64,000 nt of DNA from assembly GCF_018476645.1 (NCBI RefSeq), contig NZ_JAHCTB010000001.1, positions 248,001 to 312,000 on the forward strand. The letters are read 5' to 3'. Under the pieces are notes generated by a model. That model had not been told where the DNA came from, searched no databases, and saw nothing but the letters and a program-made list of their open reading frames with translations. The translations under genes were made by a program, and so were the position numbers. Shown here piece after piece: positions 1-64,000 of the stretch (the stretch's first letter is position 1; each line of letters starts with the position of its first letter). The DNA is from Aequorivita echinoideorum (GTDB lineage: Bacteria > Bacteroidota > Bacteroidia > Flavobacteriales > Flavobacteriaceae).

Positions 1-272
1 TATATTTTATTTTGGAATTATGTCATTACTGATTTTCATTGTAAAAGTTCGAATTCAAAAGCAATTGAATAATAAAAGTTAAAAAACATTTCCTTGCTGT
101 ATATCTGAAATTACTTCGTCACAAAACCTCTGGAGCATATCTTTAAATCTTCCCGAAAATCCTCGCTACAAAAAACTGCTCTTAGCCGAAAACTTAACCC
201 ATAATTTTCCGCCCTCCCCAAAACTCAATTTTTTTCCATAGCTTAGCGTACGTCGTTTAAAACATCCCAACC

Positions 273-686
273 ATGAAAAAACTATACGTTCTATTCGCAT
301 TCATCCTCATCACGGTAGCTGCTAACAGCCAGTCCATTTCAGAAAAGGAGCTTATGGGCGTTTGGCAGGTCACCTCCGTTACCAGCGCTTCCCAAAATCC
401 CAACCAGGCACAGCTTATTGCCGGGTTACAACGTGCAACGATGTACTTCAAAAACGACCATACTTTTGAGTTCAACAGCTACAGCACCAATCCCACTCTT
501 GCGTCATTTATTGAAAACACCCAAAACAGCCAGTGGAAGTACGATGCCAATTTGCAAACGGTAGCCATAGGAACCGCGGAAAATAACTATTCCGCAATGA
601 TTATAAAAGTGAGAAAGCAAAACGGAAAAGTGAGTTTCCTTCTTCAGGAAACTAACGTGGAGTTACAGGTAATAAAACCGGAATGA
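273..686 (+). CDS. secreted lipocalin-like small protein
   Basis: A 137-residue protein of unknown specific function. Residues 1-19 form a typical signal peptide (MKKLYVLFAFILITVAANS), so the product is exported. The mature part contains LMGVWQVTSV followed by strand-rich sequence and a short C-terminal VELQVIKP strand, the pattern of small lipocalin-like proteins in Bacteroidota that open with an L-x-G-x-W motif. The ATG follows a gene-poor stretch in which I see no recognisable promoter. It stands alone, about 100 bases before the large T9SS protein. The lipocalin-like assignment is from pattern only. Confidence 0.7.
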   Translation: MKKLYVLFAFILITVAANSQSISEKELMGVWQVTSVTSASQNPNQAQLIAGLQRATMYFKNDHTFEFNSYSTNPTLASFIENTQNSQWKYDANLQTVAIGTAENNYSAMIIKVRKQNGKVSFLLQETNVELQVIKPE

Positions 687-724
687 TACTTAGATACCAG
701 CATCAAAAATTTATTAACGTTAAA

Positions 725-758
725 TTGTTCTTTAAAACGTTTTAAAAAGATATTTTTG
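725..758 (+). promoter_or_regulatory. Bacteroidota-type promoter
   Basis: TTG at 725-727 and TATTTTTG at 751-758, separated by 23 bases, match the Bacteroidota consensus (TTG at -33, TAnnTTTG at -7). It lies 30 bases before the ATG of the gene at 789 and would give a short leader. Confidence 0.6.
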
Positions 759-788
759 CCGCGCTTAAAAAGAAAGGTTACGTTTTAA

Positions 789-3119
789 ATGAAATTTTTA
801 ATACATCTGTTAATTGCCTTGGGCTGTGCAAGTTCGGCCCTTTCGCAAAATCTTCAGATTGATGCCACAACTTATACACCGCAACAACTTATTGAGGATA
901 TATTAATCGACAGCGGTTGCATTGAAAATGTGCAGATCAGCCAAACCATTGGCGGTAATTTTCAAGATGGCGATAAAAGTTTCGGGTATTTTAGTGCGAA
1001 CGACAGCAACTTCCCCTTTGAAAAAGGATTGGTGCTAAGCACGGGCAAACTCGCCAATGTACCCGGCCCAAACAACTCATTGAGTGATGATGACGCGCCC
1101 GGCTGGGGCGGCGACCAGGATTTGGAAAATGCACTAAACATAAGCAACACCACAAACGCTACAATCATTGAATTCGATTTCATCCCAAAGGCAGATAACA
1201 TCCAGTTTCGGTATCTTTTTGCTTCGGAAGAATATCAAGAGGGCTCGCCAAATACCTGTATTTATTCCGATGCCTTTGCATTTTTAATCAAACCTATTGG
1301 TGGCAATTATACAAATATTGCCGTGGTCCCGGGAACAAATACCCCCGTGCTGGTAACCACCGTACATTCCGGGATTCCCGGATCCTGTCCGCCCATTAAT
1401 GCCAATTATTTTGAAGGCTGGAACGGCACCAATGTTCCCATCAACTTTAATGGCCAGACAAAAGTACTCGTTGCCGAGGCGCCCGTGGTCATAGACCAGC
1501 CGTACCACATAAAACTGGTAATTGCCGATGAGGTGAATTATAGGTATGATTCGGCGGTATTTCTGGAGGGCGGCAGTTTTAACATTGCCGCAAACCTTGG
1601 TCCGGATAGAAGTTTTGCTACCCAAAGCCCGCTATGCGATGATGAGGTGTACATCCTCGATGCCACGCCGGAAGGCACAACCCCAGAAGGTTATAAATGG
1701 TTCAGAAATGGAAATCTAATTCCTGGGGAAAACACCGCACAGCTAACCGTAACTACGGCGGGGGTGTATAGCGTGGAAGTAGATTTTGGCAATGATTGCA
1801 TCGCCCACGATGAGGTAACGATTGATTATGCAGACCCAATAACGGTTTTTGATACCGAACTTGTACAATGCGATCCCGGGGTTGACGGCCGCGCAACGTT
1901 CAATCTGTTTGATGCGCAACCCAATGTAACCAATGGAAATACCTCACTGGAAATAGCTTCTTTCCATAAAAGTTTTGAAAACGCACAAAACAATCTTCAG
2001 CCTATTGTAAATCCCAGCAATTATACAAATACCATAGCCGAAGAGGTTGTGTATGCGCGTGTGGTTTCCATTTTAGGGTGCGTAGGCGTGGCGGCGGTTA
2101 CTTTAAAAACTACCGCAAATACACTTTCAGATTTTAATCTCGCCGTCTGTAGCAATCCCGAAACGCCCGGTTTTGGAACATTCAATCTTTCAGAAATAAC
2201 CGCAGAAATTATTGCGATTTACGGCAATGCAGTTACGGTAAACTACTACGCAACATACAATCAAGCCATTGCACAGGTGAATGAACTTTCGCTACCGTAC
2301 ACAAATACCGTTTCGGGAATTCAGACCATTTACGTACGCATTTCTGGAGAAATAGGTTGCGTGGGAACGGCGGCTATTAATTTACGGGTGCTGGATACAC
2401 CAGAATTCCAAGGGCCTACGGAATATATCTATTGCTTAAATACTTTTCCTCGAAAAATAAGAATTTCAGCAGGGGTAGTTGGCACACAATCCGATCTACT
2501 TTTTGAATGGTCCACAGGCGAAACAACCTCTTCCATTGAAGTAAACGAGGCGGGAACCTTTACCATAAATGTAACGAGAAGAAGGCCTATTTTCGGCGAA
2601 AATTTTACGTGCAGCGCTTCCAAGACCTTTACTGTTATCGCTTCAGAACCGCCACAGGTCACCTACCAACTTTCAGGAAATCTGGGCAGCGAGACCGTCA
2701 CCATACTTGCCTCAGGCGAGGGCGATTATCTCTATTCGCTGGATGGGAGCAGTTTCAGTGAAAATTTTATTTTTGAAAACGTGGGGCCGGGCATACATAC
2801 CGCAGTTGTTATAGATGCCAACGGCTGTGGCAGTACCACCATTGAAGTTTTTGTACTGGGTTTTCCCAATTACTTTACGCCGAACAATGATGGCCACCAC
2901 GATTTCTGGGAGATAAAAGGAGTCAATTACGAAAAATACCAACTGGCACGCGTAGAGATTTTTGATCGTTTCGGAAAAATGCTGTACACCCTGCGCCGTT
3001 TTGAAAATGGCTGGGACGGAACGTACCGTGGCAGGCCCGTTCCTTCCTCAGACTATTGGTTCAAGGCAGTTTTCAACGATGGCAGGTTCCACCGTGGACA
3101 TTTCACCTTGAAAAGATAA
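789..3119 (+). CDS. choice-of-anchor L protein with T9SS type B sorting domain
   Basis: A 776-residue cell-surface or secreted protein. It has a signal peptide (residues 1-19, ending SALSQ) and an N-terminal choice-of-anchor L domain (about 25-260). That domain contains the typical Q-x-L-I-x-D-x-L-I start, the segment GLVLSTGKLANVPGPN and the F-x-F-A-S-E-E-Y motif. Ig-like repeats follow, and a C-terminal gliding-motility-associated (T9SS type B) sorting domain begins at NYFTPNNDGHHDFW and ends in FTLKR. The family is exported by the type IX secretion system and held at the outer membrane. The substrate is unknown. It has its own promoter at 725-758, and no operon partner is evident. Confidence 0.92.
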   Translation: MKFLIHLLIALGCASSALSQNLQIDATTYTPQQLIEDILIDSGCIENVQISQTIGGNFQDGDKSFGYFSANDSNFPFEKGLVLSTGKLANVPGPNNSLSDDDAPGWGGDQDLENALNISNTTNATIIEFDFIPKADNIQFRYLFASEEYQEGSPNTCIYSDAFAFLIKPIGGNYTNIAVVPGTNTPVLVTTVHSGIPGSCPPINANYFEGWNGTNVPINFNGQTKVLVAEAPVVIDQPYHIKLVIADEVNYRYDSAVFLEGGSFNIAANLGPDRSFATQSPLCDDEVYILDATPEGTTPEGYKWFRNGNLIPGENTAQLTVTTAGVYSVEVDFGNDCIAHDEVTIDYADPITVFDTELVQCDPGVDGRATFNLFDAQPNVTNGNTSLEIASFHKSFENAQNNLQPIVNPSNYTNTIAEEVVYARVVSILGCVGVAAVTLKTTANTLSDFNLAVCSNPETPGFGTFNLSEITAEIIAIYGNAVTVNYYATYNQAIAQVNELSLPYTNTVSGIQTIYVRISGEIGCVGTAAINLRVLDTPEFQGPTEYIYCLNTFPRKIRISAGVVGTQSDLLFEWSTGETTSSIEVNEAGTFTINVTRRRPIFGENFTCSASKTFTVIASEPPQVTYQLSGNLGSETVTILASGEGDYLYSLDGSSFSENFIFENVGPGIHTAVVIDANGCGSTTIEVFVLGFPNYFTPNNDGHHDFWEIKGVNYEKYQLARVEIFDRFGKMLYTLRRFENGWDGTYRGRPVPSSDYWFKAVFNDGRFHRGHFTLKR

Positions 3120-3152
3120 GTAGGTTAAGCAGTTCTTCTTTTTTTAGAAAGT

Positions 3153-3560
3153 TTATTTTACGGCATCCGCACCGGCTTGGGCAACCTTGTGGTCATTTTC
3201 CACCGAATCTCCAGAAACACCAATAGCGCCAATAATTTCATCTCCTTTTTTTATCAAAACCCCTCCCGGAAATGAAATCAATCCCCCATTGGAGTGTTCT
3301 ATCCCAAATAGCGACCCGCCCGGTTGCGACAGTTTTCCTATTTCGCCAGAATTCATATTAAAATATCTTGCGGTTCGCGCTTTTTTCATAGAAATATCAA
3401 TAGACCCCAGCCATGCGCCGTCAATGCGCGAAAAGGCAACCAGATTGGCCCCGCTGTCCACCACGGTAATATTCATTTTTACGTTCAGTTCCTTTGATTT
3501 TTCAATGGCGGCCGCCACTGCTTTCTGTGCTTGTTCAAGTGTAATATTCATAACATTCAT
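3153..3560 (-). CDS. GlcG/HbpS family heme-binding-like protein
   Basis: A 135-residue protein of the GlcG/HbpS (DUF336) family. Residues 6-40 ([17 protein letters not shown]...) and the glycine-rich segment [23 protein letters not shown] are characteristic. Family members include the heme-degrading sensor component HbpS and GlcG of glycolate loci, but most are uncharacterised, so the function here is unknown. There is no signal peptide, so it is probably cytoplasmic. An ATG 6 bases further in (MNITLEQ) is an equally good start. It is transcribed towards the T9SS gene and is a single-gene unit. Confidence 0.85.
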
Positions 3561-3649
3561 TTTTTAGATTTTAGCCTAATATAATTAATAACTTGCAGAC
3601 AAACTGAAACCTAGGTATTTTTATAGTGTAACTCTGTACCAAAAAACCG

Positions 3650-4213
3650 ATGCCCACCAAAAACCAACTTATCCAGACCCAGCAAACGGAATTACTGGAA
3701 ACACTAAAAACAAGATTCCACAAAAACAAGCACCGCCACAAAAATGCGGACTGGGAAAAACTACAAACCAAACTATTGGCAAACCCAGAAAAACTTTGGT
3801 CACTGCACCAAATGGAAACCACCGGCGGCGAACCGGACGTAATTGACTATAACAGCAAGACAGATACCTACACCTTTTTCGACTGCGTCCCCGAAAGCCC
3901 CAAAGACCGAAGAAGCCTTTGCTATGATGCCGAAGCCCTCCAGGCCAGAAAAGAAAACAAACCCAAAAACTCCGCAATGGAAATGGCCAGCCAAATGGGC
4001 ATCATCTTATTAACCGAAGCCCAATACAAAATACTGCAAAACCTCGGCGAGTTCGACCTTAAGACTTCCAGCTGGTTGCACACACCCGCAGCCATAAGGC
4101 AATTGGGCGGAGCCATCTTTGGAGACCGAAGGTACAATCACGTATTCACCTACCACAACGGCGCCTCCTCCTATTACGCCGCACGCGGGTTTCGTGGGTG
4201 TTTGAAAGTTTGA
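3650..4213 (+). CDS. DUF4256 family protein
   Basis: A 187-residue protein matching DUF4256 over its whole length: LWSLHQMETTGGEPDVI, FFDCVPESPKDRRSLCYD and the C-terminal GDRRYNHVFTYHNGASSYYA. The family is widespread in bacteria and its biochemical role is not known. There is no signal peptide or membrane segment. The first ATG is at 3650, following the divergently oriented heme-binding-like gene. A strong terminator follows at 4384-4420, with about 170 bases between that may contain a decayed reading frame. Confidence 0.88.
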   Translation: MPTKNQLIQTQQTELLETLKTRFHKNKHRHKNADWEKLQTKLLANPEKLWSLHQMETTGGEPDVIDYNSKTDTYTFFDCVPESPKDRRSLCYDAEALQARKENKPKNSAMEMASQMGIILLTEAQYKILQNLGEFDLKTSSWLHTPAAIRQLGGAIFGDRRYNHVFTYHNGASSYYAARGFRGCLKV

Positions 4214-4383
4214 TTTAAAAAATACTGCTCAAAGGAATTGCGCCGAATGTCTCGCAAACCAAATGACGCAGGGCTATTCTAACATAGAAGCAGAATGTGC
4301 CGCACCCGCCGCCCGCCGCCCTCTACTACCGTACCCTCGTCGCCCTCAAGTTTAAACAGTATAGGGACTAACCAATAAAGTAA

Positions 4384-4430
4384 AGCCACTCCCTCAATGC
4401 TTCGGGTTGAGGGAATGGCTTTTTTTTTTG
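4384..4430 (+). terminator. rho-independent terminator
   Basis: AGCCACTCCCTCAA (4384-4397) pairs with TTGAGGGAATGGCT (4407-4420) with one mismatch, and a run of ten T follows. This strong intrinsic terminator closes the DUF4256 transcript. The 170 bases between the stop codon and this hairpin hold no convincing gene. Confidence 0.85.
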
Positions 4431-4499
4431 AAAATTTATATGAAATGTTTTTTTGTAGATTTACGGAAATTGTAATAATGAATATGTTGTATATAGACA

Positions 4500-4888
4500 T
4501 GTTGTACGAGAGTTAGAAAGATTACAAAACAACTTCTTCCTCTCCCAAATCAATTCAAAAAATTCCAGGCTTGCTACCGAAGAAGAAAACACGGTTTTTG
4601 GGCTGTGGGATTTCAAAACCCATAGCAATGGTAGTTGTTTGTTTGCAAACTTTCCAAAACCCAATCAGTACGTTGAGCGCAGTTGCTTACCCGCGAAGTT
4701 TGCACCTGGCGTTTTGAAATCCCGAGAATGGCCGGTACCTGTTTGCCTACGTCTGAAAAAAATCAGCCGAACGGATATTTTTTGGCAGGTGCCTGTCTCC
4801 AAAGAATCAAAAACCGTGTTTTCCGCAGAGCCACGATCGCCATTGTTGCCTTTCGATGGCCGGTGATATGGGAAACCCCCGTACAACA
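4500..4888. repeat. nested inverted-repeat structure without a gene
   Basis: Four sets of perfect inverted repeats are nested: TGTTGTACG (4500-4508) with 4880-4888; the 15-bp AAAACACGGTTTTTG (4586-4600) with 4808-4822; GGGATTTCAAAAC (4607-4619) with 4711-4723; and GCAAACTT (4643-4650) with 4695-4702. A further near-perfect hairpin, GGTACCTG (from 4733) with CAGGTGCC before 4800, makes a second arm. A single strand or a transcript could fold into a branched structure of about 390 nt. I see no supported reading frame. Its nature is unknown. Confidence 0.65.
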
Positions 4889-4892
4889 ACAG

Positions 4893-5055
4893 CTATAAGC
4901 AATGCGGGATGTGTGCAGAAACGAAAAGCAGTTGTATATTTACAAAATCGCCAAAACTTTATTGGCAACAGAAAAATAGAATAAAAAAAGGATCAAAGTT
5001 TTGGCTTATGGCGAGTTCGAAGATCATTGAATTTTTGACCCCGCACTGCTCATAG
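4893..5055. repeat. attC-like hairpin element, copy 1
   Basis: CTATAAGCAATGCGG (4893-4907) and CCGCACTGCTCATAG (5041-5055) are inverted copies differing at two transitions. They enclose an inner perfect repeat, GCCAAAACTTT (4950-4960) with AAAGTTTTGGC (4995-5005). Outside the arms are GTACAAC and GTTGTGC. The same arms recur at 9369-9477 before another accessory gene. The arrangement resembles integron attC sites, but canonical R/L boxes are not perfect and no integron integrase is in the window. Confidence 0.55.
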
Positions 5056-5095
5056 CCGCGGTCCGTTGTGCCTCATTGTGAAAAGCCAACGCACA

Positions 5096-5158
5096 TTCAA
5101 GCACATTTGGTTTTTGCCGACACACAAAGCAAACGCTGAAAAACCAAAAGAGCTTGAA
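5096..5158. repeat. imperfect palindrome before the methyltransferase
   Basis: TTCAAGC-3nt-TTTGGTTTTT (5096-5115) pairs with AAAAACCAAA-3nt-GCTTGAA (5139-5158), leaving one symmetric 3-nt internal loop. GCCAACGC is repeated directly on both sides (5086-5093 and 5163-5170). It lies in the leader region of the methyltransferase gene and may be a recombination site, or a transcriptional control hairpin. Confidence 0.6.
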
Positions 5159-5205
5159 TTTTGCCAACGCTCGAAGAAAGAATCGTAACTTTGAAAAAAA
5201 GATAA

Positions 5206-6828
5206 ATGCAGACGACATTATTTGAAAATATAATTAAACAAGACCAGTCAAAGAAAGAGATTTCTCATAAAGCAGAATCCTACAAAGGACTATATGCAAT
5301 GCACAAATATTGGGGAAAGAAGCCTTTCAATATTATGGCTGACTTTATCAAAAAATATACTTCTCCTAATGAAATAGTCCTTGACCCGTTTTGTGGTTCA
5401 GGAGTTAGTGTTTCAGAAGCTGTATTCAATGGAAGAAAAGGAGTAGGAATAGACATCAATCCCAGCTCTATTTTAATCACAAAAAATGTCATTCAAACTG
5501 TTGACACCAAGCTTGTTTTAAGTGAATTCAATAAAATTGAAGCGAAAGTAAAGGATAAAATACAGGAACTATATTTAGTTGAAAGAAATGGTCAAAAGTA
5601 TGAAGGTCAAAACTATTTATGGGAAAATGGTGAACTAACTGAAATTAGATATTCCAACGGAACAAGAAAGAGATATTCAGATGTTCCCAATCAACTAGAT
5701 ATTGATAAGTCTAAGGAAATAAGCTACGATAATATTAACACCTTTTTCCCAAAAGAGAACTTTTTCCACAATTCTAGAATCAATGCTAACAGAGAAAATA
5801 AAACTTCCGACCTCTTTACACCAAGAAATTTACTTGCTCTTTCATTGATATATAAAGAAATTGATAGCATTTCAAACATTCAAGTTAAAGACTTTTTCAA
5901 GTTTTGTTTTACAGCATCTATGGGGCAAGCAAGCAAAATGGTTTTTGTCATTAAGAGACGTAATAAAACAAAAGAAAATGGTTCGACTAAAATATCAGAG
6001 AAAAAAGAAATAGGAAGTTGGGTTATAGGCTATTGGATGCCAAAAGATTATTTTGAAAACAATGCTTGGACTTGCTTCGAAAACAGGTTTAAAAAAATCT
6101 ACAAAGCTAAAAAAGAGCAAGGTAAATTAGGTCAAAATCATCAAGAAGGAAAAAAATTTGAGGCTCTCGACAAAACAGATTTTCTTTTAGTAAAGAGTCC
6201 GTCACAAGATTACCTAAAATCACTATCTGATAATTCGATTGACTATATTTTAACTGACCCACCACACGGCAACAGAATACCATATCTTGAATTGAGCTTA
6301 CTTTGGAATAGTTGGTTGAAAGAGAATGCTGATTTTGAAAAAGAAATAATAATTAGCGAATCAAAAGACAGAAAGAAGGATAAAAACGATTACAGTAATT
6401 TAATGTACGCTGTTTTCCAAGAGTGCTTTAGAGTATTAAAGCCAGAGAAAAAACTATCGTTTATGTTCAACAGCCTTGATGATGATGCTTGGATAAGTTC
6501 AGTTGAGATGTTTAGAAGTATTGGCTATAAATTGGAACTTATAGAAACCCTTGGCTATTCTGCCAACTCTGTTGTTCAAGATAATAGAAAAAATGGCTTG
6601 CAAACCGACTTCATTATAACTTACTCTAAGCCTATGCACCCTATTAGTACTGACAGGTTGGAAATAATAAGATTTTCGGAATACCCTGAACTTGTATTAA
6701 AAATATCTGAACTAAAGGAAAAGGGCTATAAATCCTATCAAATTATGAATCATATAATGAAGGAGCTATTGTCTCAAGATAAATTTTTAAATGTTACAGA
6801 ACTCATAAAGGAAATAGATAATGCCTAA
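5206..6828 (+). CDS. DNA methyltransferase of a two-gene restriction-modification system
   Basis: A 540-residue amino-methyltransferase, probably acting on N6-adenine or N4-cytosine. The S-adenosylmethionine site is DPFCGSG at residues 60-66, followed by GVGIDINPSS. The catalytic motif is DPPH at about residue 351, a variant of DPPY/DPPW. The order of motif I, a long insert (about 90-330, probably target recognition) and then motif IV fits alpha-class enzymes. The gene is AT-rich compared with the backbone. It overlaps the next gene by 8 bases, which fits a methylase-nuclease pair acquired as a cassette. The recognition sequence cannot be read from the sequence. Confidence 0.85.
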   Translation: MQTTLFENIIKQDQSKKEISHKAESYKGLYAMHKYWGKKPFNIMADFIKKYTSPNEIVLDPFCGSGVSVSEAVFNGRKGVGIDINPSSILITKNVIQTVDTKLVLSEFNKIEAKVKDKIQELYLVERNGQKYEGQNYLWENGELTEIRYSNGTRKRYSDVPNQLDIDKSKEISYDNINTFFPKENFFHNSRINANRENKTSDLFTPRNLLALSLIYKEIDSISNIQVKDFFKFCFTASMGQASKMVFVIKRRNKTKENGSTKISEKKEIGSWVIGYWMPKDYFENNAWTCFENRFKKIYKAKKEQGKLGQNHQEGKKFEALDKTDFLLVKSPSQDYLKSLSDNSIDYILTDPPHGNRIPYLELSLLWNSWLKENADFEKEIIISESKDRKKDKNDYSNLMYAVFQECFRVLKPEKKLSFMFNSLDDDAWISSVEMFRSIGYKLELIETLGYSANSVVQDNRKNGLQTDFIITYSKPMHPISTDRLEIIRFSEYPELVLKISELKEKGYKSYQIMNHIMKELLSQDKFLNVTELIKEIDNA

Positions 6829-7939
6829 AAATTTTGAATATTGGAAAAAGCAACACGACAGTGAGGAGCTTAAAGAATTTAACACCGATAGACTTGGCAC
6901 ACTTTGGTTAAAAGTTAAGTCTATAGTTCGCAGGGAATACATAAATCAATTCTGTCAAGACAATGATATTGAACTTGAGAACACAAGACTAAATGCTCAA
7001 TTTAAAGAATTGTACAACATTCTTTCTGAGAATGTTGATGAATCTCACGAGTTGCTTAACAATTTCATTTCCCATCAAAATACTTCTGAATTAGACGAGC
7101 TTGACACTGATAGCTTAGTTCAAGAACTATATAAAGTTGAAACATTTAAGTGGGGTGCTGACAATCAAAACGACTTGGGCAAGTATCTTGTCAAAAAGTA
7201 CATAAAGGATAATACCTCTTACGATTATCTTATTGAACAAATGGAATCAGGAGTTCTTGGAACTGTTCAGGACTACCTAGTTTGTAGTTGGTATAACCAT
7301 TGGTCAAGCATCTTAATAGAACACTTGTTCAAATCTCACGAAGTAGTTTTACCAACTGTAGGCCAAATAAAAAGTGTCGATTTCTTTATGAACGAGATTC
7401 CATTTGACCTTAAAGTAACATATCTACCAACAAATTTTATTGAATTTGAAAGAAAACAGGGTGACCTACGACCTGAATTGACAACACTTAAGCAAGCCGC
7501 AAGGGCTGCGGATATTAAGTTCAATAGTGATGATTCAAACCTTTACTACTCTTTAACTGAACGATTGAAAGACAAGGGTGGTCAAGCAGCACAGACAGTT
7601 GCTGACATAAGACAATTTAGATTAGACTTGATAGATAGAGTTAAGGCTGACCCGTTACTATTAGCCCGTAATCTTTATGAAAACCAGAGTGATTTTAGAT
7701 TCGGTGCTGAAAACAGAATTTTTCTTATCCTAATCGACAGAACAGATTTTGAACAATCTTGGAAATTGAAAAGAAATGTAGATTTATTAGAACCTGCAAT
7801 ACACTCATATCTTGACACTTTTGAGCAAAAATCAACCAATGATTTGAAACTTGAGTTTTACAAACAAGGTGATTCAGCAAGATTTCCTAAAAAATACGAA
7901 GTTTTGACTGATGTAATTATAGTAGAACGAGATAACTAA
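6821..7939 (+). CDS. putative restriction endonuclease partner
   Basis: A 372-residue protein whose start overlaps the methyltransferase stop by 8 bases. The position strongly suggests the nuclease of the same system. A possible PD-(D/E)xK core is VDFF followed about ten residues later by FDLKVT (around residues 187-199). Acidic, helix-rich N-terminal sequence and a later RIFLILIDRTDFE strand complete what can be seen. I do not recognise a named restriction enzyme family, so the assignment rests on context plus this weak motif. It shares the low GC of the methyltransferase and ends just before an attC-like hairpin. Confidence 0.65.
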   Translation: MPKNFEYWKKQHDSEELKEFNTDRLGTLWLKVKSIVRREYINQFCQDNDIELENTRLNAQFKELYNILSENVDESHELLNNFISHQNTSELDELDTDSLVQELYKVETFKWGADNQNDLGKYLVKKYIKDNTSYDYLIEQMESGVLGTVQDYLVCSWYNHWSSILIEHLFKSHEVVLPTVGQIKSVDFFMNEIPFDLKVTYLPTNFIEFERKQGDLRPELTTLKQAARAADIKFNSDDSNLYYSLTERLKDKGGQAAQTVADIRQFRLDLIDRVKADPLLLARNLYENQSDFRFGAENRIFLILIDRTDFEQSWKLKRNVDLLEPAIHSYLDTFEQKSTNDLKLEFYKQGDSARFPKKYEVLTDVIIVERDN

Positions 7940-7958
7940 ATGCCAATGCTTCAAAGCC

Positions 7959-8018
7959 ACACACATTGCCAAGCCGCTCAAGCCAGCAGCACCAGCCAAA
8001 GCTTGTCAATAAGTGTGT
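7959..8018. repeat. attC-like bulged hairpin after the RM pair
   Basis: ACACACATTGCCAAGC (7959-7974) pairs with GCTTGTCAATAAGTGTGT (8001-8018) with a single mismatch and a 2-nt bulge, around a loop of 26 nt. It lies 20 bases after the nuclease stop codon. The bulged stem is the kind of structure seen in cassette recombination sites, though it could also be a processing or termination hairpin (no T-run follows). Confidence 0.5.
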
Positions 8019-8173
8019 CTTTCCAAACGCACGGACGAAAAAGAAACAACGAAGGCACAACAAAGAACTGAGGTAAAAAACAACTAATTTCTTCATTAAT
8101 TTTCGACATTATTATTCTAGGCTAACAGATTGAAAAAATGGATCTGTAAGCTATTTTTTTGTTTGGGACCCAC

Positions 8174-9145
8174 TTATTTTACCTCAAGCACCGAAACGAA
8201 TCCGGCATCATAGGGCAACCCCGATTTTGCGATGGCAAAACACTGTTTCAGCAGTTTGTTGGCCACCGCTATGAGCGCCAGTTTCTTGCTCTTTCCCTTG
8301 TTCACGATACGCCCATACAGCTCGCGGCAGGCCCTGTTGTGCTTGCAGGCATTGAAGGCGCACAGGAACAACAGGTTGCGCAGTTTCTTGTTGCCCACCT
8401 TGCTGATCCTGCTACGGCCCCGCACGCTGCTACCAGACTCGCGGATGGTGGGCGTGATGCCCACATAGCTGCAAAGCTGCGCAGCGGTGCCAAACTTGGA
8501 AAAGCCATCGGTTACCACGATCAGGAACAAAGCTGTCTTGGTTCCGATGCCCGGCACGGTCTGCAAAAGCGTCAGCTGGTACTGCTGCTCCTGCCTTACC
8601 AATTCCAGCAGGCGCTCATCGATCGCGGCAAGTTCCTTGTCCAAGTGTTTTTTATCGCGCTTTAAAGAGCGGTACACAAACTTTGACGGGATTCCCAAGG
8701 TTTCCTCGCCGTGCAGCTTGTTCTTGGTGGCCGTGCGCTTCTTCAGGTAGCTGTCCATTAAGCGGAAGAGCTGCAGGCACTCGGCCTGCACGTCTGTCAG
8801 GGCACTGTAGGGCGGAACCCCGTTGGCCAGGGCATAGTCACAGATGGCCCTGGCATCGCTCTTGTCGGTCTTTACCTTGGCCAGCTTCATCTGTATGAAG
8901 CGCTTTACCGACAAAGGGTTAACTACCGATACCGCCACATTGCTTTTGTAAAGAAACTGTGCGAGCCTGTAATGGTAATAGCCCGTGGCTTCCATCACTA
9001 CCAGTGATTCTTTTGGGATTCCCTTTAAAAAAGAAGCAAGCCCCTTTGCATCATTTTTGAACTGGTTGTGCCCACTGGCACTGCCGTGCACATCAAAGAC
9101 ATCCTTGCTGATGTCGACTCCAAAAGTTTCCATATATTTATCCAT
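8174..9145 (-). CDS. IS110-family transposase (DEDD recombinase)
   Basis: The RuvC-like N-terminal domain starts FGVDISKDVFDV, with VMEATGYY and KTDKSDARAICDYA supplying the other acidic residues of the DEDD site. The C-terminal transposase_20 domain is LLQTVPGIGTKTALFL followed by CSYVGITPTIRESGSS, with the catalytic serine region, and GNKKLRNLLF. I chose the ATG at 9145 (MDKYMETFGVDIS). The open frame extends 23 codons further, but those residues do not belong to the family. Full length for the family suggests an active element. Its codon use and higher GC differ from the AT-rich RM genes next to it. Confidence 0.93.
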   Translation of the reverse strand: MDKYMETFGVDISKDVFDVHGSASGHNQFKNDAKGLASFLKGIPKESLVVMEATGYYHYRLAQFLYKSNVAVSVVNPLSVKRFIQMKLAKVKTDKSDARAICDYALANGVPPYSALTDVQAECLQLFRLMDSYLKKRTATKNKLHGEETLGIPSKFVYRSLKRDKKHLDKELAAIDERLLELVRQEQQYQLTLLQTVPGIGTKTALFLIVVTDGFSKFGTAAQLCSYVGITPTIRESGSSVRGRSRISKVGNKKLRNLLFLCAFNACKHNRACRELYGRIVNKGKSKKLALIAVANKLLKQCFAIAKSGLPYDAGFVSVLEVK

Positions 9146-9320
9146 AGGAACTGAATTTATGAAAGAACCGGCTACTTGGGCCACAACAACTTGAAAACGA
9201 GGTCCAGGCCTCACAGAACTGAACGTGGTTTAAGTAGTAAAAGAGCGGGGATTATCAATGTTGCCGAAGTCTAAAAGCTTCACCGTGTATAGTAACCTTA
9301 CTCCGCTCTTTTGTTCTTTC
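9146..9320 (-). ncRNA. candidate IS110 bridge RNA region
   Basis: In the IS110 subgroup the non-coding segment upstream of the transposase encodes the bridge RNA that pairs with target and donor DNA. Here that segment contains a perfect 10-bp stem, AAAAGAGCGG (9239-9248 on the plus strand) with CCGCTCTTTT (9303-9312), an internal GAAG/CTTC hairpin, and GAGG/CCTC around 9200-9213. Position and structure fit. The RNA itself and its loop specificities are inferred, not shown. Confidence 0.45.
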
Positions 9321-9368
9321 TGATTATTACTTAAAGTTAACTGATTTAATGAAAATCAAACTTAAGTT

Positions 9369-9477
9369 GTGTATAAGCAATAGCGGGTTTAGTGATAAAA
9401 AGGAAAGTCTTCTTGTCAATCAAAGTTCGGTGCTTGGCTGAAAGTAAGTGCCTTGTAATCCGCTACTGCTCATGCAC
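9369..9477. repeat. attC-like hairpin element, copy 2
   Basis: GTGTATAAGCAATAGCGG (9369-9386) and CCGCTACTGCTCATGCAC (9460-9477) form an 18-bp inverted pair with three transitions. They are followed by ACCGTTGGCAAC. The arms are clearly related to those of copy 1 (4893-5055): both share TATAAGCAAT and ACTGCTCAT. Each copy precedes an accessory gene by 20-150 bases. Confidence 0.55.
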
Positions 9478-9497
9478 GAGACCGTTGGCAACAAAAT

Positions 9498-10154
9498 ATG
9501 GAATACCATTACTACATACTTCGGAATGGAACTTCCACAGATAAGCAAGCTTTAAAAACTGGTACTTTTATAGTCCGAATTCCGAATCACTATCCATTCA
9601 ACTTTACTGATGGAAATGGACCTTATAAGTCATTACGAGCTATAAAAAGATATTCACCGATTTATCAATTGTTAAAAAGATCTAATCCGAGACGAGCACA
9701 ACAAATTGTAGAGGAAAAAAATATTATAAAATCGGACAAATTAATCGCAATACCAAAAGGAACTAAATTTAAACCAGACGTAGTTGAAGGATTTATTCAT
9801 GCAACTATAGGACGAATAAAAATTGGAGACCTTACTGGAATTCACTTTTTCGACCCTGACAAAGTTAGAATTATAGAGACTCTCGAAAAAAGCGAAAAAA
9901 CTTCAGTTTTCAAAGCCAAATTTGAATTCTATGATGTCCGAACAAAAAAATGGATTGAGAAAAAAACAGCAAGTACTTTTTTTCCGCTAAATTGGAATTT
10001 AGCAACATTACTTATGGAATGTAAATTCGCTTTTGATAGACTAAATGAAGAGGATTTGAATGATGGAAAAATAAAGTCTGTTACTCAATCAAATATTGAG
10101 GTTGAAATGATAATAAAAAACGGAAAATTGAAATCATTATATCCATTAATTTAA
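9498..10154 (+). CDS. possible EndoU-like nuclease/toxin domain protein
   Basis: A 218-residue protein in a cassette-like setting. The C-terminal half resembles bacterial EndoU domains: GFIHATIGRIKIGDLTGIHF has two histidines in glycine-rich turns, then come STFFPLNW (FFP-x-W is typical), a helix with CKFAFDRL, the strand SNIEVEMIIKNGKLKSLYP, and the final Y-P. In characterised EndoU toxins the two histidines and this late tyrosine take part in RNA cleavage. There is no signal peptide or long N-terminal delivery region and no obvious immunity gene beside it. The match is by eye and the function is therefore tentative. Confidence 0.5.
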   Translation: MEYHYYILRNGTSTDKQALKTGTFIVRIPNHYPFNFTDGNGPYKSLRAIKRYSPIYQLLKRSNPRRAQQIVEEKNIIKSDKLIAIPKGTKFKPDVVEGFIHATIGRIKIGDLTGIHFFDPDKVRIIETLEKSEKTSVFKAKFEFYDVRTKKWIEKKTASTFFPLNWNLATLLMECKFAFDRLNEEDLNDGKIKSVTQSNIEVEMIIKNGKLKSLYPLI

Positions 10155-10189
10155 AAATATCATAAAAACCCAAACACACCCCGCTACCG

Positions 10190-10204
10190 CGAGCGTTCCG
10201 CTCG
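10190..10204. repeat. short hairpin CGAGCG-TTC-CGCTCG
   Basis: A perfect 6-bp stem with a 3-nt loop in the gap between the EndoU-like gene and the toxin gene, which converge on it. No T-run follows. It is probably a dispersed palindromic repeat, or marks the end of the cassette-like region. Confidence 0.5.
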
Positions 10205-10228
10205 TGAACAATCATCAAATCCTTCTAT

Positions 10229-10498
10229 TTAAAAAGCCTGTTTTTGGTTTAAAATCCTTAAAACAGTTATGGTTTTATCAAAAACACAATAATGAATGGA
10301 GTAATTAAATTTTTTCAAATGAACCATACGCACATCTTTGTAGCGAAGTTGAAATTGAAATGGATTCGCCTTAATGTGCTGCATCTGTTCATGAAAATCT
10401 AGGTGGAATTTTTCATTAATACCTTTGGCGCCCAAAAAACAATCGATAATATAAAATTCAATATCCGCCTCTTTCGAAAAGACAATATCAAAATCCAT
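10229..10498 (-). CDS. RelE/ParE-family toxin
   Basis: An 89-residue toxin of the RelE/ParE superfamily: MDFDIVFSKEADIEFYIIDCF, then a helical part, FQLRYKDVRMVHLKKFNYSIHYCVFDKTITVLRIL. The basic R-x-x-x-L-K-x-F-x-Y-x-I-x-Y strand pattern and size are typical. Relatives cleave ribosome-bound mRNA or inhibit gyrase, and which applies here cannot be told. It overlaps the upstream antitoxin gene by 11 bases, so the two are translationally coupled. Confidence 0.85.
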   Translation of the reverse strand: MDFDIVFSKEADIEFYIIDCFLGAKGINEKFHLDFHEQMQHIKANPFQFQLRYKDVRMVHLKKFNYSIHYCVFDKTITVLRILNQKQAF

Positions 10499-10733
10499 AC
10501 TTCTTCCTAATTTCAGAATACGGTATGGTTTCTAAAGTCCCATCCTTTTGTCTTTGAAGCATATCATCCATCATCGTTTTATATTCTTCAGAGGGTTCAG
10601 CAAAGTGAAGTGCCCTATCCTCAAGCATAAATTCAATATAATTTTTCAGCGAACGCTTTTGTAACTTGGCCTGTGTTTCGAGTATTTTAATAGCTTCATC
10701 GTCAAGCTCAATCAATTTCTTTGTCTTTCCCAT
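10488..10733 (-). CDS. antitoxin, ribbon-helix-helix type
   Basis: An 81-residue antitoxin. KKLIELDDEAIKILETQAKLQKRSLKNYIEFML fits an N-terminal ribbon-helix-helix DNA-binding fold, and the acidic C-terminal half (LHFAEPSEEYKTMMDDML...) would wrap the toxin. It precedes the toxin gene, as usual. Palindromes overlapping its start codon (10734-10765) are probable binding sites for autoregulation. Confidence 0.85.
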   Translation of the reverse strand: MGKTKKLIELDDEAIKILETQAKLQKRSLKNYIEFMLEDRALHFAEPSEEYKTMMDDMLQRQKDGTLETIPYSEIRKKYGF

Positions 10734-10765
10734 GGTATATAGATGTTATATACCAAATATAACAT
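10734..10765. promoter_or_regulatory. double palindromic operator of the toxin-antitoxin pair
   Basis: GGTATATA (10734-10741) pairs with TATATACC (10747-10754). An overlapping second palindrome is ATGTTATAT (10743-10751) with ATATAACAT (10757-10765). They abut the antitoxin ATG (10733) and are in the place where a ribbon-helix-helix repressor would block its own promoter. Confidence 0.6.
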
Positions 10766-10819
10766 AATATCTAATGACACAAATACGGAAATCTCTTAAA
10801 AACTAATCCCTTTAGAGCT

Positions 10820-12040
10820 TCAAGTGCTTAAAGCCTGCGCCACAACAAACCCACCCGTCCAAGCATTCTGAAAGTTGAAGCCACCCGTAATGGCATCAAT
10901 ATTTAAAACCTCCCCAGCAAGGTAAAGTCCGCCGACTACATTGCTCTCAAAAGATTTAAAGTTCACTTCCTTGAGGTCCACACCGCCCGCGGTCACAAAT
11001 TCCTCTTTAAAAGTGCTCTTGCCCGTTACCTCAAAAACCCCTGCCGTCAATTGGTTGGCAAAATTCATCAAATTTTCGCGGGTCGCTTCCGCCCATGTAA
11101 GCGTTTTCGGGATGCCAGCTGCCAATACCAAGTTTTGCCAAAGCCGCTTCGGCAATTCAAACTGTGCATATTTAAAAATAGTCTGCTTGCCCTGCGTATT
11201 TTTTAATTCCTTCAAAGAAGAAAGCGCATCCGCTTCCGAAATATCCTGCAACCAATTCACTTCAATGGAAAAATGATATTTCAAAGTCTCCAAAACACGC
11301 GCCCCCCACGCCGAAAGTTTCAAAATAGCCGGCCCGCTCATCCCCCAATGGGTTATTAAAAGCCCCCTAACCCCCGAAGGGGGAACTTTTGTATCGGAAA
11401 CTATCTTCACGTTGGCCTGCGTAGAAATTCCTTGAAGGTTGGCAATCCGCACATCTTTTATATTAAATGTAAAAAGTGAAGGAACGGGCGGAACAACGCT
11501 GTGCCCCAAGCCTTCCAGCAATTGCCAGATTTTAGGATTGCTTCCCGTAGCAACCACAATCTTTTCTGCCGAAAAAGAATCGGTAGTAGTAGTTATTTTG
11601 AAAAAATCTTCTTCCTTTTCAATCTCCCTCACAGATTGGTTCAGTAATATTTGAATACCAAGCGTATTTGCTTCGCGAAGAAAACAATCAATAATGGTTT
11701 GCGATGCATCCGTAACCGGAAACATTCTCCCATCCTCCTCAATTTTTAGGGCAACGCCTCTCTTTTCGAACCAATCAATGGTATCGCCGGTCATAAAACT
11801 GTGGAAAGGACCCAAAAGCTCTTTCTCGCCCCGCGGATAGTTCAGCGAAAGTTCCTTTGGGACAAACTCTGCGTGCGTAACATTGCACCTCCCGCCACCG
11901 CTCACCTTTACTTTGGTAAGCACCTCTTTTCCCCGCTCAAGAATAAGGATGCGGAGTTTGGGATTGTTGGCAGCGGCGTTTATAGCGGTAAAAAATCCCG
12001 CCGCGCCGCCGCCAATTACTATTACATCCGCTTTTTTCAA
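10820..12040 (-). CDS. HI0933/YhiN-family FAD-dependent oxidoreductase
   Basis: A 406-residue flavoprotein. The N-terminal dinucleotide fold is VIVIGGGAAGFFTAINAAA, followed by KVKVSGGGRCNVTHAEF, which is diagnostic of the HI0933-like (BaiN/YhiN) family. The C-terminal FAD-binding signature is GGLYLAGEVLNIDAITGGFNFQ. Members are soluble flavoproteins, some annotated as aminoacetone oxidases or bile-acid reductases. The substrate here is unknown. It follows the beta-helix gene with only 3 bases between, so the two may share a transcript. Confidence 0.92.
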   Translation of the reverse strand: MKKADVIVIGGGAAGFFTAINAAANNPKLRILILERGKEVLTKVKVSGGGRCNVTHAEFVPKELSLNYPRGEKELLGPFHSFMTGDTIDWFEKRGVALKIEEDGRMFPVTDASQTIIDCFLREANTLGIQILLNQSVREIEKEEDFFKITTTTDSFSAEKIVVATGSNPKIWQLLEGLGHSVVPPVPSLFTFNIKDVRIANLQGISTQANVKIVSDTKVPPSGVRGLLITHWGMSGPAILKLSAWGARVLETLKYHFSIEVNWLQDISEADALSSLKELKNTQGKQTIFKYAQFELPKRLWQNLVLAAGIPKTLTWAEATRENLMNFANQLTAGVFEVTGKSTFKEEFVTAGGVDLKEVNFKSFESNVVGGLYLAGEVLNIDAITGGFNFQNAWTGGFVVAQALST

Positions 12041-12043
12041 TGC

Positions 12044-13513
12044 TTATTGCACCACTAATTTTTTGGTGATTTCAGTTTTTTCATTTTTGAAATTCACAAA
12101 ATACACCCCGCTCGGCAAATTGATTCCGAAGGTATTCTCCCCTTCTGAAATTGCTTCGGTTTTAAGAAGATTACCGGCAATTCCAAAGATTTTCATTTCT
12201 GAAAAACCAAAGGTATTGTTGAAATTGATTTCCCCACGTGAAGGATTTGGATAAAAACCGAAGTTTGAAAGATCATTTTCGGCAACATTCAAAACAGCGC
12301 AGTCAAAAGGCGTATAAATCACTTCACCCAAAGAAGCATCATCCACCACGTGGAAAATTACATCCTCTACTTCTTCAGCTGTGCTTAGCTCACCCTCAAT
12401 CCAGCAGTTATTGATTGCCTGTATTGTGTTTGCGGTGTTGTTATAAATGGCAAACGTTTCGCCATTGTTCCCATTTTCAGAAAAAATATTTTCACCGGGA
12501 TTATCAGCATCGTCACCAAGATTTATCGATGCAGTACCAATAACGGTAATTCCCCAAAGATTTCTTCGGAATTCGTTACCGGAAGCCACCACATTCATAA
12601 CCCCTGCAGAAGTATTCAGGGAAATTCCGCTGCCGCCAAGATTGGGATCGCCTTGCGTATTGTTGTCCTCAATTACATTCCCACGAATCAATGCAGAATC
12701 GCAACTTCCTATAATGGTTATTCCATATCTATTGTTCTGGATTATGTTATCGTCAATAATGGCATTGATGCTTCCGCCTGTGAAATTCGCAATTGCAATA
12801 CCGCCTGCCATTTCATTTACTGGGTCGCCAATAATTGTATTTTGGATTATCTCCAAAGGCTCATTCGCCATAGTTGTCCCAATATTTATTTGCGGACGGT
12901 TGCTGTTGGCCTGGTTATTTCCCTCAATGGTATTATTAAAAATATAAGCTGAAACCGCAGAATTCGCTGCCGATCCAATAGCGGGATTTTCATTAAAGGA
13001 AATTGTGTTATTGGTTATCTGTGGCATCCCGCCCGAAAGCTGAATCACGGCACTCGTAGTCGCCCCGGAAACATTGTTGGTCAACGTGCAGTTGTCTATT
13101 GAAAATGTATCTGTCAAAACACGGAGTCCACCACCGTATTCAATGGTAGCGTTATTGATTTCAATTTCTGAAAACTCTTCAAAACGAAATCCTTCGTAAG
13201 GCATGGTCTCATCAATTGCAGTGATTGTAACCGCATCGCTATCTACGGTGAAAGTCCCAAAAACGGTAACCAAGATTTCAGAATCGATGGCCAGCGTCAA
13301 ATCGGTATCGATGATAACGGTATCGTTTTCGGCAATTTCAAGATTTTCAAGTAGCGAATAATTGTTACCCGAAATGGTAATGGTGGTTGGGCTTGCGGTG
13401 GCAATGTCATCCAGCGTCCAGACAACCCCTGTATTGGGGGTTGTGTAGGTTTGCGCAAATGAAATTGCGGTAAATAATAGTGTAATAAATGTACTGAGGA
13501 TAATTTTTTTCAT
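12044..13513 (-). CDS. right-handed beta-helix protein with T9SS type A sorting domain
   Basis: I take the start at 13513 (MKKIILSTFITLLFTAISFAQ, a clean signal peptide) rather than the longer frame from 13561. Residues 100-380 form repeated parallel beta-helix coils rich in N-N-T and G-I-x-I segments (for example YGITIIGSCDSALIRGN). The C-terminus is a T9SS type A sorting domain: FYPNPSRGEINF to GVYFVNFKNEKTEITKKLVVQ. It is probably secreted and surface-attached. Beta-helix proteins often bind or cleave polysaccharides, but I see no catalytic signature. Confidence 0.88.
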   Translation of the reverse strand: MKKIILSTFITLLFTAISFAQTYTTPNTGVVWTLDDIATASPTTITISGNNYSLLENLEIAENDTVIIDTDLTLAIDSEILVTVFGTFTVDSDAVTITAIDETMPYEGFRFEEFSEIEINNATIEYGGGLRVLTDTFSIDNCTLTNNVSGATTSAVIQLSGGMPQITNNTISFNENPAIGSAANSAVSAYIFNNTIEGNNQANSNRPQINIGTTMANEPLEIIQNTIIGDPVNEMAGGIAIANFTGGSINAIIDDNIIQNNRYGITIIGSCDSALIRGNVIEDNNTQGDPNLGGSGISLNTSAGVMNVVASGNEFRRNLWGITVIGTASINLGDDADNPGENIFSENGNNGETFAIYNNTANTIQAINNCWIEGELSTAEEVEDVIFHVVDDASLGEVIYTPFDCAVLNVAENDLSNFGFYPNPSRGEINFNNTFGFSEMKIFGIAGNLLKTEAISEGENTFGINLPSGVYFVNFKNEKTEITKKLVVQ

Positions 13514-13610
13514 TGTAAAATTTTTTTGAAGCGGTAAAAATACGCATCTGCGCTTAGGCAAAAAAGATATTTATCTCCTTTTAAATTGATAAAAGCCCTA
13601 AATTTGAAAA

Positions 13611-14681
13611 ATGGTTTTATACATATTTATTGTCTTTTTTATAATAAGCCCATTTTTTCCCGCCATTGGCAGCGCCCATTGGTTTTTCCGCACAGCGGAT
13701 TTTGTTCGCATACAATCCTTGGTCATTCAGGCAGTTTTACTTGCACTTCTTATTTATTTGAAAGAAGAATTCACGGTATTCAGTTGGGTTTTGCTCGGCG
13801 GATTGGTATTGACCATGATTTATCAACTCTTCAAGGTTTTTCCGTACAGCTCGCTCTTCCCCAGAAGACGTTCGCACGCTCCCAGTGATTGCCACGTGTC
13901 CATTTTAGCGGGAAATGTACTGCAAACCAATAGTTGCTATCCCGATTTTTTAAACGAAATAAAACGATTTGACCCTGATTTGGTTCTCGCTATGGAAACC
14001 AATCAGGATTGGGAAGATTGCCTTTCAGAAATTGAAGATAAATATCCCTACAGCATAAAAGTTCCATTGGAAAATTTCTACGGAATGCACCTTTATTCCA
14101 AAAAGGAATTGCAAAACCCTGAAGTAAAATACCAGATTGAGGATGATAAGCCTTCCATTTTCTTTGATTTTCCCACGGGAAATAATAATTCGATTTTCTT
14201 TTGCTGTCTGCATCCCGCCCCGCCAAGCCCCACTGAAAATGAAACATCAAAAGAGCGCGACGCAGAATTGATGCTCACCGGAAAAAGGATTCGAAAGTTA
14301 CAAAAACCCACCGTGGTTTGTGGCGATATGAACGACGTGGTCTGGAGCCGAACCACAAGGCTTTTCAAAAAAATGACGGGAATGATTGACCCACGCGTTG
14401 GCCGTGGATTCTTTTCTACATTTCACGCCGGGTATTTCTTTTTGCGTTTTCCCCTGGACCACCTTTTCCACACCCGCGACCTGTATGTGGGGAAAATGAT
14501 ACGTTCCAAAAACTTTGGCAGTGACCATTTTGCAATGTATTACGAGATTCACCATAAAAAAAGCACTGATACCCCAAAAAACCCAAAATTAAACGGCGAC
14601 GAAAAAGAGGAAATAAATGAATTGATTGAAGAGGGAAAGGAGAATCAAGAAAATATGGATACACCATCTACCCAAAAATAA
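13611..14681 (+). CDS. membrane-anchored endonuclease/exonuclease/phosphatase family protein
   Basis: A 356-residue protein. Three hydrophobic segments occupy roughly residues 1-85, followed by a cytoplasmic or periplasmic EEP domain: AMETNQDWEDC (metal ligand E), FCCLHPAPPSP, VCGDMNDVVWS (D-x-N) and NFGSDHFAMYYE (the final D-H pair). The charged, glutamate-rich tail (EKEEINELIEEGKENQEN) is low complexity. The substrate could be nucleic acid or a phospho-ester and cannot be deduced. An intrinsic terminator follows immediately. Confidence 0.88.
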   Translation: MVLYIFIVFFIISPFFPAIGSAHWFFRTADFVRIQSLVIQAVLLALLIYLKEEFTVFSWVLLGGLVLTMIYQLFKVFPYSSLFPRRRSHAPSDCHVSILAGNVLQTNSCYPDFLNEIKRFDPDLVLAMETNQDWEDCLSEIEDKYPYSIKVPLENFYGMHLYSKKELQNPEVKYQIEDDKPSIFFDFPTGNNNSIFFCCLHPAPPSPTENETSKERDAELMLTGKRIRKLQKPTVVCGDMNDVVWSRTTRLFKKMTGMIDPRVGRGFFSTFHAGYFFLRFPLDHLFHTRDLYVGKMIRSKNFGSDHFAMYYEIHHKKSTDTPKNPKLNGDEKEEINELIEEGKENQENMDTPSTQK

Positions 14682-14682
14682 A

Positions 14683-14711
14683 AAAAACCGACTTGTAAAA
14701 GTCGGTTTTTT
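14683..14711. terminator. bidirectional intrinsic terminator
   Basis: AAAAACCGACTT pairs with AAGTCGGTTTTTT around a 4-nt loop, with A and T runs on both sides. It can end both the EEP gene (plus strand) and the tRNA-Leu transcript (minus strand). Confidence 0.85.
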
Positions 14712-14717
14712 GTTTAG

Positions 14718-14799
14718 TACAGGCGGAGAGACTCGAACTCTCACACCTCACGGCACTAGATCCTAAGTCTAGCGTGTCTACCAATTCCACCACGCCTGC
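14718..14799 (-). tRNA. tRNA-Leu (anticodon TAG)
   Basis: Read on the minus strand, the acceptor arm GCAGGCG pairs with CGCCTGT (one G-T pair), with discriminator A. The D arm includes GGTAGACAC. The anticodon stem-loop GCTAGA-CTTAGGA-TCTAGT gives anticodon TAG. A variable arm typical of class II tRNAs is present, and the T loop is GTTCGAGTC. CCA is not encoded. Confidence 0.93.
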
Positions 14800-14817
14800 A
14801 ACTAATTTTTATTCTTT

Positions 14818-14863
14818 AGCGTGTCTAACATCCCGATAGCTATCGGGACCACAACGCCTTCAA
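14818..14863 (-). pseudogene. partial tRNA-Leu duplicate interrupted by a palindrome
   Basis: This stretch repeats the 5' part of the neighbouring tRNA-Leu. AGCGTGTCTA and the acceptor segment ACGCCT-CAACTAATTTT recur in the same order. The D-loop portion is replaced by the perfect 18-bp palindrome TCCCGATAGCTATCGGGA (14831-14848). The 3' half of the tRNA is missing, so it cannot be functional. Confidence 0.7.
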
Positions 14864-15050
14864 CTAATTTTCACAACACTTAATACATATTGTAAAAGGA
14901 GTGCAAATATAAACAAGAATTCTATTTTCTAAATTATTTTTTCCGGAAAATTTAATTATTCTTAAAAAATACTTCAAATAGCTTTTCCACCCACGACCTA
15001 CCAATTTACAAACGTGTTTTGTACCTTAGCGTTTCTTCAAAAATAAATAG

Positions 15051-16439
15051 ATGGAAAGTGCAAAATCATACATTGAAAAAAATAAGCAACGATTCTTGGA
15101 TGAATTGATCGAGCTTCTTAAAATACCTTCAATTAGTGCTGATTCAGCATACAAAAAAGATGTGCTGCAAACCGCCGAAGCCGTAAAAAAACAACTTGAA
15201 AAAGCGGGATGTGATACTGTAGAAATTTGTGAAACCCCAGGGTATCCTATTGTTTACGGGGAAAAATTGATTGATAAAAAATTGCCCACCATCCTCGTTT
15301 ACGGACATTATGACGTGCAACCACCGGATCCACTGGATCTTTGGGAAAGTCCGCCGTTTGAACCTGTCATCAAAAAAACAAAATTACATCCTGAGGGTGC
15401 CATTTTTGCCCGTGGAAGTTGTGACGATAAAGGTCAAATGTATATGCACGTAAAGGCCTTAGAATATATGACTGAAACCAATCAACTTCCCTGCAATGTG
15501 AAATTTATGATTGAAGGCGAAGAGGAAGTAGGCAGCAGCAGTTTGGAATGGTTTGTAACCAAAAACAAGAAAAAACTTGCCAATGATGTTATTTTAATAA
15601 GCGATACGGGAATGATCGCAAAGGACGTTCCATCAATTACTACGGGCCTTCGCGGGCTAAGCTATGTGGAAGTGGAAATTACGGGGCCAAATCGCGACCT
15701 CCACAGCGGCCTGTATGGCGGTGCGGTGGCAAATCCCATCAACGTGCTTGCAAAAATGATTGCTTCCCTTCACGATAAAAACAATCACATAACCATTCCA
15801 GGTTTTTATGATGAAGTTGAAAAACTTTCAAAAAAAGAACGGGAAAAAATGGCTGAAGCACCTTTCAATATAGAGGAATATGAAAGAGCGCTGGATATCG
15901 ATGCCGTTTATGGCGAAAAAGGATTTTCAACAAACGAGCGAAACTCCATTCGGCCAACATTGGACGTTAACGGAATTTGGGGCGGCTACACCGGCGAAGG
16001 CGCAAAAACCGTAATTGCCAGTAAAGCCTATGCAAAAATAAGTATGCGATTGGTGCCAAATCAGGATTGGAAAAAAATAACGGAACTATTCAAAAATCAT
16101 TTTGAGAGCATTGCCCCAGCCGGGGTTCGTGTTAAAGTGAAACCCCACCACGGCGGGCAGGCATACGTTACTCCTATTGATAGTTTGGGTTACAAGGCTG
16201 CCGAAAAAGCTTATGAGGAAACTTTTGGAAAAACGCCAATACCTCAACGCAGCGGTGGAAGTATTCCCATCGTATCGTTATTTGAAAAAGAACTGAAAAG
16301 CAAGACTATTCTAATGGGTTTTGGCTTGGACAGCGATGCCATCCACTCGCCTAATGAGCATTTTGGCATTTGGAATTATTTGAAAGGAATAGAAACTATT
16401 CCGCAGTTCTATCGTTATTTTACTGAGCTGAGCAAGTAG
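15051..16439 (+). CDS. M20-family dipeptidase
   Basis: A 462-residue zinc metallopeptidase. Zinc ligands and catalytic residues are visible in VYGHYDVQPPDP (H and D), RGSCDDKGQM (bridging D), EGEEEVGSSS (catalytic E plus ligand E) and near the end MGFGLDSDAIHSPNEHFG (H). The dimerisation domain lies between about 200 and 330 (DLHSGLYGGAVANP). There is no signal peptide, so it probably hydrolyses imported dipeptides in the cytoplasm. Length agrees with the dipeptidase branch of the family. It stands alone, after a gene-free stretch following the tRNA region. Confidence 0.92.
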   Translation: MESAKSYIEKNKQRFLDELIELLKIPSISADSAYKKDVLQTAEAVKKQLEKAGCDTVEICETPGYPIVYGEKLIDKKLPTILVYGHYDVQPPDPLDLWESPPFEPVIKKTKLHPEGAIFARGSCDDKGQMYMHVKALEYMTETNQLPCNVKFMIEGEEEVGSSSLEWFVTKNKKKLANDVILISDTGMIAKDVPSITTGLRGLSYVEVEITGPNRDLHSGLYGGAVANPINVLAKMIASLHDKNNHITIPGFYDEVEKLSKKEREKMAEAPFNIEEYERALDIDAVYGEKGFSTNERNSIRPTLDVNGIWGGYTGEGAKTVIASKAYAKISMRLVPNQDWKKITELFKNHFESIAPAGVRVKVKPHHGGQAYVTPIDSLGYKAAEKAYEETFGKTPIPQRSGGSIPIVSLFEKELKSKTILMGFGLDSDAIHSPNEHFGIWNYLKGIETIPQFYRYFTELSK

Positions 16440-16480
16440 TTTTCCCATTCCTCCTCCTCTTCGGGGAGGTGGGCAGTGGC

Positions 16481-17056
16481 TTACATTTTCTTTACAAAAT
16501 CTGTGATGATGACTATTTGTTGGCCATCAACTTTGCCTTCAATATATTTCTCGTTTTCGTGGTCGAGGGAAATCCGGCGCACGACAGTACCTTGCTTGGC
16601 AACCATACTGCTTCCTTTCACTTTTAAATCCTTGATTAAAACCACAGAATCGCCCGCTTCCAAAATAACACCATTGCTGTCTCGATGAACAACTGCATCG
16701 GCTTTCACTTCTGCTTCCCCACTCCTTGCCCATTCTTTTGTTTCGTCTTCCAAATACATCATATCCAGTAAATCCTGTGGCCACCCTTCAGCTTTCAAAC
16801 GATTCAGCATTCGCCACGCCACGACCTGTACGGCAGGGACAGTGCTCCACATACTATCGTTCAGGCAACGCCAATGGTTTGGTTTTACTTTTTCTGGATC
16901 TGCAATTTGTTCGCTACAAATATTGCAGATTAATATGCTCATTTCGGCAAAATCCGTTGGGGAATTTGGGACTTCATAAACACATAAGTTTTCCGTGCTT
17001 TCGCAGAGTTCACATTTATTATCACTGCGCTTCCGCAATTCTTTTTCAGAATTCAT
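16481..17056 (-). CDS. PhnA-like zinc-ribbon protein
   Basis: A 191-residue protein of the PhnA/YjdM type. An N-terminal zinc ribbon has C-x2-C at 15/18 (CELC) and 44/47 (CNIC). The C-terminal PhnA domain is DSNGVILEAGDSVVLIKDLKVKGSS, ending in GQQIVIITDFVKK. Despite the old name, the family has no demonstrated phosphonate chemistry. It is divergent from the BlaI-like regulator across a short promoter region. Confidence 0.9.
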   Translation of the reverse strand: MNSEKELRKRSDNKCELCESTENLCVYEVPNSPTDFAEMSILICNICSEQIADPEKVKPNHWRCLNDSMWSTVPAVQVVAWRMLNRLKAEGWPQDLLDMMYLEDETKEWARSGEAEVKADAVVHRDSNGVILEAGDSVVLIKDLKVKGSSMVAKQGTVVRRISLDHENEKYIEGKVDGQQIVIITDFVKKM

Positions 17057-17114
17057 TCTTCAAAATTTGGGTCAAAGATATTGTTTTTGATATTTGAAAT
17101 TTGAACAATTTTAC

Positions 17115-17157
17115 TTCTACGTTTGTAGAATTAAGATTTTTATTCTACGTTTGTAGA
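17115..17157. promoter_or_regulatory. two BlaI/MecI-type operator palindromes
   Basis: TTCTACGTTTGTAGAA (17115-17130) and TTCTACGTTTGTAGA (17143-17157) are near-identical palindromic copies spaced 28 bases start to start. BlaI/MecI repressors bind related dyads with TAC/GTA arms. They sit 23 bases and more upstream of the BlaI-family gene, so they are very probably its own operators, and they may also affect the divergent PhnA-like gene. Confidence 0.75.
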
Positions 17158-17179
17158 GTACAATAATGTTTTTTTCTAT

Positions 17180-17545
17180 ATGGCTTTATCTAATTCTGAA
17201 GAACAATTGATGCAAATTTTATGGAAACAGGAGCGTGCGCTTATGAAAGATCTCATTGATGCATATCCAGAACCAAGGCCTGCCACAACAACGGTTGCAA
17301 CATTACTTAAACGAATGCAGGACAAAAATTTTGTGGACTATAAGCAATTGGGCCGTTCCCGGGAATATTTTCCATTGGTGAAAAAAAGGGACTATTTTTC
17401 AAAACACGTAAATGGGTTGATCAAAAAATTTTTCAATAACAGTCCGTCCCAATTCGCCTCTTTTTTCACCGAAACGACCAATCTTTCAAAATCTGAACTG
17501 GAAGAATTGAAGCAATTGATTGATTCTGAAATTAAAAAGAAGTAA
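17180..17545 (+). CDS. BlaI/MecI/CopY-family repressor
   Basis: A 121-residue winged-helix repressor: LSNSEEQLMQILWKQERAL, then PATTTVATLLKRMQDKNFVDY (recognition helix) and a C-terminal dimerisation helix rich in FFTETTNLSKSELEELKQLI. In the characterised systems the adjacent M56 membrane peptidase triggers repressor cleavage. Here the M56 gene starts 3 bases after the stop codon, and the operators at 17115-17157 lie upstream, so autoregulation and co-transcription are likely. Confidence 0.92.
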   Translation: MALSNSEEQLMQILWKQERALMKDLIDAYPEPRPATTTVATLLKRMQDKNFVDYKQLGRSREYFPLVKKRDYFSKHVNGLIKKFFNNSPSQFASFFTETTNLSKSELEELKQLIDSEIKKK

Positions 17546-17547
17546 GT

Positions 17548-19536
17548 ATGGAAGCTTTCATATTAAAATCCACTGCAATACTCCTCGTTCTTTACGTTTT
17601 TTACAAAATATTGCTGGAAAGCACATCCATCCACAAGTTCAAAAGGGTCTATCTGTTTTTGAGCTTGATCTTGCCATTTGCAATCCCATTCATCACTTTC
17701 ACAACTTATGTCGAAATTGAACCAATTATAGAAAATTTTGCAACGCAGCAACAACAAATTATATACGCTGAACCCACGCAAATTATAGAAACATTTAATC
17801 TTTGGCCCGTGATTTTGTGGACAGTGTACGGACTGGGAGTTCTGTTTTTCGGGATAAAATTCTTCGGAAATCTTTTCAGATTGATCCAAAATATGAATAA
17901 GAATCCGAAACGAAGAAATAGGCAATTCACCTATATTTTATTGAATGACAGCATGCTTCCCCATACTTTTTTCAATTTTATTTTTTTGAACAAAAAGGAA
18001 TTTGAAAGTGACAAAATCCCGCAAGAGGTATTGCTTCACGAGCAAACTCACGCCACGCAGATGCATAGTTTGGATATAATTTTCGTTGAACTATTGCAAA
18101 TTCTATTTTGGTTCAATCCGCTGTTTTATTTCATCAAAAAAAGCATAAAACTGAACCACGAATTTCTGGCGGACGAAGCGGTTTTACAAGCGGGAACAAT
18201 CCTCTCAAAATACCAAACCATATTACTCGCGTTCTCATCAAACGGCGAAACGCCTTCATTGGCAAATTCAATCAATTTTTCATCAATCAAAAAACGATTT
18301 ACAGTTATGAAAACAAAAACATCAAAAAAGGCAATTTTGCTACGCAGTCTACTCCTTTTACCATTGGTTTCCATTTTAATTTTCGGCTTCAGTTCAAAGG
18401 AAACTATTCAAAAACAGATTGAAAAATCCATTTCTTCTACTGAAAAAATTCAGGATATAAATATTAAAATAATTGAAGATTCAAAAATCCAATTGAATGG
18501 AAAATCCACAAATCTCGCAGCATTAAGTACAGAAATCAACAAGTTAAATACGCATTTAACAAACGAGCAAAAGCAAAAATACCTTTACGCAAATGTTGAA
18601 ATCACGAAGGATTCCCAAAAAGATTTAGCCGAAAAGATTTCCGAAATTCTTTACGCAAGCAATATTAGAATGTGGAATATTTCAAATCTTGAAAATGAAA
18701 AAAATGAGGGTTTTAAACATATCCCTTTTAAAAGTCCTACATCCGGAAAAAGTATTGCCGAGGCTGAAATAATTTATCGAGAGCGATTGGAGGAAATTGA
18801 TAAATACAAGAAATCCATTTCTCAAAATTCAGAAAATAATCCTTGGTCAATAGAATTGGGCGAGACAACGGAAAGGGATTCGGTAACTCGAAAAATTATT
18901 TCAAACAAAGAGAAGACTGATCAACAAAAATCACATACTCGCTTCGTTTTTAACACTTCCAAAAAAACAAATACCGGATTGAAAAAAGCAAAGTATTCAG
19001 AAAATTCAAATCTAAAAGGATTATTGCCTCCCCTAAAACCAGGTTTAGATCTCACCGCAAGAAACGTAGATATTGTTGTTTTTGAAGATGGCACATATAC
19101 TGTAAATGGAGTTTTTTCAACCAAACAAAATTTTGTGAAAACTGTCAATAAATTTCATCAAGATATAAGTGCTGATGTTCGAAACAAAATAATAAATATC
19201 CATCTTGAAAGCAAAAAATATATTCCGGATGCCGAGGTAAAATTTATATATAATTCACTAAAAGATTACGGATTTTACCGAATGGTTACGCCCAATCAAG
19301 AAATTATTCTTGCCAAAGGAAACACTCCAATGGAAAGTACAATAGGAATGTTTCCAATGGTAAACCCCGAAGAAACCATAAAAGAACTCACCAAAAAAGG
19401 TGCTGAATTTTACAGCGGCCCGCATAGAATTACACCAGACGAGGCTTTAGAATTGGTCAAAAAATTCAGGGAAACGCCTATTGAAGTAAACGAAAACGAC
19501 CCGCTAAAGCCCATCGTTATTCTCGGTGGCTGCTGA
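17548..19536 (+). CDS. M56-family (BlaR1-like) membrane metallopeptidase
   Basis: A 662-residue protein. Membrane helices lie at about 5-22, 33-52, 85-105 and around 260-280. The zinc-peptidase motif HEQTH is at residues 164-168, in the cytoplasm-facing loop, followed by HEFLADE, the third-ligand motif. After the last helix a long domain (about 280-660) lacks a penicillin-binding serine site, so it is a sensor of something other than a classical beta-lactam ligand. The C-terminus ends PIVILGGC. It pairs with the repressor just upstream to form a sensor-protease/repressor unit. Confidence 0.9.
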   Translation: MEAFILKSTAILLVLYVFYKILLESTSIHKFKRVYLFLSLILPFAIPFITFTTYVEIEPIIENFATQQQQIIYAEPTQIIETFNLWPVILWTVYGLGVLFFGIKFFGNLFRLIQNMNKNPKRRNRQFTYILLNDSMLPHTFFNFIFLNKKEFESDKIPQEVLLHEQTHATQMHSLDIIFVELLQILFWFNPLFYFIKKSIKLNHEFLADEAVLQAGTILSKYQTILLAFSSNGETPSLANSINFSSIKKRFTVMKTKTSKKAILLRSLLLLPLVSILIFGFSSKETIQKQIEKSISSTEKIQDINIKIIEDSKIQLNGKSTNLAALSTEINKLNTHLTNEQKQKYLYANVEITKDSQKDLAEKISEILYASNIRMWNISNLENEKNEGFKHIPFKSPTSGKSIAEAEIIYRERLEEIDKYKKSISQNSENNPWSIELGETTERDSVTRKIISNKEKTDQQKSHTRFVFNTSKKTNTGLKKAKYSENSNLKGLLPPLKPGLDLTARNVDIVVFEDGTYTVNGVFSTKQNFVKTVNKFHQDISADVRNKIINIHLESKKYIPDAEVKFIYNSLKDYGFYRMVTPNQEIILAKGNTPMESTIGMFPMVNPEETIKELTKKGAEFYSGPHRITPDEALELVKKFRETPIEVNENDPLKPIVILGGC

Positions 19537-19545
19537 TTAGTCTTT

Positions 19546-20316
19546 TTGAAATCTTACCATTTAAAAATTTTATCCGAAGTTTGCCTTTTAGAAATTGATT
19601 ATATCCCAATGCCCGAAAGCAGCCTATTTTCATCAGAAGAATTTAAAAATTTTGCCACGAACAATGCCCTTTCGCTTCACGATTTATTTCCAAAAATATC
19701 ATTCTCAAAAGTTTTAAAAATCGATATGGAATCCACACTTCCGCCGGATTCCAATTACGATACAGTAACAGAATTAGGAAATTTTATTGTTAAAATTCAA
19801 ATTAAAAATCCCGATGCGCTTTTGGCAAACGGCTACTTGGAAAAACGGAGATTTTACACTACGGATGCCTACAAAAAAGTTGTGGGAAAAGGCGTGGAAT
19901 ACAGAAACATCCATTTGGGAACGGATTTTTGGGTTGTAGCGCAGACACCCATTCACGCGCTTTATGATGGGAAAATAGTAATTCTGCACGATAACAATTT
20001 CCCCAAAGATTACGGTCCAACGCTGGTTTTGGAGCATACCATCTCCAGTAAAAAGTTTTATACGCTTTACGGCCATCTTTCCCGCGAAAGTCTGTCTTTT
20101 CATAAGAAAGGGAATATTGTGAAAGCTGGTGAGTGCATTGGTTTTATAGGCGATGCCAAGGAAAATGGTGGTTGGGCGCCGCATCTTCATTTTCAAGTTA
20201 TTTTAAATCTTTTGGGCAATTCTGAAAATTTCCCGGGAGTTGCGTTTCCTTCAGAAATTGAGACTTGGAAGAAAATTTGCCCAAACCCTTCTTTACTCTT
20301 TTCTGAAGATTTTTAA
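19546..20316 (+). CDS. M23-family peptidoglycan endopeptidase-like protein
   Basis: A 256-residue protein with an LytM/M23 domain: HLGTDFWV (H-x3-D zinc ligands), LYGHLSRESL and GGWAPHLHFQV (H-x-H ligands). The residues needed for activity are therefore present. There is no clear signal peptide. The frame opens with TTG at 19546, 9 bases after the M56 gene, and the first internal ATG is near 19610, so the start is uncertain. Context suggests it belongs to the BlaI-M56 transcript, perhaps as a cell-wall-acting output. Confidence 0.85.
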   Translation: MKSYHLKILSEVCLLEIDYIPMPESSLFSSEEFKNFATNNALSLHDLFPKISFSKVLKIDMESTLPPDSNYDTVTELGNFIVKIQIKNPDALLANGYLEKRRFYTTDAYKKVVGKGVEYRNIHLGTDFWVVAQTPIHALYDGKIVILHDNNFPKDYGPTLVLEHTISSKKFYTLYGHLSRESLSFHKKGNIVKAGECIGFIGDAKENGGWAPHLHFQVILNLLGNSENFPGVAFPSEIETWKKICPNPSLLFSEDF

Positions 20317-20359
20317 TCAAAATCGGTTTATCTTTATTGAAAACCAAACCCAAAGTTTT

Positions 20360-20788
20360 ATGAAAAAACTGCTCCTTCTTTTATGCTTTATCATTGCAAT
20401 AAATACAATCGCACAAACCGAGGCCAATGATAAAAAGGCAATTCTTGAAGTACTAAAAATGCAGGAAAACGCTTGGAATAATTACGATCTCGAAGGTTTT
20501 ATGCAGGGTTATGTAAAAAGCGATTCCTTAAAATTTTACGGAAAAAACGGAATAACAAGTGGTTGGCAAAAAACGTTGGAAAACTACAAAAAAGGCTACC
20601 CCACAAAAGAAAATACAGGGAATCTTTCCTTCACAATTGAAGCTATAACCAATATTGATGAAAATTCATATTACGTTATGGGCCAGTTCCACTTAGTAAG
20701 ATCAATAGGGAATGCCGATGGCGTTTTTCTGATAATTTTCAAAAAAATTGAAGGCGAATGGAAAATCATTGCAGACTTAAGCTGCTGA
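20360..20788 (+). CDS. secreted NTF2-like (DUF4440-type) protein
   Basis: I place the start at the ATG at 20360, which gives a signal peptide (MKKLLLLLCFIIAINTIAQ). The frame is open 40 codons further upstream, but that part overlaps the M23 gene. The mature part, AILEVLKMQENAWNNYDLEGFMQGYV...WQKTLENYKKGYP, has the SnoaL/NTF2 cone-fold pattern common to DUF4440 proteins. It ends VFLIIFKKIEGEWKIIADLS. The ligand or reaction is unknown. Confidence 0.82.
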   Translation: MKKLLLLLCFIIAINTIAQTEANDKKAILEVLKMQENAWNNYDLEGFMQGYVKSDSLKFYGKNGITSGWQKTLENYKKGYPTKENTGNLSFTIEAITNIDENSYYVMGQFHLVRSIGNADGVFLIIFKKIEGEWKIIADLSC

Positions 20789-22324
20789 TTAAAATTTATC
20801 TGGATTTTTTATAATTTCCTGCGCACGTTTTAAATGGGCCTTCAAGGTCTCTGACTTCATTTTGTCAAGCAAGCTCAACATCATATTCATCCGGTTGTTA
20901 TTTTCAAAATGTGCCTTTTTTTCACTTAAAAAATTCCAATATAATGAATTGAACGGACAGGCTTTCTCTCCCGTTTTTTTGTTGACGTCATAAAAACAAT
21001 TTTTACAATAATTACTCATTTTATTAATGTAACTACCGCTGGAAATATAAGGTTTCGTAGCTACAATCCCATCATCCGCATATTGGCTCATCCCTCTGGT
21101 ATTGGGCATTTCAACCCACTCGATGGCGTCAATGTAAATCCCTAAATACCACGCCTCAACCTCATCTGGATGCACCTGCGTGAGGAGCGCAAAATTTCCT
21201 GTGACCATCAACCGCTGAATGTGGTGTGCGTATGCATTTACAAGACTTTGCGTTACGGCGTGGTGTAGGCAATTCATTTTTGTTTTGCCCGTCCAATAAA
21301 AATCTGGTAACTTATTTTTATTTTCTAATTTATTCTCTTTTGCATAGCCCGGCATTTTCATCCAATAAATTCCGCGCATGTACTCACGCCAACCTAATAT
21401 TTGCCGAATAAATCCTTCAACCTCCGAAATAGCTATCTCAGATTTTCGGCGGTAGTACGTTTCAATCACCTTTTCAATAATTTCCTTCGGCGAAAGCATT
21501 TTAGAATTCATGGAAAATGACAACCGCGAATGGAAAAGAAATTTTTCCTCGGTATGCATGGCATCTTGAAAATCGCCAAAATGAACCAATAAATTATCAC
21601 AGAAATAATTGAGAACGCTCAAACTATCGGCACGCGAGGTGGGCCAACTAAAACTGCTTTCATTTAAGGTGCCAATTGTTTTGACTTTCTGTTTTTCAAT
21701 CTGCTTCACAATTTCAGAAACGTCTTTTCTGAAACCGCGCTCGTGCGGAATTTCAGTTTTTTCGTCCCATTTGTTACGATTGCTCTTGTCAAAATTCCAT
21801 TTTCCGCCTTCAGGACTGTCTTTTCCCGTTATCAAAATGTCGTGCTTTTTACGCATATGACGGTAAAAATACTCCATTGTCATTTCCTTTTTGCCTTCAT
21901 AAAAGTCTGCCATTTCGGTTCGGGAAGTATAAAAATGTTCGGTATCGAAAACTTCACTTTCAATGCCCAAATCTTCACAGAAAGTGCGCAATTGTTTGTC
22001 CAACCTATATTCGTCCGGCAGTTGGTATTCAAACTTTTCAATGGAATATTTTGAAATCAGTTCGTTGAGATTTTCAACCAACTTTTGCTTATTCGCTTGT
22101 GCATCAATTTCATAATAAATGAATTGATGTCCCTTTGATTTAAAATGGTCGTAGAAATTTCGCATCGCGGAAAAAAACGCCACAATTTTCTGAATATGGT
22201 GATGGGCATAATCTGTTTCCTGGCGCATTTCGGCCATAAAATAGAGCGTATCCTTTTCAGTCTTATCAAACCAGGAATGCTTATAATTCAATTGATCGCC
22301 GAGGATGAGCCGCAGTTTTTTCAT
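20789..22324 (-). CDS. FeS-type bacterial photolyase (cryptochrome/photolyase-related)
   Basis: A 511-residue protein of the deoxyribodipyrimidine photolyase-related (PhrB, (6-4) FeS-BCP) family. LRLILGDQLNYKHSWF is the N-terminal signature. The four cysteines that hold the 4Fe-4S cluster in characterised members have counterparts in MNCLHHAV, NYCKNCF (two) and KACPFNSLYW. FAD-contact segments are in the C-terminal half (REYMRGIYWM, MSQYADDGIVATKPYISSG). It would repair UV lesions using light. It follows the cry-DASH gene by 9 bases on the same strand. Confidence 0.93.
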   Translation of the reverse strand: MKKLRLILGDQLNYKHSWFDKTEKDTLYFMAEMRQETDYAHHHIQKIVAFFSAMRNFYDHFKSKGHQFIYYEIDAQANKQKLVENLNELISKYSIEKFEYQLPDEYRLDKQLRTFCEDLGIESEVFDTEHFYTSRTEMADFYEGKKEMTMEYFYRHMRKKHDILITGKDSPEGGKWNFDKSNRNKWDEKTEIPHERGFRKDVSEIVKQIEKQKVKTIGTLNESSFSWPTSRADSLSVLNYFCDNLLVHFGDFQDAMHTEEKFLFHSRLSFSMNSKMLSPKEIIEKVIETYYRRKSEIAISEVEGFIRQILGWREYMRGIYWMKMPGYAKENKLENKNKLPDFYWTGKTKMNCLHHAVTQSLVNAYAHHIQRLMVTGNFALLTQVHPDEVEAWYLGIYIDAIEWVEMPNTRGMSQYADDGIVATKPYISSGSYINKMSNYCKNCFYDVNKKTGEKACPFNSLYWNFLSEKKAHFENNNRMNMMLSLLDKMKSETLKAHLKRAQEIIKNPDKF

Positions 22325-22333
22325 ATTTCTAAT

Positions 22334-23647
22334 TTACTCAAAATCCCCAAGCCATGTTTTTTGATATTCCTTTTTGGGATCATACTGTTCAGCCTGCTTT
22401 TTTATATTGAATTTCCTATCGCGAGGATCGTTGCCCACGCCACTATTGTACATCCAGTTGCCCCAATTGCTGTGGACATCGTAATCTATAAGCAAACTCT
22501 CAAAGTAAGCCGCGCCCACACGCCAATCCTGCTTCAATTCCTTTGCCCAATAGCTGTTCACGTTCTGTCTGCCGCGGTTGCTCATAAAACCAGTCTTGGC
22601 AATTTCAACCATATTTGCATTTACAAATGGCTCCTGCGTTTTGCCTTCGCTCCAATTTTTAAATGTTTGGGCATCATTTCCCCAATCCAATTTTTTATCT
22701 GAAATACCCGTTAATTGAAAGATTTTAGACCCGTGCTTCATCGAGATATATTTGAAATAATCACGCCACAACAATTCAAAAATGAGCCAATAGGTACTTT
22801 CATTGGCACCCGCCTCTTTTTCAAATCTTTTAATTTCCCAATAAATGATTCTCGGCGAAATTGAGCCGTTGGCAAGCCACGCGGAAAATTTTGAACTATA
22901 ATCCGTGCCCAACATTCCGTTGCGGGTTTCCTTGTACGTTTTTATTTTTTCAGAATTCCATACGTAATAATCCAAGCGTTCCTTGGCTGCATCTTCGCCG
23001 CCACTGAAGGGAAAAGCAGACCGTGAGTCTATTTCAAAATCCTCAAAACCCAATTTTGATAGGGTTGGAATTTCCGTTTCATTTTCAATTAAATTAGCCG
23101 CGGATTGCTTTTTGGGTTCTTCGGCACATTCACGCACATTAAAATTTGCCTCCACTTTTTTTCTGAAGTTGGTAAAAACCTCAGGTATTTTTGAAAAATC
23201 TGAATACGGAATATCTTCCGGATGAAGCAAAAATTGGTCATAATCCTCAACGAAGCGGCAATCTGGCAATGCGCTTTTTACCTTTTTTTGAACTGCAACT
23301 TCCTCGCTCGTCCATTCTTTCTGAAAATATATAGTGTGAAAATCAAACTTTTTTGAAAGTTGAGGAATGGCTATTTCAGGTTTTTCGAAATAAACCAATA
23401 AACTTATATTAAGCAATTGCAGATTCTTCCGAAGATTTTCAACGCTTTCAATCAAAAATTTGGAATGGAATTTTCCCGTTCTTTTAAAGCCATATCCCGT
23501 TTCAGAAAAATCCCTGGGATCAAAACAATATACCCCAAAAATAGTATCATTTTCGCTTAAAGCTTTTTCAAGTGAATGATTATCGCATACCCGAAGATTT
23601 TTTGTAAACCAGATCAATCCTGTGGATTGTTTTTGTTTTTTTGACAT
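22334..23647 (-). CDS. DASH-family cryptochrome
   Basis: A 437-residue flavoprotein: [21 protein letters not shown] begins the antenna domain. The FAD domain carries [38 protein letters not shown] and [22 protein letters not shown], all diagnostic of DASH cryptochromes, which repair pyrimidine dimers mainly in single-stranded DNA. Its start overlaps the 3' end of a small DUF2256 gene in another frame. It is part of the minus-strand repair cluster. Confidence 0.94.
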
Positions 23648-23763
23648 TTTTTACTGCAATAAATTACGTTTTCCCAATCGCGCTCCCACTTTTTTCGCCA
23701 ATTGAAAGGCCTTTTACAAACCGGACAAATTTTCTGTGGAAGACCCTTTTTCTTATTCACCAC
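23614..23763 (-). CDS. DUF2256 small zinc-binding protein
   Basis: A 49-residue protein starting at one of two adjacent GTG codons (23763 or 23760). [21 protein letters not shown] followed by [16 protein letters not shown] is the DUF2256 pattern, with C-x2-C (13/16) and C-x3-C (36/40), so it probably binds zinc. DUF2256 genes are often found next to cryptochromes or photolyases. Here its last 11 codons overlap the start of cry-DASH, and its start lies only 8 bases after the MutS-like gene's stop, so the three are probably translationally coupled. Function unknown. Confidence 0.85.
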
Positions 23764-23771
23764 CCAATCAA

Positions 23772-25547
23772 TTAATCAACAATTTCCATTTTCTTCAACA
23801 AAAACGAAGCGTTCATATTTTGGCAAATTCCGGGCTTAAAAGTGTAATCAAAATAAAGTTCGTCATTTTCGATGCGCGCATCAAAATAATAGTTTTTAAC
23901 CTCATCCAGTTCGGCGGAAGCCTCACAAAGACTCAAATCGTGCGTGGCGATGATTCCCGTTGAATTGCTGCCAACCAGTTTTTCCACAAATTTGCGGGAA
24001 CCAATTGCTTTGTCGGTACTATTCGTGCCCTTTAAAATTTCGTCAAGTATTATAAAGTAGCGATCTTCTTTAATTTCATCAACAATAAATTTCAAGCGCT
24101 TCAATTCACTGAAAAAATAGGATTCGTCATCGGTCAAACTATCGGTGGTCCGCATACTTGTAATCAGCTTTATCGGGTTGTATTCCGCTTTTTTTGCACA
24201 GACCGGCAGACCCATATTCCCCATAACTATTTGAAGCGAAACCGTGCGCAGAAACGTACTTTTTCCCGCCATATTTGCACCCGTAATTATGAAAAATTCC
24301 TCTTCGTTTATACGGATATCATTTTCTACCATCGTGTTCGGGTTTAGCAACGGATGCCCGGCTCCAGTGGCGTTTACCACGGGACCATTCAAATTTATCT
24401 TTGGAAAAACATAAGCTGGATGATTAAAAACGAAATTTCCCAAACTGTTGTATGCATCAAAAAATGTAATGCCCTCAAACCATTTGAAAACTTGCTGCTT
24501 GTGCGCTTCAATCCAAAGTTCAATATTTCTGCTTTGGTATAAATCCCGCAACAGAAAACCGTTTGAGATAAAACCGACAAGCATATTTGAGCGTTGGTCC
24601 AAAGCATCCAAATTTTTGGCAAATTTCCGAAGGATTGATGATGCCTTTTGGGAAGTTCCATTCACGATTTTCTTTTTTTCCGAAAGTAATTCCGAAGAAA
24701 AATCCTGTGTTTCTATTTCTAAAATGAGCTTGTGAAATTGATCAAAAGTGCTTTGGATTTTTGAGGTATGCGAAGCGAGATCGTTCACCTTTTTTAGATA
24801 TTTCCCGGAAATGGCAAGCCCTAAAAAGAACCAGCCCGCAACCGCATAACCTGAAACCAAGTTGAAAAAATTGGCGACAATAATGGCAACGGAAAGTATT
24901 GAAAAAATAATGGAAACGGGCTTGATCCACGTTGGAACAAAATTTTTGTAATTCTGCAACCAATCCGTTACCTCACTTGCCGCAACCTCGGTTTTCACCA
25001 ACGATGCGATGGCAGAAAAACGCTGGCGCCACTCCGCCAATGCTGAAATTTCCTGAATGGCTTTTTGTTTTTTTTCAATAGAATTGGTTTCATTTTCAGT
25101 AAAAATTGCTGCCAATCTATCTGCACCGCTTTCAAGCGCCGTTCTATTTAAATATTGAAAAAAGGATCCGCGACCAAAAAGATCGATATCCTGACTATAA
25201 TAATGTTGCGGATCCGTATATTTTTCGCCGGAAGGCAAATGGTGGAAATTTCGATTTAAAACTTCAAGCTCAATTTCATTTTGCGAAATAAGCGCTTTTT
25301 CCAGATCGCGTTTTTGTTGAAGGCTGCTATGTTTTGAAACCAAATAAACGAAAATTGCAACGGTTAAAAGAATTGTAGCGATAATGATTTTTACATTTCC
25401 GAAGAAAAAATAGATAGCCGCACAAGCAACCAAAAAGACCAAAAGCCGCAATGTGCTTGAAAATGCAAGTTGCTTTTTCAATTTTTGAAGTGCTTCGGTA
25501 TGTATTGTTATTTGATTTTTATAAAATTCTGAAGGAGATGTCATCAA
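23772..25547 (-). CDS. membrane-anchored MutS-like ATPase
   Basis: A 591-residue protein with a MutS-type ATPase domain at the C-terminus: Walker [10 protein letters not shown] (423-431), the serine-rich S-loop [18 protein letters not shown], Walker [15 protein letters not shown] (497-510) and a late THDLSL. Unlike MutS or MutS2 it has four hydrophobic segments (about 33-50, 54-71, 207-229, 233-249) and no mismatch-recognition or Smr domain. This is a Bacteroidota branch of unknown role. It lies in the ruvC-to-photolyase run, which suggests a link to DNA repair, but membrane insertion makes classical mismatch repair unlikely. Confidence 0.88.
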
Positions 25548-25563
25548 CGGTTATTTCAAATTT

Positions 25564-25923
25564 CTAAAGTTTGGCCAATTCAGCCTGAATTTTTTTCGTG
25601 AGGCTGCTTACAACCAAATTGTAGGAATGGTCAATCAATTCAATCACTAATTTTTGAGGGATATTTTTTTCCAACTCCACGGTATTCCAATGTACTTTGC
25701 TCATATGGTACCCCGGCCTAATCAAGCCATCGTATTCCTCCCGAAGTGCCACGGACCAATCCGGGTCGCATTTTAGATTGGCCTGCGCGGGATTATATTC
25801 CAAACCCGCAAGCGCAAACATTTTACCCATAACCTTGAACACAAGTGTTTTATCATCAAACGGAAATGTTTCCTCGACCCCTTTTTTTGAAAGACAATAA
25901 TCTCTGAATTCTTCTATATTCAT
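25564..25923 (-). CDS. MmcQ/YjbR-family DNA-binding-like protein
   Basis: A 119-residue protein of the MmcQ/YjbR family (CyaY-like fold): MNIEEFRDYCLSKKGVEETFPF, VFKVMGKMFAL, LKCDPDWSVALREEY and GYHMSKVHWNTVEL are characteristic. The family is often called DNA-binding but its function is not settled. Its start overlaps the DUF4230 stop by 4 bases, indicating co-translation. Confidence 0.92.
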   Translation of the reverse strand: MNIEEFRDYCLSKKGVEETFPFDDKTLVFKVMGKMFALAGLEYNPAQANLKCDPDWSVALREEYDGLIRPGYHMSKVHWNTVELEKNIPQKLVIELIDHSYNLVVSSLTKKIQAELAKL

Positions 25924-26549
25924 TTTATTTTTCCGGAGTCTGGTTTTAAAATTTTTGCATCATTCGGTGTTTGAAGCGCGGTGTAATCCAGCTTCCAATT
26001 GATGGTCTCGACCAATTTTTCCATCAAATAAATGGTTTCCAGCGCTTGTTTGGAAGCTTCGTCCAGCAAGCCGCTGCCGGGAATTTTATCAATAATCTGC
26101 TGTTTCGCCTCCTTGTTTATATCTGTTAAATCCTCTGCGGTAAATGGATTTGCCCAACCTTCCTGTTTGTCGTAATATTTAAAATCTGTTTCAATTGTCA
26201 ATAATTGCGGCTGTGGAAAATTGGTAAGCGTGATGGTTTTTGAACGTGGGTCTGCATCCATTTTAATTTTGGTCAAATCAAAACCCACGTGTGCTTTTGC
26301 CTCAACCAAAACAATTGCTTTTTTCTTGCCCAAGATGATGTTCATCCATTTATCCTTTACGTTTTCGTAGTGGAAAATTTCAGAAAAATCCCCTTCAACC
26401 GTAATAAATTTGCAGACACTCCTGATTTTTTCCATTAAAACTACGGATTGCCGGTTTGCGCGCTCATGCTTCCTGCTGCTATTGAACCGTGAAAAAATAA
26501 AATATGCCACCACGGCACCCGCCGCCAGTCCTATAAAAAGTTGTTCCAT
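25920..26549 (-). CDS. DUF4230 protein, single-pass membrane
   Basis: A 209-residue protein with one N-terminal membrane helix (LFIGLAAGAVVAYFIF) and a DUF4230 domain: LVEAKAHVGFDLTKIKMDADPRSKTITLTNFP is the recognisable core. The family is widespread in Bacteroidota and Firmicutes and uncharacterised. Genes on both sides abut or overlap, which supports an operon. Confidence 0.9.
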   Translation of the reverse strand: MEQLFIGLAAGAVVAYFIFSRFNSSRKHERANRQSVVLMEKIRSVCKFITVEGDFSEIFHYENVKDKWMNIILGKKKAIVLVEAKAHVGFDLTKIKMDADPRSKTITLTNFPQPQLLTIETDFKYYDKQEGWANPFTAEDLTDINKEAKQQIIDKIPGSGLLDEASKQALETIYLMEKLVETINWKLDYTALQTPNDAKILKPDSGKIK

Positions 26550-26550
26550 A

Positions 26551-26901
26551 TTATTTGCCTATAGTTCCCAAATGCGTATGTTTAAAGCTGTCCGGATATT
26601 TTAATCCGTAACCAAAAATTCTGTCAAAAGCAATGTGGGAAAACAAAATTACGCCTATTAAAATTAAAACTGTATTTGCCAGAAAAAATCCTGCCAACCC
26701 AAGAATAATAGCCACTGCCCTATGATGAAAAACATTGTAGGTTATAGCTCCCACTTTGGTGCCGAACGCATAGCCTACCATCCCAATATCTGGCAAAAAT
26801 AGGAGCGCTGGAAAAACCCACCAGGCATACCCGAGCTGGGAAAAAATTACAACGCCCAAAACAAATTGTGCAAACTCTTCAATTTTCAAGGAAATTTTCA
26901 T
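26551..26901 (-). CDS. DUF4260 integral membrane protein
   Basis: A 116-residue protein matching DUF4260: LKIEEFAQFVLGVVIFSQLGYAWWVF, FLPDIGMVGYAFGTKVGA, YNVFHHRA and the terminal HIAFDRIFGYGLKYPDSFKHTHLG. Three to four membrane helices are predicted from hydrophobicity. Function unknown. Its start overlaps the cyclase stop by one base. Confidence 0.92.
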   Translation of the reverse strand: MKISLKIEEFAQFVLGVVIFSQLGYAWWVFPALLFLPDIGMVGYAFGTKVGAITYNVFHHRAVAIILGLAGFFLANTVLILIGVILFSHIAFDRIFGYGLKYPDSFKHTHLGTIGK

Positions 26902-27650
26902 TATTCTAAAATTTTATAGAGAACAGGTTTGCTGGGTGAGGCGTCATTTTCAAAGGAAGTGATCTGTAAATTCAACAAATATGCGCCATCTGTTATATGC
27001 TCGGGAACGTAGATCATTTCTGTAATGGTGCAAACTTTTCTGGGGTTTTCGGGATAATTCCAAAAGGCTTTATGAGCTAAAAGTTTGCCTTCGTCACGTT
27101 CTTTATCTACGGATGGCAAATCAATCAACAAATGTTTTACACCAATGTTCCGTAAAAAAAGTGCGGCTTTTTCGTGAAGAAAAGGCCAATTGGAATCTGA
27201 CCAGTGCTTTTCTTTTTTTTTTGAATTGTTTGGAAGCGTCCTAATAACTAATGCTTCCGGAGATTTTGCCGCCAACGCTTTTTTTATGATTTCTTCTGAA
27301 ATTATTTCGTCTTCCCTGAAATTTTCAGGTGTTACGGTAATAACTTCAGCCAAAAAGAAAAACGTTTTTAAAGATTCATTTATGGAATGAAATTCTTTTG
27401 AAATATGCCCAAAACATTCCGTGTGCGTACCGTGCGCGTGTGGATTGAATTGTATGGTATTGAAATTAACGGATGCGCCCTCAGAGACTTTTCCCGTCCA
27501 ATCGCCCATTTTTACAGGTTCAATCGAAGGTTTTTCCAAATACCAAGCTAGTGGATTCTTTTCTGAATCCTTCAAAACTATTGAAATATCTAAGGGTTTT
27601 GAAAAATCAACCTCTATCTTTTTATTGTGAATTTCAAGGGTAGCTTTCAT
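26901..27650 (-). CDS. cyclase-family (kynurenine formamidase-like) hydrolase
   Basis: A 249-residue protein of the cyclase family. The metal-binding signature appears as NPHAHGTHTECFGHI, a variant of H-x-G-T-H-x-D/E. The distal part HLLIDLPSVDKERDEG and FWNYPENPRKVCTITEMIYVP is also typical. Relatives hydrolyse amides or lactones (kynurenine formamidase, isatin hydrolase), and the substrate here is not evident. It overlaps the hemW stop by 4 bases. Confidence 0.88.
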   Translation of the reverse strand: MKATLEIHNKKIEVDFSKPLDISIVLKDSEKNPLAWYLEKPSIEPVKMGDWTGKVSEGASVNFNTIQFNPHAHGTHTECFGHISKEFHSINESLKTFFFLAEVITVTPENFREDEIISEEIIKKALAAKSPEALVIRTLPNNSKKKEKHWSDSNWPFLHEKAALFLRNIGVKHLLIDLPSVDKERDEGKLLAHKAFWNYPENPRKVCTITEMIYVPEHITDGAYLLNLQITSFENDASPSKPVLYKILE

Positions 27651-28780
27651 TCTTCTAAATGTATCAAAAATAAATCTGATGCAATTCCATCACTTAAAAA
27701 TTTTCCGTTTTCCGAAACTTTAAAAAATCCATTTTCGAAAACCAAAAGACCTTTTTTAATCTGAATTTCAACCTGTTCCATAAAGTAGTTATAGAAATTT
27801 TCGCCAAAATCATTCAATATTTTTTGGGCTGAAATTCCTTTTTGCGTGCGCAGGCCAGTCATAATATATTCATTGAATTTATCCTTTGCTGAAAGAATTT
27901 CCCACTCTGAGGGCAACTCCCCGGCTTCAATGCTTCTTATGTATTTCGAATTATTTGCAACGTTCCAACTTCGAATTTTTCCATTGTAACTATGCGCCGA
28001 TGGGCCAATTCCCAAATAGGGCTTTCCCTCCCAATACGCGGTATTGTTGCGGGAATGATAGCCGGGCTTTCCAAAATTTGAAAATTCATAATTTTCGTAG
28101 CCCGCCTGTTTGGTTTCCGTACGTAAAATTTCATAGTGCTTTTTCGCCATCGCATCATTAACTGGCGCAACAATTCCTTTTTTTATAAATTTTTCCAAAG
28201 CGGTTTTTGGCTCGACCGTAAGCGCATAGCAGGAAAGATGCGGAATTCCAAGACTGAGGGCGATTTCCAGATTTTTACGCCACCGCTTTTCAGACATTTT
28301 TGGAATTCCATAAATTAAGTCGATGCTTATATTTTCGAAATATTTCTTGGCCAATTCGATACTTTTCAGTGCTTCGTGCGCATTGTGCGCACGATTCATA
28401 AGCTTTAAATCTTCTTCAAAAAAAGATTGCACGCCTATGCTTAAACGATTAATTGGACTTTTGGATAATTGGAGTATTAAATTTTCCGACAAATCATCAG
28501 GGTTTGCCTCGAGCGTAATTTCTGGGTTATCGGAAATTTTATAATTTCTATAAATTTCAGAAATCAAAAATCTTAAATCCTCACTCGACAATAATGAAGG
28601 GGTTCCTCCGCCAAAATAAATAGTTTCAACCGTTTCAGCAATTTCATCTTTTCTTAAAACCAGTTCTTGACAGAGCGCCGCAAGCAGTTCATCCTTTTTT
28701 TTCAACGATGTGGAAAAATGGAAATCGCAATAATGGCAAGCCTGTTTGCAAAAAGGAATATGTAAATAGATGCCGCTCAT
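27647..28780 (-). CDS. hemW: radical SAM heme chaperone HemW
   Basis: A 377-residue radical SAM protein. The cluster-binding cysteines are C11, C15 and C18 (PFCKQACHYCDFHF, with the HemW-specific fourth-position C-D-F pattern). TIYFGGGTPSLLS and NRLSIGVQSFFEEDLKLMNRAHN follow, and the HemW C-terminal domain is LGIGPSAHSYNG to EYIMTGLRTQKGIS. HemW delivers heme to respiratory proteins. The lack of the coproporphyrinogen oxidase HemN features (longer N-terminus) supports the call. The ATG is immediately preceded by a 7-bp tandem array (28781-28815). Confidence 0.93.
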   Translation of the reverse strand: MSGIYLHIPFCKQACHYCDFHFSTSLKKKDELLAALCQELVLRKDEIAETVETIYFGGGTPSLLSSEDLRFLISEIYRNYKISDNPEITLEANPDDLSENLILQLSKSPINRLSIGVQSFFEEDLKLMNRAHNAHEALKSIELAKKYFENISIDLIYGIPKMSEKRWRKNLEIALSLGIPHLSCYALTVEPKTALEKFIKKGIVAPVNDAMAKKHYEILRTETKQAGYENYEFSNFGKPGYHSRNNTAYWEGKPYLGIGPSAHSYNGKIRSWNVANNSKYIRSIEAGELPSEWEILSAKDKFNEYIMTGLRTQKGISAQKILNDFGENFYNYFMEQVEIQIKKGLLVFENGFFKVSENGKFLSDGIASDLFLIHLEE

Positions 28781-28815
28781 TTTTCAATTAGCAATAAACA
28801 ATTATCAATTTTCAC
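28781..28815. repeat. 7-bp tandem array, left side of the four-helix-bundle gene
   Basis: Five heptamers of the form NNNNCAA: TTTTCAA, TTAGCAA, TAAACAA, TTATCAA, TTTTCAC. It covers the stop codon of the four-helix-bundle gene and ends at the hemW start codon. CAATAAACAAT at 28792-28802 recurs inverted at 29190-29200 on the other side of the same gene. Confidence 0.7.
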
Positions 28816-29170
28816 TATTTTTTATACGTGTTGCCTTTAAAATTGAAAACATAATCTTTGATAACTCGTCGGCATTTGAAAATAATAGATCATAATATTC
28901 GATAGATATGTATTCTGAATCTTTTAATAAAGACAACCAATATTTTGTTTCTAAACTTTCTTTATATGCCACAGAAATTTTTGCAGAAAAATCAGCCTTG
29001 GAAATGGCGCCATTTGCCTCCGCAATATTTGCCCCAATAGAAGTTCCAGATCTTAATAGCTGTTTTGACAAAAAATATTCCTTGTTTTGATTTGTCAATA
29101 TTTTATAAAGATCAATGATTTTTAGGGCAAAATTGTATGATTTTTCAGCGAGTGGATTCTCTTTATTCAT
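28805..29170 (-). CDS. four-helix-bundle (23S rRNA IVP/S23-like) protein
   Basis: A 121-residue four-helix-bundle protein: SYNFALKIIDLYKILTN, LSKQLLRSGTSIGANIAEANGA (the signature segment), SKADFSAKISVAYKESLETKYWLSLL. The family was first seen as open frames inside 23S rRNA intervening sequences, and a relative (bAvd) helps diversity-generating retroelements. No reverse transcriptase is nearby here. The gene is inserted between ruvC and hemW and is enclosed by inverted 7-bp arrays (28781-28815 and 29166-29200), one of which carries its start codon. Confidence 0.92.
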   Translation of the reverse strand: MNKENPLAEKSYNFALKIIDLYKILTNQNKEYFLSKQLLRSGTSIGANIAEANGAISKADFSAKISVAYKESLETKYWLSLLKDSEYISIEYYDLLFSNADELSKIMFSILKATRIKNSEN

Positions 29171-29200
29171 TGTTCATTGTTCATTGTTCATTGTTTATTG
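29166..29200. repeat. 7-bp tandem array, right side of the four-helix-bundle gene
   Basis: Four copies of TTCATTG and one TTTATTG on the plus strand (CAATGAA on the minus strand). The array contains the ATG of the four-helix-bundle gene and also supplies the last codons and stop of ruvC. Its outer end ATTGTTTATTG (29190-29200) is the exact inverse of CAATAAACAAT at 28792-28802. Confidence 0.8.
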
Positions 29201-29751
29201 ACCTTAGCTTCATTCTGTTTCACAAAAGCTGCCCAACCGGAATAACTTTTCCCGATTTCCGTTTTTCCCGAATTGTAAAAATGGCACACCGCAGCAGCGA
29301 GACCATCTGTACTATCCAGATTTTTGGGCAGAGTTTTAAGGGCCAAAACATTTTGAAGCATCTTTGCCACTTGCTCTTTGCTGGCATTTCCGTTTCCGGT
29401 GATTGCCATCTTTATCTTTTTGGGGGAATATTCCGTGATGGGAATTTGCCGCGAAAGCCCTGCCGCCATCGCCACGCCCTGTGCTCTTCCCAACTTGAGC
29501 ATCGATTGAACGTTTTTACCAAAAAAAGGCGCTTCAATGGCAATTTCGTCCGGATTGTGGGTATCAATCAATTCTATGGTACGTTCAAAAATCAGTTTTA
29601 ATTTTAGGTAGTGATCTTCATATTTTTTTAGTTGAAGCTCATTCAACTGCATAAATTCCATTTTTTTACCCACAACTTTTATCAATCCAAAGCCCATAAT
29701 TGTGGTTCCGGGATCAATTCCCAAAATTATTTTTTCAGTTTTAACGGCCAT
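29188..29751 (-). CDS. ruvC: Holliday junction resolvase RuvC
   Basis: A 187-residue resolvase of normal length. The catalytic acids are D13 in LGIDPGTTIMGFG, E in IAIEAPFFGKN and the D pair in LDSTDGLAAAVCHF. It cuts Holliday junctions together with RuvAB during recombination. It is first in the long minus-strand run. The final residues NKQ and the stop codon lie inside a heptamer array, so the original C-terminus has probably been replaced. Confidence 0.95.
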   Translation of the reverse strand: MAVKTEKIILGIDPGTTIMGFGLIKVVGKKMEFMQLNELQLKKYEDHYLKLKLIFERTIELIDTHNPDEIAIEAPFFGKNVQSMLKLGRAQGVAMAAGLSRQIPITEYSPKKIKMAITGNGNASKEQVAKMLQNVLALKTLPKNLDSTDGLAAAVCHFYNSGKTEIGKSYSGWAAFVKQNEAKVNKQ

Positions 29752-29869
29752 TTTGCTTCTGTTTTTGCATCGGTGGGAATTTGTATTTTAGCGGTATGCT
29801 CAAGGCTTCGCACAAAGTTAGACAATATTCGGCAAGCAATTCTTCAATTGTCGAGAATCGGTGTTTTGT

Positions 29870-30994
29870 ATGATTTTTATTGGAATTTTCATCATATCAA
29901 TTTACAGTTTCGCGATGCTTATAATCCTTATTGGCTTCCGGAAAATAAAAATTTTTAAAGCTGAAAATAAAGAAGCCAACACCACTTTCAGTGTGGTAAT
30001 TCCCTTCAGGAATGAAGCTGAAAATTTGCCAATGCTCTTAAAAAGCATATCTGAATTGAACTATCCCGCACACCTATTTGAAGTGATTCTGATAAATGAT
30101 GAATCCACGGATGATTCTGAAAATATCATTTCAACAAAAATTGATAAATTAGATTTGAATATTAAACTCATTCAAAATCAACGATTTTCAAATTCACCGA
30201 AAAAAGATGCAATTACCGCTGCGGTGAAAATTTCAAAATTTGAGTGGATCTTAACTACCGATGCAGATTGTAAACTTCCCAAGAATTGGCTTCAATCGTT
30301 CAATAATTTTATTCGGAAAAACGATGCTGTTTTTATTGCCGCACCTGTAATTTATCTTTCCAACGGAAGCTTTTTACAGCATTTCCAGCAGCTCGACGGG
30401 TTCAGTTTGCAAGCGGCGACCATGGGAAGTTTTGGTTTTCAAAATCCCATATTTTGCAACGGCGCCAATCTCGGCTATAAAAAAAGTGCATTTTTTGAAG
30501 TGCAAGGTTTTGCTGGAAACGATAAAATTGCGAGCGGTGATGATATGTTTATGCTTGAAAAAATGAAGCTATTTTTCCCGAACCAACTCCATTTTTTGAA
30601 ATGCGAAGATGCCATAGTTACCACGCTACCTCAAAAAAGTTGGGGAGACGCAATAAACCAACGCGTACGCTGGGCTTCAAAAACTTCAAAGCAGGAAAAT
30701 TTAGTTTCGCAATTGTTGGGGATTTTCGTGGTTTTGGCAAATTTATATATCTTATTTACTCCGGTGTTTATTCTTTTTCAACCGGAAAATTTCGGTTTTT
30801 ATATGGTTTTTTTTATTTCAAAAATCGGAATCGATTTTTTGGTGCTTTGGGTTTCATCAAGATTTTTCAATCAAAAAATGAAAATCTTCAAAACCATCCT
30901 TTCCATTTTTGGATACCCAGTTATCACTTTATTGGTGCTGTTTGGAACCTTTCGCGGAAAGTATAATTGGAAGGGTCGCCGTTTCGGCAAATAG
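29870..30994 (+). CDS. family 2 glycosyltransferase with membrane helices
   Basis: I choose the ATG at 29870 (MIFIGIFIISIYSF, a membrane helix). A GTG 9 bases earlier is also open. The GT-A domain has TTFSVVIPFRNEAENLP, LINDESTDDSE, WILTTDADCKLP (D-x-D), the acceptor region GASGDDMFML-like ASGDDMFML, and INQRVRWASK (Q-x-x-R-W). Two or three C-terminal helices follow. This is a processive-type inverting transferase, possibly for envelope polysaccharide or a glycolipid. It is divergent from ruvC. Confidence 0.9.
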   Translation: MIFIGIFIISIYSFAMLIILIGFRKIKIFKAENKEANTTFSVVIPFRNEAENLPMLLKSISELNYPAHLFEVILINDESTDDSENIISTKIDKLDLNIKLIQNQRFSNSPKKDAITAAVKISKFEWILTTDADCKLPKNWLQSFNNFIRKNDAVFIAAPVIYLSNGSFLQHFQQLDGFSLQAATMGSFGFQNPIFCNGANLGYKKSAFFEVQGFAGNDKIASGDDMFMLEKMKLFFPNQLHFLKCEDAIVTTLPQKSWGDAINQRVRWASKTSKQENLVSQLLGIFVVLANLYILFTPVFILFQPENFGFYMVFFISKIGIDFLVLWVSSRFFNQKMKIFKTILSIFGYPVITLLVLFGTFRGKYNWKGRRFGK

Positions 30995-31042
30995 AAAAAT
31001 TCAATTAATTTTTTACCTTAGCCCGTACTAATTTTTGGCCCT

Positions 31043-31924
31043 ATGAAACCGTTGCACCTATTTTTCCTGACTTTTCTTGTGTTTTCATCTTTCAGTTTCG
31101 CCCAAACGGAATATGCAGTTGATGGAAAAAATTATGTTTTAAAAACTGAAGTTTCAGGAAAAATGACGCTTCTTTGGAATACCATAAATGGCGAATACCG
31201 CTATTTTATCCAAAAAAATGATGAAATCTTTGAGCTGAAAAACACCCAGTCTAATGGCGATTTTAATGAAGAATACAAACAAACACTCCAACAATTGACT
31301 GCAGATGCGCCGCTTCCTGCAGAAGATGTGCGATTTACCTTGGCAGATTTGCGAACCTTTGTAAATGAGTATAATAAGCGAGTAGACCCAAGTTTTACTG
31401 AAAATGCCAAACCGTTGGATATTCAATTGCGCCTCGGAATATTTGGTGGAATAAGCAACGCTATTTTTACTGAAAATCCCACAAACCAAACATTGCCGGT
31501 AGGGGGTGCGGATTTTGAGATTTTTGACGCCGAAAAATTGAAACGCCACGCAATCGTTCTGCGGTTCAAACAAACATTTCAAAATGAGGAATACCAGTTT
31601 TCATCCTCGCAATTTTCATTAAATTACCGTTTCAAGTTTGTTAAATCACCAAGATTTGATGCTTTTGTGAATGCAAAATTTGCCGCTTTTACTAGCGTAA
31701 AAAGGGAAAATGTAATCGTTGGCGTAGATGGGACGGATGTGCCAATTTTGGGAACTTCCACTGGCAGCGATTTCAACGCGCCATTTACATTTGGATTGGG
31801 TGCGGATTACAAAGTGGGCAATGGCTACATTACGTTTACGTACAATGATGTTGTGGGACTGAATGTAGATAGCAATGGCGAATTTCCTCTGGATTTTACG
31901 CTTGGTTATAAATTCAATCTTTAA
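31043..31924 (+). CDS. secreted or outer-membrane beta-rich protein, function unknown
   Basis: A 293-residue protein with a signal peptide (MKPLHLFFLTFLVFSSFSFAQ). The C-terminal half alternates aromatic and polar residues in strand-like segments (FSLNYRFKFVKSPRFDAFVNAKFAAF, ITFTYNDVVGLN, FTLGYKFNL) and ends in phenylalanine-asparagine-leucine, the look of an outer-membrane beta-barrel. I do not recognise a named family. Its last 4 bases overlap the converging lipoprotein gene. Confidence 0.75.
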   Translation: MKPLHLFFLTFLVFSSFSFAQTEYAVDGKNYVLKTEVSGKMTLLWNTINGEYRYFIQKNDEIFELKNTQSNGDFNEEYKQTLQQLTADAPLPAEDVRFTLADLRTFVNEYNKRVDPSFTENAKPLDIQLRLGIFGGISNAIFTENPTNQTLPVGGADFEIFDAEKLKRHAIVLRFKQTFQNEEYQFSSSQFSLNYRFKFVKSPRFDAFVNAKFAAFTSVKRENVIVGVDGTDVPILGTSTGSDFNAPFTFGLGADYKVGNGYITFTYNDVVGLNVDSNGEFPLDFTLGYKFNL

Positions 31925-32400
31925 TTTGTTTGAATAATAACGGGCAGCGTAAACTGCGTTTTTACAGGAATTCCGCGTTTATATGCTGGTGCTATGGGTT
32001 GCAATGAATCAATAGTTTTGAGCAACAAATCTTCAAGATTTGGGAAATCTTTTTTTAGCACTGAATCCATTTCTATTTGCAAAATGGAGAGATTCCCTTT
32101 GTTGCTTACCGCAAAGTCCACCAAAACAGTATCGTAAACCTCGTGAACCGCAATAATATTTTTATCGCTTATGGACTGGTAGAGCCTTGAATTGATTGTG
32201 TTTATAAAACACTGCTTCTGTTCAGGTTTTTCGGCAATGCTATCACAATGTATAAAAGATGGATATCGATCCACTTCTTTCCAATCAATAGCTTCAATTT
32301 CTTCTTTATAAATTTTTTCTGAAGAAACCTTTTCCGTCTCAAAATACTGGCAGGAACTTGCCGCAATTGAAAAAAGAAGAACTATGATGAGGTATTTCAT
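31921..32400 (-). CDS. lipoprotein with TonB C-terminal-like domain
   Basis: A 159-residue lipoprotein: signal peptide with lipobox SIAASSC, lipidated Cys at about 17. The C-terminal part, IIAVHEVYDTVLVDFAVSNKGNLSILQ...SLQPIAPAYKRGIPVKTQFTLPVIIQT, resembles the energy-transducer TonB C-terminal fold seen in many Bacteroidota periplasmic proteins (V-x-F-x-V-x-x-x-G, P-A-x-x-x-G-x-P-V-x-x-x-F-x-x-P). It lacks a TonB membrane anchor, so it is probably a stand-alone periplasmic domain. Confidence 0.8.
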   Translation of the reverse strand: MKYLIIVLLFSIAASSCQYFETEKVSSEKIYKEEIEAIDWKEVDRYPSFIHCDSIAEKPEQKQCFINTINSRLYQSISDKNIIAVHEVYDTVLVDFAVSNKGNLSILQIEMDSVLKKDFPNLEDLLLKTIDSLQPIAPAYKRGIPVKTQFTLPVIIQTN

Positions 32401-32467
32401 TTCAGAAAAAATTCAACTTGAAAAGTACAAATTTACTGAAACTTACAGCTTTAATTGAAAAGTTCTT

Positions 32468-33019
32468 TTAAACCCAAATAGTTTTCTCCTGGATTGTGGT
32501 TTTTCGAGTTCCTTCGGGCAATTCATCATATTTTCCCATATAGAAAAAGCCCAAGCAGCGCTCGCCTTCCTCCATCTGTATAAATTTATCCATATACTTC
32601 AATAATCCCGGGGTGGCCCAATAGGAGCCAATGTTCATATCTGCCGCCGTAAGCCACATATTTTGAACGGCCATGGCGGTAGCGGCAATTTCTTCCCACT
32701 CGGGCAGACTTTCCTTTGGATCGCGCTGCATGCAGATTACTATAACGCACCCAGCTTTTACTGGATTTTCCAAGAATTTTTTATAGGTAAATCCTGAAAA
32801 GTTTTCTGTGGTCTGTTTGTAGGTTTCGGCCAAAAATTTACCAAGGCCAATTTGGGACGCGCCGTGAAAAACCTTGAACCTCCATGGCTCTGTACGCTTA
32901 TGCGTGGGTGCCCAGTTGGCACTTTCCAATATTTGTAAAACTTCTTCTTTACTGATTGGCTGACCGTTATATTGTGCGGGGAAAACGGAACGCCGGTTTT
33001 TTATGGTTTGTGAGATCAT
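32468..33019 (-). CDS. nitroreductase-family FMN oxidoreductase
   Basis: The start at 33019 (MISQTIKNRRSVFPAQYNG) fits the family better than the open frame from 33055. RRSVFPAQY, ANWAPTHKRTEPWRF and AAMAVQNMWLTAADMNIGSYW are classic nitroreductase segments that bind FMN. The C-terminus is GFFYMGKYDELPEGTRKT. About 183 residues, normal for the short (YdjA-like) group. Substrate unknown; it probably uses NAD(P)H to reduce nitro compounds or quinones. Confidence 0.92.
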   Translation of the reverse strand: MISQTIKNRRSVFPAQYNGQPISKEEVLQILESANWAPTHKRTEPWRFKVFHGASQIGLGKFLAETYKQTTENFSGFTYKKFLENPVKAGCVIVICMQRDPKESLPEWEEIAATAMAVQNMWLTAADMNIGSYWATPGLLKYMDKFIQMEEGERCLGFFYMGKYDELPEGTRKTTIQEKTIWV

Positions 33020-33112
33020 TATTTTATTTTGGTTGGTGAAGATACTAAAAAACACCCCTTAAACGAAATGAAAATTGTGTTTAAAAGAACTTTTAATAGC
33101 TATGGTAATTTC

Positions 33113-34759
33113 CTAATTACGGGACCTTTTTTTAGTTTTAGATTTTGAACCCACCCGAGACATAGCACAGCGAAACCCTATAAAGCTGGTTGCCATATAC
33201 TCAGGTAAAAATCTGCGTTGTGCAGGATCAAGCCAGTATTCCCTATCTTGCCAAGAACCACCTTTATAAACCCTTACATTATCACTGATCAATGTAGTCC
33301 TGCTTGAACTTTTATCATAACCGCGTTGCATAGCTCCTGTGCTGTCAACAGTAGCGGTATGCTGTGGGGAATTGTACATGGATTTATCACCGGTTTTTCG
33401 TGATTTGGAAGCTTCATCGCCATCTAAAAAATTTCTATTGTCTGCTGTTGAAAAATTGGTTCTCAAATACGTTTCCTGTTCATCTACTGGTATTTGCAAA
33501 ACCTCTCCGGGAAATTGCCTCGGGATCAGGTTTCCGGTGGGCAGCGTGTCATATAGTATTGAGGTGCTTTTAATTATCTCGAAACTTCTGTCTGGATGGC
33601 GATAATCTTTTGAATACACATTACCGCGGTGGTAATTGAAATCATTGTAATCGTCATTCACGGTTGGGCGATAAACGTCCGCCACCCATTCTGCTACGTT
33701 TCCTGCCATATCGTACAGTCCAAAATCATTGGGAGCATATTGCGCAACGGGTGCGGTGATATCAGCACCATCTTCGCTCCATCCTGCAATACCGCCATAG
33801 TCACCACTACCTTGTTTAAAATTCGCTAATTGATCTCCTCTGGTTTTTCTTTCTCCGGAACGCGTGTACTGTCCTTGCCACGGATATTTTTTTCGGCCTC
33901 GTTCGCTGTTGTATTCACGAATCCCACCAAGGCTTACCGCTGCATATTCCCATTCTGCTTCGGTAGGCAAGCGATAATCCGGAAGAAATATTCCATCTTT
34001 TCTTTGAACATAGATATCGCGAATATCGCCTCTTCCCGCCGTTGAATCCTCCATTAATTTCTGAATTCCTTTATATCTGCTGCCTCCTTGCAATATGGAA
34101 TCGTTCCCACCATAGGTACGCGTGGGTGCTTTTAAATAGGTATCTGTGGAAAAAGTCTCGTAACCATTCACTTGAAGACGTGCATTTTTCGCAGTAAAAT
34201 TTTCTTCTTCCAGCAACTTCTCATTGACCCTATCGGTTCGCCATTTACTGAAATTGACTGCCTGAACCCAGCTAACTCCCACCACGGGATATTCCGCAAA
34301 AGCGGGGTGACGCAGGTAATTTTCAACCATAGTTTCGTTAAAGCCCAAACTGTTTCTCCAAACCAAGGTATCTGGCACGGCACTGGGGTATATATTTTTG
34401 TAATTGCTATCACTGGGAGGAAAAACGCGCTTGAGCCAATCTAAATATTCAAGATACATAAGGTTGGTTACCTCAGTCTCATCCATGTAAAATGACATAA
34501 CATGCTGTTGATTGGGAATATTATTCCAATCTTTTATGGGGTCATCCTGTACGCGGCCGAAGGTAAAAGTTCCACCTTCAATAAAAACGAGGCCCGGTCC
34601 CGTAATCTGTTCATTTGACTGATTTTTATAGCCTCTGGCAGAGCCGCCATTTCGGCCAATCATCTTCCAACCCGTTGCCCGCGAACTTGTTTTATAATCT
34701 TGATTTCCAGAACAGGATGCTATTAAAACCACCAGAGCGATGGTGAAAATACGCTGCAT
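33113..34759 (-). CDS. gldJ: gliding motility lipoprotein GldJ
   Basis: A 548-residue lipoprotein: lipobox LIASC, then the SUMF1-like (formylglycine-generating-enzyme) domain. GPGLVFIEGGTFTFGRVQDD, NIPNQQHVMSFYMDETEVTN, RLPTEAEWEYAAVSLGG, DMAGNVAEWVADVYRP and WLDPAQRRFLPEYMATSFIGFRCAMSRVGSK are all GldJ hallmarks. GldJ is a core part of the gliding and type IX secretion machinery in the outer membrane. It lacks the paired cysteines of true sulfatase activators. This fits the three T9SS substrates in the window. Its own promoter lies at 34783-34812. Confidence 0.95.
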   Translation of the reverse strand: MQRIFTIALVVLIASCSGNQDYKTSSRATGWKMIGRNGGSARGYKNQSNEQITGPGLVFIEGGTFTFGRVQDDPIKDWNNIPNQQHVMSFYMDETEVTNLMYLEYLDWLKRVFPPSDSNYKNIYPSAVPDTLVWRNSLGFNETMVENYLRHPAFAEYPVVGVSWVQAVNFSKWRTDRVNEKLLEEENFTAKNARLQVNGYETFSTDTYLKAPTRTYGGNDSILQGGSRYKGIQKLMEDSTAGRGDIRDIYVQRKDGIFLPDYRLPTEAEWEYAAVSLGGIREYNSERGRKKYPWQGQYTRSGERKTRGDQLANFKQGSGDYGGIAGWSEDGADITAPVAQYAPNDFGLYDMAGNVAEWVADVYRPTVNDDYNDFNYHRGNVYSKDYRHPDRSFEIIKSTSILYDTLPTGNLIPRQFPGEVLQIPVDEQETYLRTNFSTADNRNFLDGDEASKSRKTGDKSMYNSPQHTATVDSTGAMQRGYDKSSSRTTLISDNVRVYKGGSWQDREYWLDPAQRRFLPEYMATSFIGFRCAMSRVGSKSKTKKRSRN

Positions 34760-34782
34760 GATACTCTCTATTTTAAGAATGG

Positions 34783-34812
34783 CAAAAATAGAATTATTAT
34801 TGACCTAAGCAA
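34783..34812 (-). promoter_or_regulatory. Bacteroidota-type promoter of gldJ
   Basis: On the minus strand, TTG (34812-34810) and TATTTTTG (34790-34783) are 19 bases apart, a good match to the Bacteroidota consensus, about 24 bases before the gldJ ATG. Confidence 0.65.
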
Positions 34813-34905
34813 TTAGATAGGCACCTGATTTCTGTAAGAAAATTACCTTCTCAACAACCTTAATCTTCAATACAGAAACCATTGTGCTGCCTATCTGCCA
34901 TCAAA

Positions 34906-35673
34906 CTAACTTTCCTTGCCTGCAATAATGTACCGTCTTACAAACGGCTGCCTGCGCTGCATATATCGTGTAACCTGAAGCTTTGAATAATCATATACTA
35001 TTACTATGGTAAGAAGTAGGCTTATAATTAAAAATGTATAATTCTGAATTTGGATATAAAACACACCCGCCATGATCCCGCCTCCCATATAGGAAAACAT
35101 GATTGCCAATAGCAATTTTGCCTTTTTCTGAAGTTTCACATCTTCGCGGAATTCTCTTTTGGTGAACATTGAAAACAATATTCCCAAATCTGTTGTAAGC
35201 CCCGTAAGGTGGGTGGTCTTCACCTTAGCATTGGAGATACTTGCGGTGAGTCCATTCTGTAAACCCATGGCAAAAAGCATTGCGGCAACCAGGATTTCAG
35301 TTTCATATAAAGTTTCCGTATAGAAAAATTCCAAATAGGCACCTACAAACAACAGGCAAGCCATTTCTAAAAGCACTGGGACTGCGTGGGCAAAATACCG
35401 GCTGGATTTTGAATTATTATGGATTATCAAACAATTTGACGTGAAATTTCCCATAAAAAATAGGAATACCCAAAGTAGGACTACTGCGGCTTGGTACCAA
35501 TTCCCCTTGGCGATTTCCTGCGCCAAAATTGCATAGTGCCCCGTAACATTTGAAGTAAATGCGAAGAAAACAATAACCGAGACAACATTGACCATCCCCG
35601 CCGTGAAAGCAGTGAGACCACCCAGTTTTATGTTATCTGAAAAACTTCTGAAATTGCTATATTTTCTGAGCAT
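34906..35673 (-). CDS. YoaK/DUF1275-family membrane protein
   Basis: A 255-residue integral membrane protein with six to seven hydrophobic segments. The family signature is visible in GGLTAFTAGMVNVVSVIVFFAFTSNVTGH, FFMGNFTSN, MGLQNGLTASISNAKVKTTHLTGLTTDLG and LLLAIMFSYMGGGIMAGVF. Suggested to be a transporter, with no known substrate. It overlaps the next gene upstream by 17 bases. Confidence 0.92.
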   Translation of the reverse strand: MLRKYSNFRSFSDNIKLGGLTAFTAGMVNVVSVIVFFAFTSNVTGHYAILAQEIAKGNWYQAAVVLLWVFLFFMGNFTSNCLIIHNNSKSSRYFAHAVPVLLEMACLLFVGAYLEFFYTETLYETEILVAAMLFAMGLQNGLTASISNAKVKTTHLTGLTTDLGILFSMFTKREFREDVKLQKKAKLLLAIMFSYMGGGIMAGVFYIQIQNYTFLIISLLLTIVIVYDYSKLQVTRYMQRRQPFVRRYIIAGKES

Positions 35674-36133
35674 AGCTGTCTTTTTGTATTCTTTTGAAAG
35701 TCATTTTTACAATGCCGCGCACCTGCAGATCGAAATTGAAATGCATCACCATAGTATCCTGATTTATTTCGGCAATTTGGTAATTCTCGCTTCCTATTTC
35801 GTTGTGCTTGAGTTCTAAGATATGGCCGCGGCCTTTCATATTCCATTTTAATTGTTCCATTTGCGCCGTGCCTTTTGAAAAAACCAAGGTTTTATCTTCC
35901 GTGAATTTCCATACTTCAGCTTTGTGTATTATCAAATTTTGCGCTATTTCATCCTTTTGGTTTTCGTCTATAAAAACGTGAACGCCATTTTCGTGGTCGG
36001 TTTTTTCGTACTCCCAGCTCACTTCTTCCCATTCCCCAATAATGAGCTGCTCCGGACTGCTTTTTTTCGCTAAAATGAAAATACAGCAAAGCAGCATCGC
36101 CATAAAAATTGCGTATATAAACCTTAATTTCAT
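35657..36133 (-). CDS. membrane-anchored lipocalin-like small protein
   Basis: A 158-residue protein with an N-terminal hydrophobic stretch (FIYAIFMAMLLCCIFIL) that acts as a signal anchor or, through the Cys-Cys, a lipoprotein signal. The rest, EQLIIGEWEEVSWEYEKTD...VWKFTEDKTLVFS...QLKWNMKGRGHILEL, has the I-x-G-x-W lipocalin-like pattern of small Bacteroidota surface proteins. Function unknown. It is co-oriented with the YoaK-like and universal-stress genes. Confidence 0.75.
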   Translation of the reverse strand: MKLRFIYAIFMAMLLCCIFILAKKSSPEQLIIGEWEEVSWEYEKTDHENGVHVFIDENQKDEIAQNLIIHKAEVWKFTEDKTLVFSKGTAQMEQLKWNMKGRGHILELKHNEIGSENYQIAEINQDTMVMHFNFDLQVRGIVKMTFKRIQKDSYAQKI

Positions 36134-36142
36134 GGTGGAAGA

Positions 36143-36640
36143 TTAGGTTCTAGAGAAAAACAGATCAGAAATTTGCTCGCGAACGGTCGTAGCTTTTTCG
36201 TAAACGGAGCTGCACTCCAAATGATTCAATTTTACCTTGCACTTTGTGAAAAGAGGTAGCGGGCTAAATGAATTTTTTCCTTTGAAATTAAGCGAATCCT
36301 CGTTTGGCACCACAATTTCATCAATACCATTTGCCAATAAATATTCTTGGAAATATGCATTGTTTTTACTGGTAATCACGTCAACACAAAAAGAATTGAT
36401 GCGCGAGTCGTACTTGTTTTTCAGCATTTTGCACGCCTCATTGAATTCTTCAGATTGAAAACTTTTCACCAGTTTTCTCTTTGAAAAAAACAGCATTTCA
36501 GTAATTGAGCTCGGCAAATACGCACCCTGCAACAGCACAATATCCACTTTTTCCTCCCGGCTTGTCTCAATGGCCTGTTTTACTAGGTTCAAGGATTTTA
36601 CTGAAAAATCTGTGGGGATTAAAATCTTTTTCGTTTCCAT
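36143..36640 (-). CDS. universal stress protein-like (UspA fold) protein
   Basis: The start at 36640 (METKKILIPTDFSVKSLNL) fits the family, although the frame is open to 36673. One UspA-type domain: KKILIPTDFSVKSLNLVKQAI, KVDIVLLQGAYLPSS, then a LLANGIDEIVVPNEDS strand. It has about 165 residues, shorter than the tandem-domain Usp proteins common in Bacteroidota, and the usual G-x2-G-x9-G-S/T ATP motif is not evident. Role probably in stress response, inferred from fold only. Confidence 0.75.
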   Translation of the reverse strand: METKKILIPTDFSVKSLNLVKQAIETSREEKVDIVLLQGAYLPSSITEMLFFSKRKLVKSFQSEEFNEACKMLKNKYDSRINSFCVDVITSKNNAYFQEYLLANGIDEIVVPNEDSLNFKGKNSFSPLPLFTKCKVKLNHLECSSVYEKATTVREQISDLFFSRT

Positions 36641-36740
36641 AGCAATTTGTTTTTTACAAATGTACCATGGCACGTATTAGAAGCTCTTTATAGTGAAATT
36701 AGAAAAATATTAGATACCCTTTTAAAAGATTAAAAAGCGA

Positions 36741-38120
36741 TTAAAGCTTGATAATGGCTATGGGCAGATTGATCTGCACCGAAGTTCCCTGTCCTTCTAT
36801 GGAATTCACCTCCAGTTTTCCTTTGTGAATCCGGATAATATTCCGCGCAAGCGGAAGACCAATTCCATAGCCTTTAAAATCTCCCGTGTTTGATGCACGA
36901 AAGTAGGGATCATAAATGTATTGCATTTCTCCCTCTGGAATACCGATGCCGGAATCGCGCACTACGATTATTATTTCTTTATCTGATGCGCCCAGGGCAA
37001 CGTGCACCGGGCTATCGTTTGAATATTTGCAGGCGTTGAGGACGATGTTGCTGAGCGCAAGATGTAACAGGTAAAAATTTCCGTTCACTTTTAATTTCAT
37101 TGGATTTTCAGGCAGTAAGCTGAAATCCAAATAAATTTTACAATTGAAATTAATGCGTTGCACAGTTTCCTTCACATCAAGAATCAACTGGTCCGTACGC
37201 AAAATATCAAACTTCTGCGATTTGCCATCAAAACCTGTTTGTGCCAAAAGAAGAAGCGCTTTCGTCTTTTTTTCCAGTTTTTCGGCTTCGCTTAAAATAT
37301 TGGCGAGGGCTTTTTGGTATTCTTCTTTCTCCCTATCCTTTGAAAGTGCCAAATCTGCCTCACCAATTATACTGGTGAGTGGCGTATTGAGCTCGTGCGA
37401 TGCGTTGCTTATGAAGTTTTTCTGAGTTTCTACCGTAGTTTCAAGCCTGTTTAGCATATCGTTGAATGTGAGTGCAAGCTTGCGAAGGGAATCCTTACTT
37501 TTAGGAAGTTTTAACCGTAGATGTAAATTTTCGAAGCTTATTTTTTTCACTTCTTTTATAATATTCTGCACCGGGCGAACCAGTGTACGCGATATAAGAA
37601 GCGAAACGAAAACGATCAAAAGAAGGCCGTACAGCAAGGAAGTTATGAGCAAATTTTGAAGATAGGCAATGTGGTGCGTGTAGAAATAATTTTGTGCGGA
37701 AACCACGGCTATAAAACTATCGCCATTAAGTGTCTTAAATTTTATGCCGGAATAGAACTTGCTCTTCTCTTGAAAATTTCCATTCCCGAACTCAATGATA
37801 TCCGCAACGAGCTCATCTGGGAGCCCATCTTCCCCTTTAGGTACCGTTAAGCCATTGTTTTCGGGATTGATTTTATATACATATTCCTCTTGCTCCGGTA
37901 ATTTTTCAAGAAATTCCTGCCGCATTTCTTTTATTACGGAAACGTCCTTCGGCTTTTCAGATTCAATTTTGGCGGTGGTTGCCGCTCGAATTTCAAGCCT
38001 TTTATAAAAATCCTGAAACGAATAGCTGGAAATGGAATAATAAATAAATCCGCAGAAAAGAAGCGTGTAAATGAAGAATACCGAAATTAAAAGATAAATT
38101 ATCCTGTAGTGAATTTTCAT
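36741..38120 (-). CDS. sensor histidine kinase
   Basis: A 459-residue kinase with two membrane helices (about 8-30 and 153-180) enclosing a sensor region of about 120 residues, then a HAMP-like linker. The HisKA box is FISNASHELNTPLTSIIGEADLAL (phospho-acceptor H). The ATPase part shows the N box NIVLNACKYS, the G1 box RDSGIGIP and the G2 box GYGIGLPLARNI. It overlaps the response regulator stop by 4 bases, so the pair is co-translated. The signal sensed is unknown. Confidence 0.94.
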   Translation of the reverse strand: MKIHYRIIYLLISVFFIYTLLFCGFIYYSISSYSFQDFYKRLEIRAATTAKIESEKPKDVSVIKEMRQEFLEKLPEQEEYVYKINPENNGLTVPKGEDGLPDELVADIIEFGNGNFQEKSKFYSGIKFKTLNGDSFIAVVSAQNYFYTHHIAYLQNLLITSLLYGLLLIVFVSLLISRTLVRPVQNIIKEVKKISFENLHLRLKLPKSKDSLRKLALTFNDMLNRLETTVETQKNFISNASHELNTPLTSIIGEADLALSKDREKEEYQKALANILSEAEKLEKKTKALLLLAQTGFDGKSQKFDILRTDQLILDVKETVQRINFNCKIYLDFSLLPENPMKLKVNGNFYLLHLALSNIVLNACKYSNDSPVHVALGASDKEIIIVVRDSGIGIPEGEMQYIYDPYFRASNTGDFKGYGIGLPLARNIIRIHKGKLEVNSIEGQGTSVQINLPIAIIKL

Positions 38121-38815
38121 TTGTCATCCCTTAAAGCGTAACCCATTCCCACAACCGTGTGGATGATGCGATCGCCGCCGTTTCTTTCCAGTTTTTTCCG
38201 AATATAATTCACATAAACATCCACCACATTTGTCCCGATATCAAAATTGATTCCCCAAACCTCATCGAGAAGATCGGTACGGGAAATTACGCGGTTGGGG
38301 TTTTTCATAAACATTAATAGCAACCTGTATTCCGTAGGCGTCAAAAGGATTTCCTGACTATTTCTGGTAACTGTTTTTGAATAATCGTTTATTTCCACAT
38401 CCAGAAATGAATAGCTATTTCCATCTTTTGGCTTGCTGGTTTCGCTGTTTTCAACCCTTCGCAGCAATGTGCGCAACCGGGCCTTCAACTCAATAAGCTT
38501 GAATGGTTTCGAAAGGTAATCATCTGCCCCGCTATCCAGCCCCAAGACTACATTTTCAGCACTGCCCAATGCCGTAAGCATTAAAATGGGTAAATCTGAA
38601 TACCCAAGTTCCCGGATTTTTCGGCATACTTCAAGTCCGTTCATTTTCGGCAATAAAATATCTAGAATTACCAGATTTATTTGTTCTTCGTCCAGCAATT
38701 CCATAGCGCTTATGCCATCGACCCTATGTATAATTTTGTAGCCGTCTTCCTCAAGACCCTTGATAATGAGGTTTGCGACACTGTGCTCGTCCTCAACTAA
38801 TAGTATGGTATTCAT
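38117..38815 (-). CDS. OmpR/PhoB-family response regulator
   Basis: A 232-residue regulator. The receiver domain has acid residues E8, D9, the phospho-acceptor D52 in LVILDILLPKMNG, T in LMLTALGS and K in YLSKPFKLIE. The winged-helix DNA-binding domain is ILLTPTEYRLLLMFMKNPNRVISRTDLLDEVWG, ending VRTVVGMGYAL-like HTVVGMGYAL. It precedes its kinase in the operon. Target genes unknown. Confidence 0.94.
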   Translation of the reverse strand: MNTILLVEDEHSVANLIIKGLEEDGYKIIHRVDGISAMELLDEEQINLVILDILLPKMNGLEVCRKIRELGYSDLPILMLTALGSAENVVLGLDSGADDYLSKPFKLIELKARLRTLLRRVENSETSKPKDGNSYSFLDVEINDYSKTVTRNSQEILLTPTEYRLLLMFMKNPNRVISRTDLLDEVWGINFDIGTNVVDVYVNYIRKKLERNGGDRIIHTVVGMGYALRDDK

Positions 38816-39006
38816 AACGTTTGCGCGTAACTAGATAAAATTATACAACAATAGCGCATAATTTTTCTTTTGAAGTTAAAATGTAATTAAAATTAATCTG
38901 TTTGAATTTAATGTGCTAAAATTGAAATGAACTAGCTTCAACAAAAATTTTAAAACAGTAAAAGAATTACAGAAAAATAAATTCAGAATAAAATCTAAAA
39001 ACCAGC

Positions 39007-39043
39007 AGGCCCAAAGATTTCAGAATCTTTGGGCCTTTTTGTA
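39007..39043. terminator. strong intrinsic terminator in a divergent intergenic gap
   Basis: AGGCCCAAAGATT (39007-39019) pairs with AATCTTTGGGCCT (39024-39036) around a 4-nt loop, with a T-run after it. It lies between the divergently starting response-regulator gene and the TTG-started gene at 39194, so it belongs to no annotated gene. The 378-base gap also holds weaker dyads (ACGACT with AGTCGT around 39060-39105, and TTCACGT with ACGTGAA around 39130-39160). Confidence 0.75.
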
Positions 39044-39193
39044 TTCTGAAGTTTTTTACGACTGACTTTAATTACGGCATCTGCCTTATTGCCGAAAAAC
39101 GAAAGTCGTCCCATTTTTGTAATGGAGATTTCACGTAGACTTTACGATTGCGAACGTGAAGGAAATGAATTTCCAAAATAAAAACTGCCAGTT

Positions 39194-39811
39194 TTGAAAA
39201 ACATAAATCCTACATTAAACGCTATTGCTCATCATTATAAAAGGTGGGATTTATTATTATTCACTTTTCTCACGTCGCTTGCGGTAGTTTTTGGCCAAAC
39301 TACCATTTTCTACATTATCTATTTTTTCTGGTGGAATGAACTTATCCGGATTTTTGCTACCATTTTCCGCACATTAAAGGATAAAAATCAGTCCCAAAAC
39401 AAGACTTCGGTTGAGATTTTTGGCCCCTTGTTTATGATGGGCATTTATTTCGTATTTATCGTTGTATTTTTTGGTTTTATTGCCAATTGGGGCAATGAGG
39501 AATTGACGATGGTCAATTTGGGCATTCTCTTTTTTCAGAATTGGTTTTTCAATATAAATCTCATGATCGTGGCTTTGGAAGAATTTTTTTTATTTGATAA
39601 AGCATTGAATAACAGCGTAATTGGACCTTTTACCCCATCAATGCTTGTACTGCACATCTCTATTATTCTGGGAGGCATTTTAATGTTCTTTGTGGTGAAA
39701 ACCTTCCCCGATAGCTTCGGGCCGCAGAATCTCTGGGGTTCATTGCTTATTATTTCGCCCTTTTTGCTTTTAAAATTTTTGATGCATCGCTTTTTACAAT
39801 CCATAACATAA
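39194..39811 (+). CDS. multi-pass membrane protein, function unknown
   Basis: A 205-residue protein with about five hydrophobic segments (LLLFTFLTSLAVVF, FYIIYFFWW, GPLFMMGIYFVFIVVFF, MLVLHISIILGGILMFFVV, LWGSLLIISPFLLLKFL). The track start is a TTG at 39194. No in-frame ATG lies upstream, and using an internal ATG would lose the first helix. I do not recognise a family. It is followed 18 bases later by a secreted-protein gene in the same direction. Confidence 0.75.
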   Translation: MKNINPTLNAIAHHYKRWDLLLFTFLTSLAVVFGQTTIFYIIYFFWWNELIRIFATIFRTLKDKNQSQNKTSVEIFGPLFMMGIYFVFIVVFFGFIANWGNEELTMVNLGILFFQNWFFNINLMIVALEEFFLFDKALNNSVIGPFTPSMLVLHISIILGGILMFFVVKTFPDSFGPQNLWGSLLIISPFLLLKFLMHRFLQSIT

Positions 39812-39829
39812 TCCTATAATTTTTCACTT

Positions 39830-40750
39830 ATGAAAAAATTTCTATACGCTTTCAGCCTATGCTTTTCTACTTTGACATTTCAGGCGCAGACTTTCCATGT
39901 TTCGCATTTTGAACTTAAAAACCCCGCGGTCAAAAAAATTGTGGAAACGGAATACACCAGTTTCAACAAACCCAGTGCACGGCAAAATACTTTCAGTTTT
40001 GATGATAAAGGCTACGTTACCCAAGAAATTTTTGAATTTTCAAGAGGCAACAAACCTACCGTTACACACTATATGTACGGTGAGAATTATTCAGAATTAA
40101 CCAAACAATTGATGGATCAGTATGGAGAACCTGTTAAATTTTTTGGAAAATCTGGACCCTATAAAATTTACGATACCAAAATTGGATTATTGTACGATTT
40201 TCCCACTGTGGAAAAAAACACGAAAGGCGAAGTGACAAAACTTATACATGAAAAGAAAGGAATTGAAAAAAGAATTGAAACGAAGCAAAACAAACTCACG
40301 TATTGCTTTACAACGGAAAACGGTATCAATAAACCAGCACAAGTATTTGACAAAAACCAAACGCTATTGGGAACGGTTCAATTCAATCGCCCTGAAAGTT
40401 ATTATTCTTATGAAAACAACGTGCCGGTGGCATATTCCTATTTAATTTCGAAACTGGCGTTTAAATATGTATATAAATTTGACCAAGCCGGCAATTGGAT
40501 TAAAAAATTGACTTTTTCGGCAGTGCCAAGTAAAAATTATCAATGGGAACTTATAGCAATCAATACGCGGATGATTACCTATACGGATGGCAAGTTCAAT
40601 ACGAAGCAAAATGAAGTATTAAATACGCTTGATGTAACCAATATTAAACCTACCATTAACGAATATGCTGCCAAACACACCCCAAAGGATGTTATAAACA
40701 GGGATTATTTTACGAAACGCGAGGCGGAATTTGCCAAATTGCTGGAATAA
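39830..40750 (+). CDS. secreted protein of unknown function
   Basis: A 306-residue protein with a signal peptide (MKKFLYAFSLCFSTLTFQAQ). The mature part contains repeats of the kind seen in extracellular proteins with Y/F-rich beta-hairpins: TFSFDDKGYVTQEIFEF, YKIYDTKIGLLYDF, VYKFDQAGNWIKKLTF. The D-x-x-G-x-W and D-x-x-G-Y-V turns resemble RHS/YD-like hairpins, but no full domain is recognisable. Probably co-transcribed with the membrane protein upstream. Confidence 0.72.
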   Translation: MKKFLYAFSLCFSTLTFQAQTFHVSHFELKNPAVKKIVETEYTSFNKPSARQNTFSFDDKGYVTQEIFEFSRGNKPTVTHYMYGENYSELTKQLMDQYGEPVKFFGKSGPYKIYDTKIGLLYDFPTVEKNTKGEVTKLIHEKKGIEKRIETKQNKLTYCFTTENGINKPAQVFDKNQTLLGTVQFNRPESYYSYENNVPVAYSYLISKLAFKYVYKFDQAGNWIKKLTFSAVPSKNYQWELIAINTRMITYTDGKFNTKQNEVLNTLDVTNIKPTINEYAAKHTPKDVINRDYFTKREAEFAKLLE

Positions 40751-40854
40751 TATTCGTGTACATATAAAAATAATTCTTCTGAAAAATCTAAACTTGGAAT
40801 GATGACAAATCATGCCAGATTCAATGTATAACTGCAAACATCAAATTTTGAGTC

Positions 40855-42375
40855 ATGATTTCAACAATTACTTCCTTACCAATTTCACGAACAATCTTTT
40901 TGTTCGTATTGATCAATTTCAGTTTTCTCCCGATACATTCACAAGATTATTTGCAATTCGGCACAACCATAGTTGGAACAACTGCTGAAGAAAGAAATGG
41001 AACTTCAATTGCAACCAATGCTTTGGGCAATACCCTCGTTACTGGCTCCCCATCTTTTGATAATGATGGTGGCACCACATCAGATTTTGGGCAGGCCAGA
41101 GTATTCAGTTTCAACGGCACAGATTGGAACCAAATAGGACAGTCCCTCGTTGGCGCTTCGGCTCAAGATTTTTGCGGAAATGCAGTGAGCATGAATTCAT
41201 CCGGAAACATTGTAGCCGTGGGATGTTCACCTAGCAACACCAATGGAACGGCTTCAGGAAAAACGGTACTATATTCCTATAACGGTTCGGTCTGGGAACA
41301 GATGGGTAATGAAATTGTTGGTGCAGAAGCTGGCGACCTGTGTGGAACTTCCGTGGCTATGGATACTTCGGGCAACGTTGTGGCAATTAGCTCAATGGCG
41401 GGAACAGTACCCAACAATAATCCAGGTTCGGTGCGGGTATTTAGTTGGGATGGAACAGCTTGGGTACAGCGCGGCAACACACTTGTTGCAATGACAAGCA
41501 ATTCGGAATTTGGAAAGTCGATTGCTTTTTCAGCAGATGGCAATACATTGGTAGTGGGGATTCCAAGGGGAAGTACCAATTCTGTTGGAGTCGTGCAAGT
41601 TTACACATATAATGGTACAGAATGGATACAAAAGGGACAACAACTTCTTGGCGTTTTGACTTTGGAAAATATGGGGACTTCAGTAGCATCTGCAGCTGAC
41701 GGAAATACTATTGCCATGGGTTCCCCGAGCTTCTTTGGTTCAATTCCCGGTTACGTACGCGTATATGAATATTTGGGGAACGCTTGGCAGTTAAAGGGAG
41801 ATATAATAACGGGCGAAGCCAATGGCGATCGCGCTGGCACGTCTGTAAGTTTAAGTGAAGACGGAACTATCGTGGCCGTGGGAGCACCCAATAATGCCGG
41901 AACGTTAACAAATACAGGCCACACCAGAGTGTATGAGTTTAATAATGGGAATTGGGAGCAATTGGGAATTGACTTAGATGGAGAAAATACGGGTGATGAA
42001 TTCGGTTTCAGTGTTGCTCTTAACGCTGCTGGTGATAGGGTATTTGCTTCTGCCCCATTTGAAAACAGTAATGGCAGTGAGTCCGGCGCGGTGCGATCGT
42101 TCGCTTATAACGGCATTTTGGAAATTTCGAACGTATCAAAGGAGACCATTTCCTTTTTCCCAAATCCTACGGATGGCATTATCACTATTCAGTTGCCAAA
42201 AGCGTATAGCAAAATAAAAATGACAATAACAAATGCGCTTGGACAAATTGTTTCCGAAGAAAATTACGCGTCTGCTAAAACCTTGGAAGTGGCATTGAAT
42301 GGTACAGCAGGAATCTATTTTGTGACACTTGCAACTCCAAACCTTACCGATACATTCAAATTAGTGAAAAAATAA
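40855..42375 (+). CDS. FG-GAP-like repeat protein with T9SS type A sorting domain
   Basis: A 506-residue secreted protein. A signal peptide precedes HSQDYLQFG. Residues about 35-430 hold seven or so repeats with the pattern G-x-S-V/I-A-x-x-x-x-G-N-x-x-x-x-G-x-P, then V-R-V-Y/F-x-W/Y-x-G-x-x-W-x-Q-x-G (for example AVGAPNNAGTLTNTGHTRVY), typical of FG-GAP-like beta-propellers. The C-terminus is a type A sorting signal: FFPNPTDGIITIQL to GIYFVTLATPNLTDTFKLVKK. It is likely displayed or released by the type IX system. Ligand unknown. It is the last backbone gene before the island. Confidence 0.88.
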   Translation: MISTITSLPISRTIFLFVLINFSFLPIHSQDYLQFGTTIVGTTAEERNGTSIATNALGNTLVTGSPSFDNDGGTTSDFGQARVFSFNGTDWNQIGQSLVGASAQDFCGNAVSMNSSGNIVAVGCSPSNTNGTASGKTVLYSYNGSVWEQMGNEIVGAEAGDLCGTSVAMDTSGNVVAISSMAGTVPNNNPGSVRVFSWDGTAWVQRGNTLVAMTSNSEFGKSIAFSADGNTLVVGIPRGSTNSVGVVQVYTYNGTEWIQKGQQLLGVLTLENMGTSVASAADGNTIAMGSPSFFGSIPGYVRVYEYLGNAWQLKGDIITGEANGDRAGTSVSLSEDGTIVAVGAPNNAGTLTNTGHTRVYEFNNGNWEQLGIDLDGENTGDEFGFSVALNAAGDRVFASAPFENSNGSESGAVRSFAYNGILEISNVSKETISFFPNPTDGIITIQLPKAYSKIKMTITNALGQIVSEENYASAKTLEVALNGTAGIYFVTLATPNLTDTFKLVKK

Positions 42376-42756
42376 GTCTTTAAATTGAGGCTCAAGCTGT
42401 CTTTGTGTTCAGGTATTTTGCTCTTCGAGATTGTAAACCGAAAATTGCAAAATAGATTTAATCAATCACAACATGCCACTTCTTAATTTAGTCCTAACCA
42501 CCACTGTTTTAAATGTTGTGTAAAATCCTTAAGCCTTACGACCTCACCAATTATGGGTGTTACCAATGGAATTTTAGCGGATTAATTTAGTATTCAAAAA
42601 ATTCAAAAGTTGCGAATAGCATTGCTACAATAATATTGCAAAAAAGGCAGCGAAAAAATAATTATTTTGATTAGAAATAAGTAATCACCAAATTGACAAT
42701 TTGGAGTTTAGTAGCGAGCATTATTATAACACCACAAATACACTACAATTGTAAAA

Positions 42757-42880
42757 CAAAAAAAGCCCATCCACTTCGGCTCCGCTCAGTGCAGGCTTCA
42801 GGATAAGCTTCTCATCGGTATTCCCAATAGCTATTGAGATCTAACCACGAGCCACCTTTAAGTGACCCAACACAACATTA
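42757..42880 (-). ncRNA. structured small RNA, copy B (Flavo-1-like)
   Basis: Read on the minus strand: GTTGTGTTG, hairpin GGGTCAC/GTGGCTC with loop TTAAAG, GTGGTTAGA, a second hairpin around CAATAGCTATTG, the conserved ACCGATGAGAAGCTT, then a terminator stem AAGCTTATCC with GGATGGGCTT (two G-U pairs) and a U-run. Copy A at 42996-43080 has the same order but a different first stem, a compensatory pattern expected of a real RNA structure. It resembles what I recall of the Flavo-1 motif. The terminator loop contains the dispersed repeat CTGAGCGGAGCCGAAGTG. It lies directly downstream of the ancestral tRNA-Asp. Confidence 0.6.
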
Positions 42881-42884
42881 TAGT

Positions 42885-42901
42885 TGCGGTCTGGACGAGA
42901 C
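42885..42901. repeat. attL: duplicated tRNA-Asp 3' end
   Basis: TGCGGTCTGGACGAGAC is identical to 59628-59644, the last 15 bases of tRNA-Asp plus 2 flanking bases. The sequences on either side differ. It marks the outer end of the island generated by integrase-mediated insertion at the tRNA 3' end. Confidence 0.85.
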
Positions 42902-42995
42902 AAAAGTTAGGGTTTATTATATGTTGATTATTAATTATTTATATTTTAAGATGGAATTTTATTGGACAAATATTTGACAAGATTTTTATTTTTTA

Positions 42996-43080
42996 CAAAA
43001 AAAGCCTTTCCATTTGGAAAAGCTTCTCATCGGTCTATTTCTAAACCACATCTCTACTTTCATAGAGACAACACAACAAT
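42996..43080 (-). ncRNA. structured small RNA, copy A (Flavo-1-like)
   Basis: Same arrangement as copy B: GTTGTGTTG, stem TCTCTA/TAGAGA with loop TGAAAG, GTGGTTTAGA, hairpin GGTTT/AGACC, ACCGATGAGAAGCTT, then terminator AAGCTTTTCC with GGAAAGGCTT and a U-run. The first stem differs from copy B at nearly every pair yet still pairs. TATTTTTGC at 43089-43081 (minus strand) is a good -7 box just upstream, so it probably has its own promoter. It lies inside the island next to attL. Confidence 0.62.
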
Positions 43081-43119
43081 GCAAAAATAACAAAAACCAT
43101 ACTTATAAACCTATTAGTT

Positions 43120-44166
43120 TTATATTTTTTCAGAAACACTAAAGTAATTTATTGGGAAAAATTTATTGAATCCCATGTAGGGAGTATGCTTGGCACCGAT
43201 GTAATTAATCATGTAACAATATTCTTTTTTCCAGAGTTGAGACTTACTGTTATAAAAACTTGGAGATATATAACAATTTTCGGCATTATTAATTAAATGG
43301 TAGCTTAGAAATTTTTCTTGTAATATATTTGGTTTTATGTTATCTATATCGTCCAAATATTTTACACCATTTGGCTCCTCTGGAAAAGCAGCTAAAATTA
43401 AAACAGATCTCTTTGAAAAGGGCAATGCCGTTGTTATTATATTAGAGTAAACATATGTTGGGTCAGTACTAATATTAACTGGTACATTGTGCAAATTATA
43501 TGCTGGTGTTGTACAAGCAGCGCAAGCTATAGGAATTGTATGCTTATATTCATAACACAAATAGTCTAGGGCATCAAATTCTCTATTTTCTATATAGTTA
43601 TCCATTCTTTCTTTAGGTTTAGACAAATCATCTAAAGCCATCTCAACAAACATTTTATTAGATTCAATACCAGCCCTTCCGTGTAATTCTTCAAGAATTT
43701 TTATAACTTCTGAATCCCTTGACGTATATAATTTATACTCTTCGTATTTCCGATGATATGAATGTGCGAATGAACGATAGGAGTGAAGAAAACAATGTTC
43801 ATCAGATTCTATATCTGTAATTTCCGGTTCATTTTCGATAACAGAAAAAAGTGAAGTGTCATGAAAATCACAAAATCCAAAAAAAGTAGAGGCTGCTTTT
43901 CTCCCTAGCGGCTTTAAATCAATAAAGTCATTTTGTTTATTTACCTCTCTTTCTGTATGACAATATACAGATAAGTTTCCATCAACTTCCCTTTCCAATA
44001 TTTTTAAAGAACCTTGCCTTTGCAAACTATGTGCGTTTTTAATTGGCAACTTACATTCTTCTTTTTTATGATGAAAACAATCTTTAATCGTTGCCTCAGA
44101 AGAAAGCGTTTTTAACCTGCCATTAAGTTGTTTATTTAGCTCGATATGTTTCTGAAAATCTGTCAT
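43120..44166 (-). CDS. Cys/His-rich protein of an unnamed family, last gene of the defence operon
   Basis: A 348-residue protein. C30-x7-C38 with H32/H33 and NAHSLQRQGSLKIL at 44-57 look like a zinc site followed by a conserved A-H-S-x-Q-R segment. LKPLGRKAASTFFGFCDFHDTSLF and EHCFLHSYRSFAHSYHRKYEEY are the next conserved blocks. I have seen this pattern in hypothetical proteins but know no name for it. It starts 21 bases after the DUF262 gene and is therefore probably co-transcribed. A nuclease role is possible but unproven. Confidence 0.6.
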   Translation of the reverse strand: MTDFQKHIELNKQLNGRLKTLSSEATIKDCFHHKKEECKLPIKNAHSLQRQGSLKILEREVDGNLSVYCHTEREVNKQNDFIDLKPLGRKAASTFFGFCDFHDTSLFSVIENEPEITDIESDEHCFLHSYRSFAHSYHRKYEEYKLYTSRDSEVIKILEELHGRAGIESNKMFVEMALDDLSKPKERMDNYIENREFDALDYLCYEYKHTIPIACAACTTPAYNLHNVPVNISTDPTYVYSNIITTALPFSKRSVLILAAFPEEPNGVKYLDDIDNIKPNILQEKFLSYHLINNAENCYISPSFYNSKSQLWKKEYCYMINYIGAKHTPYMGFNKFFPINYFSVSEKI

Positions 44167-44187
44167 AATTCAAAAAAAATAATATCA

Positions 44188-45981
44188 TTACAATCTGAAA
44201 ATCTCAAGAGCTCTCTCTACTAAATCATTATTCCTTTCAATAATATCTGCTTTTGTCCATTTCGATATTTTGCTAATTTTTTTATTTAAGTATAGACCGT
44301 TTTTAAACCCAATATATTTGCCATCCTTTGATTTCCTATCCTGTTTTTGTAACAAGGACATATTACTTAATTGAGAATTATAACCTGTCAGAGTCAGATT
44401 GCCCAACTTATGAACATAATTTTTTCTTATTGATTTGGCTTTCTCTTTGTCGCCATCACCAATCATTTCAACCCAATGACTAGGAATATTTTCTCCTTGA
44501 GGTAATATATGTTCAATTGTCCAGACAAACTTTCTGTTTTCACGTGCATAAAAATTTTTGTAAATTTCTTTAGTTTCAGTATTAGCTAATTCTATGGAAG
44601 ATAATATATAGCGAGTAGCTCCTACATTTTCCTCGTACAAGTTTCCATTCAATTTTTCTTCAAAAAATTCATCAGAAGCTGGCTTACCTTTATCTAAAAT
44701 TATTGACTTCAGAATGTCGAAGTCGTAGGATAACATTTTATTGGCTTCCAAAATAATATCCATAAAGTGATTTGTCAAATCTCTTGTGGGTGGTGTGTCA
44801 GTAACATTTCTTCGTATGGAATAACTGCATAGTAGGTCTACCAATTCAATTTTTTGCTTTTCATTTATATCAAACTTTTTAACAATAAATAATAAAAGCA
44901 TGTAGGCATCCGCTCCAGTAACATTTTCCAAATTTCTTAGAGACTTTACTAACTCAATTGAGTGCTCATCTATATCATATTGGATATGTTTTGAGTAAAT
45001 TAAAGAGGCTTCTTCTAAGCGGTTAAAAAAATAATGCACATCTCTATTAATTAATTCTTCATAGATTAAAATAAGATTAGACCTTAACGCTTTTGGTTTC
45101 TTATCTACCGCAATATTTTTTTCAATTCTAAAAGCATTGTAAAATTGGCGTAAGAATCTCTCTTGGACCTTATATTCATCAGAAAGATTTTCTATTATTT
45201 CATTCCATCTCTCAAAATTCTCATCAAGGTTTGTTGTTTTATCAACCTTTTCCAAATGACCTAACAATTTATTCTTAATTAAATCAATTGCAGATAAGGG
45301 AACGCCTCTATTATTAAGGGTTTCAAATAATGTGAATGCATCTGCGTGAGTAGCAACATCAATTTTTACAAGCGTGGCACTATTTAACTTTGATAATATT
45401 TCTTTTACATCATCATAATTATATATCAAATTGTCATCTTCATCAACCGCATTTAATCTTTCATAGAAATAATTATATGCTTTTTTAATTCTTCTATTAC
45501 CTAAATTTTTAGGTGCTTTGGATGTTTTTAATTCGTCAATTACCTCATAAAATATGTATTTATAATCTATAAGATTATTATTAGAATATGATGGAGACAA
45601 GCGTATCTCATTTTTGTCGTTAATAATTATTTTATTTCGTAATGAACGAAGTTCTACAAGCATATCTACATCCGTTTTGTCTGGAATATAATATTTCAAA
45701 AAATCATAGATAGCTAAGTAGAAAAGACTTATTGTAGTCATTCTCTGCTGACCATCGACTAATTCTAAATCTGCTGGTTTGTGTGAGTCTGTTTCCGTGT
45801 TTATACAAATAATTGATCCTAAAAAGTGGCCCCCTTCACTTTCTTCTATATCATCATATAAAGATTCCCAATTCCATTTGCTCCAAACATATTCTCTTTG
45901 ATATTTAGGAATATGATATGCTACCTTGTTATCTGCACTAAAGAGTTCTGAAAGCGGTTTGTTATCTGTGTTTTGTATCAT
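44188..45981 (-). CDS. DUF262/DUF1524 protein, GmrSD-type nuclease
   Basis: A 597-residue protein. The N-terminal DUF262 (ParB-like) domain shows KYQREYVWSKWNWESLYDDI, FLGSIICI and LVDGQQRMTTISLFY (D-G-Q-Q-R motif). The C-terminal DUF1524 domain has the HNH-type TIEHILPQGENIPSHW and KLGNLTLTGYNSQLSN. This is the architecture of GmrS-GmrD fusions, which cut modified DNA, so it probably acts as a type IV restriction enzyme or related anti-phage effector. It lies 10 bases after the beta-helix gene in the type I operon. Confidence 0.88.
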   Translation of the reverse strand: MIQNTDNKPLSELFSADNKVAYHIPKYQREYVWSKWNWESLYDDIEESEGGHFLGSIICINTETDSHKPADLELVDGQQRMTTISLFYLAIYDFLKYYIPDKTDVDMLVELRSLRNKIIINDKNEIRLSPSYSNNNLIDYKYIFYEVIDELKTSKAPKNLGNRRIKKAYNYFYERLNAVDEDDNLIYNYDDVKEILSKLNSATLVKIDVATHADAFTLFETLNNRGVPLSAIDLIKNKLLGHLEKVDKTTNLDENFERWNEIIENLSDEYKVQERFLRQFYNAFRIEKNIAVDKKPKALRSNLILIYEELINRDVHYFFNRLEEASLIYSKHIQYDIDEHSIELVKSLRNLENVTGADAYMLLLFIVKKFDINEKQKIELVDLLCSYSIRRNVTDTPPTRDLTNHFMDIILEANKMLSYDFDILKSIILDKGKPASDEFFEEKLNGNLYEENVGATRYILSSIELANTETKEIYKNFYARENRKFVWTIEHILPQGENIPSHWVEMIGDGDKEKAKSIRKNYVHKLGNLTLTGYNSQLSNMSLLQKQDRKSKDGKYIGFKNGLYLNKKISKISKWTKADIIERNNDLVERALEIFRL

Positions 45982-45991
45982 ATATTTTGTA

Positions 45992-47728
45992 TTATTTACT
46001 TGAAAGCCTCCTAAAAGCTAAAATTAATTGAAAAATTAGAATACCAAGAACTACCCTGTGAAGCAGGTCAACAAAATACAGTCCAGATGCAACATTTTCT
46101 CCGAATGTTTCCGAAAATCTACGAGCCGGGTTAAACATTTGAGCGAGAGCAGGTAAATTATTTACAACTTCAAAAAAATAATTTTTAAAACCAATAAATT
46201 TTCCGCAACACCAATTCATCTTGTCTGAAAATAAAGGTATGCTAAGAATATAGGTCAGTAATGTCACCAATATTATCAACATAAGGGGTTTTATCCATTT
46301 CAAGCCGTAACCATTAGTCCTGTTGACGGTCATTATTATCTTGTCAGAACATTTATACTTACCAGATGATTTTAGTTCGTTACGATATGCTTGCATTTCT
46401 CTCGATTGAAAAATTAAGCTGTCAATCTTATTTCCTTTCGATTTAAGCGCCTGTTTGATTTGGCGATATATTTCTCTCTTTCGTCTGAATGCAATTTCAT
46501 TTGAGGGTCTCGCGCTATTGAGCCGTAATTTTTCATCCGCAAACCATTTAACATTTGAGGCTTCTATTCCCTCAAAAGAAACATTTGCTGTATTTATAAA
46601 GTCAAAGCTTTGAAAGTTAACTTCGGAAAATCTGGTATTGTTTAAACTACTGTTTGAAAAATGAAATGAACTATTAGGGTCTTCTTCACTTATAAAATTT
46701 TCATTATCTGCATTGCATTCATCAAAACTTAAAACTCCAAAATTTGAAAAGTCATTTATAATAATTCTTTTGAAGTCTATACGCTTGAACAGAAGCTTCA
46801 AATTCTGATTTATGCCCGTTATCCAAGTCTCATGAACTTTCCACCCTATAATTCTTAAAACACCTTGAAAATTAGGGGACATGGGCAAAGTCAATTTTGA
46901 TAAATTTTTGCTCATTCCATCAAACTCAAAGCCTTCTACAAAATTTGCTTCTGTGATGTAAATTTCGTTTAGATAAGTATCGAAATTATTCCCAGAATCA
47001 TCTCGGTTCTCCAGTTTCCCTTTTCTATGAAAGGTGTCGCCATGAATAAAAAAACCTTTTATCCTACTCGCTCTTACATCAAAGTCCTGTTCAAAAGTAT
47101 TGTTGTTTAGTGTAAGACTATTTGGACACTCAATATTCCAAAATTTTACCCAGTCTGAAAATTTTGTATTAATAAGCGTAATATCTCCGGTTAAAGTTTC
47201 GACACGGAAAGTTTTAATTTCAGAATTATCAATTCTAACTGGAAAAACACAATTTGAGATGTCAAATAATTTAGATATTGAACTTTCCTTAATTGTTATG
47301 CCCCCATTTTCAATCTTACATTGCTTTAAAATAAGTTGTTGAAAGTCACTATTCCCATATATCCCAACACCTCTCATAATTTCACATCCATTTTGGAATG
47401 AAATATATAGTCCCTTACAATTCAGAAAAAAAATCCCCCCATTTGAATCTTCATTTGTAGTGGGGACACCAGTATTTCTAACATTACTGAACACTATGCC
47501 TTTATTAAAAGTACACCCAACAAAACTTAATCCCAGATTAATATCAACGTCTAATATCTCAACAATTTCTTCAAAAAAAACATAATATAATGTCCTTGTT
47601 TTCCATGAAATAATCGTTGCATCTAACTTTACTGGCTTATCAACACCCTTTTGGGTATGGCTGTCAAGAGTATCAGTCTTTATGTCCTGATAAAAATCTG
47701 CAAGGTTATAAATAGTTCTTGTAGCCAT
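45992..47728 (-). CDS. beta-helix/pentapeptide-like protein with two membrane helices
   Basis: A 578-residue protein. Residues about 60-410 are built of short repeated strands with hydrophobic and N/F spacing (TLINTKFSDWVKFWNIECPN, SFHFSNSSLNNTRFSEVNFQ), indicating a right-handed beta-helix. Then comes a charged helix (RRKREIYRQIKQALKSKGNKID). Two membrane helices follow at about 475-500 and 553-573 (KPLMLIILVTLLTYILSIPL and the segment before LILAFRRLSSK). Its ATG directly abuts the hsdS stop, so it is translationally coupled to the restriction system. A membrane effector role is an inference. Confidence 0.7.
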   Translation of the reverse strand: MATRTIYNLADFYQDIKTDTLDSHTQKGVDKPVKLDATIISWKTRTLYYVFFEEIVEILDVDINLGLSFVGCTFNKGIVFSNVRNTGVPTTNEDSNGGIFFLNCKGLYISFQNGCEIMRGVGIYGNSDFQQLILKQCKIENGGITIKESSISKLFDISNCVFPVRIDNSEIKTFRVETLTGDITLINTKFSDWVKFWNIECPNSLTLNNNTFEQDFDVRASRIKGFFIHGDTFHRKGKLENRDDSGNNFDTYLNEIYITEANFVEGFEFDGMSKNLSKLTLPMSPNFQGVLRIIGWKVHETWITGINQNLKLLFKRIDFKRIIINDFSNFGVLSFDECNADNENFISEEDPNSSFHFSNSSLNNTRFSEVNFQSFDFINTANVSFEGIEASNVKWFADEKLRLNSARPSNEIAFRRKREIYRQIKQALKSKGNKIDSLIFQSREMQAYRNELKSSGKYKCSDKIIMTVNRTNGYGLKWIKPLMLIILVTLLTYILSIPLFSDKMNWCCGKFIGFKNYFFEVVNNLPALAQMFNPARRFSETFGENVASGLYFVDLLHRVVLGILIFQLILAFRRLSSK

Positions 47729-49555
47729 TTACTCAATCAATTTTTTATCCCAGCCCAATCTCCTAACTAATCCAATCATGGCAAAAGTCTCGTGTGGATT
47801 AAATTTATCGGCTTTTGTGTTATAGCCATTCTGAGATATTTTCCAATCGCCCATGAATTTATATATGGTGTTTCCGATTATTGAGTTTGTTTCCTTCATC
47901 GCTCGCATAACGGTATTCAATAACTCCACCCTATCGGTAACTCCCTCAATCAAATCATCTTTATATACAGCAAGCATTTCTTTTACTGCATTAGCAAATT
48001 TTGAATATTTATCAGACTTGATGGCTTCGCTAACCTCCTTTTTCTTCTCTTTTCTTATTTCAAAAACATCTCCATATTCGGTGGAAATTTTAATTAGATA
48101 GGGGTTTTTATCCAAATCCTCCGACAATTTCCAAGAAAAGTCTCCGTGATGGGACATATTAAATTCATAGGGTATATCTACATCTTCAACTTTTTGAATA
48201 TTTGCTGAGGTTTTTTGTAAGTAAACTTTACCTCTGCCAGAACCAAAGGTTTGCTTTGTTTTTAGTACAATGATAGCTTGTTGTAAATTAGCTACCTCTG
48301 AATATGCATCCAAATCTGGAAATAAACTATCCAAAACAGTTGAATTTTCGATCTCAGCCACTTCATGCTTAAGTTTACCCTTAAAAGCACTATCTAAAAC
48401 ACTCTTTTTAAGGTCTTGTAGCGAGTGCAATTTATTTTGATAGTGTTTAATAAGCCGACTATTCTTTTCGGTTATATCATCTAAATATTTGGCGATTTTT
48501 TTTTGTTCGGTAATGTTAGGAAATGGGATTTTTGTTTCTAAAATATTCTTATCACTAATAGCAGGGTACTGAGCACCCCTTATGAACGGCTCAATCTGTG
48601 CCTGTATATTATCGGAAGTCACAAAATGGAACAAATAATTTTTATCAATAATTTCCGATGCCCTTAAAACAGAGAAACCAGTCGTAGCAATAGGATTCTC
48701 ATAATCCTCTTCTACTTTAGCTATATTTTTATTTTTGGGTCTGGTTGTTGAAAAAAGTATATCACCTTTTTGTATTTGTTTCTTTGCTCTACTTGGAGCA
48801 TTTTTACCAATAAAACTATTTGGATTTGTGATTTTTTGAATTGAATTATCAATTGCAGAAATATCTATGTATGTAAATTTATCTTTAGGTTTCAGTTTAG
48901 GATTAATTTGTGGTGTGTTAATAACTACATTTTTAAGTATAACTTTTTCAAATGTTGAATATTCAAACACCTCATCCAACACACTTTCATTGAGTTCTTG
49001 GATTTTTTGAATATTCTTTTCCACCAAGGAAATGGCTTGGTCTATTTTGTCGAATGTAGCTTCTAATACCTGTACTATTGCCTGTTGTTCGGGAAATGGG
49101 GGTAAAGGAATACTAAAATTTCTAATGTAGGTTTGACTAATATTTGGTTGAGCGCCACCAAAGCTATCATTAATAATTTGCCCACGTTTTAATTTTAAAT
49201 AGTGAAATATATATTCCTTAATAAGTTCATTTTCATTTGGGAAAATAGCACAAACCGCTTGATTGGTTGCACTTTCAAAGTTTAAATAGCCTAATCTTCC
49301 AGCAGTTGCTCCATATAAAGCTAATAGTAGAGTTCCTTTAGGAAAAATTTTTGCACTTGAGTTTTTTAAACCATCTTGAGAAATGAACTCTGAATTTGAT
49401 GTGATTAATCCATCATTTAATTCTCCAGATTTTAGCCAAGCAATATTACCATTCCAAAAAGATGATATACCCCTATTAGGAGTACCGCCACTTGTTGTTT
49501 TGCAGTGATTTCCAATTAAACTCCACTTCCAGTCTTTTGGCAACTTATCCTTCAT
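47729..49555 (-). CDS. hsdS: type I restriction specificity subunit HsdS, C-terminally extended
   Basis: A 608-residue subunit. Two target-recognition domains separated by helices are visible: WKWSLIGNHCKTTSGGTPNRG to IPLPPFPEQQAIVQVLEATFDKIDQ, and a second from FTYIDISAID to IPFPNITEQKKIAKYLDDITEK. PLPPFPEQQ and PNITEQKKI are the usual ends. After the second spacer (about residue 410) there is an extra region of roughly 190 residues not needed for specificity (EFNMSHHGDFSWKL, FMGDWKISQNGYNT). Its start overlaps hsdM by 11 bases. Confidence 0.9.
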   Translation of the reverse strand: MKDKLPKDWKWSLIGNHCKTTSGGTPNRGISSFWNGNIAWLKSGELNDGLITSNSEFISQDGLKNSSAKIFPKGTLLLALYGATAGRLGYLNFESATNQAVCAIFPNENELIKEYIFHYLKLKRGQIINDSFGGAQPNISQTYIRNFSIPLPPFPEQQAIVQVLEATFDKIDQAISLVEKNIQKIQELNESVLDEVFEYSTFEKVILKNVVINTPQINPKLKPKDKFTYIDISAIDNSIQKITNPNSFIGKNAPSRAKKQIQKGDILFSTTRPKNKNIAKVEEDYENPIATTGFSVLRASEIIDKNYLFHFVTSDNIQAQIEPFIRGAQYPAISDKNILETKIPFPNITEQKKIAKYLDDITEKNSRLIKHYQNKLHSLQDLKKSVLDSAFKGKLKHEVAEIENSTVLDSLFPDLDAYSEVANLQQAIIVLKTKQTFGSGRGKVYLQKTSANIQKVEDVDIPYEFNMSHHGDFSWKLSEDLDKNPYLIKISTEYGDVFEIRKEKKKEVSEAIKSDKYSKFANAVKEMLAVYKDDLIEGVTDRVELLNTVMRAMKETNSIIGNTIYKFMGDWKISQNGYNTKADKFNPHETFAMIGLVRRLGWDKKLIE

Positions 49556-51041
49556 ATCCTGTTTGGATTAAGTTGCCAATTTCGTTTAATAGCGAATTTA
49601 TCTTCTTATCGTTGCTTTTTAATTCGGCTAAAATTCCCCTCGGTTCTTGGTGTATAATTTTCTTAATATTTGCTGGGTTCTTAGCGCTAATATCATAATT
49701 AGCTTTTCTTATTTCCTCAATGGGTACTGACCAACTATATTCGGTTGTTTCTCTTTTTTCAAATCCAGCAACAAATTTTTCCAGATGTTCATATTGTACA
49801 GGTTTGTTTTTTGTGAGTTTGTAGGGCGGTGTGCATTCATAATACCAAATATCCGTGGTGCCTCCTTTTCGGTCAAAAAATATAACATTGGTTTTTACGC
49901 CACTATAAGGCAGAAAAATACCTGCGGGTAATGAAAGAATGGTATGCAGATTAAAATTCTCTAAGAGGTCTTGTTTTACGGCCGTGAAAGCATTGTTTGA
50001 TTGAAATAAAACTCCTTCTGGAACAATAATGGCAGCTTTACCTCCTTTTTTGAGCATTTTCATAAAATGCTGGAGAAACAACAATTCGGTAGCAGAACTT
50101 TCTATCGGGAAATTCTGTTGTACCGTTTTCTTTTCTTTACCCCCAAATGGTGGGTTCGCCAGTATGACCGAGTAGCGGTCTTTTTCTTCAAAATCCCGTA
50201 TATTTTGGGTTAGCGTATTTTGTTTATAAAGATTAGGACTTTCAATACCGTGGAGTATCATATTCATCATTCCCATAACATACGCCAAAGGGGTCTTTTC
50301 ATTTCCAAAAAACATATCTTCTTTGATATGCTTTAATTGTGTTGTACTGTATTGCTCCCGCTTCCCATCCTGCATTAAATAATCATACGCCTGTATTAGA
50401 AAACCAGAACTACCAACCGCACCATCATAAATAGTATCTTTTACAGTTGGTTTAACGACCTCAACCATTGCTTTAATGACTGGACGGGGCGAATAAAATT
50501 CTCCACTATTTCCGCCATCGTTACCCATACCTTGAAGTAAACTTTCATAAATAACACTTAGTTCAAACAGGTCATCCTTACTTTGAAAGTTGAGGTCTGC
50601 AATAATTTCAATTACTTCTCGCAAGGTGTGTCCGCTCGCAATCCTGTTTGTAATGAATTCAAATACAGCACCAATTTTGTACTTAATAGTTTTTACTTCC
50701 TCAATATTGGTGTTAAAGCCCTGTAAATATGGAAATAAATCATTGTTTACAAATTTGATAAGGTCATCTCCACCCATAGCATTCTTTAGGTCATATTCGC
50801 CATCTTCCTTAAGCGGATATGCCCATTCATCCCAGCGATACTTGGTGTCAATGATGTATTTGTACTGTTTGCCATCTACCAGCGCATCCTGGGCTTTATT
50901 TTCTTCATAGTCGAAAAGGTATTTTAAAAATAATACCCAGCTTATTTGTTCGGTATAGTGCATCGCACCACTAATACCATCGTCTCTGCGGAGTATATCG
51001 GTAATTCTATTAATTTTTGATTGTAAGTTAGCTATCGTCAT
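49545..51041 (-). CDS. hsdM: type I restriction methyltransferase subunit HsdM
   Basis: A 498-residue N6-adenine methyltransferase. The N-terminal HsdM domain starts LQSKINRITDILRRDDG. The cofactor loop is IYDGAVGSSGFLIQAYDY, a variant of D-P-x-x-G-S/T-G-G-F, and the catalytic motif is LANPPFGGKE (N-P-P-F). FYSPRPVIKAMVEVVKP and GVKTNVIFFDRKG are also typical. It modifies the bipartite site chosen by HsdS. The gene lies 15 bases after hsdR. Confidence 0.94.
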   Translation of the reverse strand: MTIANLQSKINRITDILRRDDGISGAMHYTEQISWVLFLKYLFDYEENKAQDALVDGKQYKYIIDTKYRWDEWAYPLKEDGEYDLKNAMGGDDLIKFVNNDLFPYLQGFNTNIEEVKTIKYKIGAVFEFITNRIASGHTLREVIEIIADLNFQSKDDLFELSVIYESLLQGMGNDGGNSGEFYSPRPVIKAMVEVVKPTVKDTIYDGAVGSSGFLIQAYDYLMQDGKREQYSTTQLKHIKEDMFFGNEKTPLAYVMGMMNMILHGIESPNLYKQNTLTQNIRDFEEKDRYSVILANPPFGGKEKKTVQQNFPIESSATELLFLQHFMKMLKKGGKAAIIVPEGVLFQSNNAFTAVKQDLLENFNLHTILSLPAGIFLPYSGVKTNVIFFDRKGGTTDIWYYECTPPYKLTKNKPVQYEHLEKFVAGFEKRETTEYSWSVPIEEIRKANYDISAKNPANIKKIIHQEPRGILAELKSNDKKINSLLNEIGNLIQTGYEG

Positions 51042-51056
51042 TATTCGTTTAATATT

Positions 51057-53423
51057 CTATGATACCGCCTTGTACATTACCTCTTGCAAACGGTAAAAAG
51101 CGGTTATCAAATTATCTACATTGCCAAAAACTTTGGCAGCATCATTTGTTGTTCCCAGCCCGTTCAACTGTATTAATTCTGAAAGTTTATCACGCTTCAA
51201 TTCTTCAATACCGTCCTTCTTGTAACGTTCAAGTATAAAGTATAAAAATTCCTGTGCTTTTTGGTTTTCATAACCATTAAAAAATTCTGCATGCGCTCTT
51301 GTGGCATCCGCCCTTTGAACTCGTGAAATAATATTTTTATTGTAGCTTAAAAATGCGAGCAAATCAAAGATGTCGCTTTGCTCTGCCTCAAACATCTCTT
51401 TGAGTGTCCCTAACTGTTCGCTATCAAAGCCCAATTGTCCTAATTTTGCCAATAGTTCATCTCGTGTCTCTGGCTTACTCCATAATTCACGCAACTGCTC
51501 TTCGCTGTTGAATAGGTTGGGTAAAAAAAGTGTTAACTTATCCAAAAATTCGGAAACTGTCAAAGGTCTTCCGTCATCCCCCACATATCGAACCTCTACA
51601 TCAGTAATTTTAAGATTTCTGCCATTTTTTAGTTTTACTACAATTTTCTCTTTTTTTGATGTTTCTTCTATCTGAAAGTCCACATCTGTTTCTGCATAAT
51701 CTGGTTCTTCTTCCTCATCTACAGGTTTTTCAATAGGAGAGTTCGGTATTGGCTCTATATCATCCTCATCTTTTATCACAATCATTTCTGGTGGTGCTTC
51801 GGGTAATCCATCCCACGCATCATCATAAAAAAGATTTGTTGCGCCTGTAAAATCTATAATGGTAAAAAAATCCTTGCCCTCAATGACACGAGTGCCACGC
51901 CCTACAATCTGTTTAAATTCTACTATTGAATTTATCACACGAACTAAAACCACATTTTTGACACTTTTTGCATCCACTCCCGTTGTCAACATTTGGGAGG
52001 ATGTCAAAATTGTGGGAATGTCCTTGTCGTTATCTTGAAACTTTTCTAATAAGGTTTTACCAATATCGCCCTCATCGCTTGTAATTCTAACGCAATAATG
52101 GGGGTCGCTCACATTTTTATATTTGTTAATTGCATCCCGCATCATTAATGCGTGTGATTGATTAACACAAAAAATAATGGTTTTGTCCATTTCTTGGATA
52201 TTGGCCAATATTCCTTGCGCAATTAATTCTGTTCTATCTTCAACCACGATTTTTTTCTCAAAATCGGAAAGATTGTAAATTTTATCCTCAATTTCCCCAC
52301 TAATAATTATATCGTCTTTAGTGGGTATATACTCATCAATATTTGTCCGTATCCGCTTGACTTTATACGGAGTTAGGAAACCATCATTAATACCGTCTTT
52401 TAGTGAGTATTCATAAACAGGTTTGCCGAAATAGTTATAGGTATCAATATTATCACTTCTTTTGGGTGTAGCGGTTAAACCTAAATGGACTGCCGAACTG
52501 AAATAAGTAAGAATATCTCGCCATGAACCATTTTCGTTAGCCGCCCCTCTATGGCATTCGTCAATAATTATTAAATCAAAAAAATCGGGCGGATATTGTC
52601 TATAATAACCTCCAATATTTTCCTTTTCGGCAATCGCCTGATAAATTGCAAAAAATACATTTGCATTGGTCGGAACTTGACCATTTCTACTTCTTATCTC
52701 ATCGCCATTAATTTTGATTAAATCCTTTTCCAATGGGTTAAAGGTATTTATGGCTTGGTCTGCGAGAATATTGCGGTCTGCTAAAAATAATATTCTGGGG
52801 CGTCTATGAACTCCATCTACATTCCACCTCGCAGTAAATAATTTATAAGTTATCTGAAAGGCAATAAATGTTTTCCCTGTTCCCGTTGCTAATGTCAGCA
52901 AAATTCTCTGCTGATTATCCGCAATAGCATCCATTACTTCTCTTACTGCTATATCTTGATAATAGCGAGGTTTCATACTACCAGTCAAATAGAATGGTAT
53001 CTTATGAAGTTCTGCTTTTAAATTTTTGTTTGTCGAAAATTTACTATTGTATAAACTCTGTGGAGTTGGGTAGTTGTCAATAAATTTACCTCTGCCTGTT
53101 GTTAAAGAAAATTCGTAAATTTTCTTTCCGTTGGTTGAAAAAACAGTATCGACCTTTAGTTTTTGTGCGTAGTCTATGGCCTGCTGTAATCCGTGGGTTG
53201 GTTCTTTATCATACCTTTTCGCCTCAATAATTGCTAAAGGCGTATTGTTATATTTCAGAAGATAATCGACGTATAATTGTTTTCCCCTTCTATTGCCAGA
53301 GAGTTTTCTACCAGCGGTAAAGAAATATTCACGTATTATAAAATCCTCATCCCATTCATCCTGTTTAAGTTGAGGGTCTATAAATTTTGCACGTGTATCT
53401 TGTTCGGAATACTTCAAACACAT
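51057..53423 (-). CDS. hsdR: type I restriction translocase/nuclease subunit HsdR
   Basis: A 788-residue motor-nuclease. The N-terminal PD-(D/E)xK nuclease is YVDYLLKYNNTPLAIIEAKRY (D, E-x-K). The SF2 helicase follows with Walker A TLATGTGKTFIAFQ, DEAH-type DECHRGAANENGSW, LGLTATPKRSD, and the C-terminal lobe IVGRGTRVIEGKDFF. An acidic linker (about 600-640) precedes the C-terminal helical domain. It translocates and cuts unmodified DNA with HsdM and HsdS. It is the first gene of the operon. Confidence 0.94.
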   Translation of the reverse strand: MCLKYSEQDTRAKFIDPQLKQDEWDEDFIIREYFFTAGRKLSGNRRGKQLYVDYLLKYNNTPLAIIEAKRYDKEPTHGLQQAIDYAQKLKVDTVFSTNGKKIYEFSLTTGRGKFIDNYPTPQSLYNSKFSTNKNLKAELHKIPFYLTGSMKPRYYQDIAVREVMDAIADNQQRILLTLATGTGKTFIAFQITYKLFTARWNVDGVHRRPRILFLADRNILADQAINTFNPLEKDLIKINGDEIRSRNGQVPTNANVFFAIYQAIAEKENIGGYYRQYPPDFFDLIIIDECHRGAANENGSWRDILTYFSSAVHLGLTATPKRSDNIDTYNYFGKPVYEYSLKDGINDGFLTPYKVKRIRTNIDEYIPTKDDIIISGEIEDKIYNLSDFEKKIVVEDRTELIAQGILANIQEMDKTIIFCVNQSHALMMRDAINKYKNVSDPHYCVRITSDEGDIGKTLLEKFQDNDKDIPTILTSSQMLTTGVDAKSVKNVVLVRVINSIVEFKQIVGRGTRVIEGKDFFTIIDFTGATNLFYDDAWDGLPEAPPEMIVIKDEDDIEPIPNSPIEKPVDEEEEPDYAETDVDFQIEETSKKEKIVVKLKNGRNLKITDVEVRYVGDDGRPLTVSEFLDKLTLFLPNLFNSEEQLRELWSKPETRDELLAKLGQLGFDSEQLGTLKEMFEAEQSDIFDLLAFLSYNKNIISRVQRADATRAHAEFFNGYENQKAQEFLYFILERYKKDGIEELKRDKLSELIQLNGLGTTNDAAKVFGNVDNLITAFYRLQEVMYKAVS

Positions 53424-53479
53424 TTGGTTAGGTGGGCAATTTAAACAAAAATATTATAATTGCGTTGAAGTAAGTTCCA

Positions 53480-54457
53480 CTACTCGTAACAGCCTATTTT
53501 TCTCATATTTTCGTCAATGAAACCCATTAATTCGCTGTTTCCCGTTCCCGTTCTTGCCAGTTGACTGTTCATATTTTGCTCGGCAATATCAAACTGTTTT
53601 TGAAGTCCATCACAATCCTTTAGATAAATCATTTGAACGATTTTCCGTTTTACTTCTGCATCATAATTTTTCCAAAAATCATCTGAATAGTCATCTGGTA
53701 GATATTCACTTCTTTTATGATGTTCGGATAAGAATTCCGTGTAATCTGGAATTGTTGCAGTATAGGAATTGATATAAGAACCTTTATCACGGGGGTTAAA
53801 CCATATACTTATATTTTTTTCATTTGCCTCGTATATGGCTTCTACTGCATTTCTGTTTTCTGGGTCAATCACCCCAAAAATTGAACTTAAATTATAAGGA
53901 TATTCAACCTTAGAAATCAATTTGCCATTCATATCGTGAAATGTACTCGGTAATCCGTAATAATTATATTCCTTTCTATAGCTTTCAAACACACTAATAA
54001 TTTCGTGGGGAATACCTCCTTTGTTTGGAAGGGATAGCAATACAGTATTGATAACAAAATCCAACTTATCGTTTCCGTTTTCGCTTTTACTAACCCTTTG
54101 AACTAAACCCTCATCAATAGCAAACATTTCTTCGCTATTTTCATTTATATAACTTGAACGTATCCCATCGTTTATTGCTGTTAACAATGGTAAATATTCT
54201 GGCGATACCACGTTACTATCTACAAGAATTTTATAGGTTTCTGTATTTTCCAATTTTGCAATTGCCTTTTCCCTTGACTTTATTCTGTCGGGCGGAAAGT
54301 TTGCAATATTTTTTTGAGTGGATTGATTATAGGATTTGTACAAATCCCTTTTGTCGGAAGTGGAATTACCTTTTTTTTCACTTTGACAACCCAATGCGGT
54401 AAATAATAATATTCCAATTAAAAGATGGCATAGAGGTTTTGATTTGAAATATTTCAT
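53480..54457 (-). CDS. lipoprotein of unknown function in the island
   Basis: A 325-residue lipoprotein: LLIGILLFTALGCQSEKK gives a clear lipobox with Cys at 24. The mature part is charged and helical, with some strand-like segments (YYGLPSTFHDMNGKLISKVEYPYN, ISIWFNPRDKGSYINSY). I recognise no family. It is preceded on the operon side by a long palindrome and a serine recombinase. It starts 57 bases before hsdR on the same strand, so it might be co-transcribed with the defence operon. Confidence 0.7.
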   Translation of the reverse strand: MKYFKSKPLCHLLIGILLFTALGCQSEKKGNSTSDKRDLYKSYNQSTQKNIANFPPDRIKSREKAIAKLENTETYKILVDSNVVSPEYLPLLTAINDGIRSSYINENSEEMFAIDEGLVQRVSKSENGNDKLDFVINTVLLSLPNKGGIPHEIISVFESYRKEYNYYGLPSTFHDMNGKLISKVEYPYNLSSIFGVIDPENRNAVEAIYEANEKNISIWFNPRDKGSYINSYTATIPDYTEFLSEHHKRSEYLPDDYSDDFWKNYDAEVKRKIVQMIYLKDCDGLQKQFDIAEQNMNSQLARTGTGNSELMGFIDENMRKIGCYE

Positions 54458-54530
54458 GTGATGATATTAATACCACCAGTTCCAAATGGATGTTATTAAA
54501 ACTAAAGAGCGTGGAACTGAACTCATCAGC

Positions 54531-54642
54531 AACAGAGGCATCGCCAAACGCCAATCCACCAAATAAGAACAGCCCACGCCTTAGGCGTGAGCGTTATTGC
54601 TTATTTATAGGTGGATATTTGAAAAATTGGCGATTTTCTGTT
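54531..54642. repeat. long imperfect palindrome
   Basis: From the outside in: AACAGA (54531) with TCTGTT (54637-54642), ATCGCCAA (54540-54547) with TTGGCGAT (54627-54634), ATCCACC with GGTGGAT, AATAAG with CTTATT, and a central CACGCC-TTA-GGCGTG (54575-54589). The whole 112 bases could fold into one bulged stem. It lies between the lipoprotein and the serine recombinase gene, with no T-run. It could be a recombination site, an origin of transfer, or a remnant cassette hairpin. Confidence 0.6.
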
Positions 54643-54741
54643 ACCTAAACGAGCTAACGCTAACTATGTATTTTTAAAATTTTGTTTAATCCAAATATTA
54701 AATTTTGTTTGTAGGTAAAATTAGGTATTAATTTTCATTTG

Positions 54742-55410
54742 TTACGCACATTTGACTGAATGTCTGTCATACAAACGTTTTACAGACATTGCTGAGAAAT
54801 TTTTATTTCTACGGGTTTTGTATCCTGATGCATTTAATTCTTCCGCAATTATAGAATAGCTTTTATTCTCTTTTCTCATTGAAACTATTAATGCGGTTGC
54901 TAATCGATTATTAATATTATTATTTGCTTTTTCCTGTCGGACTTGCAAACTTCGCTTTCTTGAAAAGTCTGAAAGATTTTCTGGCTTGCCAAGTTTGACC
55001 CCTTTTGATTTTAATTCTTCCAGAGCCGATTTTGTTCTTTGGCTTATACGCTCCCTTTCATCCTGCGCCAAAACTGCCATAATTCCAATGGTAACAGGAG
55101 AAGCATTAGGCATATCTGCACAGACAAAATCAATTTTACTATCACGTAGGGTATATATAAAACTTACATTTCTTGACAACCTGTCTAACTTTGCGATGAG
55201 TAAAGTGGCATTCATTTCCTTGCAACGTTGTATCGCCTCTTTCAGCATTGTACGCTCATTATTCTTACCACTTTCTACTTCTTGAAATTCTACCAGTAAA
55301 TTATCTTCTGGTTTGAGAAAATTTTTCACTGCGGATTTTTGGGCTTGCAGACCCAATCCAGAAATGCCTTGTCTGGTTGTGGAAACTCGTATGTATGATA
55401 TATAATTCAT
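54742..55410 (-). CDS. serine recombinase (resolvase/invertase family)
   Basis: A 222-residue recombinase. The catalytic domain begins YISYIRVSTTRQG (nucleophile S9 in R-V-S), with SGKNNERTMLKEAIQRCKE, LLIAKLDRLSRN and AQDERERISQRTKSAL (the E-R-x-x-I-S-x-R-T segment). A C-terminal helix-turn-helix (SYSIIAEELNASGYKTRRNKNFSAMSV) binds DNA. This is the small resolvase type, not a large serine integrase. It may resolve dimers of the excised island or invert nearby DNA at the palindrome beside it. Confidence 0.92.
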   Translation of the reverse strand: MNYISYIRVSTTRQGISGLGLQAQKSAVKNFLKPEDNLLVEFQEVESGKNNERTMLKEAIQRCKEMNATLLIAKLDRLSRNVSFIYTLRDSKIDFVCADMPNASPVTIGIMAVLAQDERERISQRTKSALEELKSKGVKLGKPENLSDFSRKRSLQVRQEKANNNINNRLATALIVSMRKENKSYSIIAEELNASGYKTRRNKNFSAMSVKRLYDRHSVKCA

Positions 55411-55472
55411 TTTATAACTTTTGTTAAATGTGGGTTTTTGAAACGTTATGATTAATTGAATAAAAAAGAGGC

Positions 55473-55943
55473 TCAGAAAAGCCTCTTATCTTGAACTTTA
55501 CTTCCATCTCGAAGGATATGTACCACTTCGTACCCTAAACGCTCTAAATCGTATCCTACAAGATTATGTCGATGGCATTTAATATAATCGGAACAAGCGC
55601 AAAGTAATACCATTCTACAGCCAAATTCCAATCCCTTCTCCAGATAGTCCAACCCTTGCCGATAAAGTAACGTATTGCGGATTTTATTATAATCGGGAAG
55701 ATTGTCGGTTAGCAATTTTGGATTGCTCGGTAAGCCGCCTAACTTATCGCCTTGAAACTTATAGCCAATTTTATTGGCTACTAAGTGATGTTCTAAATTG
55801 TTCCGATTGTAATCTGGGAGGTAACGGGAATACGGCTTACTCCGAATGTCTATGACTGCTTGGACGTTATTACACTGTAGATTTGAAATGAATTGCGATA
55901 TGTCCAAATTTCCATATCCGATGGTTAAAATACTGATAGTCAT
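55473..55943 (-). CDS. DUF488 protein
   Basis: A 156-residue protein of the DUF488 family: LTIGYGNLDISQFISNL, AVIDIRSKPYSRY (R-S-x-P-x-S), GDKLGGLPS and VLLCACSDYIKCHRHNLVGYDLERLG (C-x2-x2-x-C-H-R motif with the paired cysteines). The family is common on mobile elements and in defence islands and its biochemistry is not established. It lies between the recombinase and the iteron region, on the same strand as both neighbours. Confidence 0.9.
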   Translation of the reverse strand: MTISILTIGYGNLDISQFISNLQCNNVQAVIDIRSKPYSRYLPDYNRNNLEHHLVANKIGYKFQGDKLGGLPSNPKLLTDNLPDYNKIRNTLLYRQGLDYLEKGLEFGCRMVLLCACSDYIKCHRHNLVGYDLERLGYEVVHILRDGSKVQDKRLF

Positions 55944-56016
55944 TTGTTTATTGTAAAACTATGCAGATATTGACTTTTGACAAAACGCAATAGGGCTAAA
56001 TTTTCTTTTTTTAATG

Positions 56017-56202
56017 GTGTCCGATATGTCCGATTCCCTTTTTTTATAGAGTGTCTAATGTGTCTATTTCTTCCTTTCTTCCAGAACTTATATTTGTTGC
56101 TTTTTTATAGTGTCGAATATGTCGATTTTGACCTTTTTTATAGTGTCGGATGTGTCGGGTAGAATTTAAAGATTTTCTTTTTTTATAGGTGTCAGATGTG
56201 TA
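56017..56202. repeat. five direct repeats (iterons)
   Basis: GTGTCNRATRTGTC occurs at 56017-56030, 56051-56064, 56110-56123, 56143-56156 and, with one mismatch at the end, 56189-56202. All five are in the same orientation and most follow TTTTATAG. Spacing is 34, 59, 33 and 46 bases. The block is directly beside the 3' end of the replication-like gene and is AT-rich in between, the layout of a replication origin. No other role is evident in this 270-base gap. Confidence 0.75.
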
Positions 56203-56214
56203 AAGTAAAATAAT

Positions 56215-57210
56215 TTATGAATTTTGTATTGACCCAAAATTATTTAGCTTATTTAATTCAAGGCTTATATCTAAATCAAATTGCGTGTTTAATTCTGTAA
56301 TTAATGGATGGGGAGTGTTGATATTTGGATTTTTCAAACAATCTTTCAACTCTTGTCTTAATCTGTATTTTTGATTTGAATTTTTAAACACACCCATTTT
56401 ACTTATCTGTTCAATTTCTCGAAATGCTGAACTAAATCCTCCATTCATTAGAATTCCTCTCAAAATGGATAATTTCCTATACTCCTTCACACTCTTTAAT
56501 TTTAAAACATTATCTACTGGCAAAGTTTGCTTCAAAATATTATGGTAATGCTTCCTAAATTCAAGAAGCAGTTTTTTATAATTATCTGGTTCGTATAAAT
56601 CCTTAACATATTTAAATCCTAAAATTTTTTTCACATCTTTTAAAATTCTAAATTCAATTCTCAACCAATTTTCCATATCATTGGCAATCTTTTTACTTTT
56701 AAAATATTGTGTTTTATTATAAATATCTACAGCCTTAGATTTAGTATAAAAGAGTACGCCTGCATCTCTTTCTATCCTTTTAAACTTTGATAAGTCAAGA
56801 AATAAATTCCGAGTATAACTTTCTATTAATTCTTTAGTGCTATAATTCCAATTTACATCTACCCTATATAATTTTGCCGAATGCAGATTTATACCCAATT
56901 CGCTGCTCAATTTATCTATAGCATCATAAAATTGAATATATGGAAGTGTATTCGCTTTTCCGTTAAAATAGTTTGAAGGACTACCTGTAATAGTTATTGC
57001 AAAGTCATTAATCTCTAAATCGAATCCTTTGTATTTACCAATCCACACAAAAGAATTTACCTTTCGCGCTCTAAATTTTGAAATTATATACTTCAATTCA
57101 CTCTCTGTTACTTCCCATCTACAAAATGCCATTCTAATTGTATCCAATTCAATAATCGCCATAAAATGATGATAAGTCTGACTTATTATATTATCGCCAT
57201 TTATATCCAT
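56215..57210 (-). CDS. putative phage/plasmid-type replication initiation protein
   Basis: A 331-residue protein. The middle segment KLYRVDVNWNYSTKELIESY and the later VLFYTKSKAVDIYNKTQYFKSKK...NWLRIEFRIL resemble the filamentous-phage gpII/CRI and RstA type replication proteins (R-x-D followed by a Y-x-K-x-x-x-Y catalytic stretch, then R-x-E-x-R). No full motif set can be verified by eye. The five iterons just downstream and the excisionase-like gene 8 bases upstream support a replication role for the excised element. Confidence 0.6.
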   Translation of the reverse strand: MDINGDNIISQTYHHFMAIIELDTIRMAFCRWEVTESELKYIISKFRARKVNSFVWIGKYKGFDLEINDFAITITGSPSNYFNGKANTLPYIQFYDAIDKLSSELGINLHSAKLYRVDVNWNYSTKELIESYTRNLFLDLSKFKRIERDAGVLFYTKSKAVDIYNKTQYFKSKKIANDMENWLRIEFRILKDVKKILGFKYVKDLYEPDNYKKLLLEFRKHYHNILKQTLPVDNVLKLKSVKEYRKLSILRGILMNGGFSSAFREIEQISKMGVFKNSNQKYRLRQELKDCLKNPNINTPHPLITELNTQFDLDISLELNKLNNFGSIQNS

Positions 57211-57218
57211 TAGTAAAA

Positions 57219-57497
57219 CTATTTTTTCGTTATACCGGATATAGCTTCTGTAACATCAGACATTTTATACAGAACTCTTGAACCAATCCTACATTCTCTT
57301 ACTATACCACGCTTCACATAACTTCTTAAAGTTGGAAGTGATATTGATAACAAATTAGATACCTCTTGACGAGTAAGAAGTTTTTCTTTGTTATTTTCAG
57401 AAAAATATTGCTGTAAAAGTTCTTTAACCCCTTCTAAAATTTCAGTCTTAAATTCTTGAGGAGAAACATTATGGAGTTGTACTGTATTTGATTGCAT
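57219..57497 (-). CDS. excisionase-like helix-turn-helix protein
   Basis: A 92-residue protein: KLLTRQEVSNLLSISLPTLRSYVKRGIV followed by GSRVLYKMSDVTEAI is the MerR-like/excisionase (HTH_17) DNA-binding pattern. Position beside the integrase and replication genes suggests it controls excision or element gene expression. A leading helical part with E/Q residues precedes the HTH. Confidence 0.85.
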   Translation of the reverse strand: MQSNTVQLHNVSPQEFKTEILEGVKELLQQYFSENNKEKLLTRQEVSNLLSISLPTLRSYVKRGIVRECRIGSRVLYKMSDVTEAISGITKK

Positions 57498-57574
57498 ATC
57501 CCGATTTTTAATTATTCGGGTGCAAATTACTTATGGGAAAATTCGGGAAAATTCGATTTAATTCGGCATTATCA

Positions 57575-58189
57575 TTATTGAGATTTTGGAGGATTTAATT
57601 TGAAAAATTTATCCACCTCTTCTTCATATTTAATACCGTCAGAAAGTCTATTGTCCGATTTTATTCCAGCCTCGAACCTTTCATTTAAATATTTAATGTA
57701 ATCTTGAAGTTTGAAATTGAAACAAAAAATATTGTCTTTATACAAATTTGATTTTTTAATTGCATCACATGCTGCTTGAAACCCACGTTTGGCTTTCCCA
57801 TTAGCATCGAGAACATTTAAATGCTTAAGTGTTTCTATAAAAAACAATTCGCTTTCCATATTTCTAAAAATAGAATCTCGTGAAAATTCAGCTTTAATTT
57901 CATCGTTGGTAAAAGTTTTTAAATAGTCCAATATATCAACGATCATTTTTCGCTCTTTTGGTTTGTTCATACCAAAACTTAATAATTCATTTTCAACAAA
58001 TTCTATTTTTTCTTTTATCACAATTGGCGAAATATCATCAAAACTATTTTCCAATTGTTTTTTCAATGATTTTTTTGCTCCATAGTAGAGGGCTTGTAAA
58101 TCGATGTTTTCTTCAAATCTTTCTTGTTCAGTCATTTTTGCAGCGAAAACAAATTTCCAAAGTGGAGGAAAAATATCTAACTTATTCAT
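57575..58189 (-). CDS. mobile-element protein of unknown function
   Basis: A 204-residue, mostly helical protein without membrane segment: YYGAKKSLKKQLENSFDDI, ERKMIVDILDYLKTFTNDEIK and the C-terminal YIKYLNERFEAG. Similar short proteins accompany integrases in Bacteroidota elements, but I cannot name the family. Its start overlaps the integrase stop by 8 bases, so the two are translationally coupled. Confidence 0.6.
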   Translation of the reverse strand: MNKLDIFPPLWKFVFAAKMTEQERFEENIDLQALYYGAKKSLKKQLENSFDDISPIVIKEKIEFVENELLSFGMNKPKERKMIVDILDYLKTFTNDEIKAEFSRDSIFRNMESELFFIETLKHLNVLDANGKAKRGFQAACDAIKKSNLYKDNIFCFNFKLQDYIKYLNERFEAGIKSDNRLSDGIKYEEEVDKFFKLNPPKSQ

Positions 58190-59465
58190 AAATTTTGTTT
58201 GAATACCAACTTTTAAATTTTTCGATTACAATCTTTAAAATATCTTGATGGGTTACACCGATGTATCTATAAAAATCTTCTTCCTTTTTATGACCTGTCA
58301 TTGCCATAATATACTGCACCGGTAATTCTTTTTTAAACATATTGGAAGCAAAAGACCTTCTTGCAGTATGGGTTGTTACTTTTTCATATCTTTTGCAAAT
58401 TTTCTCTTCCTCCGTATTTCCTTGAATATACCGCTGTGTAATTGATTTATTCATCGTTTCCAATTTTTTACAGACTATTTTAATATTTGAGTTTACTAAA
58501 GGCTCGGCCATTCTTGGAATAGCACCCTGATATTTTTTCAATAACTCTTTCAAAATCGGATGGGCTGGTACTGTGATGGTTTTATCTGTTTTTTTAGTGT
58601 GTATAGTGAAGTAAGAACTATCTTCACTCAAATGACTTTCATTTAATCTAACAATATCACTTATTCTTAATCCAGTCCACGCTCCAACAAGGAATATATC
58701 TCTTGCCTTGTCAAGTTTTGGCTTATCGGAAAAATCTAATTCGGCAAGATTATTAAGTTCAGTCTCATTAAGAAATACAATTTCTTCGGCCTTCCTAATT
58801 TGTTTCTGAACCTGCCAATACTTATCTCGATACGTGTTGGAAATTGGTATAGCATATTCATCCCTTGCTGAATTAATAACACTTTTCAAATTCTTGATAT
58901 GCTTACCTACTGTATTTGGAACAAAATTTAGAGTAGTTTCCATATAATTGAGAAGGCTGTCGTAAGTAAGATTGGAAAGTGTCAAAAATGATAAAACCAC
59001 ACCCGTATCCTCTTCAAATTTTTGTAAAGTCTTTTTTGTCTGTTCGTAACTATTAATAGTACTTTTTGCAATTGGCTTACCCGTTTTAGGGCTTTTCTTT
59101 GAATGTAATTTTTTAATGAAACTTTCGTAGAAATCCCAAAAAGATAATTGTTTATGATGACTACTTGCGCCAAAGAAATTTTCTTCTAATATTTTCTTCA
59201 ATTCTTTTGGTGCTGGAATAGCACCAAATTTTTTGACTAATTGTTTAATTTCATTTTTTGATATTGTCTCAATTCTGTCCAATTCAACTTGGACACCTGA
59301 ATATTCTGTCCAATTTTTTCTAACCTTGTTTTTATTAAATGCCTTTGGTTTAATTTTTTGTTTGGTTTTCAACTTCGCACGTTGTCCGTTATATGTAATG
59401 GACATATATACTGGTGTTTCCAAAGAAGCATTTGGGTCAGAAAGAAAAAAACTGATACGAACCAT
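58182..59465 (-). CDS. tyrosine-type site-specific integrase
   Basis: A 427-residue integrase. The catalytic residues are visible: R267 (GAWTGLRISD), H366 and R369 (THTARRSF), H392 (GHKKEEDF) and the nucleophile Y401. The N-terminal part (VYMSITYNGQRAKLKTKQKI) is the Arm/SAM-like domain usual in Bacteroidota integrases, and LSFWDFYESFIKKL starts the core-binding domain. It lies next to tRNA-Asp and is the obvious enzyme for the 17-bp att repeats. Its start is the ATG at 59465. Confidence 0.95.
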   Translation of the reverse strand: MVRISFFLSDPNASLETPVYMSITYNGQRAKLKTKQKIKPKAFNKNKVRKNWTEYSGVQVELDRIETISKNEIKQLVKKFGAIPAPKELKKILEENFFGASSHHKQLSFWDFYESFIKKLHSKKSPKTGKPIAKSTINSYEQTKKTLQKFEEDTGVVLSFLTLSNLTYDSLLNYMETTLNFVPNTVGKHIKNLKSVINSARDEYAIPISNTYRDKYWQVQKQIRKAEEIVFLNETELNNLAELDFSDKPKLDKARDIFLVGAWTGLRISDIVRLNESHLSEDSSYFTIHTKKTDKTITVPAHPILKELLKKYQGAIPRMAEPLVNSNIKIVCKKLETMNKSITQRYIQGNTEEEKICKRYEKVTTHTARRSFASNMFKKELPVQYIMAMTGHKKEEDFYRYIGVTHQDILKIVIEKFKSWYSNKIYE

Positions 59466-59571
59466 CTATTACATTTATGATGATTAAATGTAATTAAATT
59501 GGACGAAAATTGGACACGTTTTATTGTTTTTGTCCAATTTAGTTTAACTTTGATTAATTGTTGAAAATAAA

Positions 59572-59595
59572 AAAGCCCTTTGAATAAAGGGCTTT
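59572..59595. terminator. intrinsic terminator between integrase and tRNA-Asp
   Basis: AAAGCCCTTT (59572-59581) pairs with AAAGGGCTTT (59586-59595) around a 4-nt loop, with A-rich flank on one side. It would end tRNA-Asp transcription on the minus strand, before the integrase promoter. Confidence 0.7.
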
Positions 59596-59627
59596 AGAGT
59601 AAATTTAGCAAAATACGATTTACTTTC

Positions 59628-59644
59628 TGCGGTCTGGACGAGAC
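59628..59644. repeat. attR within the tRNA-Asp 3' end
   Basis: TGCGGTCTGGACGAGAC, identical to attL at 42885-42901. It comprises the last 15 bases of the tRNA-Asp gene and 2 downstream bases, so insertion leaves the tRNA functional. Confidence 0.85.
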
Positions 59645-59703
59645 TCGAACTCGCGACCCCCTGCGTGACAGGCAGGTATTCTAACCAACTGAACTACCAG
59701 ACC
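59630..59703 (-). tRNA. tRNA-Asp (anticodon GTC), island integration target
   Basis: Minus strand: acceptor GGTCTGG with CCAGACC, discriminator G, D arm with GTTCAGTTGGTTAGA, anticodon stem-loop CCTGC-CTGTCAC-GCAGG giving GTC, T loop GTTCGAGTC. All arms pair well. 74 nt. Confidence 0.95.
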
Positions 59704-59981
59704 AATTTTCCAAATTCACCAAGGCGAACGCTAACAACAGTTAGACTTCCAGGAAATTGTTACCATACATTTTGGGACTATTCCCTTGCTGTATTAAGCG
59801 GTGGCAAATATACTACTCCATTTCATTTTCACAAATTATTTTTTCAAAAAAATGAATAAATTTCAAATACTTCTTTTCATATATCAATAATGAAAAAATT
59901 ACGGAGAATTTTCATTCTTAGAATTGGAAGGAATAAAAAGCAAATCGAATATTGAATTTAAAAAACAAAAAACAATCAGCT

Positions 59982-60064
59982 GCTAAAGGCTAAAGGCTAA
60001 AGGCTAAAGGCTAACGGCTAACGGCTAACGGCTAACGGCTAACGGCTAACGGCTAACGGCTAAC
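59982..60064. repeat. 7-bp tandem array, gene-free
   Basis: Four copies of GCTAAAG are followed by seven copies of GCTAACG and a partial copy. It lies just after the stop codon side of the DUF58 gene, within the 366-base gap between tRNA-Asp and DUF58 that otherwise holds nothing I can name. The two repeat types form blocks, which indicates expansion from one variant. No four-helix-bundle gene is next to it, unlike the other two arrays. Confidence 0.9.
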
Positions 60065-60069
60065 AAAAT

Positions 60070-60999
60070 TCATCCAAACTTCTGTCGCTCTACCAGATAT
60101 GTGGTCAAAATTTTATTAAAACTCTCATTGATATCTGTCAACACATACTTAATCTTGTATTGGGCGCAACGTAATTGTAATTCCTTGAAATAACTCTGAA
60201 CTGCCTTTTCATAACCTTCCTTTATATTATCTGCGTAGAGATTGACAAACTCGCCAGTTTCCACATCAACAAAGCGTTTGGGGCGGTTTGTGAAATCAAA
60301 ATTCACCTCCCGCTTTTTATCGAACGTATGGAAAAGAATAACTTCGTGCTTGTTGTACTTTAAATGCTGAAGCGCCTCAAAAAGCTTTTCTTCTTCTGTA
60401 TCGCTTTGGAACATATCTGTAAACAGAAACACGAGCGATCGACGCTTCAGCTTTTCGGCAATTAAATGTAAATATTCGTACGTTTTGGTTTCAGACTTTG
60501 TCGCGGAAGAATGCACTGCTTTGTTCAAATTTTGAAGAAGCATTTGGTGATGGCGCTCACTTCCCTTTTCCGAAGCATAAAATTCATACGTATCACTATA
60601 AATGCTCAGACCAACGGCATCCCGCTGCCGTTTCAGCAAATCCATGATCGCTGCCGATGCAAGTACGGAAAATCCTATTTTATTTAAGGAATTTATATTG
60701 AATTGCTTCAGTCTGGGATAGTGCATGGAGCTACTGTTGTCCAAAATTAAATGGCAGCGCAAATTTGTTTCTTCCTCGTACCTTTTGGTAAAAAGTTTAT
60801 CCGTTTTTGCAAAAAGCTTCCAGTCTATATGTTTGGTGCTTTCCCCTGCGTTGTAGATTTTATGCTCGGCAAATTCAGCCGAAAAACCGTGAAAAGGACT
60901 TTTGTGAAGCCCAGAAATAAAACCTTCCACCACTTGTTTTGCAAGCAGCTCAAGGTTTTTAAAACCAGTAATTTCGTTTATTTCTTTTTCAATATTCAT
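60070..60999 (-). CDS. DUF58-family protein (vWA-like)
   Basis: I place the start at 60999 (MNIEKEINEITGF). Ten extra upstream codons are open but encode the dispersed repeat at 61003-61030. DUF58 signatures: FSAEFAEHKIYNAGESTKHIDWKLFAKTDKLFTKRYEEETNLR, then a vWA-like fold with DNSSSMHYP (D-x-S-x-S metal site) and LVFLFTDMF. DUF58 genes usually belong to MoxR/aerotolerance (Bat) operons; the partners would lie outside this window or elsewhere. It probably binds metal and a protein partner in the cytoplasm. Confidence 0.9.
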   Translation of the reverse strand: MNIEKEINEITGFKNLELLAKQVVEGFISGLHKSPFHGFSAEFAEHKIYNAGESTKHIDWKLFAKTDKLFTKRYEEETNLRCHLILDNSSSMHYPRLKQFNINSLNKIGFSVLASAAIMDLLKRQRDAVGLSIYSDTYEFYASEKGSERHHQMLLQNLNKAVHSSATKSETKTYEYLHLIAEKLKRRSLVFLFTDMFQSDTEEEKLFEALQHLKYNKHEVILFHTFDKKREVNFDFTNRPKRFVDVETGEFVNLYADNIKEGYEKAVQSYFKELQLRCAQYKIKYVLTDINESFNKILTTYLVERQKFG

Positions 61000-61002
61000 C
61001 GT

Positions 61003-61030
61003 GTCATCCTGCGCTTGTCGAAGGGTCATT
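61003..61030. repeat. dispersed repeat (CTTGTCGAAGG type)
   Basis: TCATCCTGCGCTTGTCGAAG followed by GGTCA is a close relative of a palindromic repeat widespread in flavobacterial genomes. It separates the DUF58 gene from the broken four-helix-bundle gene and extends the DUF58 open frame upstream of its true start. Confidence 0.5.
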
Positions 61031-61064
61031 TATTTCCTTTTCAATATTCACTTTTTAGTGAATC

Positions 61065-61082
61065 GTTAAGGGTAAAGGGTTA
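61065..61082. repeat. heptamer repeats, left side of the broken four-helix-bundle gene
   Basis: GTTAAGG, GTAAAGG and GTTA follow each other with a period of 7. GTTAAGGGT is the inverse of ACCCTTAAC in the larger array at 61460-61536 on the other side of the gene. Confidence 0.6.
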
Positions 61083-61433
61083 TTTGTCAACTTTTTTAAT
61101 ATAATTTCTTGTGCCTAAAAGAAGTTTTCTAACCGTAATTATTAATTCGTTAATTACCGTATCCTCTTTTAAAAATCCTAATCTAATGGATAGCAAATAT
61201 TGTGTTTCAACCTCAGCTAATGAACCTATAGCAATATGTATAAACTGTAAAAACTCCTTATTGCTTTTTCTCGCGGCGCCTTCAGCAATATTTGACGGAA
61301 TTGAAACTGAAGCTCTCCGTATCTGACTTTTAAGCCCTTATGTTTCTTCCTTTGGAAATTCATCACTCGTAGTATAAATTTTTTCCGCTAAATCCATACT
61401 CTTCAACCAAACATCCATTTCCTTGTGATTCAT
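61080..61433 (-). pseudogene. four-helix-bundle gene broken by one nonsense codon
   Basis: The frame begins MNHKEMDVWLKSMDLAEKIY, stops at TAA (codon 32, 61338-61340), and then continues unbroken with GLKSQIRRASVSIPSNIAEG (the family signature) to RNYIKKVDK, stop at 61080-61082. Relatives have E-T-Y-G-L here, so a single TAT to TAA change explains the stop. Total 117 codons, the normal family length. No start codon follows the stop early enough to rescue the helix bundle. It may be a recent inactivation or a sequencing error. Confidence 0.85.
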
Positions 61434-61459
61434 AGCTTAATTTTAAAAATCCATTCACC

Positions 61460-61536
61460 AGTAACCCTTAACTCTTAACTTCTAACCCTTAACTCCTAAC
61501 CCATAACTCAAAACTCATAACTCAAAACTCATAACT
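61460..61536. repeat. 7-bp degenerate tandem array upstream of the broken four-helix-bundle gene
   Basis: Eleven consecutive heptamers: AGTAACC, CTTAACT, CTTAACT, TCTAACC, CTTAACT, CCTAACC, CATAACT, CAAAACT, CATAACT, CAAAACT, CATAACT. The last unit touches the clpP stop codon. TAACCCTTAAC (61462-61472) is inverted relative to GTTAAGGGT at 61065-61073. Confidence 0.85.
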
Positions 61537-62081
61537 TATTTCAAAATTCCGTCAACAATACCATATTCCACTGATTCCTGCGCACCCATCCAGTGATCGC
61601 GATTGAAATCCTTCATGATTTTTTCAAAAGATTGACCACAGTTTTCGGCGAGAATACGTGCGCTCAATTCCTTTGTTTTTAGAATTTCTTGAGCCGTGAT
61701 TTCAATATCGCTGGCTACCCCTCGGGCACCACCACTAGGCTGGTGTATCATAACGCGGGCGTGCGGTTGTATATAACGTCTTCCCTTTTCCCCTGCGGAA
61801 AGTAAAATACTTCCCATAGATGCCGCCAGACCGGTACAGATTGTTGAGACCGGACTCTTTATTTCGCGAAGCGTATCATAAATTGAAAAGCCCGAAGTTA
61901 CATAACCACCCGGACTGTTTATGTAAAATTTAATTTCATCATTACTTAAGGAATCAAGGTATAAAAGTCGATCCACGACGTGGCGTGCGGTTTTGTCGTC
62001 CACCATTCCCCAAAGGAAGATTTTGCGTTCTTCCAGCAATTTTGCATCTATTCTATCTTGTACTTTATTATTTTTTTCCAT
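61536..62081 (-). CDS. clpP: ATP-dependent Clp protease proteolytic subunit
   Basis: A 181-residue serine peptidase. Catalytic triad S88 (CTGLAASMGSILL), H113 (ARVMIHQPSGGA) and D162 (FNRDHWMGA). The handle and pocket residues INSPGGYVTSGFSIYDT are intact. The family usually has 190-210 residues, so the N-terminal axial loop is short here, as in the second ClpP that flavobacteria often have. It would degrade proteins fed by ClpX or ClpA. The array upstream of the pseudogene reaches its stop codon. Confidence 0.9.
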   Translation of the reverse strand: MEKNNKVQDRIDAKLLEERKIFLWGMVDDKTARHVVDRLLYLDSLSNDEIKFYINSPGGYVTSGFSIYDTLREIKSPVSTICTGLAASMGSILLSAGEKGRRYIQPHARVMIHQPSGGARGVASDIEITAQEILKTKELSARILAENCGQSFEKIMKDFNRDHWMGAQESVEYGIVDGILK

Positions 62082-62146
62082 AATTATTCCCGTGATAGCG
62101 GGTATTTTTGAATTTTAACTTCCAATTTAAATTTCTCAACGAGCGC

Positions 62147-62164
62147 TTCCGATAATTATCGGAA
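62147..62164. repeat. perfect 18-bp palindrome TTCCGATAATTATCGGAA
   Basis: It lies in the intergenic region between trxA and clpP. The sequence resembles the palindrome at 14831-14848 (C-C-G-A-T-A, then inverse), suggesting one dispersed family. A second hairpin, CAGGTTAA with TTAACCTG, is at 62226-62242. Confidence 0.6.
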
Positions 62165-62260
62165 CGAAAGATTTTTAATCATGTTTTTAGAAAAGGTCTC
62201 GACTGTATTTCTGTTACGCTCAGGGCAGGTTAACTTAACCTGACATTTTTACTAATATAG

Positions 62261-62291
62261 AAAAAGGCCCGGCATTGCGCCAAGCCTTTTT
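62261..62291 (-). terminator. intrinsic terminator of trxA
   Basis: AAAAAGGC-CC-GGC pairs with GCC-AA-GCCTTTTT around a short loop, flanked by A and T runs. It is 25 bases after the trxA stop codon on the minus strand. Confidence 0.75.
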
Positions 62292-62315
62292 AAAATTTAT
62301 TTTGTATTGAACGGA

Positions 62316-62633
62316 TTACAAAAGCGAATCTATTGCTTCTGCGTACACATTTTTAGGGGCAACGCCAACTTGACGTCCTACTACCTCCCCATTTTGGAAA
62401 ACCAATACCGTTGGTATATTCCGCACGCCATATTTTGCGGCAAACTCTTGGTTTGCATCCACATCTACTTTTCCCACAACGGCCTTACCGTCATATTCTT
62501 TGCTTATCTCTTCAATTATAGGGCCCACCATTCGGCAAGGACCGCACCAAGCCGCCCAAAAGTCTACCAAAACTGGTTTATCACTTTTCAATACGGTTTG
62601 TTCAAATGTTGCGTCTGTTATTTCTAAAGCCAT
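62316..62633 (-). CDS. trxA: thioredoxin
   Basis: The start at 62633 (MALEITDATFEQTVL) gives the normal 105-residue length, although the frame is open to 62687. The active site is W29-C-G-P-C33 (WAAWCGPCRMVGP), with DFW before it and the cis-proline loop RNIPTVLVFQNGE. It keeps cytoplasmic disulfides reduced. A -7 box TACTTTTG at 62664-62657 (minus strand) is the likely promoter element. Confidence 0.96.
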   Translation of the reverse strand: MALEITDATFEQTVLKSDKPVLVDFWAAWCGPCRMVGPIIEEISKEYDGKAVVGKVDVDANQEFAAKYGVRNIPTVLVFQNGEVVGRQVGVAPKNVYAEAIDSLL

Positions 62634-62736
62634 AATCTTATGTTTTGTTTGATATTCAAAAGTAGTCAATTTATGCCAAGTAAACACCCTCTTAATATTT
62701 GTTTAGGAAATGGTTGCATTGGCATTTATTATTATT

Positions 62737-64000
62737 TCAATTCAGTTTGTACCGTATCTGCGCTAGTGCCAGGGCATCCAGTAATTCTTTGGAAATATTG
62801 ATTTTATGTTTTCTGCTGGGCATCGTCAATTGTATTTTTTCATCCTTTTCATACACCACAAAATACAGTTGCTTTTCGCCTTTATGCGTTTTTACCAGAT
62901 CTTTTAACGAATCAATCTTCCCATTTTCCAGATCCTTTAATGGAATTTGAAGGGTAAGTTTTTTTCCGTGGGTTTCCATTACATCATGAAGCAGCTGGAT
63001 GCTATTATACTGAAGTCGTGGTTCACCTTTCTTTCCGGTTTCACGGTTGGTCCACCCCTCTTTCACATAAACACGCCCATATATAAAACTATTCGGAACC
63101 AAAAAATGGCGCCATTTCAAATATTCTTCCCCAAAAATCTTGAATTCATAACTGTCTTCATAATCCTCAACGGTGAATATTGCCCAGCCTTTTCCAGCTT
63201 TGGATTCGCGGTGCTGCACATCGCTCACCACGCCACCAAAGCACAATTCCTTATTGATGAAATCTTCCAAATGATTAAAATCTGAAACCTTGCAGTTGGT
63301 AAAACTTTTCATTTCTATTTTGAAATCGTCCAGTGGGTGGCCAGAAATGTAAACGCCCACTACTTCGCGCTCCTGTTTTAATTTCTTCATAGTTCCCCAT
63401 TCTTCGCAGGGCGGAACTTCCGGCTCGGGGATCTGTACCTCACTTGCATCACCAAAAAGACTCACCTGAGCCGAATTCTGCGTTTCCTGGTATTTTGCGG
63501 CATAGCGCAGCACCTTTTCAAGAAACATAATTCCATCTCCATCATCGTGCAAATATTGGGCACGGTGCGTATCAAAACTATCAAACCCGCCCGCCAATGC
63601 CAGATTTTCAAAGGCTTTCTTGTTTGCGGAACGGAGATCGATCCGTTTGGCCAAATCAAAAACCGATTTGTATTTTCCATCCTTTCTGTTTTCCACAATG
63701 GTGGCTACGGCACTGCTGCCCACACCTTTTACGGCTCCCATTCCAAAGCGCACCGCACCTTCGGCATTAACCGTAAATTTATGGAAGGATTCATTTACAT
63801 CAGGGCCCAAAACCGTTAGGCCCATCCGCTTGCACTCGTCCATAAAAAAAGTGACCTGTTTTATGTCGCTCATATTATTTGAAAGCACTGCCGCCATATA
63901 TTCTGCGGGATAATGCGCTTTTAAATAAGCCGTTTGGTAGGCAATCCAAGCATAACAGGTGGAATGCGATTTGTTGAAAGCGTAGCTCGCGAATGCTTCC
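62737..64000 (-). CDS. dnaE: DNA polymerase III alpha subunit, C-terminal part (runs off the window)
   Basis: The frame is open to the window edge. From the edge it reads EAFASYAFNKSHSTCYAW and LKAHYPAEYMAAVLSNNMSD, which are DnaE palm/fingers-C sequences, then GMGAVKGVGSSAVATIVENR and the helix-hairpin-helix region LAGGFDSFDTHRAQYL. The OB-fold follows (CFGGVVSDVQHRESKAGKGWAIFTVEDYEDSYEF) and a C-terminal domain ending IRYKLN. The 5' part of the gene, with the catalytic acids, is outside the window. Essential replicative polymerase. Confidence 0.95.
   Translation of the reverse strand, partial: EAFASYAFNKSHSTCYAWIAYQTAYLKAHYPAEYMAAVLSNNMSDIKQVTFFMDECKRMGLTVLGPDVNESFHKFTVNAEGAVRFGMGAVKGVGSSAVATIVENRKDGKYKSVFDLAKRIDLRSANKKAFENLALAGGFDSFDTHRAQYLHDDGDGIMFLEKVLRYAAKYQETQNSAQVSLFGDASEVQIPEPEVPPCEEWGTMKKLKQEREVVGVYISGHPLDDFKIEMKSFTNCKVSDFNHLEDFINKELCFGGVVSDVQHRESKAGKGWAIFTVEDYEDSYEFKIFGEEYLKWRHFLVPNSFIYGRVYVKEGWTNRETGKKGEPRLQYNSIQLLHDVMETHGKKLTLQIPLKDLENGKIDSLKDLVKTHKGEKQLYFVVYEKDEKIQLTMPSRKHKINISKELLDALALAQIRYKLN

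Follow-up and report, generated by a model that had tools for sequence, protein, structure and literature searches.

Genes for a four-helix-bundle (4HB) protein of the S23p-like family PF05635 are commonly enclosed, in the genus Aequorivita and far beyond it, by inverted arrays of a 7-bp word, and this word goes with the lineage of the 4HB protein from site to site and from genome to genome. We consider it probable that the gene and its two arms constitute one mobile, IVS-like unit located outside rRNA, whose protein probably recognizes its own word. The starting point was a pair of loci in the 64,000-nucleotide stretch of contig C11 of the 2.93-Mb Aequorivita echinoideorum genome that we analyzed (hereafter the window); that the combination of gene and inverted arms occurs far beyond the window is a confirmed observation.

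The window carries one intact and one broken copy. The product of the intact gene (28805-29170, reverse strand; 121 aa, delineated from frames and profiles) matches PF05635 at 93.5 bits against a curated cut-off of 33.8, and TIGR02436 at 98.6 bits against a cut-off of 24, in profile searches; 2rld is its only sequence match in the PDB at E <= 0.01. Upstream lies a presumably RuvC-like host gene (29188-29751, reverse strand) and downstream one that we take to be HemW-like (27647-28780, reverse strand). The upstream arm, located by TRF and flank matching, is a period-7 array of TTCATTG units (CAATGAA in the sense of the gene) at 29166-29200, with 5 copies at 96% matches; it covers the final codons and the stop of the RuvC-like gene, the last residues of which are thereby encoded by heptamers. 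The downstream arm (28784-28814; arm match 28784-28809) consists of CAATTAG/CAATAAA units, which TRF resolves as 4.4 copies at 75% matches. The 11-mer CAATAAACAAT at 28792-28802 recurs in exactly inverted form, ATTGTTTATTG, at 29190-29200. In the broken copy (61080-61433, reverse strand) a PF05635 match persists at 61131-61424 (C11:309131-309424) with one internal TAA. Its upstream arm of TAACCCT/TAACTCA units (61462-61536) is longer and degenerate, and its short downstream arm (61065-61090) has about 2.5 units of GTTAAGG/GTAAAGG and a weaker extension; GTTAAGGGT at 61065 recurs as its inverse at 61464. Both layouts described by the sequence-only reading are thus present, and both copies lie between protein-coding frames and not within rRNA. 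Taken alone, the two copies are suggestive and not decisive: with 60-nt flanks each scores 13.5, a value reached by 0.85% of 6360 mismatched flank pairs and below the cut-off of 14 that we use for the family. With flanks of 120 or 240 nt at 28805, the top pair is an unrelated coding-sequence match (29253-29268 with 28712-28727).

At the level of the family, the evidence for the arms is strong. Each 4HB gene's preceding 240 nt were compared with its following 240 nt, taken as reverse complement, in a genus set of 82 loci at 34 distinct sites, comprising the 21 PF05635 matches held by the window's own genome and 61 loci from relatives; the latter were picked by rank of PF05635 score, which under-samples weaker members, and the set leaves out L055 and L109 (contig edge) and L070 (below the family cut-off). 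Inverted matching arms scoring at least 14 were found at 59 of the 82 loci, and 26 of the 34 sites have such a member, as against 1.65% of 6360 different-site pairs. The remaining 23 loci, both window copies included, fall under the cut-off; L065, for instance, scores 11.0. Hence, the earlier claim that the layout exceeds chance stands for the family as a whole and is softened for the window pair on its own. Direct, non-inverted flank matches of at least 14 occur at 15 of the 82 loci, with a null of 0.94%. The two outcomes named as refuting the sequence-only reading, a lack of arms at most other 4HB genes and arrays that are just as frequent next to unrelated genes, were both looked for and not encountered: most 4HB genes have arms, and in the own genome these flank 15 of 21 4HB genes but only 2 of the 302 genes in the control sequence, which totals 340 kb (Fisher p = 3e-19). 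The arms match themselves at 0.59 at a distance of 7 and 0.57 at 14, with 0.38 at 8 and 0.26-0.28 at the others.

One of the two control genes with arms is a small GIY-YIG-like gene beside tRNA-Phe. We considered whether the small GIY-YIG genes might be another gene family with heptamer arms and rejected this: among 19 of them, 12 show inverted flank matches of at least 14 and 16 show direct ones, but their flanks are palindromic and REP-like, and heptamer arrays are near just 1 of the 19. Such genes stand in tandem at G002:C1:1928164-1929970 and G005:C11:80570-81126, mostly 356-360 bp from start to start. In L032 (18145-18552, reverse strand) a 95-aa GIY-YIG-like gene follows tRNA-Phe, which occupies 18479-18552; on visual inspection, the tail of the tRNA and a hairpin resembling a terminator are repeated beyond the gene, which resembles an insertion with duplication.

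Heptamer arrays are not confined to the 4HB genes. In the 340 kb of own-genome control sequence there are 31 period-7 arrays that adjoin no 4HB gene, as against 0 to 3 for each of the periods 4-6 and 8-11. These numbers bear on the simplest alternative, namely that heptamers are simple repeats arising from polymerase slippage with the 4HB gene as a bystander; slippage growth of heptamers is ascribed to Mrazek et al. 2007 in PMC4679880. Both the arrays away from 4HB genes and the enrichment of period 7 alone, which fits a general 7-nt slippage preference, accord with this account. Against it are the scarcity of matched inverted arms at other genes (the 2 of 302 above), the sharing by the two arms of one locus of a word that differs between loci, the tracking of the protein lineage by the word, and the finding of no period-7 array in 384 kb from eight Bacteroidota genomes devoid of PF05635. 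Thus, slippage alone is very unlikely, and the matching of the arms together with the link between word and lineage led us to reject it as a full account.

The lone arrays further resemble the words of the resident 4HB genes. The central 28 nt of 32 lone arrays match the flanks of the 21 resident 4HB genes at 0.638, as compared to 0.472 (sd 0.029) for flanks of 21 random non-resident genus loci, where the highest value among 2000 draws was 0.545. In seven PF05635-bearing Bacteroidota genomes we found 8 arrays in 400 kb, albeit in a small sample where they come from three of the seven genomes, two of these belonging to the window's own genus. The cleanest heptamer array of the window is itself a lone one: about 12 GCTAACG/GCTAAAG units at 59982-60064 that have no immediately adjoining 4HB gene, are close to an integrase-like frame and give a weak best match (0.45) to a resident 4HB gene. 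In L037 (5629-5689) and L025 (8280-8488), heptamer arrays that differ in their words and are opposite in polarity adjoin or face one another with no intervening 4HB gene.

The proposal of the sequence-only reading that the gene and its inverted arrays form one unit is supported by many junctions and by their unit-less counterparts in relatives. The unit, i.e., an arm, the 4HB frame and the inverted arm, spans about 400-520 bp and sits in junctions of tightly packed genes. Orthologous loci lacking the gene, the comparison proposed at the outset, were found at three junctions, ruvC-hemW, paaH-paaI and paaG-paaH (the paa names, PaaG, PaaH and PaaI, presumably denote phenylacetate degradation). 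At ruvC-hemW, a 4HB gene is present in 3 of 28 genus genomes (the own genome, G000, as well as G010 and G020), and the gap holds no PF05635 relative in the remaining 25: it measures 1 nt in 4 genomes, 77-78 nt in 3 and 1.2-1.4 kb in 17, and in one it is a bare 33-nt heptamer array. This last gap (L072, genome G041) contains a TCAGAAT array only, with a palindromic start, and might be a scar or a gene-less element. At paaH-paaI, both host genes are found in 24 of 28 genomes, with a 4HB gene between them in 7, abutment in 10 and 81-137 nt in 7; at paaG-paaH a 4HB gene is present in 5 genomes and the gap is zero in 5. The fewest presence/absence changes are 4 at paaH-paaI, 3 at ruvC-hemW and 1 at paaG-paaH, the last being too low as it omits G009, which carries a 4HB match at that junction; these counts come from an unrooted, poorly resolved species tree with 14 of 25 inner branches open and do not separate gain from loss.

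At filled sites the upstream arm enters the host gene, such that heptamers form the last residues and stop of PaaH or RuvC; in G000 the downstream arm, read in frame, provides a new N-terminus for PaaI. At the window and paaH-paaI loci that were read, the arms enclose the 4HB frame alone, and no transposase, nuclease or integrase frame lies within the units read. Likewise, no target-site duplication was recognized by eye at paaH-paaI or ruvC-hemW, where the arms overwrite gene ends. Three gene-less gaps at paaH-paaI (L140, L145 and L150) contain hairpins with self-scores of 14, 10.5 and 12; as the corresponding shuffle maxima are 11.5, 10 and 12, only the first clearly exceeds chance. A paa-like operon in the own genome (L022, G000:C20:272000-291999, together with C20:291830-292117) has six PF05635 genes in its gene junctions. 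They are mutually 16-52% identical and hence not recent tandem offspring; accordingly, the suggestion of an array-forming unit holds insofar as copies cluster in one operon and fails insofar as it implies their recent multiplication in place.

The existence of empty junctions also informs a second alternative, under which the gene would have inserted into existing heptamer arrays, with the arms as the split target. Lone arrays of similar words in the same genome and the bare array at ruvC-hemW of L072 are what such a target preference would provide. However, splitting an array should yield direct arms, whereas 59 inverted as opposed to 15 direct matches were observed among the 82 loci, and the unit-less junctions are mostly free of arrays, as in the four 1-nt gaps at ruvC-hemW and the ten abutting pairs at paaH-paaI. 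We hence regard a split target as very unlikely, slightly more so than slippage.

The heptamer itself changes from locus to locus, as claimed earlier for the two window copies, and the wider sample adds that it goes with the lineage of the 4HB protein. In different species the same junction often has a different word, with both arms changed together: within orthologous sites matched arms beat mismatched ones in 45 of 69 loci (p = 1.6e-4), while the same comparison counted by site (10 of 15, p = 0.068) is not significant. For pairs at the same site (n = 77), arm similarity rises with protein identity (Spearman coefficient 0.87); words thus differ at one junction because unrelated 4HB lineages occupy it. 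In the 4HB tree 7 of the 15 multi-member sites are monophyletic and 8 are not, and these non-monophyletic sites open the way to testing word against lineage across junctions. Related 4HB genes at different junctions indeed tend to share words (L122 with L059/L061; L046 with L107/L110; L057 with L112). Among the genus pairs from different sites with over 60% identity (n = 28), arm similarity exceeds that of the rest by 0.312, a difference equaled in 0 of 2000 permutations, and 5 of the 6 site pairs involved exceed the baseline's 95th percentile. When all 1634 genus pairs from different sites are taken together, the rank correlation is only weak (0.156; 1 of 2000), so that the signal sits in closer relatives, above about 60% identity.

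The same pattern emerges when all sets are combined (164 loci, 117 with arms): arm similarity is 0.20 under 30% identity, 0.27 at 50-60%, 0.47-0.50 at 60-80% and 0.72 at 80-95% (18 pairs), with 0 of 2000 permutations as extreme, and pairs near 50-60% identity are frequently without a shared word. Here L246 represents the ruvC-hemW group, six loci duplicating cyanobacterial genes were left out, and each non-genus locus was counted as its own site, due to which some 'different-site' pairs may be orthologous; as pairs share ancestry, the permutation counts are not exact probabilities. A single universal word was considered and rejected: the EM consensus of the upstream arm on the sense strand, TNTNAGN, is loose, and the window's lineage has the opposite polarity. 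On that strand G exceeds C at 41 of 49 sites, with the reverse at 3 and ties at 5.

Outside the genus, arms are present at 18 of the 34 loci sampled in other genera belonging to its phylum, with 1.0% of cross-locus pairs reaching the cut-off. The PF05635 genes L053, L168, L174, L181, L185 and L194, also from other genera, have arm scores no better than chance and may be settled host copies. When named genomes were searched with the protein of the window's intact gene, 80 loci at 61-78% identity were retained, 3 of which are cut by contig ends; arms occur in 55 of the 77 readable ones, and the units are mostly CAATTAA-, CAATAAA-, CAATGAA-, CAGTTAT- or CATTTAA-like. As many as 64 of the 80 are at ruvC-hemW in Flavobacteriaceae (RuvC and HemW homologues confirmed in 62, the other 2 being contig-cut), with arms in 41 of 61 readable loci, and this junction looks like an old site of the window's lineage. 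The mobility of that lineage is consequently drawn from the other 16 loci, which occupy 14 neighborhoods and have arms in 14 cases; they include records named Prochloron, Microcoleus, Nostoc, Scytonema, Westiellopsis, Balneolaceae, Acidobacteria and Pyrinomonadaceae, some of them from metagenome bins that are possibly impure. The window's lineage keeps its CAATNNA/CAGTTAT-like words into the cyanobacteria, in which the opposite strand of these words reads TAACTGA. More generally, six cyanobacterial genomes have arms at 19 of 24 readable PF05635 loci (6 of 30 loci are cut by contig ends); many of these arms are long and clean, and their words include GTCAAAA, AATTGCT, GGGGACT and ATCAGTT.

The conservation of the ruvC-hemW site raises a third alternative, namely that the arms are operators: an ordinary 4HB protein, inherited vertically, would bind them and so regulate its operon. 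The protein at this site is under strong purifying selection, the median dN/dS being 0.074 (44 pairs with synonymous differences below 0.6, among 55 loci), which also fits an ordinary host function; the retention of one site across many Flavobacteriaceae genera and the tie between word and protein agree with such a role too. The arms at this junction keep CAATNNA-like words, and 49% of the cross-locus arm pairs still score at least 14; as this word class persists despite synonymous saturation in most pairs, the arms are probably constrained, seemingly as maintained ends of a unit. The notion in the sequence-only reading that the arrays simply arise with each insertion is not supported in that form, for they follow the gene lineage and their word class outlasts synonymous saturation. 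An operator by itself, on the other hand, does not account for related genes with related words at different junctions, for the spread of the window's lineage to 14 other neighborhoods and other phyla, for the replacement of one lineage by an unrelated one at a single junction or for the stop within the matched frame in 10 of the 82 genus copies. We therefore judge a purely vertical operator to be unlikely.

A fourth alternative deserves slightly more credence, even if it too is on the unlikely side: the arms might pair as a stem in the transcript, as in the rRNA IVS, with RNase III excising the insert from the operon mRNA and selection on the stem keeping the ends complementary. The protein family and the enclosed layout are as in the IVS (PMC4990558). 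Moreover, 30 of the 34 genus sites are co-directional with both neighbors compared to 115 of 244 control genes; the neighbor-strand heuristic behind these numbers errs, calling 17 of 80 named loci divergent upstream though 64 are at ruvC-hemW, and its genus counts (74 of 82 loci, 30 of 34 sites) are approximate. On the opposing side, 151 loci show no G-U excess, with 113 wobble-type versus 126 anti-wobble transitions, and a smaller wobble test likewise gave 70 versus 81; with no signal in either, we discarded a stem constraint acting via G-U wobble. Further, a stem requires neither a 7-bp period nor a lineage-specific word, and 4 of 13 plasmid copies are oriented against both neighbors, making sense orientation a tendency and not a rule. 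An operator role and an RNA stem are both compatible with mobility; neither is exclusive of the mobile unit favored here.

The plasmid copies (13 of 25 hits, namely H1-H8, H10, H12, H13, H18 and H23) include Bacillota, Spirochaetota and Chloroflexota records. Inverted arms are present in 12 of the 13 and direct matches also in 5; besides the plasmid hits there were two phage hits. Several plasmid copies are found inside annotated defense-like loci (L377, L380, L382, L384, L385, L386, L387 and L388), in positions such as between cas2 and cas1, hsdS and hsdR or helicase and DNA methylase genes, after the DISARM gene drmD or before a Swt1-type HEPN gene.

We thus return to the mobile unit and advance the following plausible account of it. 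The arms and the 4HB gene would be inherited and would move together as one unit. The 4HB protein probably binds its own heptamer word in the arms, a proposition suggested by the co-inheritance of word and protein past synonymous saturation together with the ring structure reported for the Xanthomonas S23p. Such binding would keep the word and the protein matched and turn the arms into the unit's functional ends; it could also allow isolated arrays with that word to spread, or to be retained, at other places in the genome. To our knowledge, no catalytic activity is known for the 4HB protein, and movement might take place at the DNA level by means of the host's own replication or repair enzymes, which would be drawn to the arms. 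A dependence on reverse transcriptase, in the manner of an Avd-like accessory, was considered and set aside: RVT_1 has no match in G000 and is present in 6 of 24 genomes.

More tentatively, and with somewhat less than even confidence, we suggest that these units might represent a new class of mobile elements with a word code. Each ring-forming 4HB lineage would recognize its own 7-bp word, the arrays would be the ends of the unit and the lone arrays its non-autonomous relatives; the class as a whole could be the source of hitherto unexplained heptamer repeats across phyla, such as TAACTGA, the cyanobacterial GGGGAYT and possibly the GGGAATC of Xanthomonas. The protein would thereby gain a candidate ligand, its own word, and the heptamer repeats a candidate source. 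Among the matches listed from the open-access literature (subscription papers and preprints lie outside this scope), none links heptamer repeats to 4HB/S23p genes.

Several known systems share individual features with these units. Matched inverted ends and many dispersed copies are held in common with IS elements and MITEs; the 4HB unit differs in lacking an internal transposase, in word arrays that vary by lineage and in that no target duplication was recognized by eye at paaH-paaI or ruvC-hemW. The accessory protein Avd of diversity-generating retroelements is likewise a four-helix bundle of similar type; unlike in those systems, the own genome is without an RVT_1 match. In contrast to the RAYT/REP-like small-gene systems, the flanks of 4HB genes are period-7 arrays and not single palindromes, the palindromic trait belonging instead to the small GIY-YIG genes.

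Heptamer repeats as such are over-represented in many genomes, and their origin is not agreed upon (PMC4679880, PMC4692102). TAACTGA direct repeats are described from Beggiatoaceae, cyanobacteria and five Bacteroidetes including an Aequorivita (MacGregor 2015, PMC4679880); according to that paper, no transfer mechanism is evident, and the mobile element could be a protein that binds TAACTGA. Runs of ATCAGTT, which is TAACTGA on the other strand, are found in the arms that 4HB genes of the window's lineage have in Nostoc, Scytonema, Westiellopsis and a Balneolaceae bin, whereas the window copy has the neighboring word CAATGAA/CAATAAA. That work treats the repeats without this gene, the terms 'four helix' and '23S rRNA' being absent from its main text; if the proposed recognition holds, its published question becomes a simple binding experiment. 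Similarly, a G-quadruplex study (Rehm 2015, PMC4692102) describes the G-rich heptamers GGGGA(C/T)T (Nostoc) and GGGAATC (Xanthomonas) and reports 70 and 75 convergent inverted heptamer pairs in two Xanthomonas genomes and generally no association with mobile elements. Its text is free of the term 'S23'. A Nostoc 4HB copy (L318) has GGGGACT/GGGGATT arms.

The closest relatives of the units are the 23S rRNA IVS, after which the PF05635 family is named. PMC4990558 records IVS of 428-444 nt with an S23p frame from Leptospira, Coxiella and Brucella, solved structures for S23p/PF05635, its association with the rRNA IVS, a function given as not known and a homopentameric ring for the Xanthomonas protein. 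The same family, a similar size and a frame between complementary ends are shared, and the complementary borders that mark the IVS recur across the family, if more weakly at the window copies. Here, however, the units stand between protein genes, their ends are arrays of lineage-specific 7-bp words and they show no signature of RNA pairing; 17 PF05635 loci from several genera, mostly with weak or no arms, gave 0 Rfam matches at the gathering score when searched for an rRNA location. The 4HB protein and its enclosed layout are hence already familiar from rRNA, and, should the word code prove real, the units between protein genes would form a class of their own.
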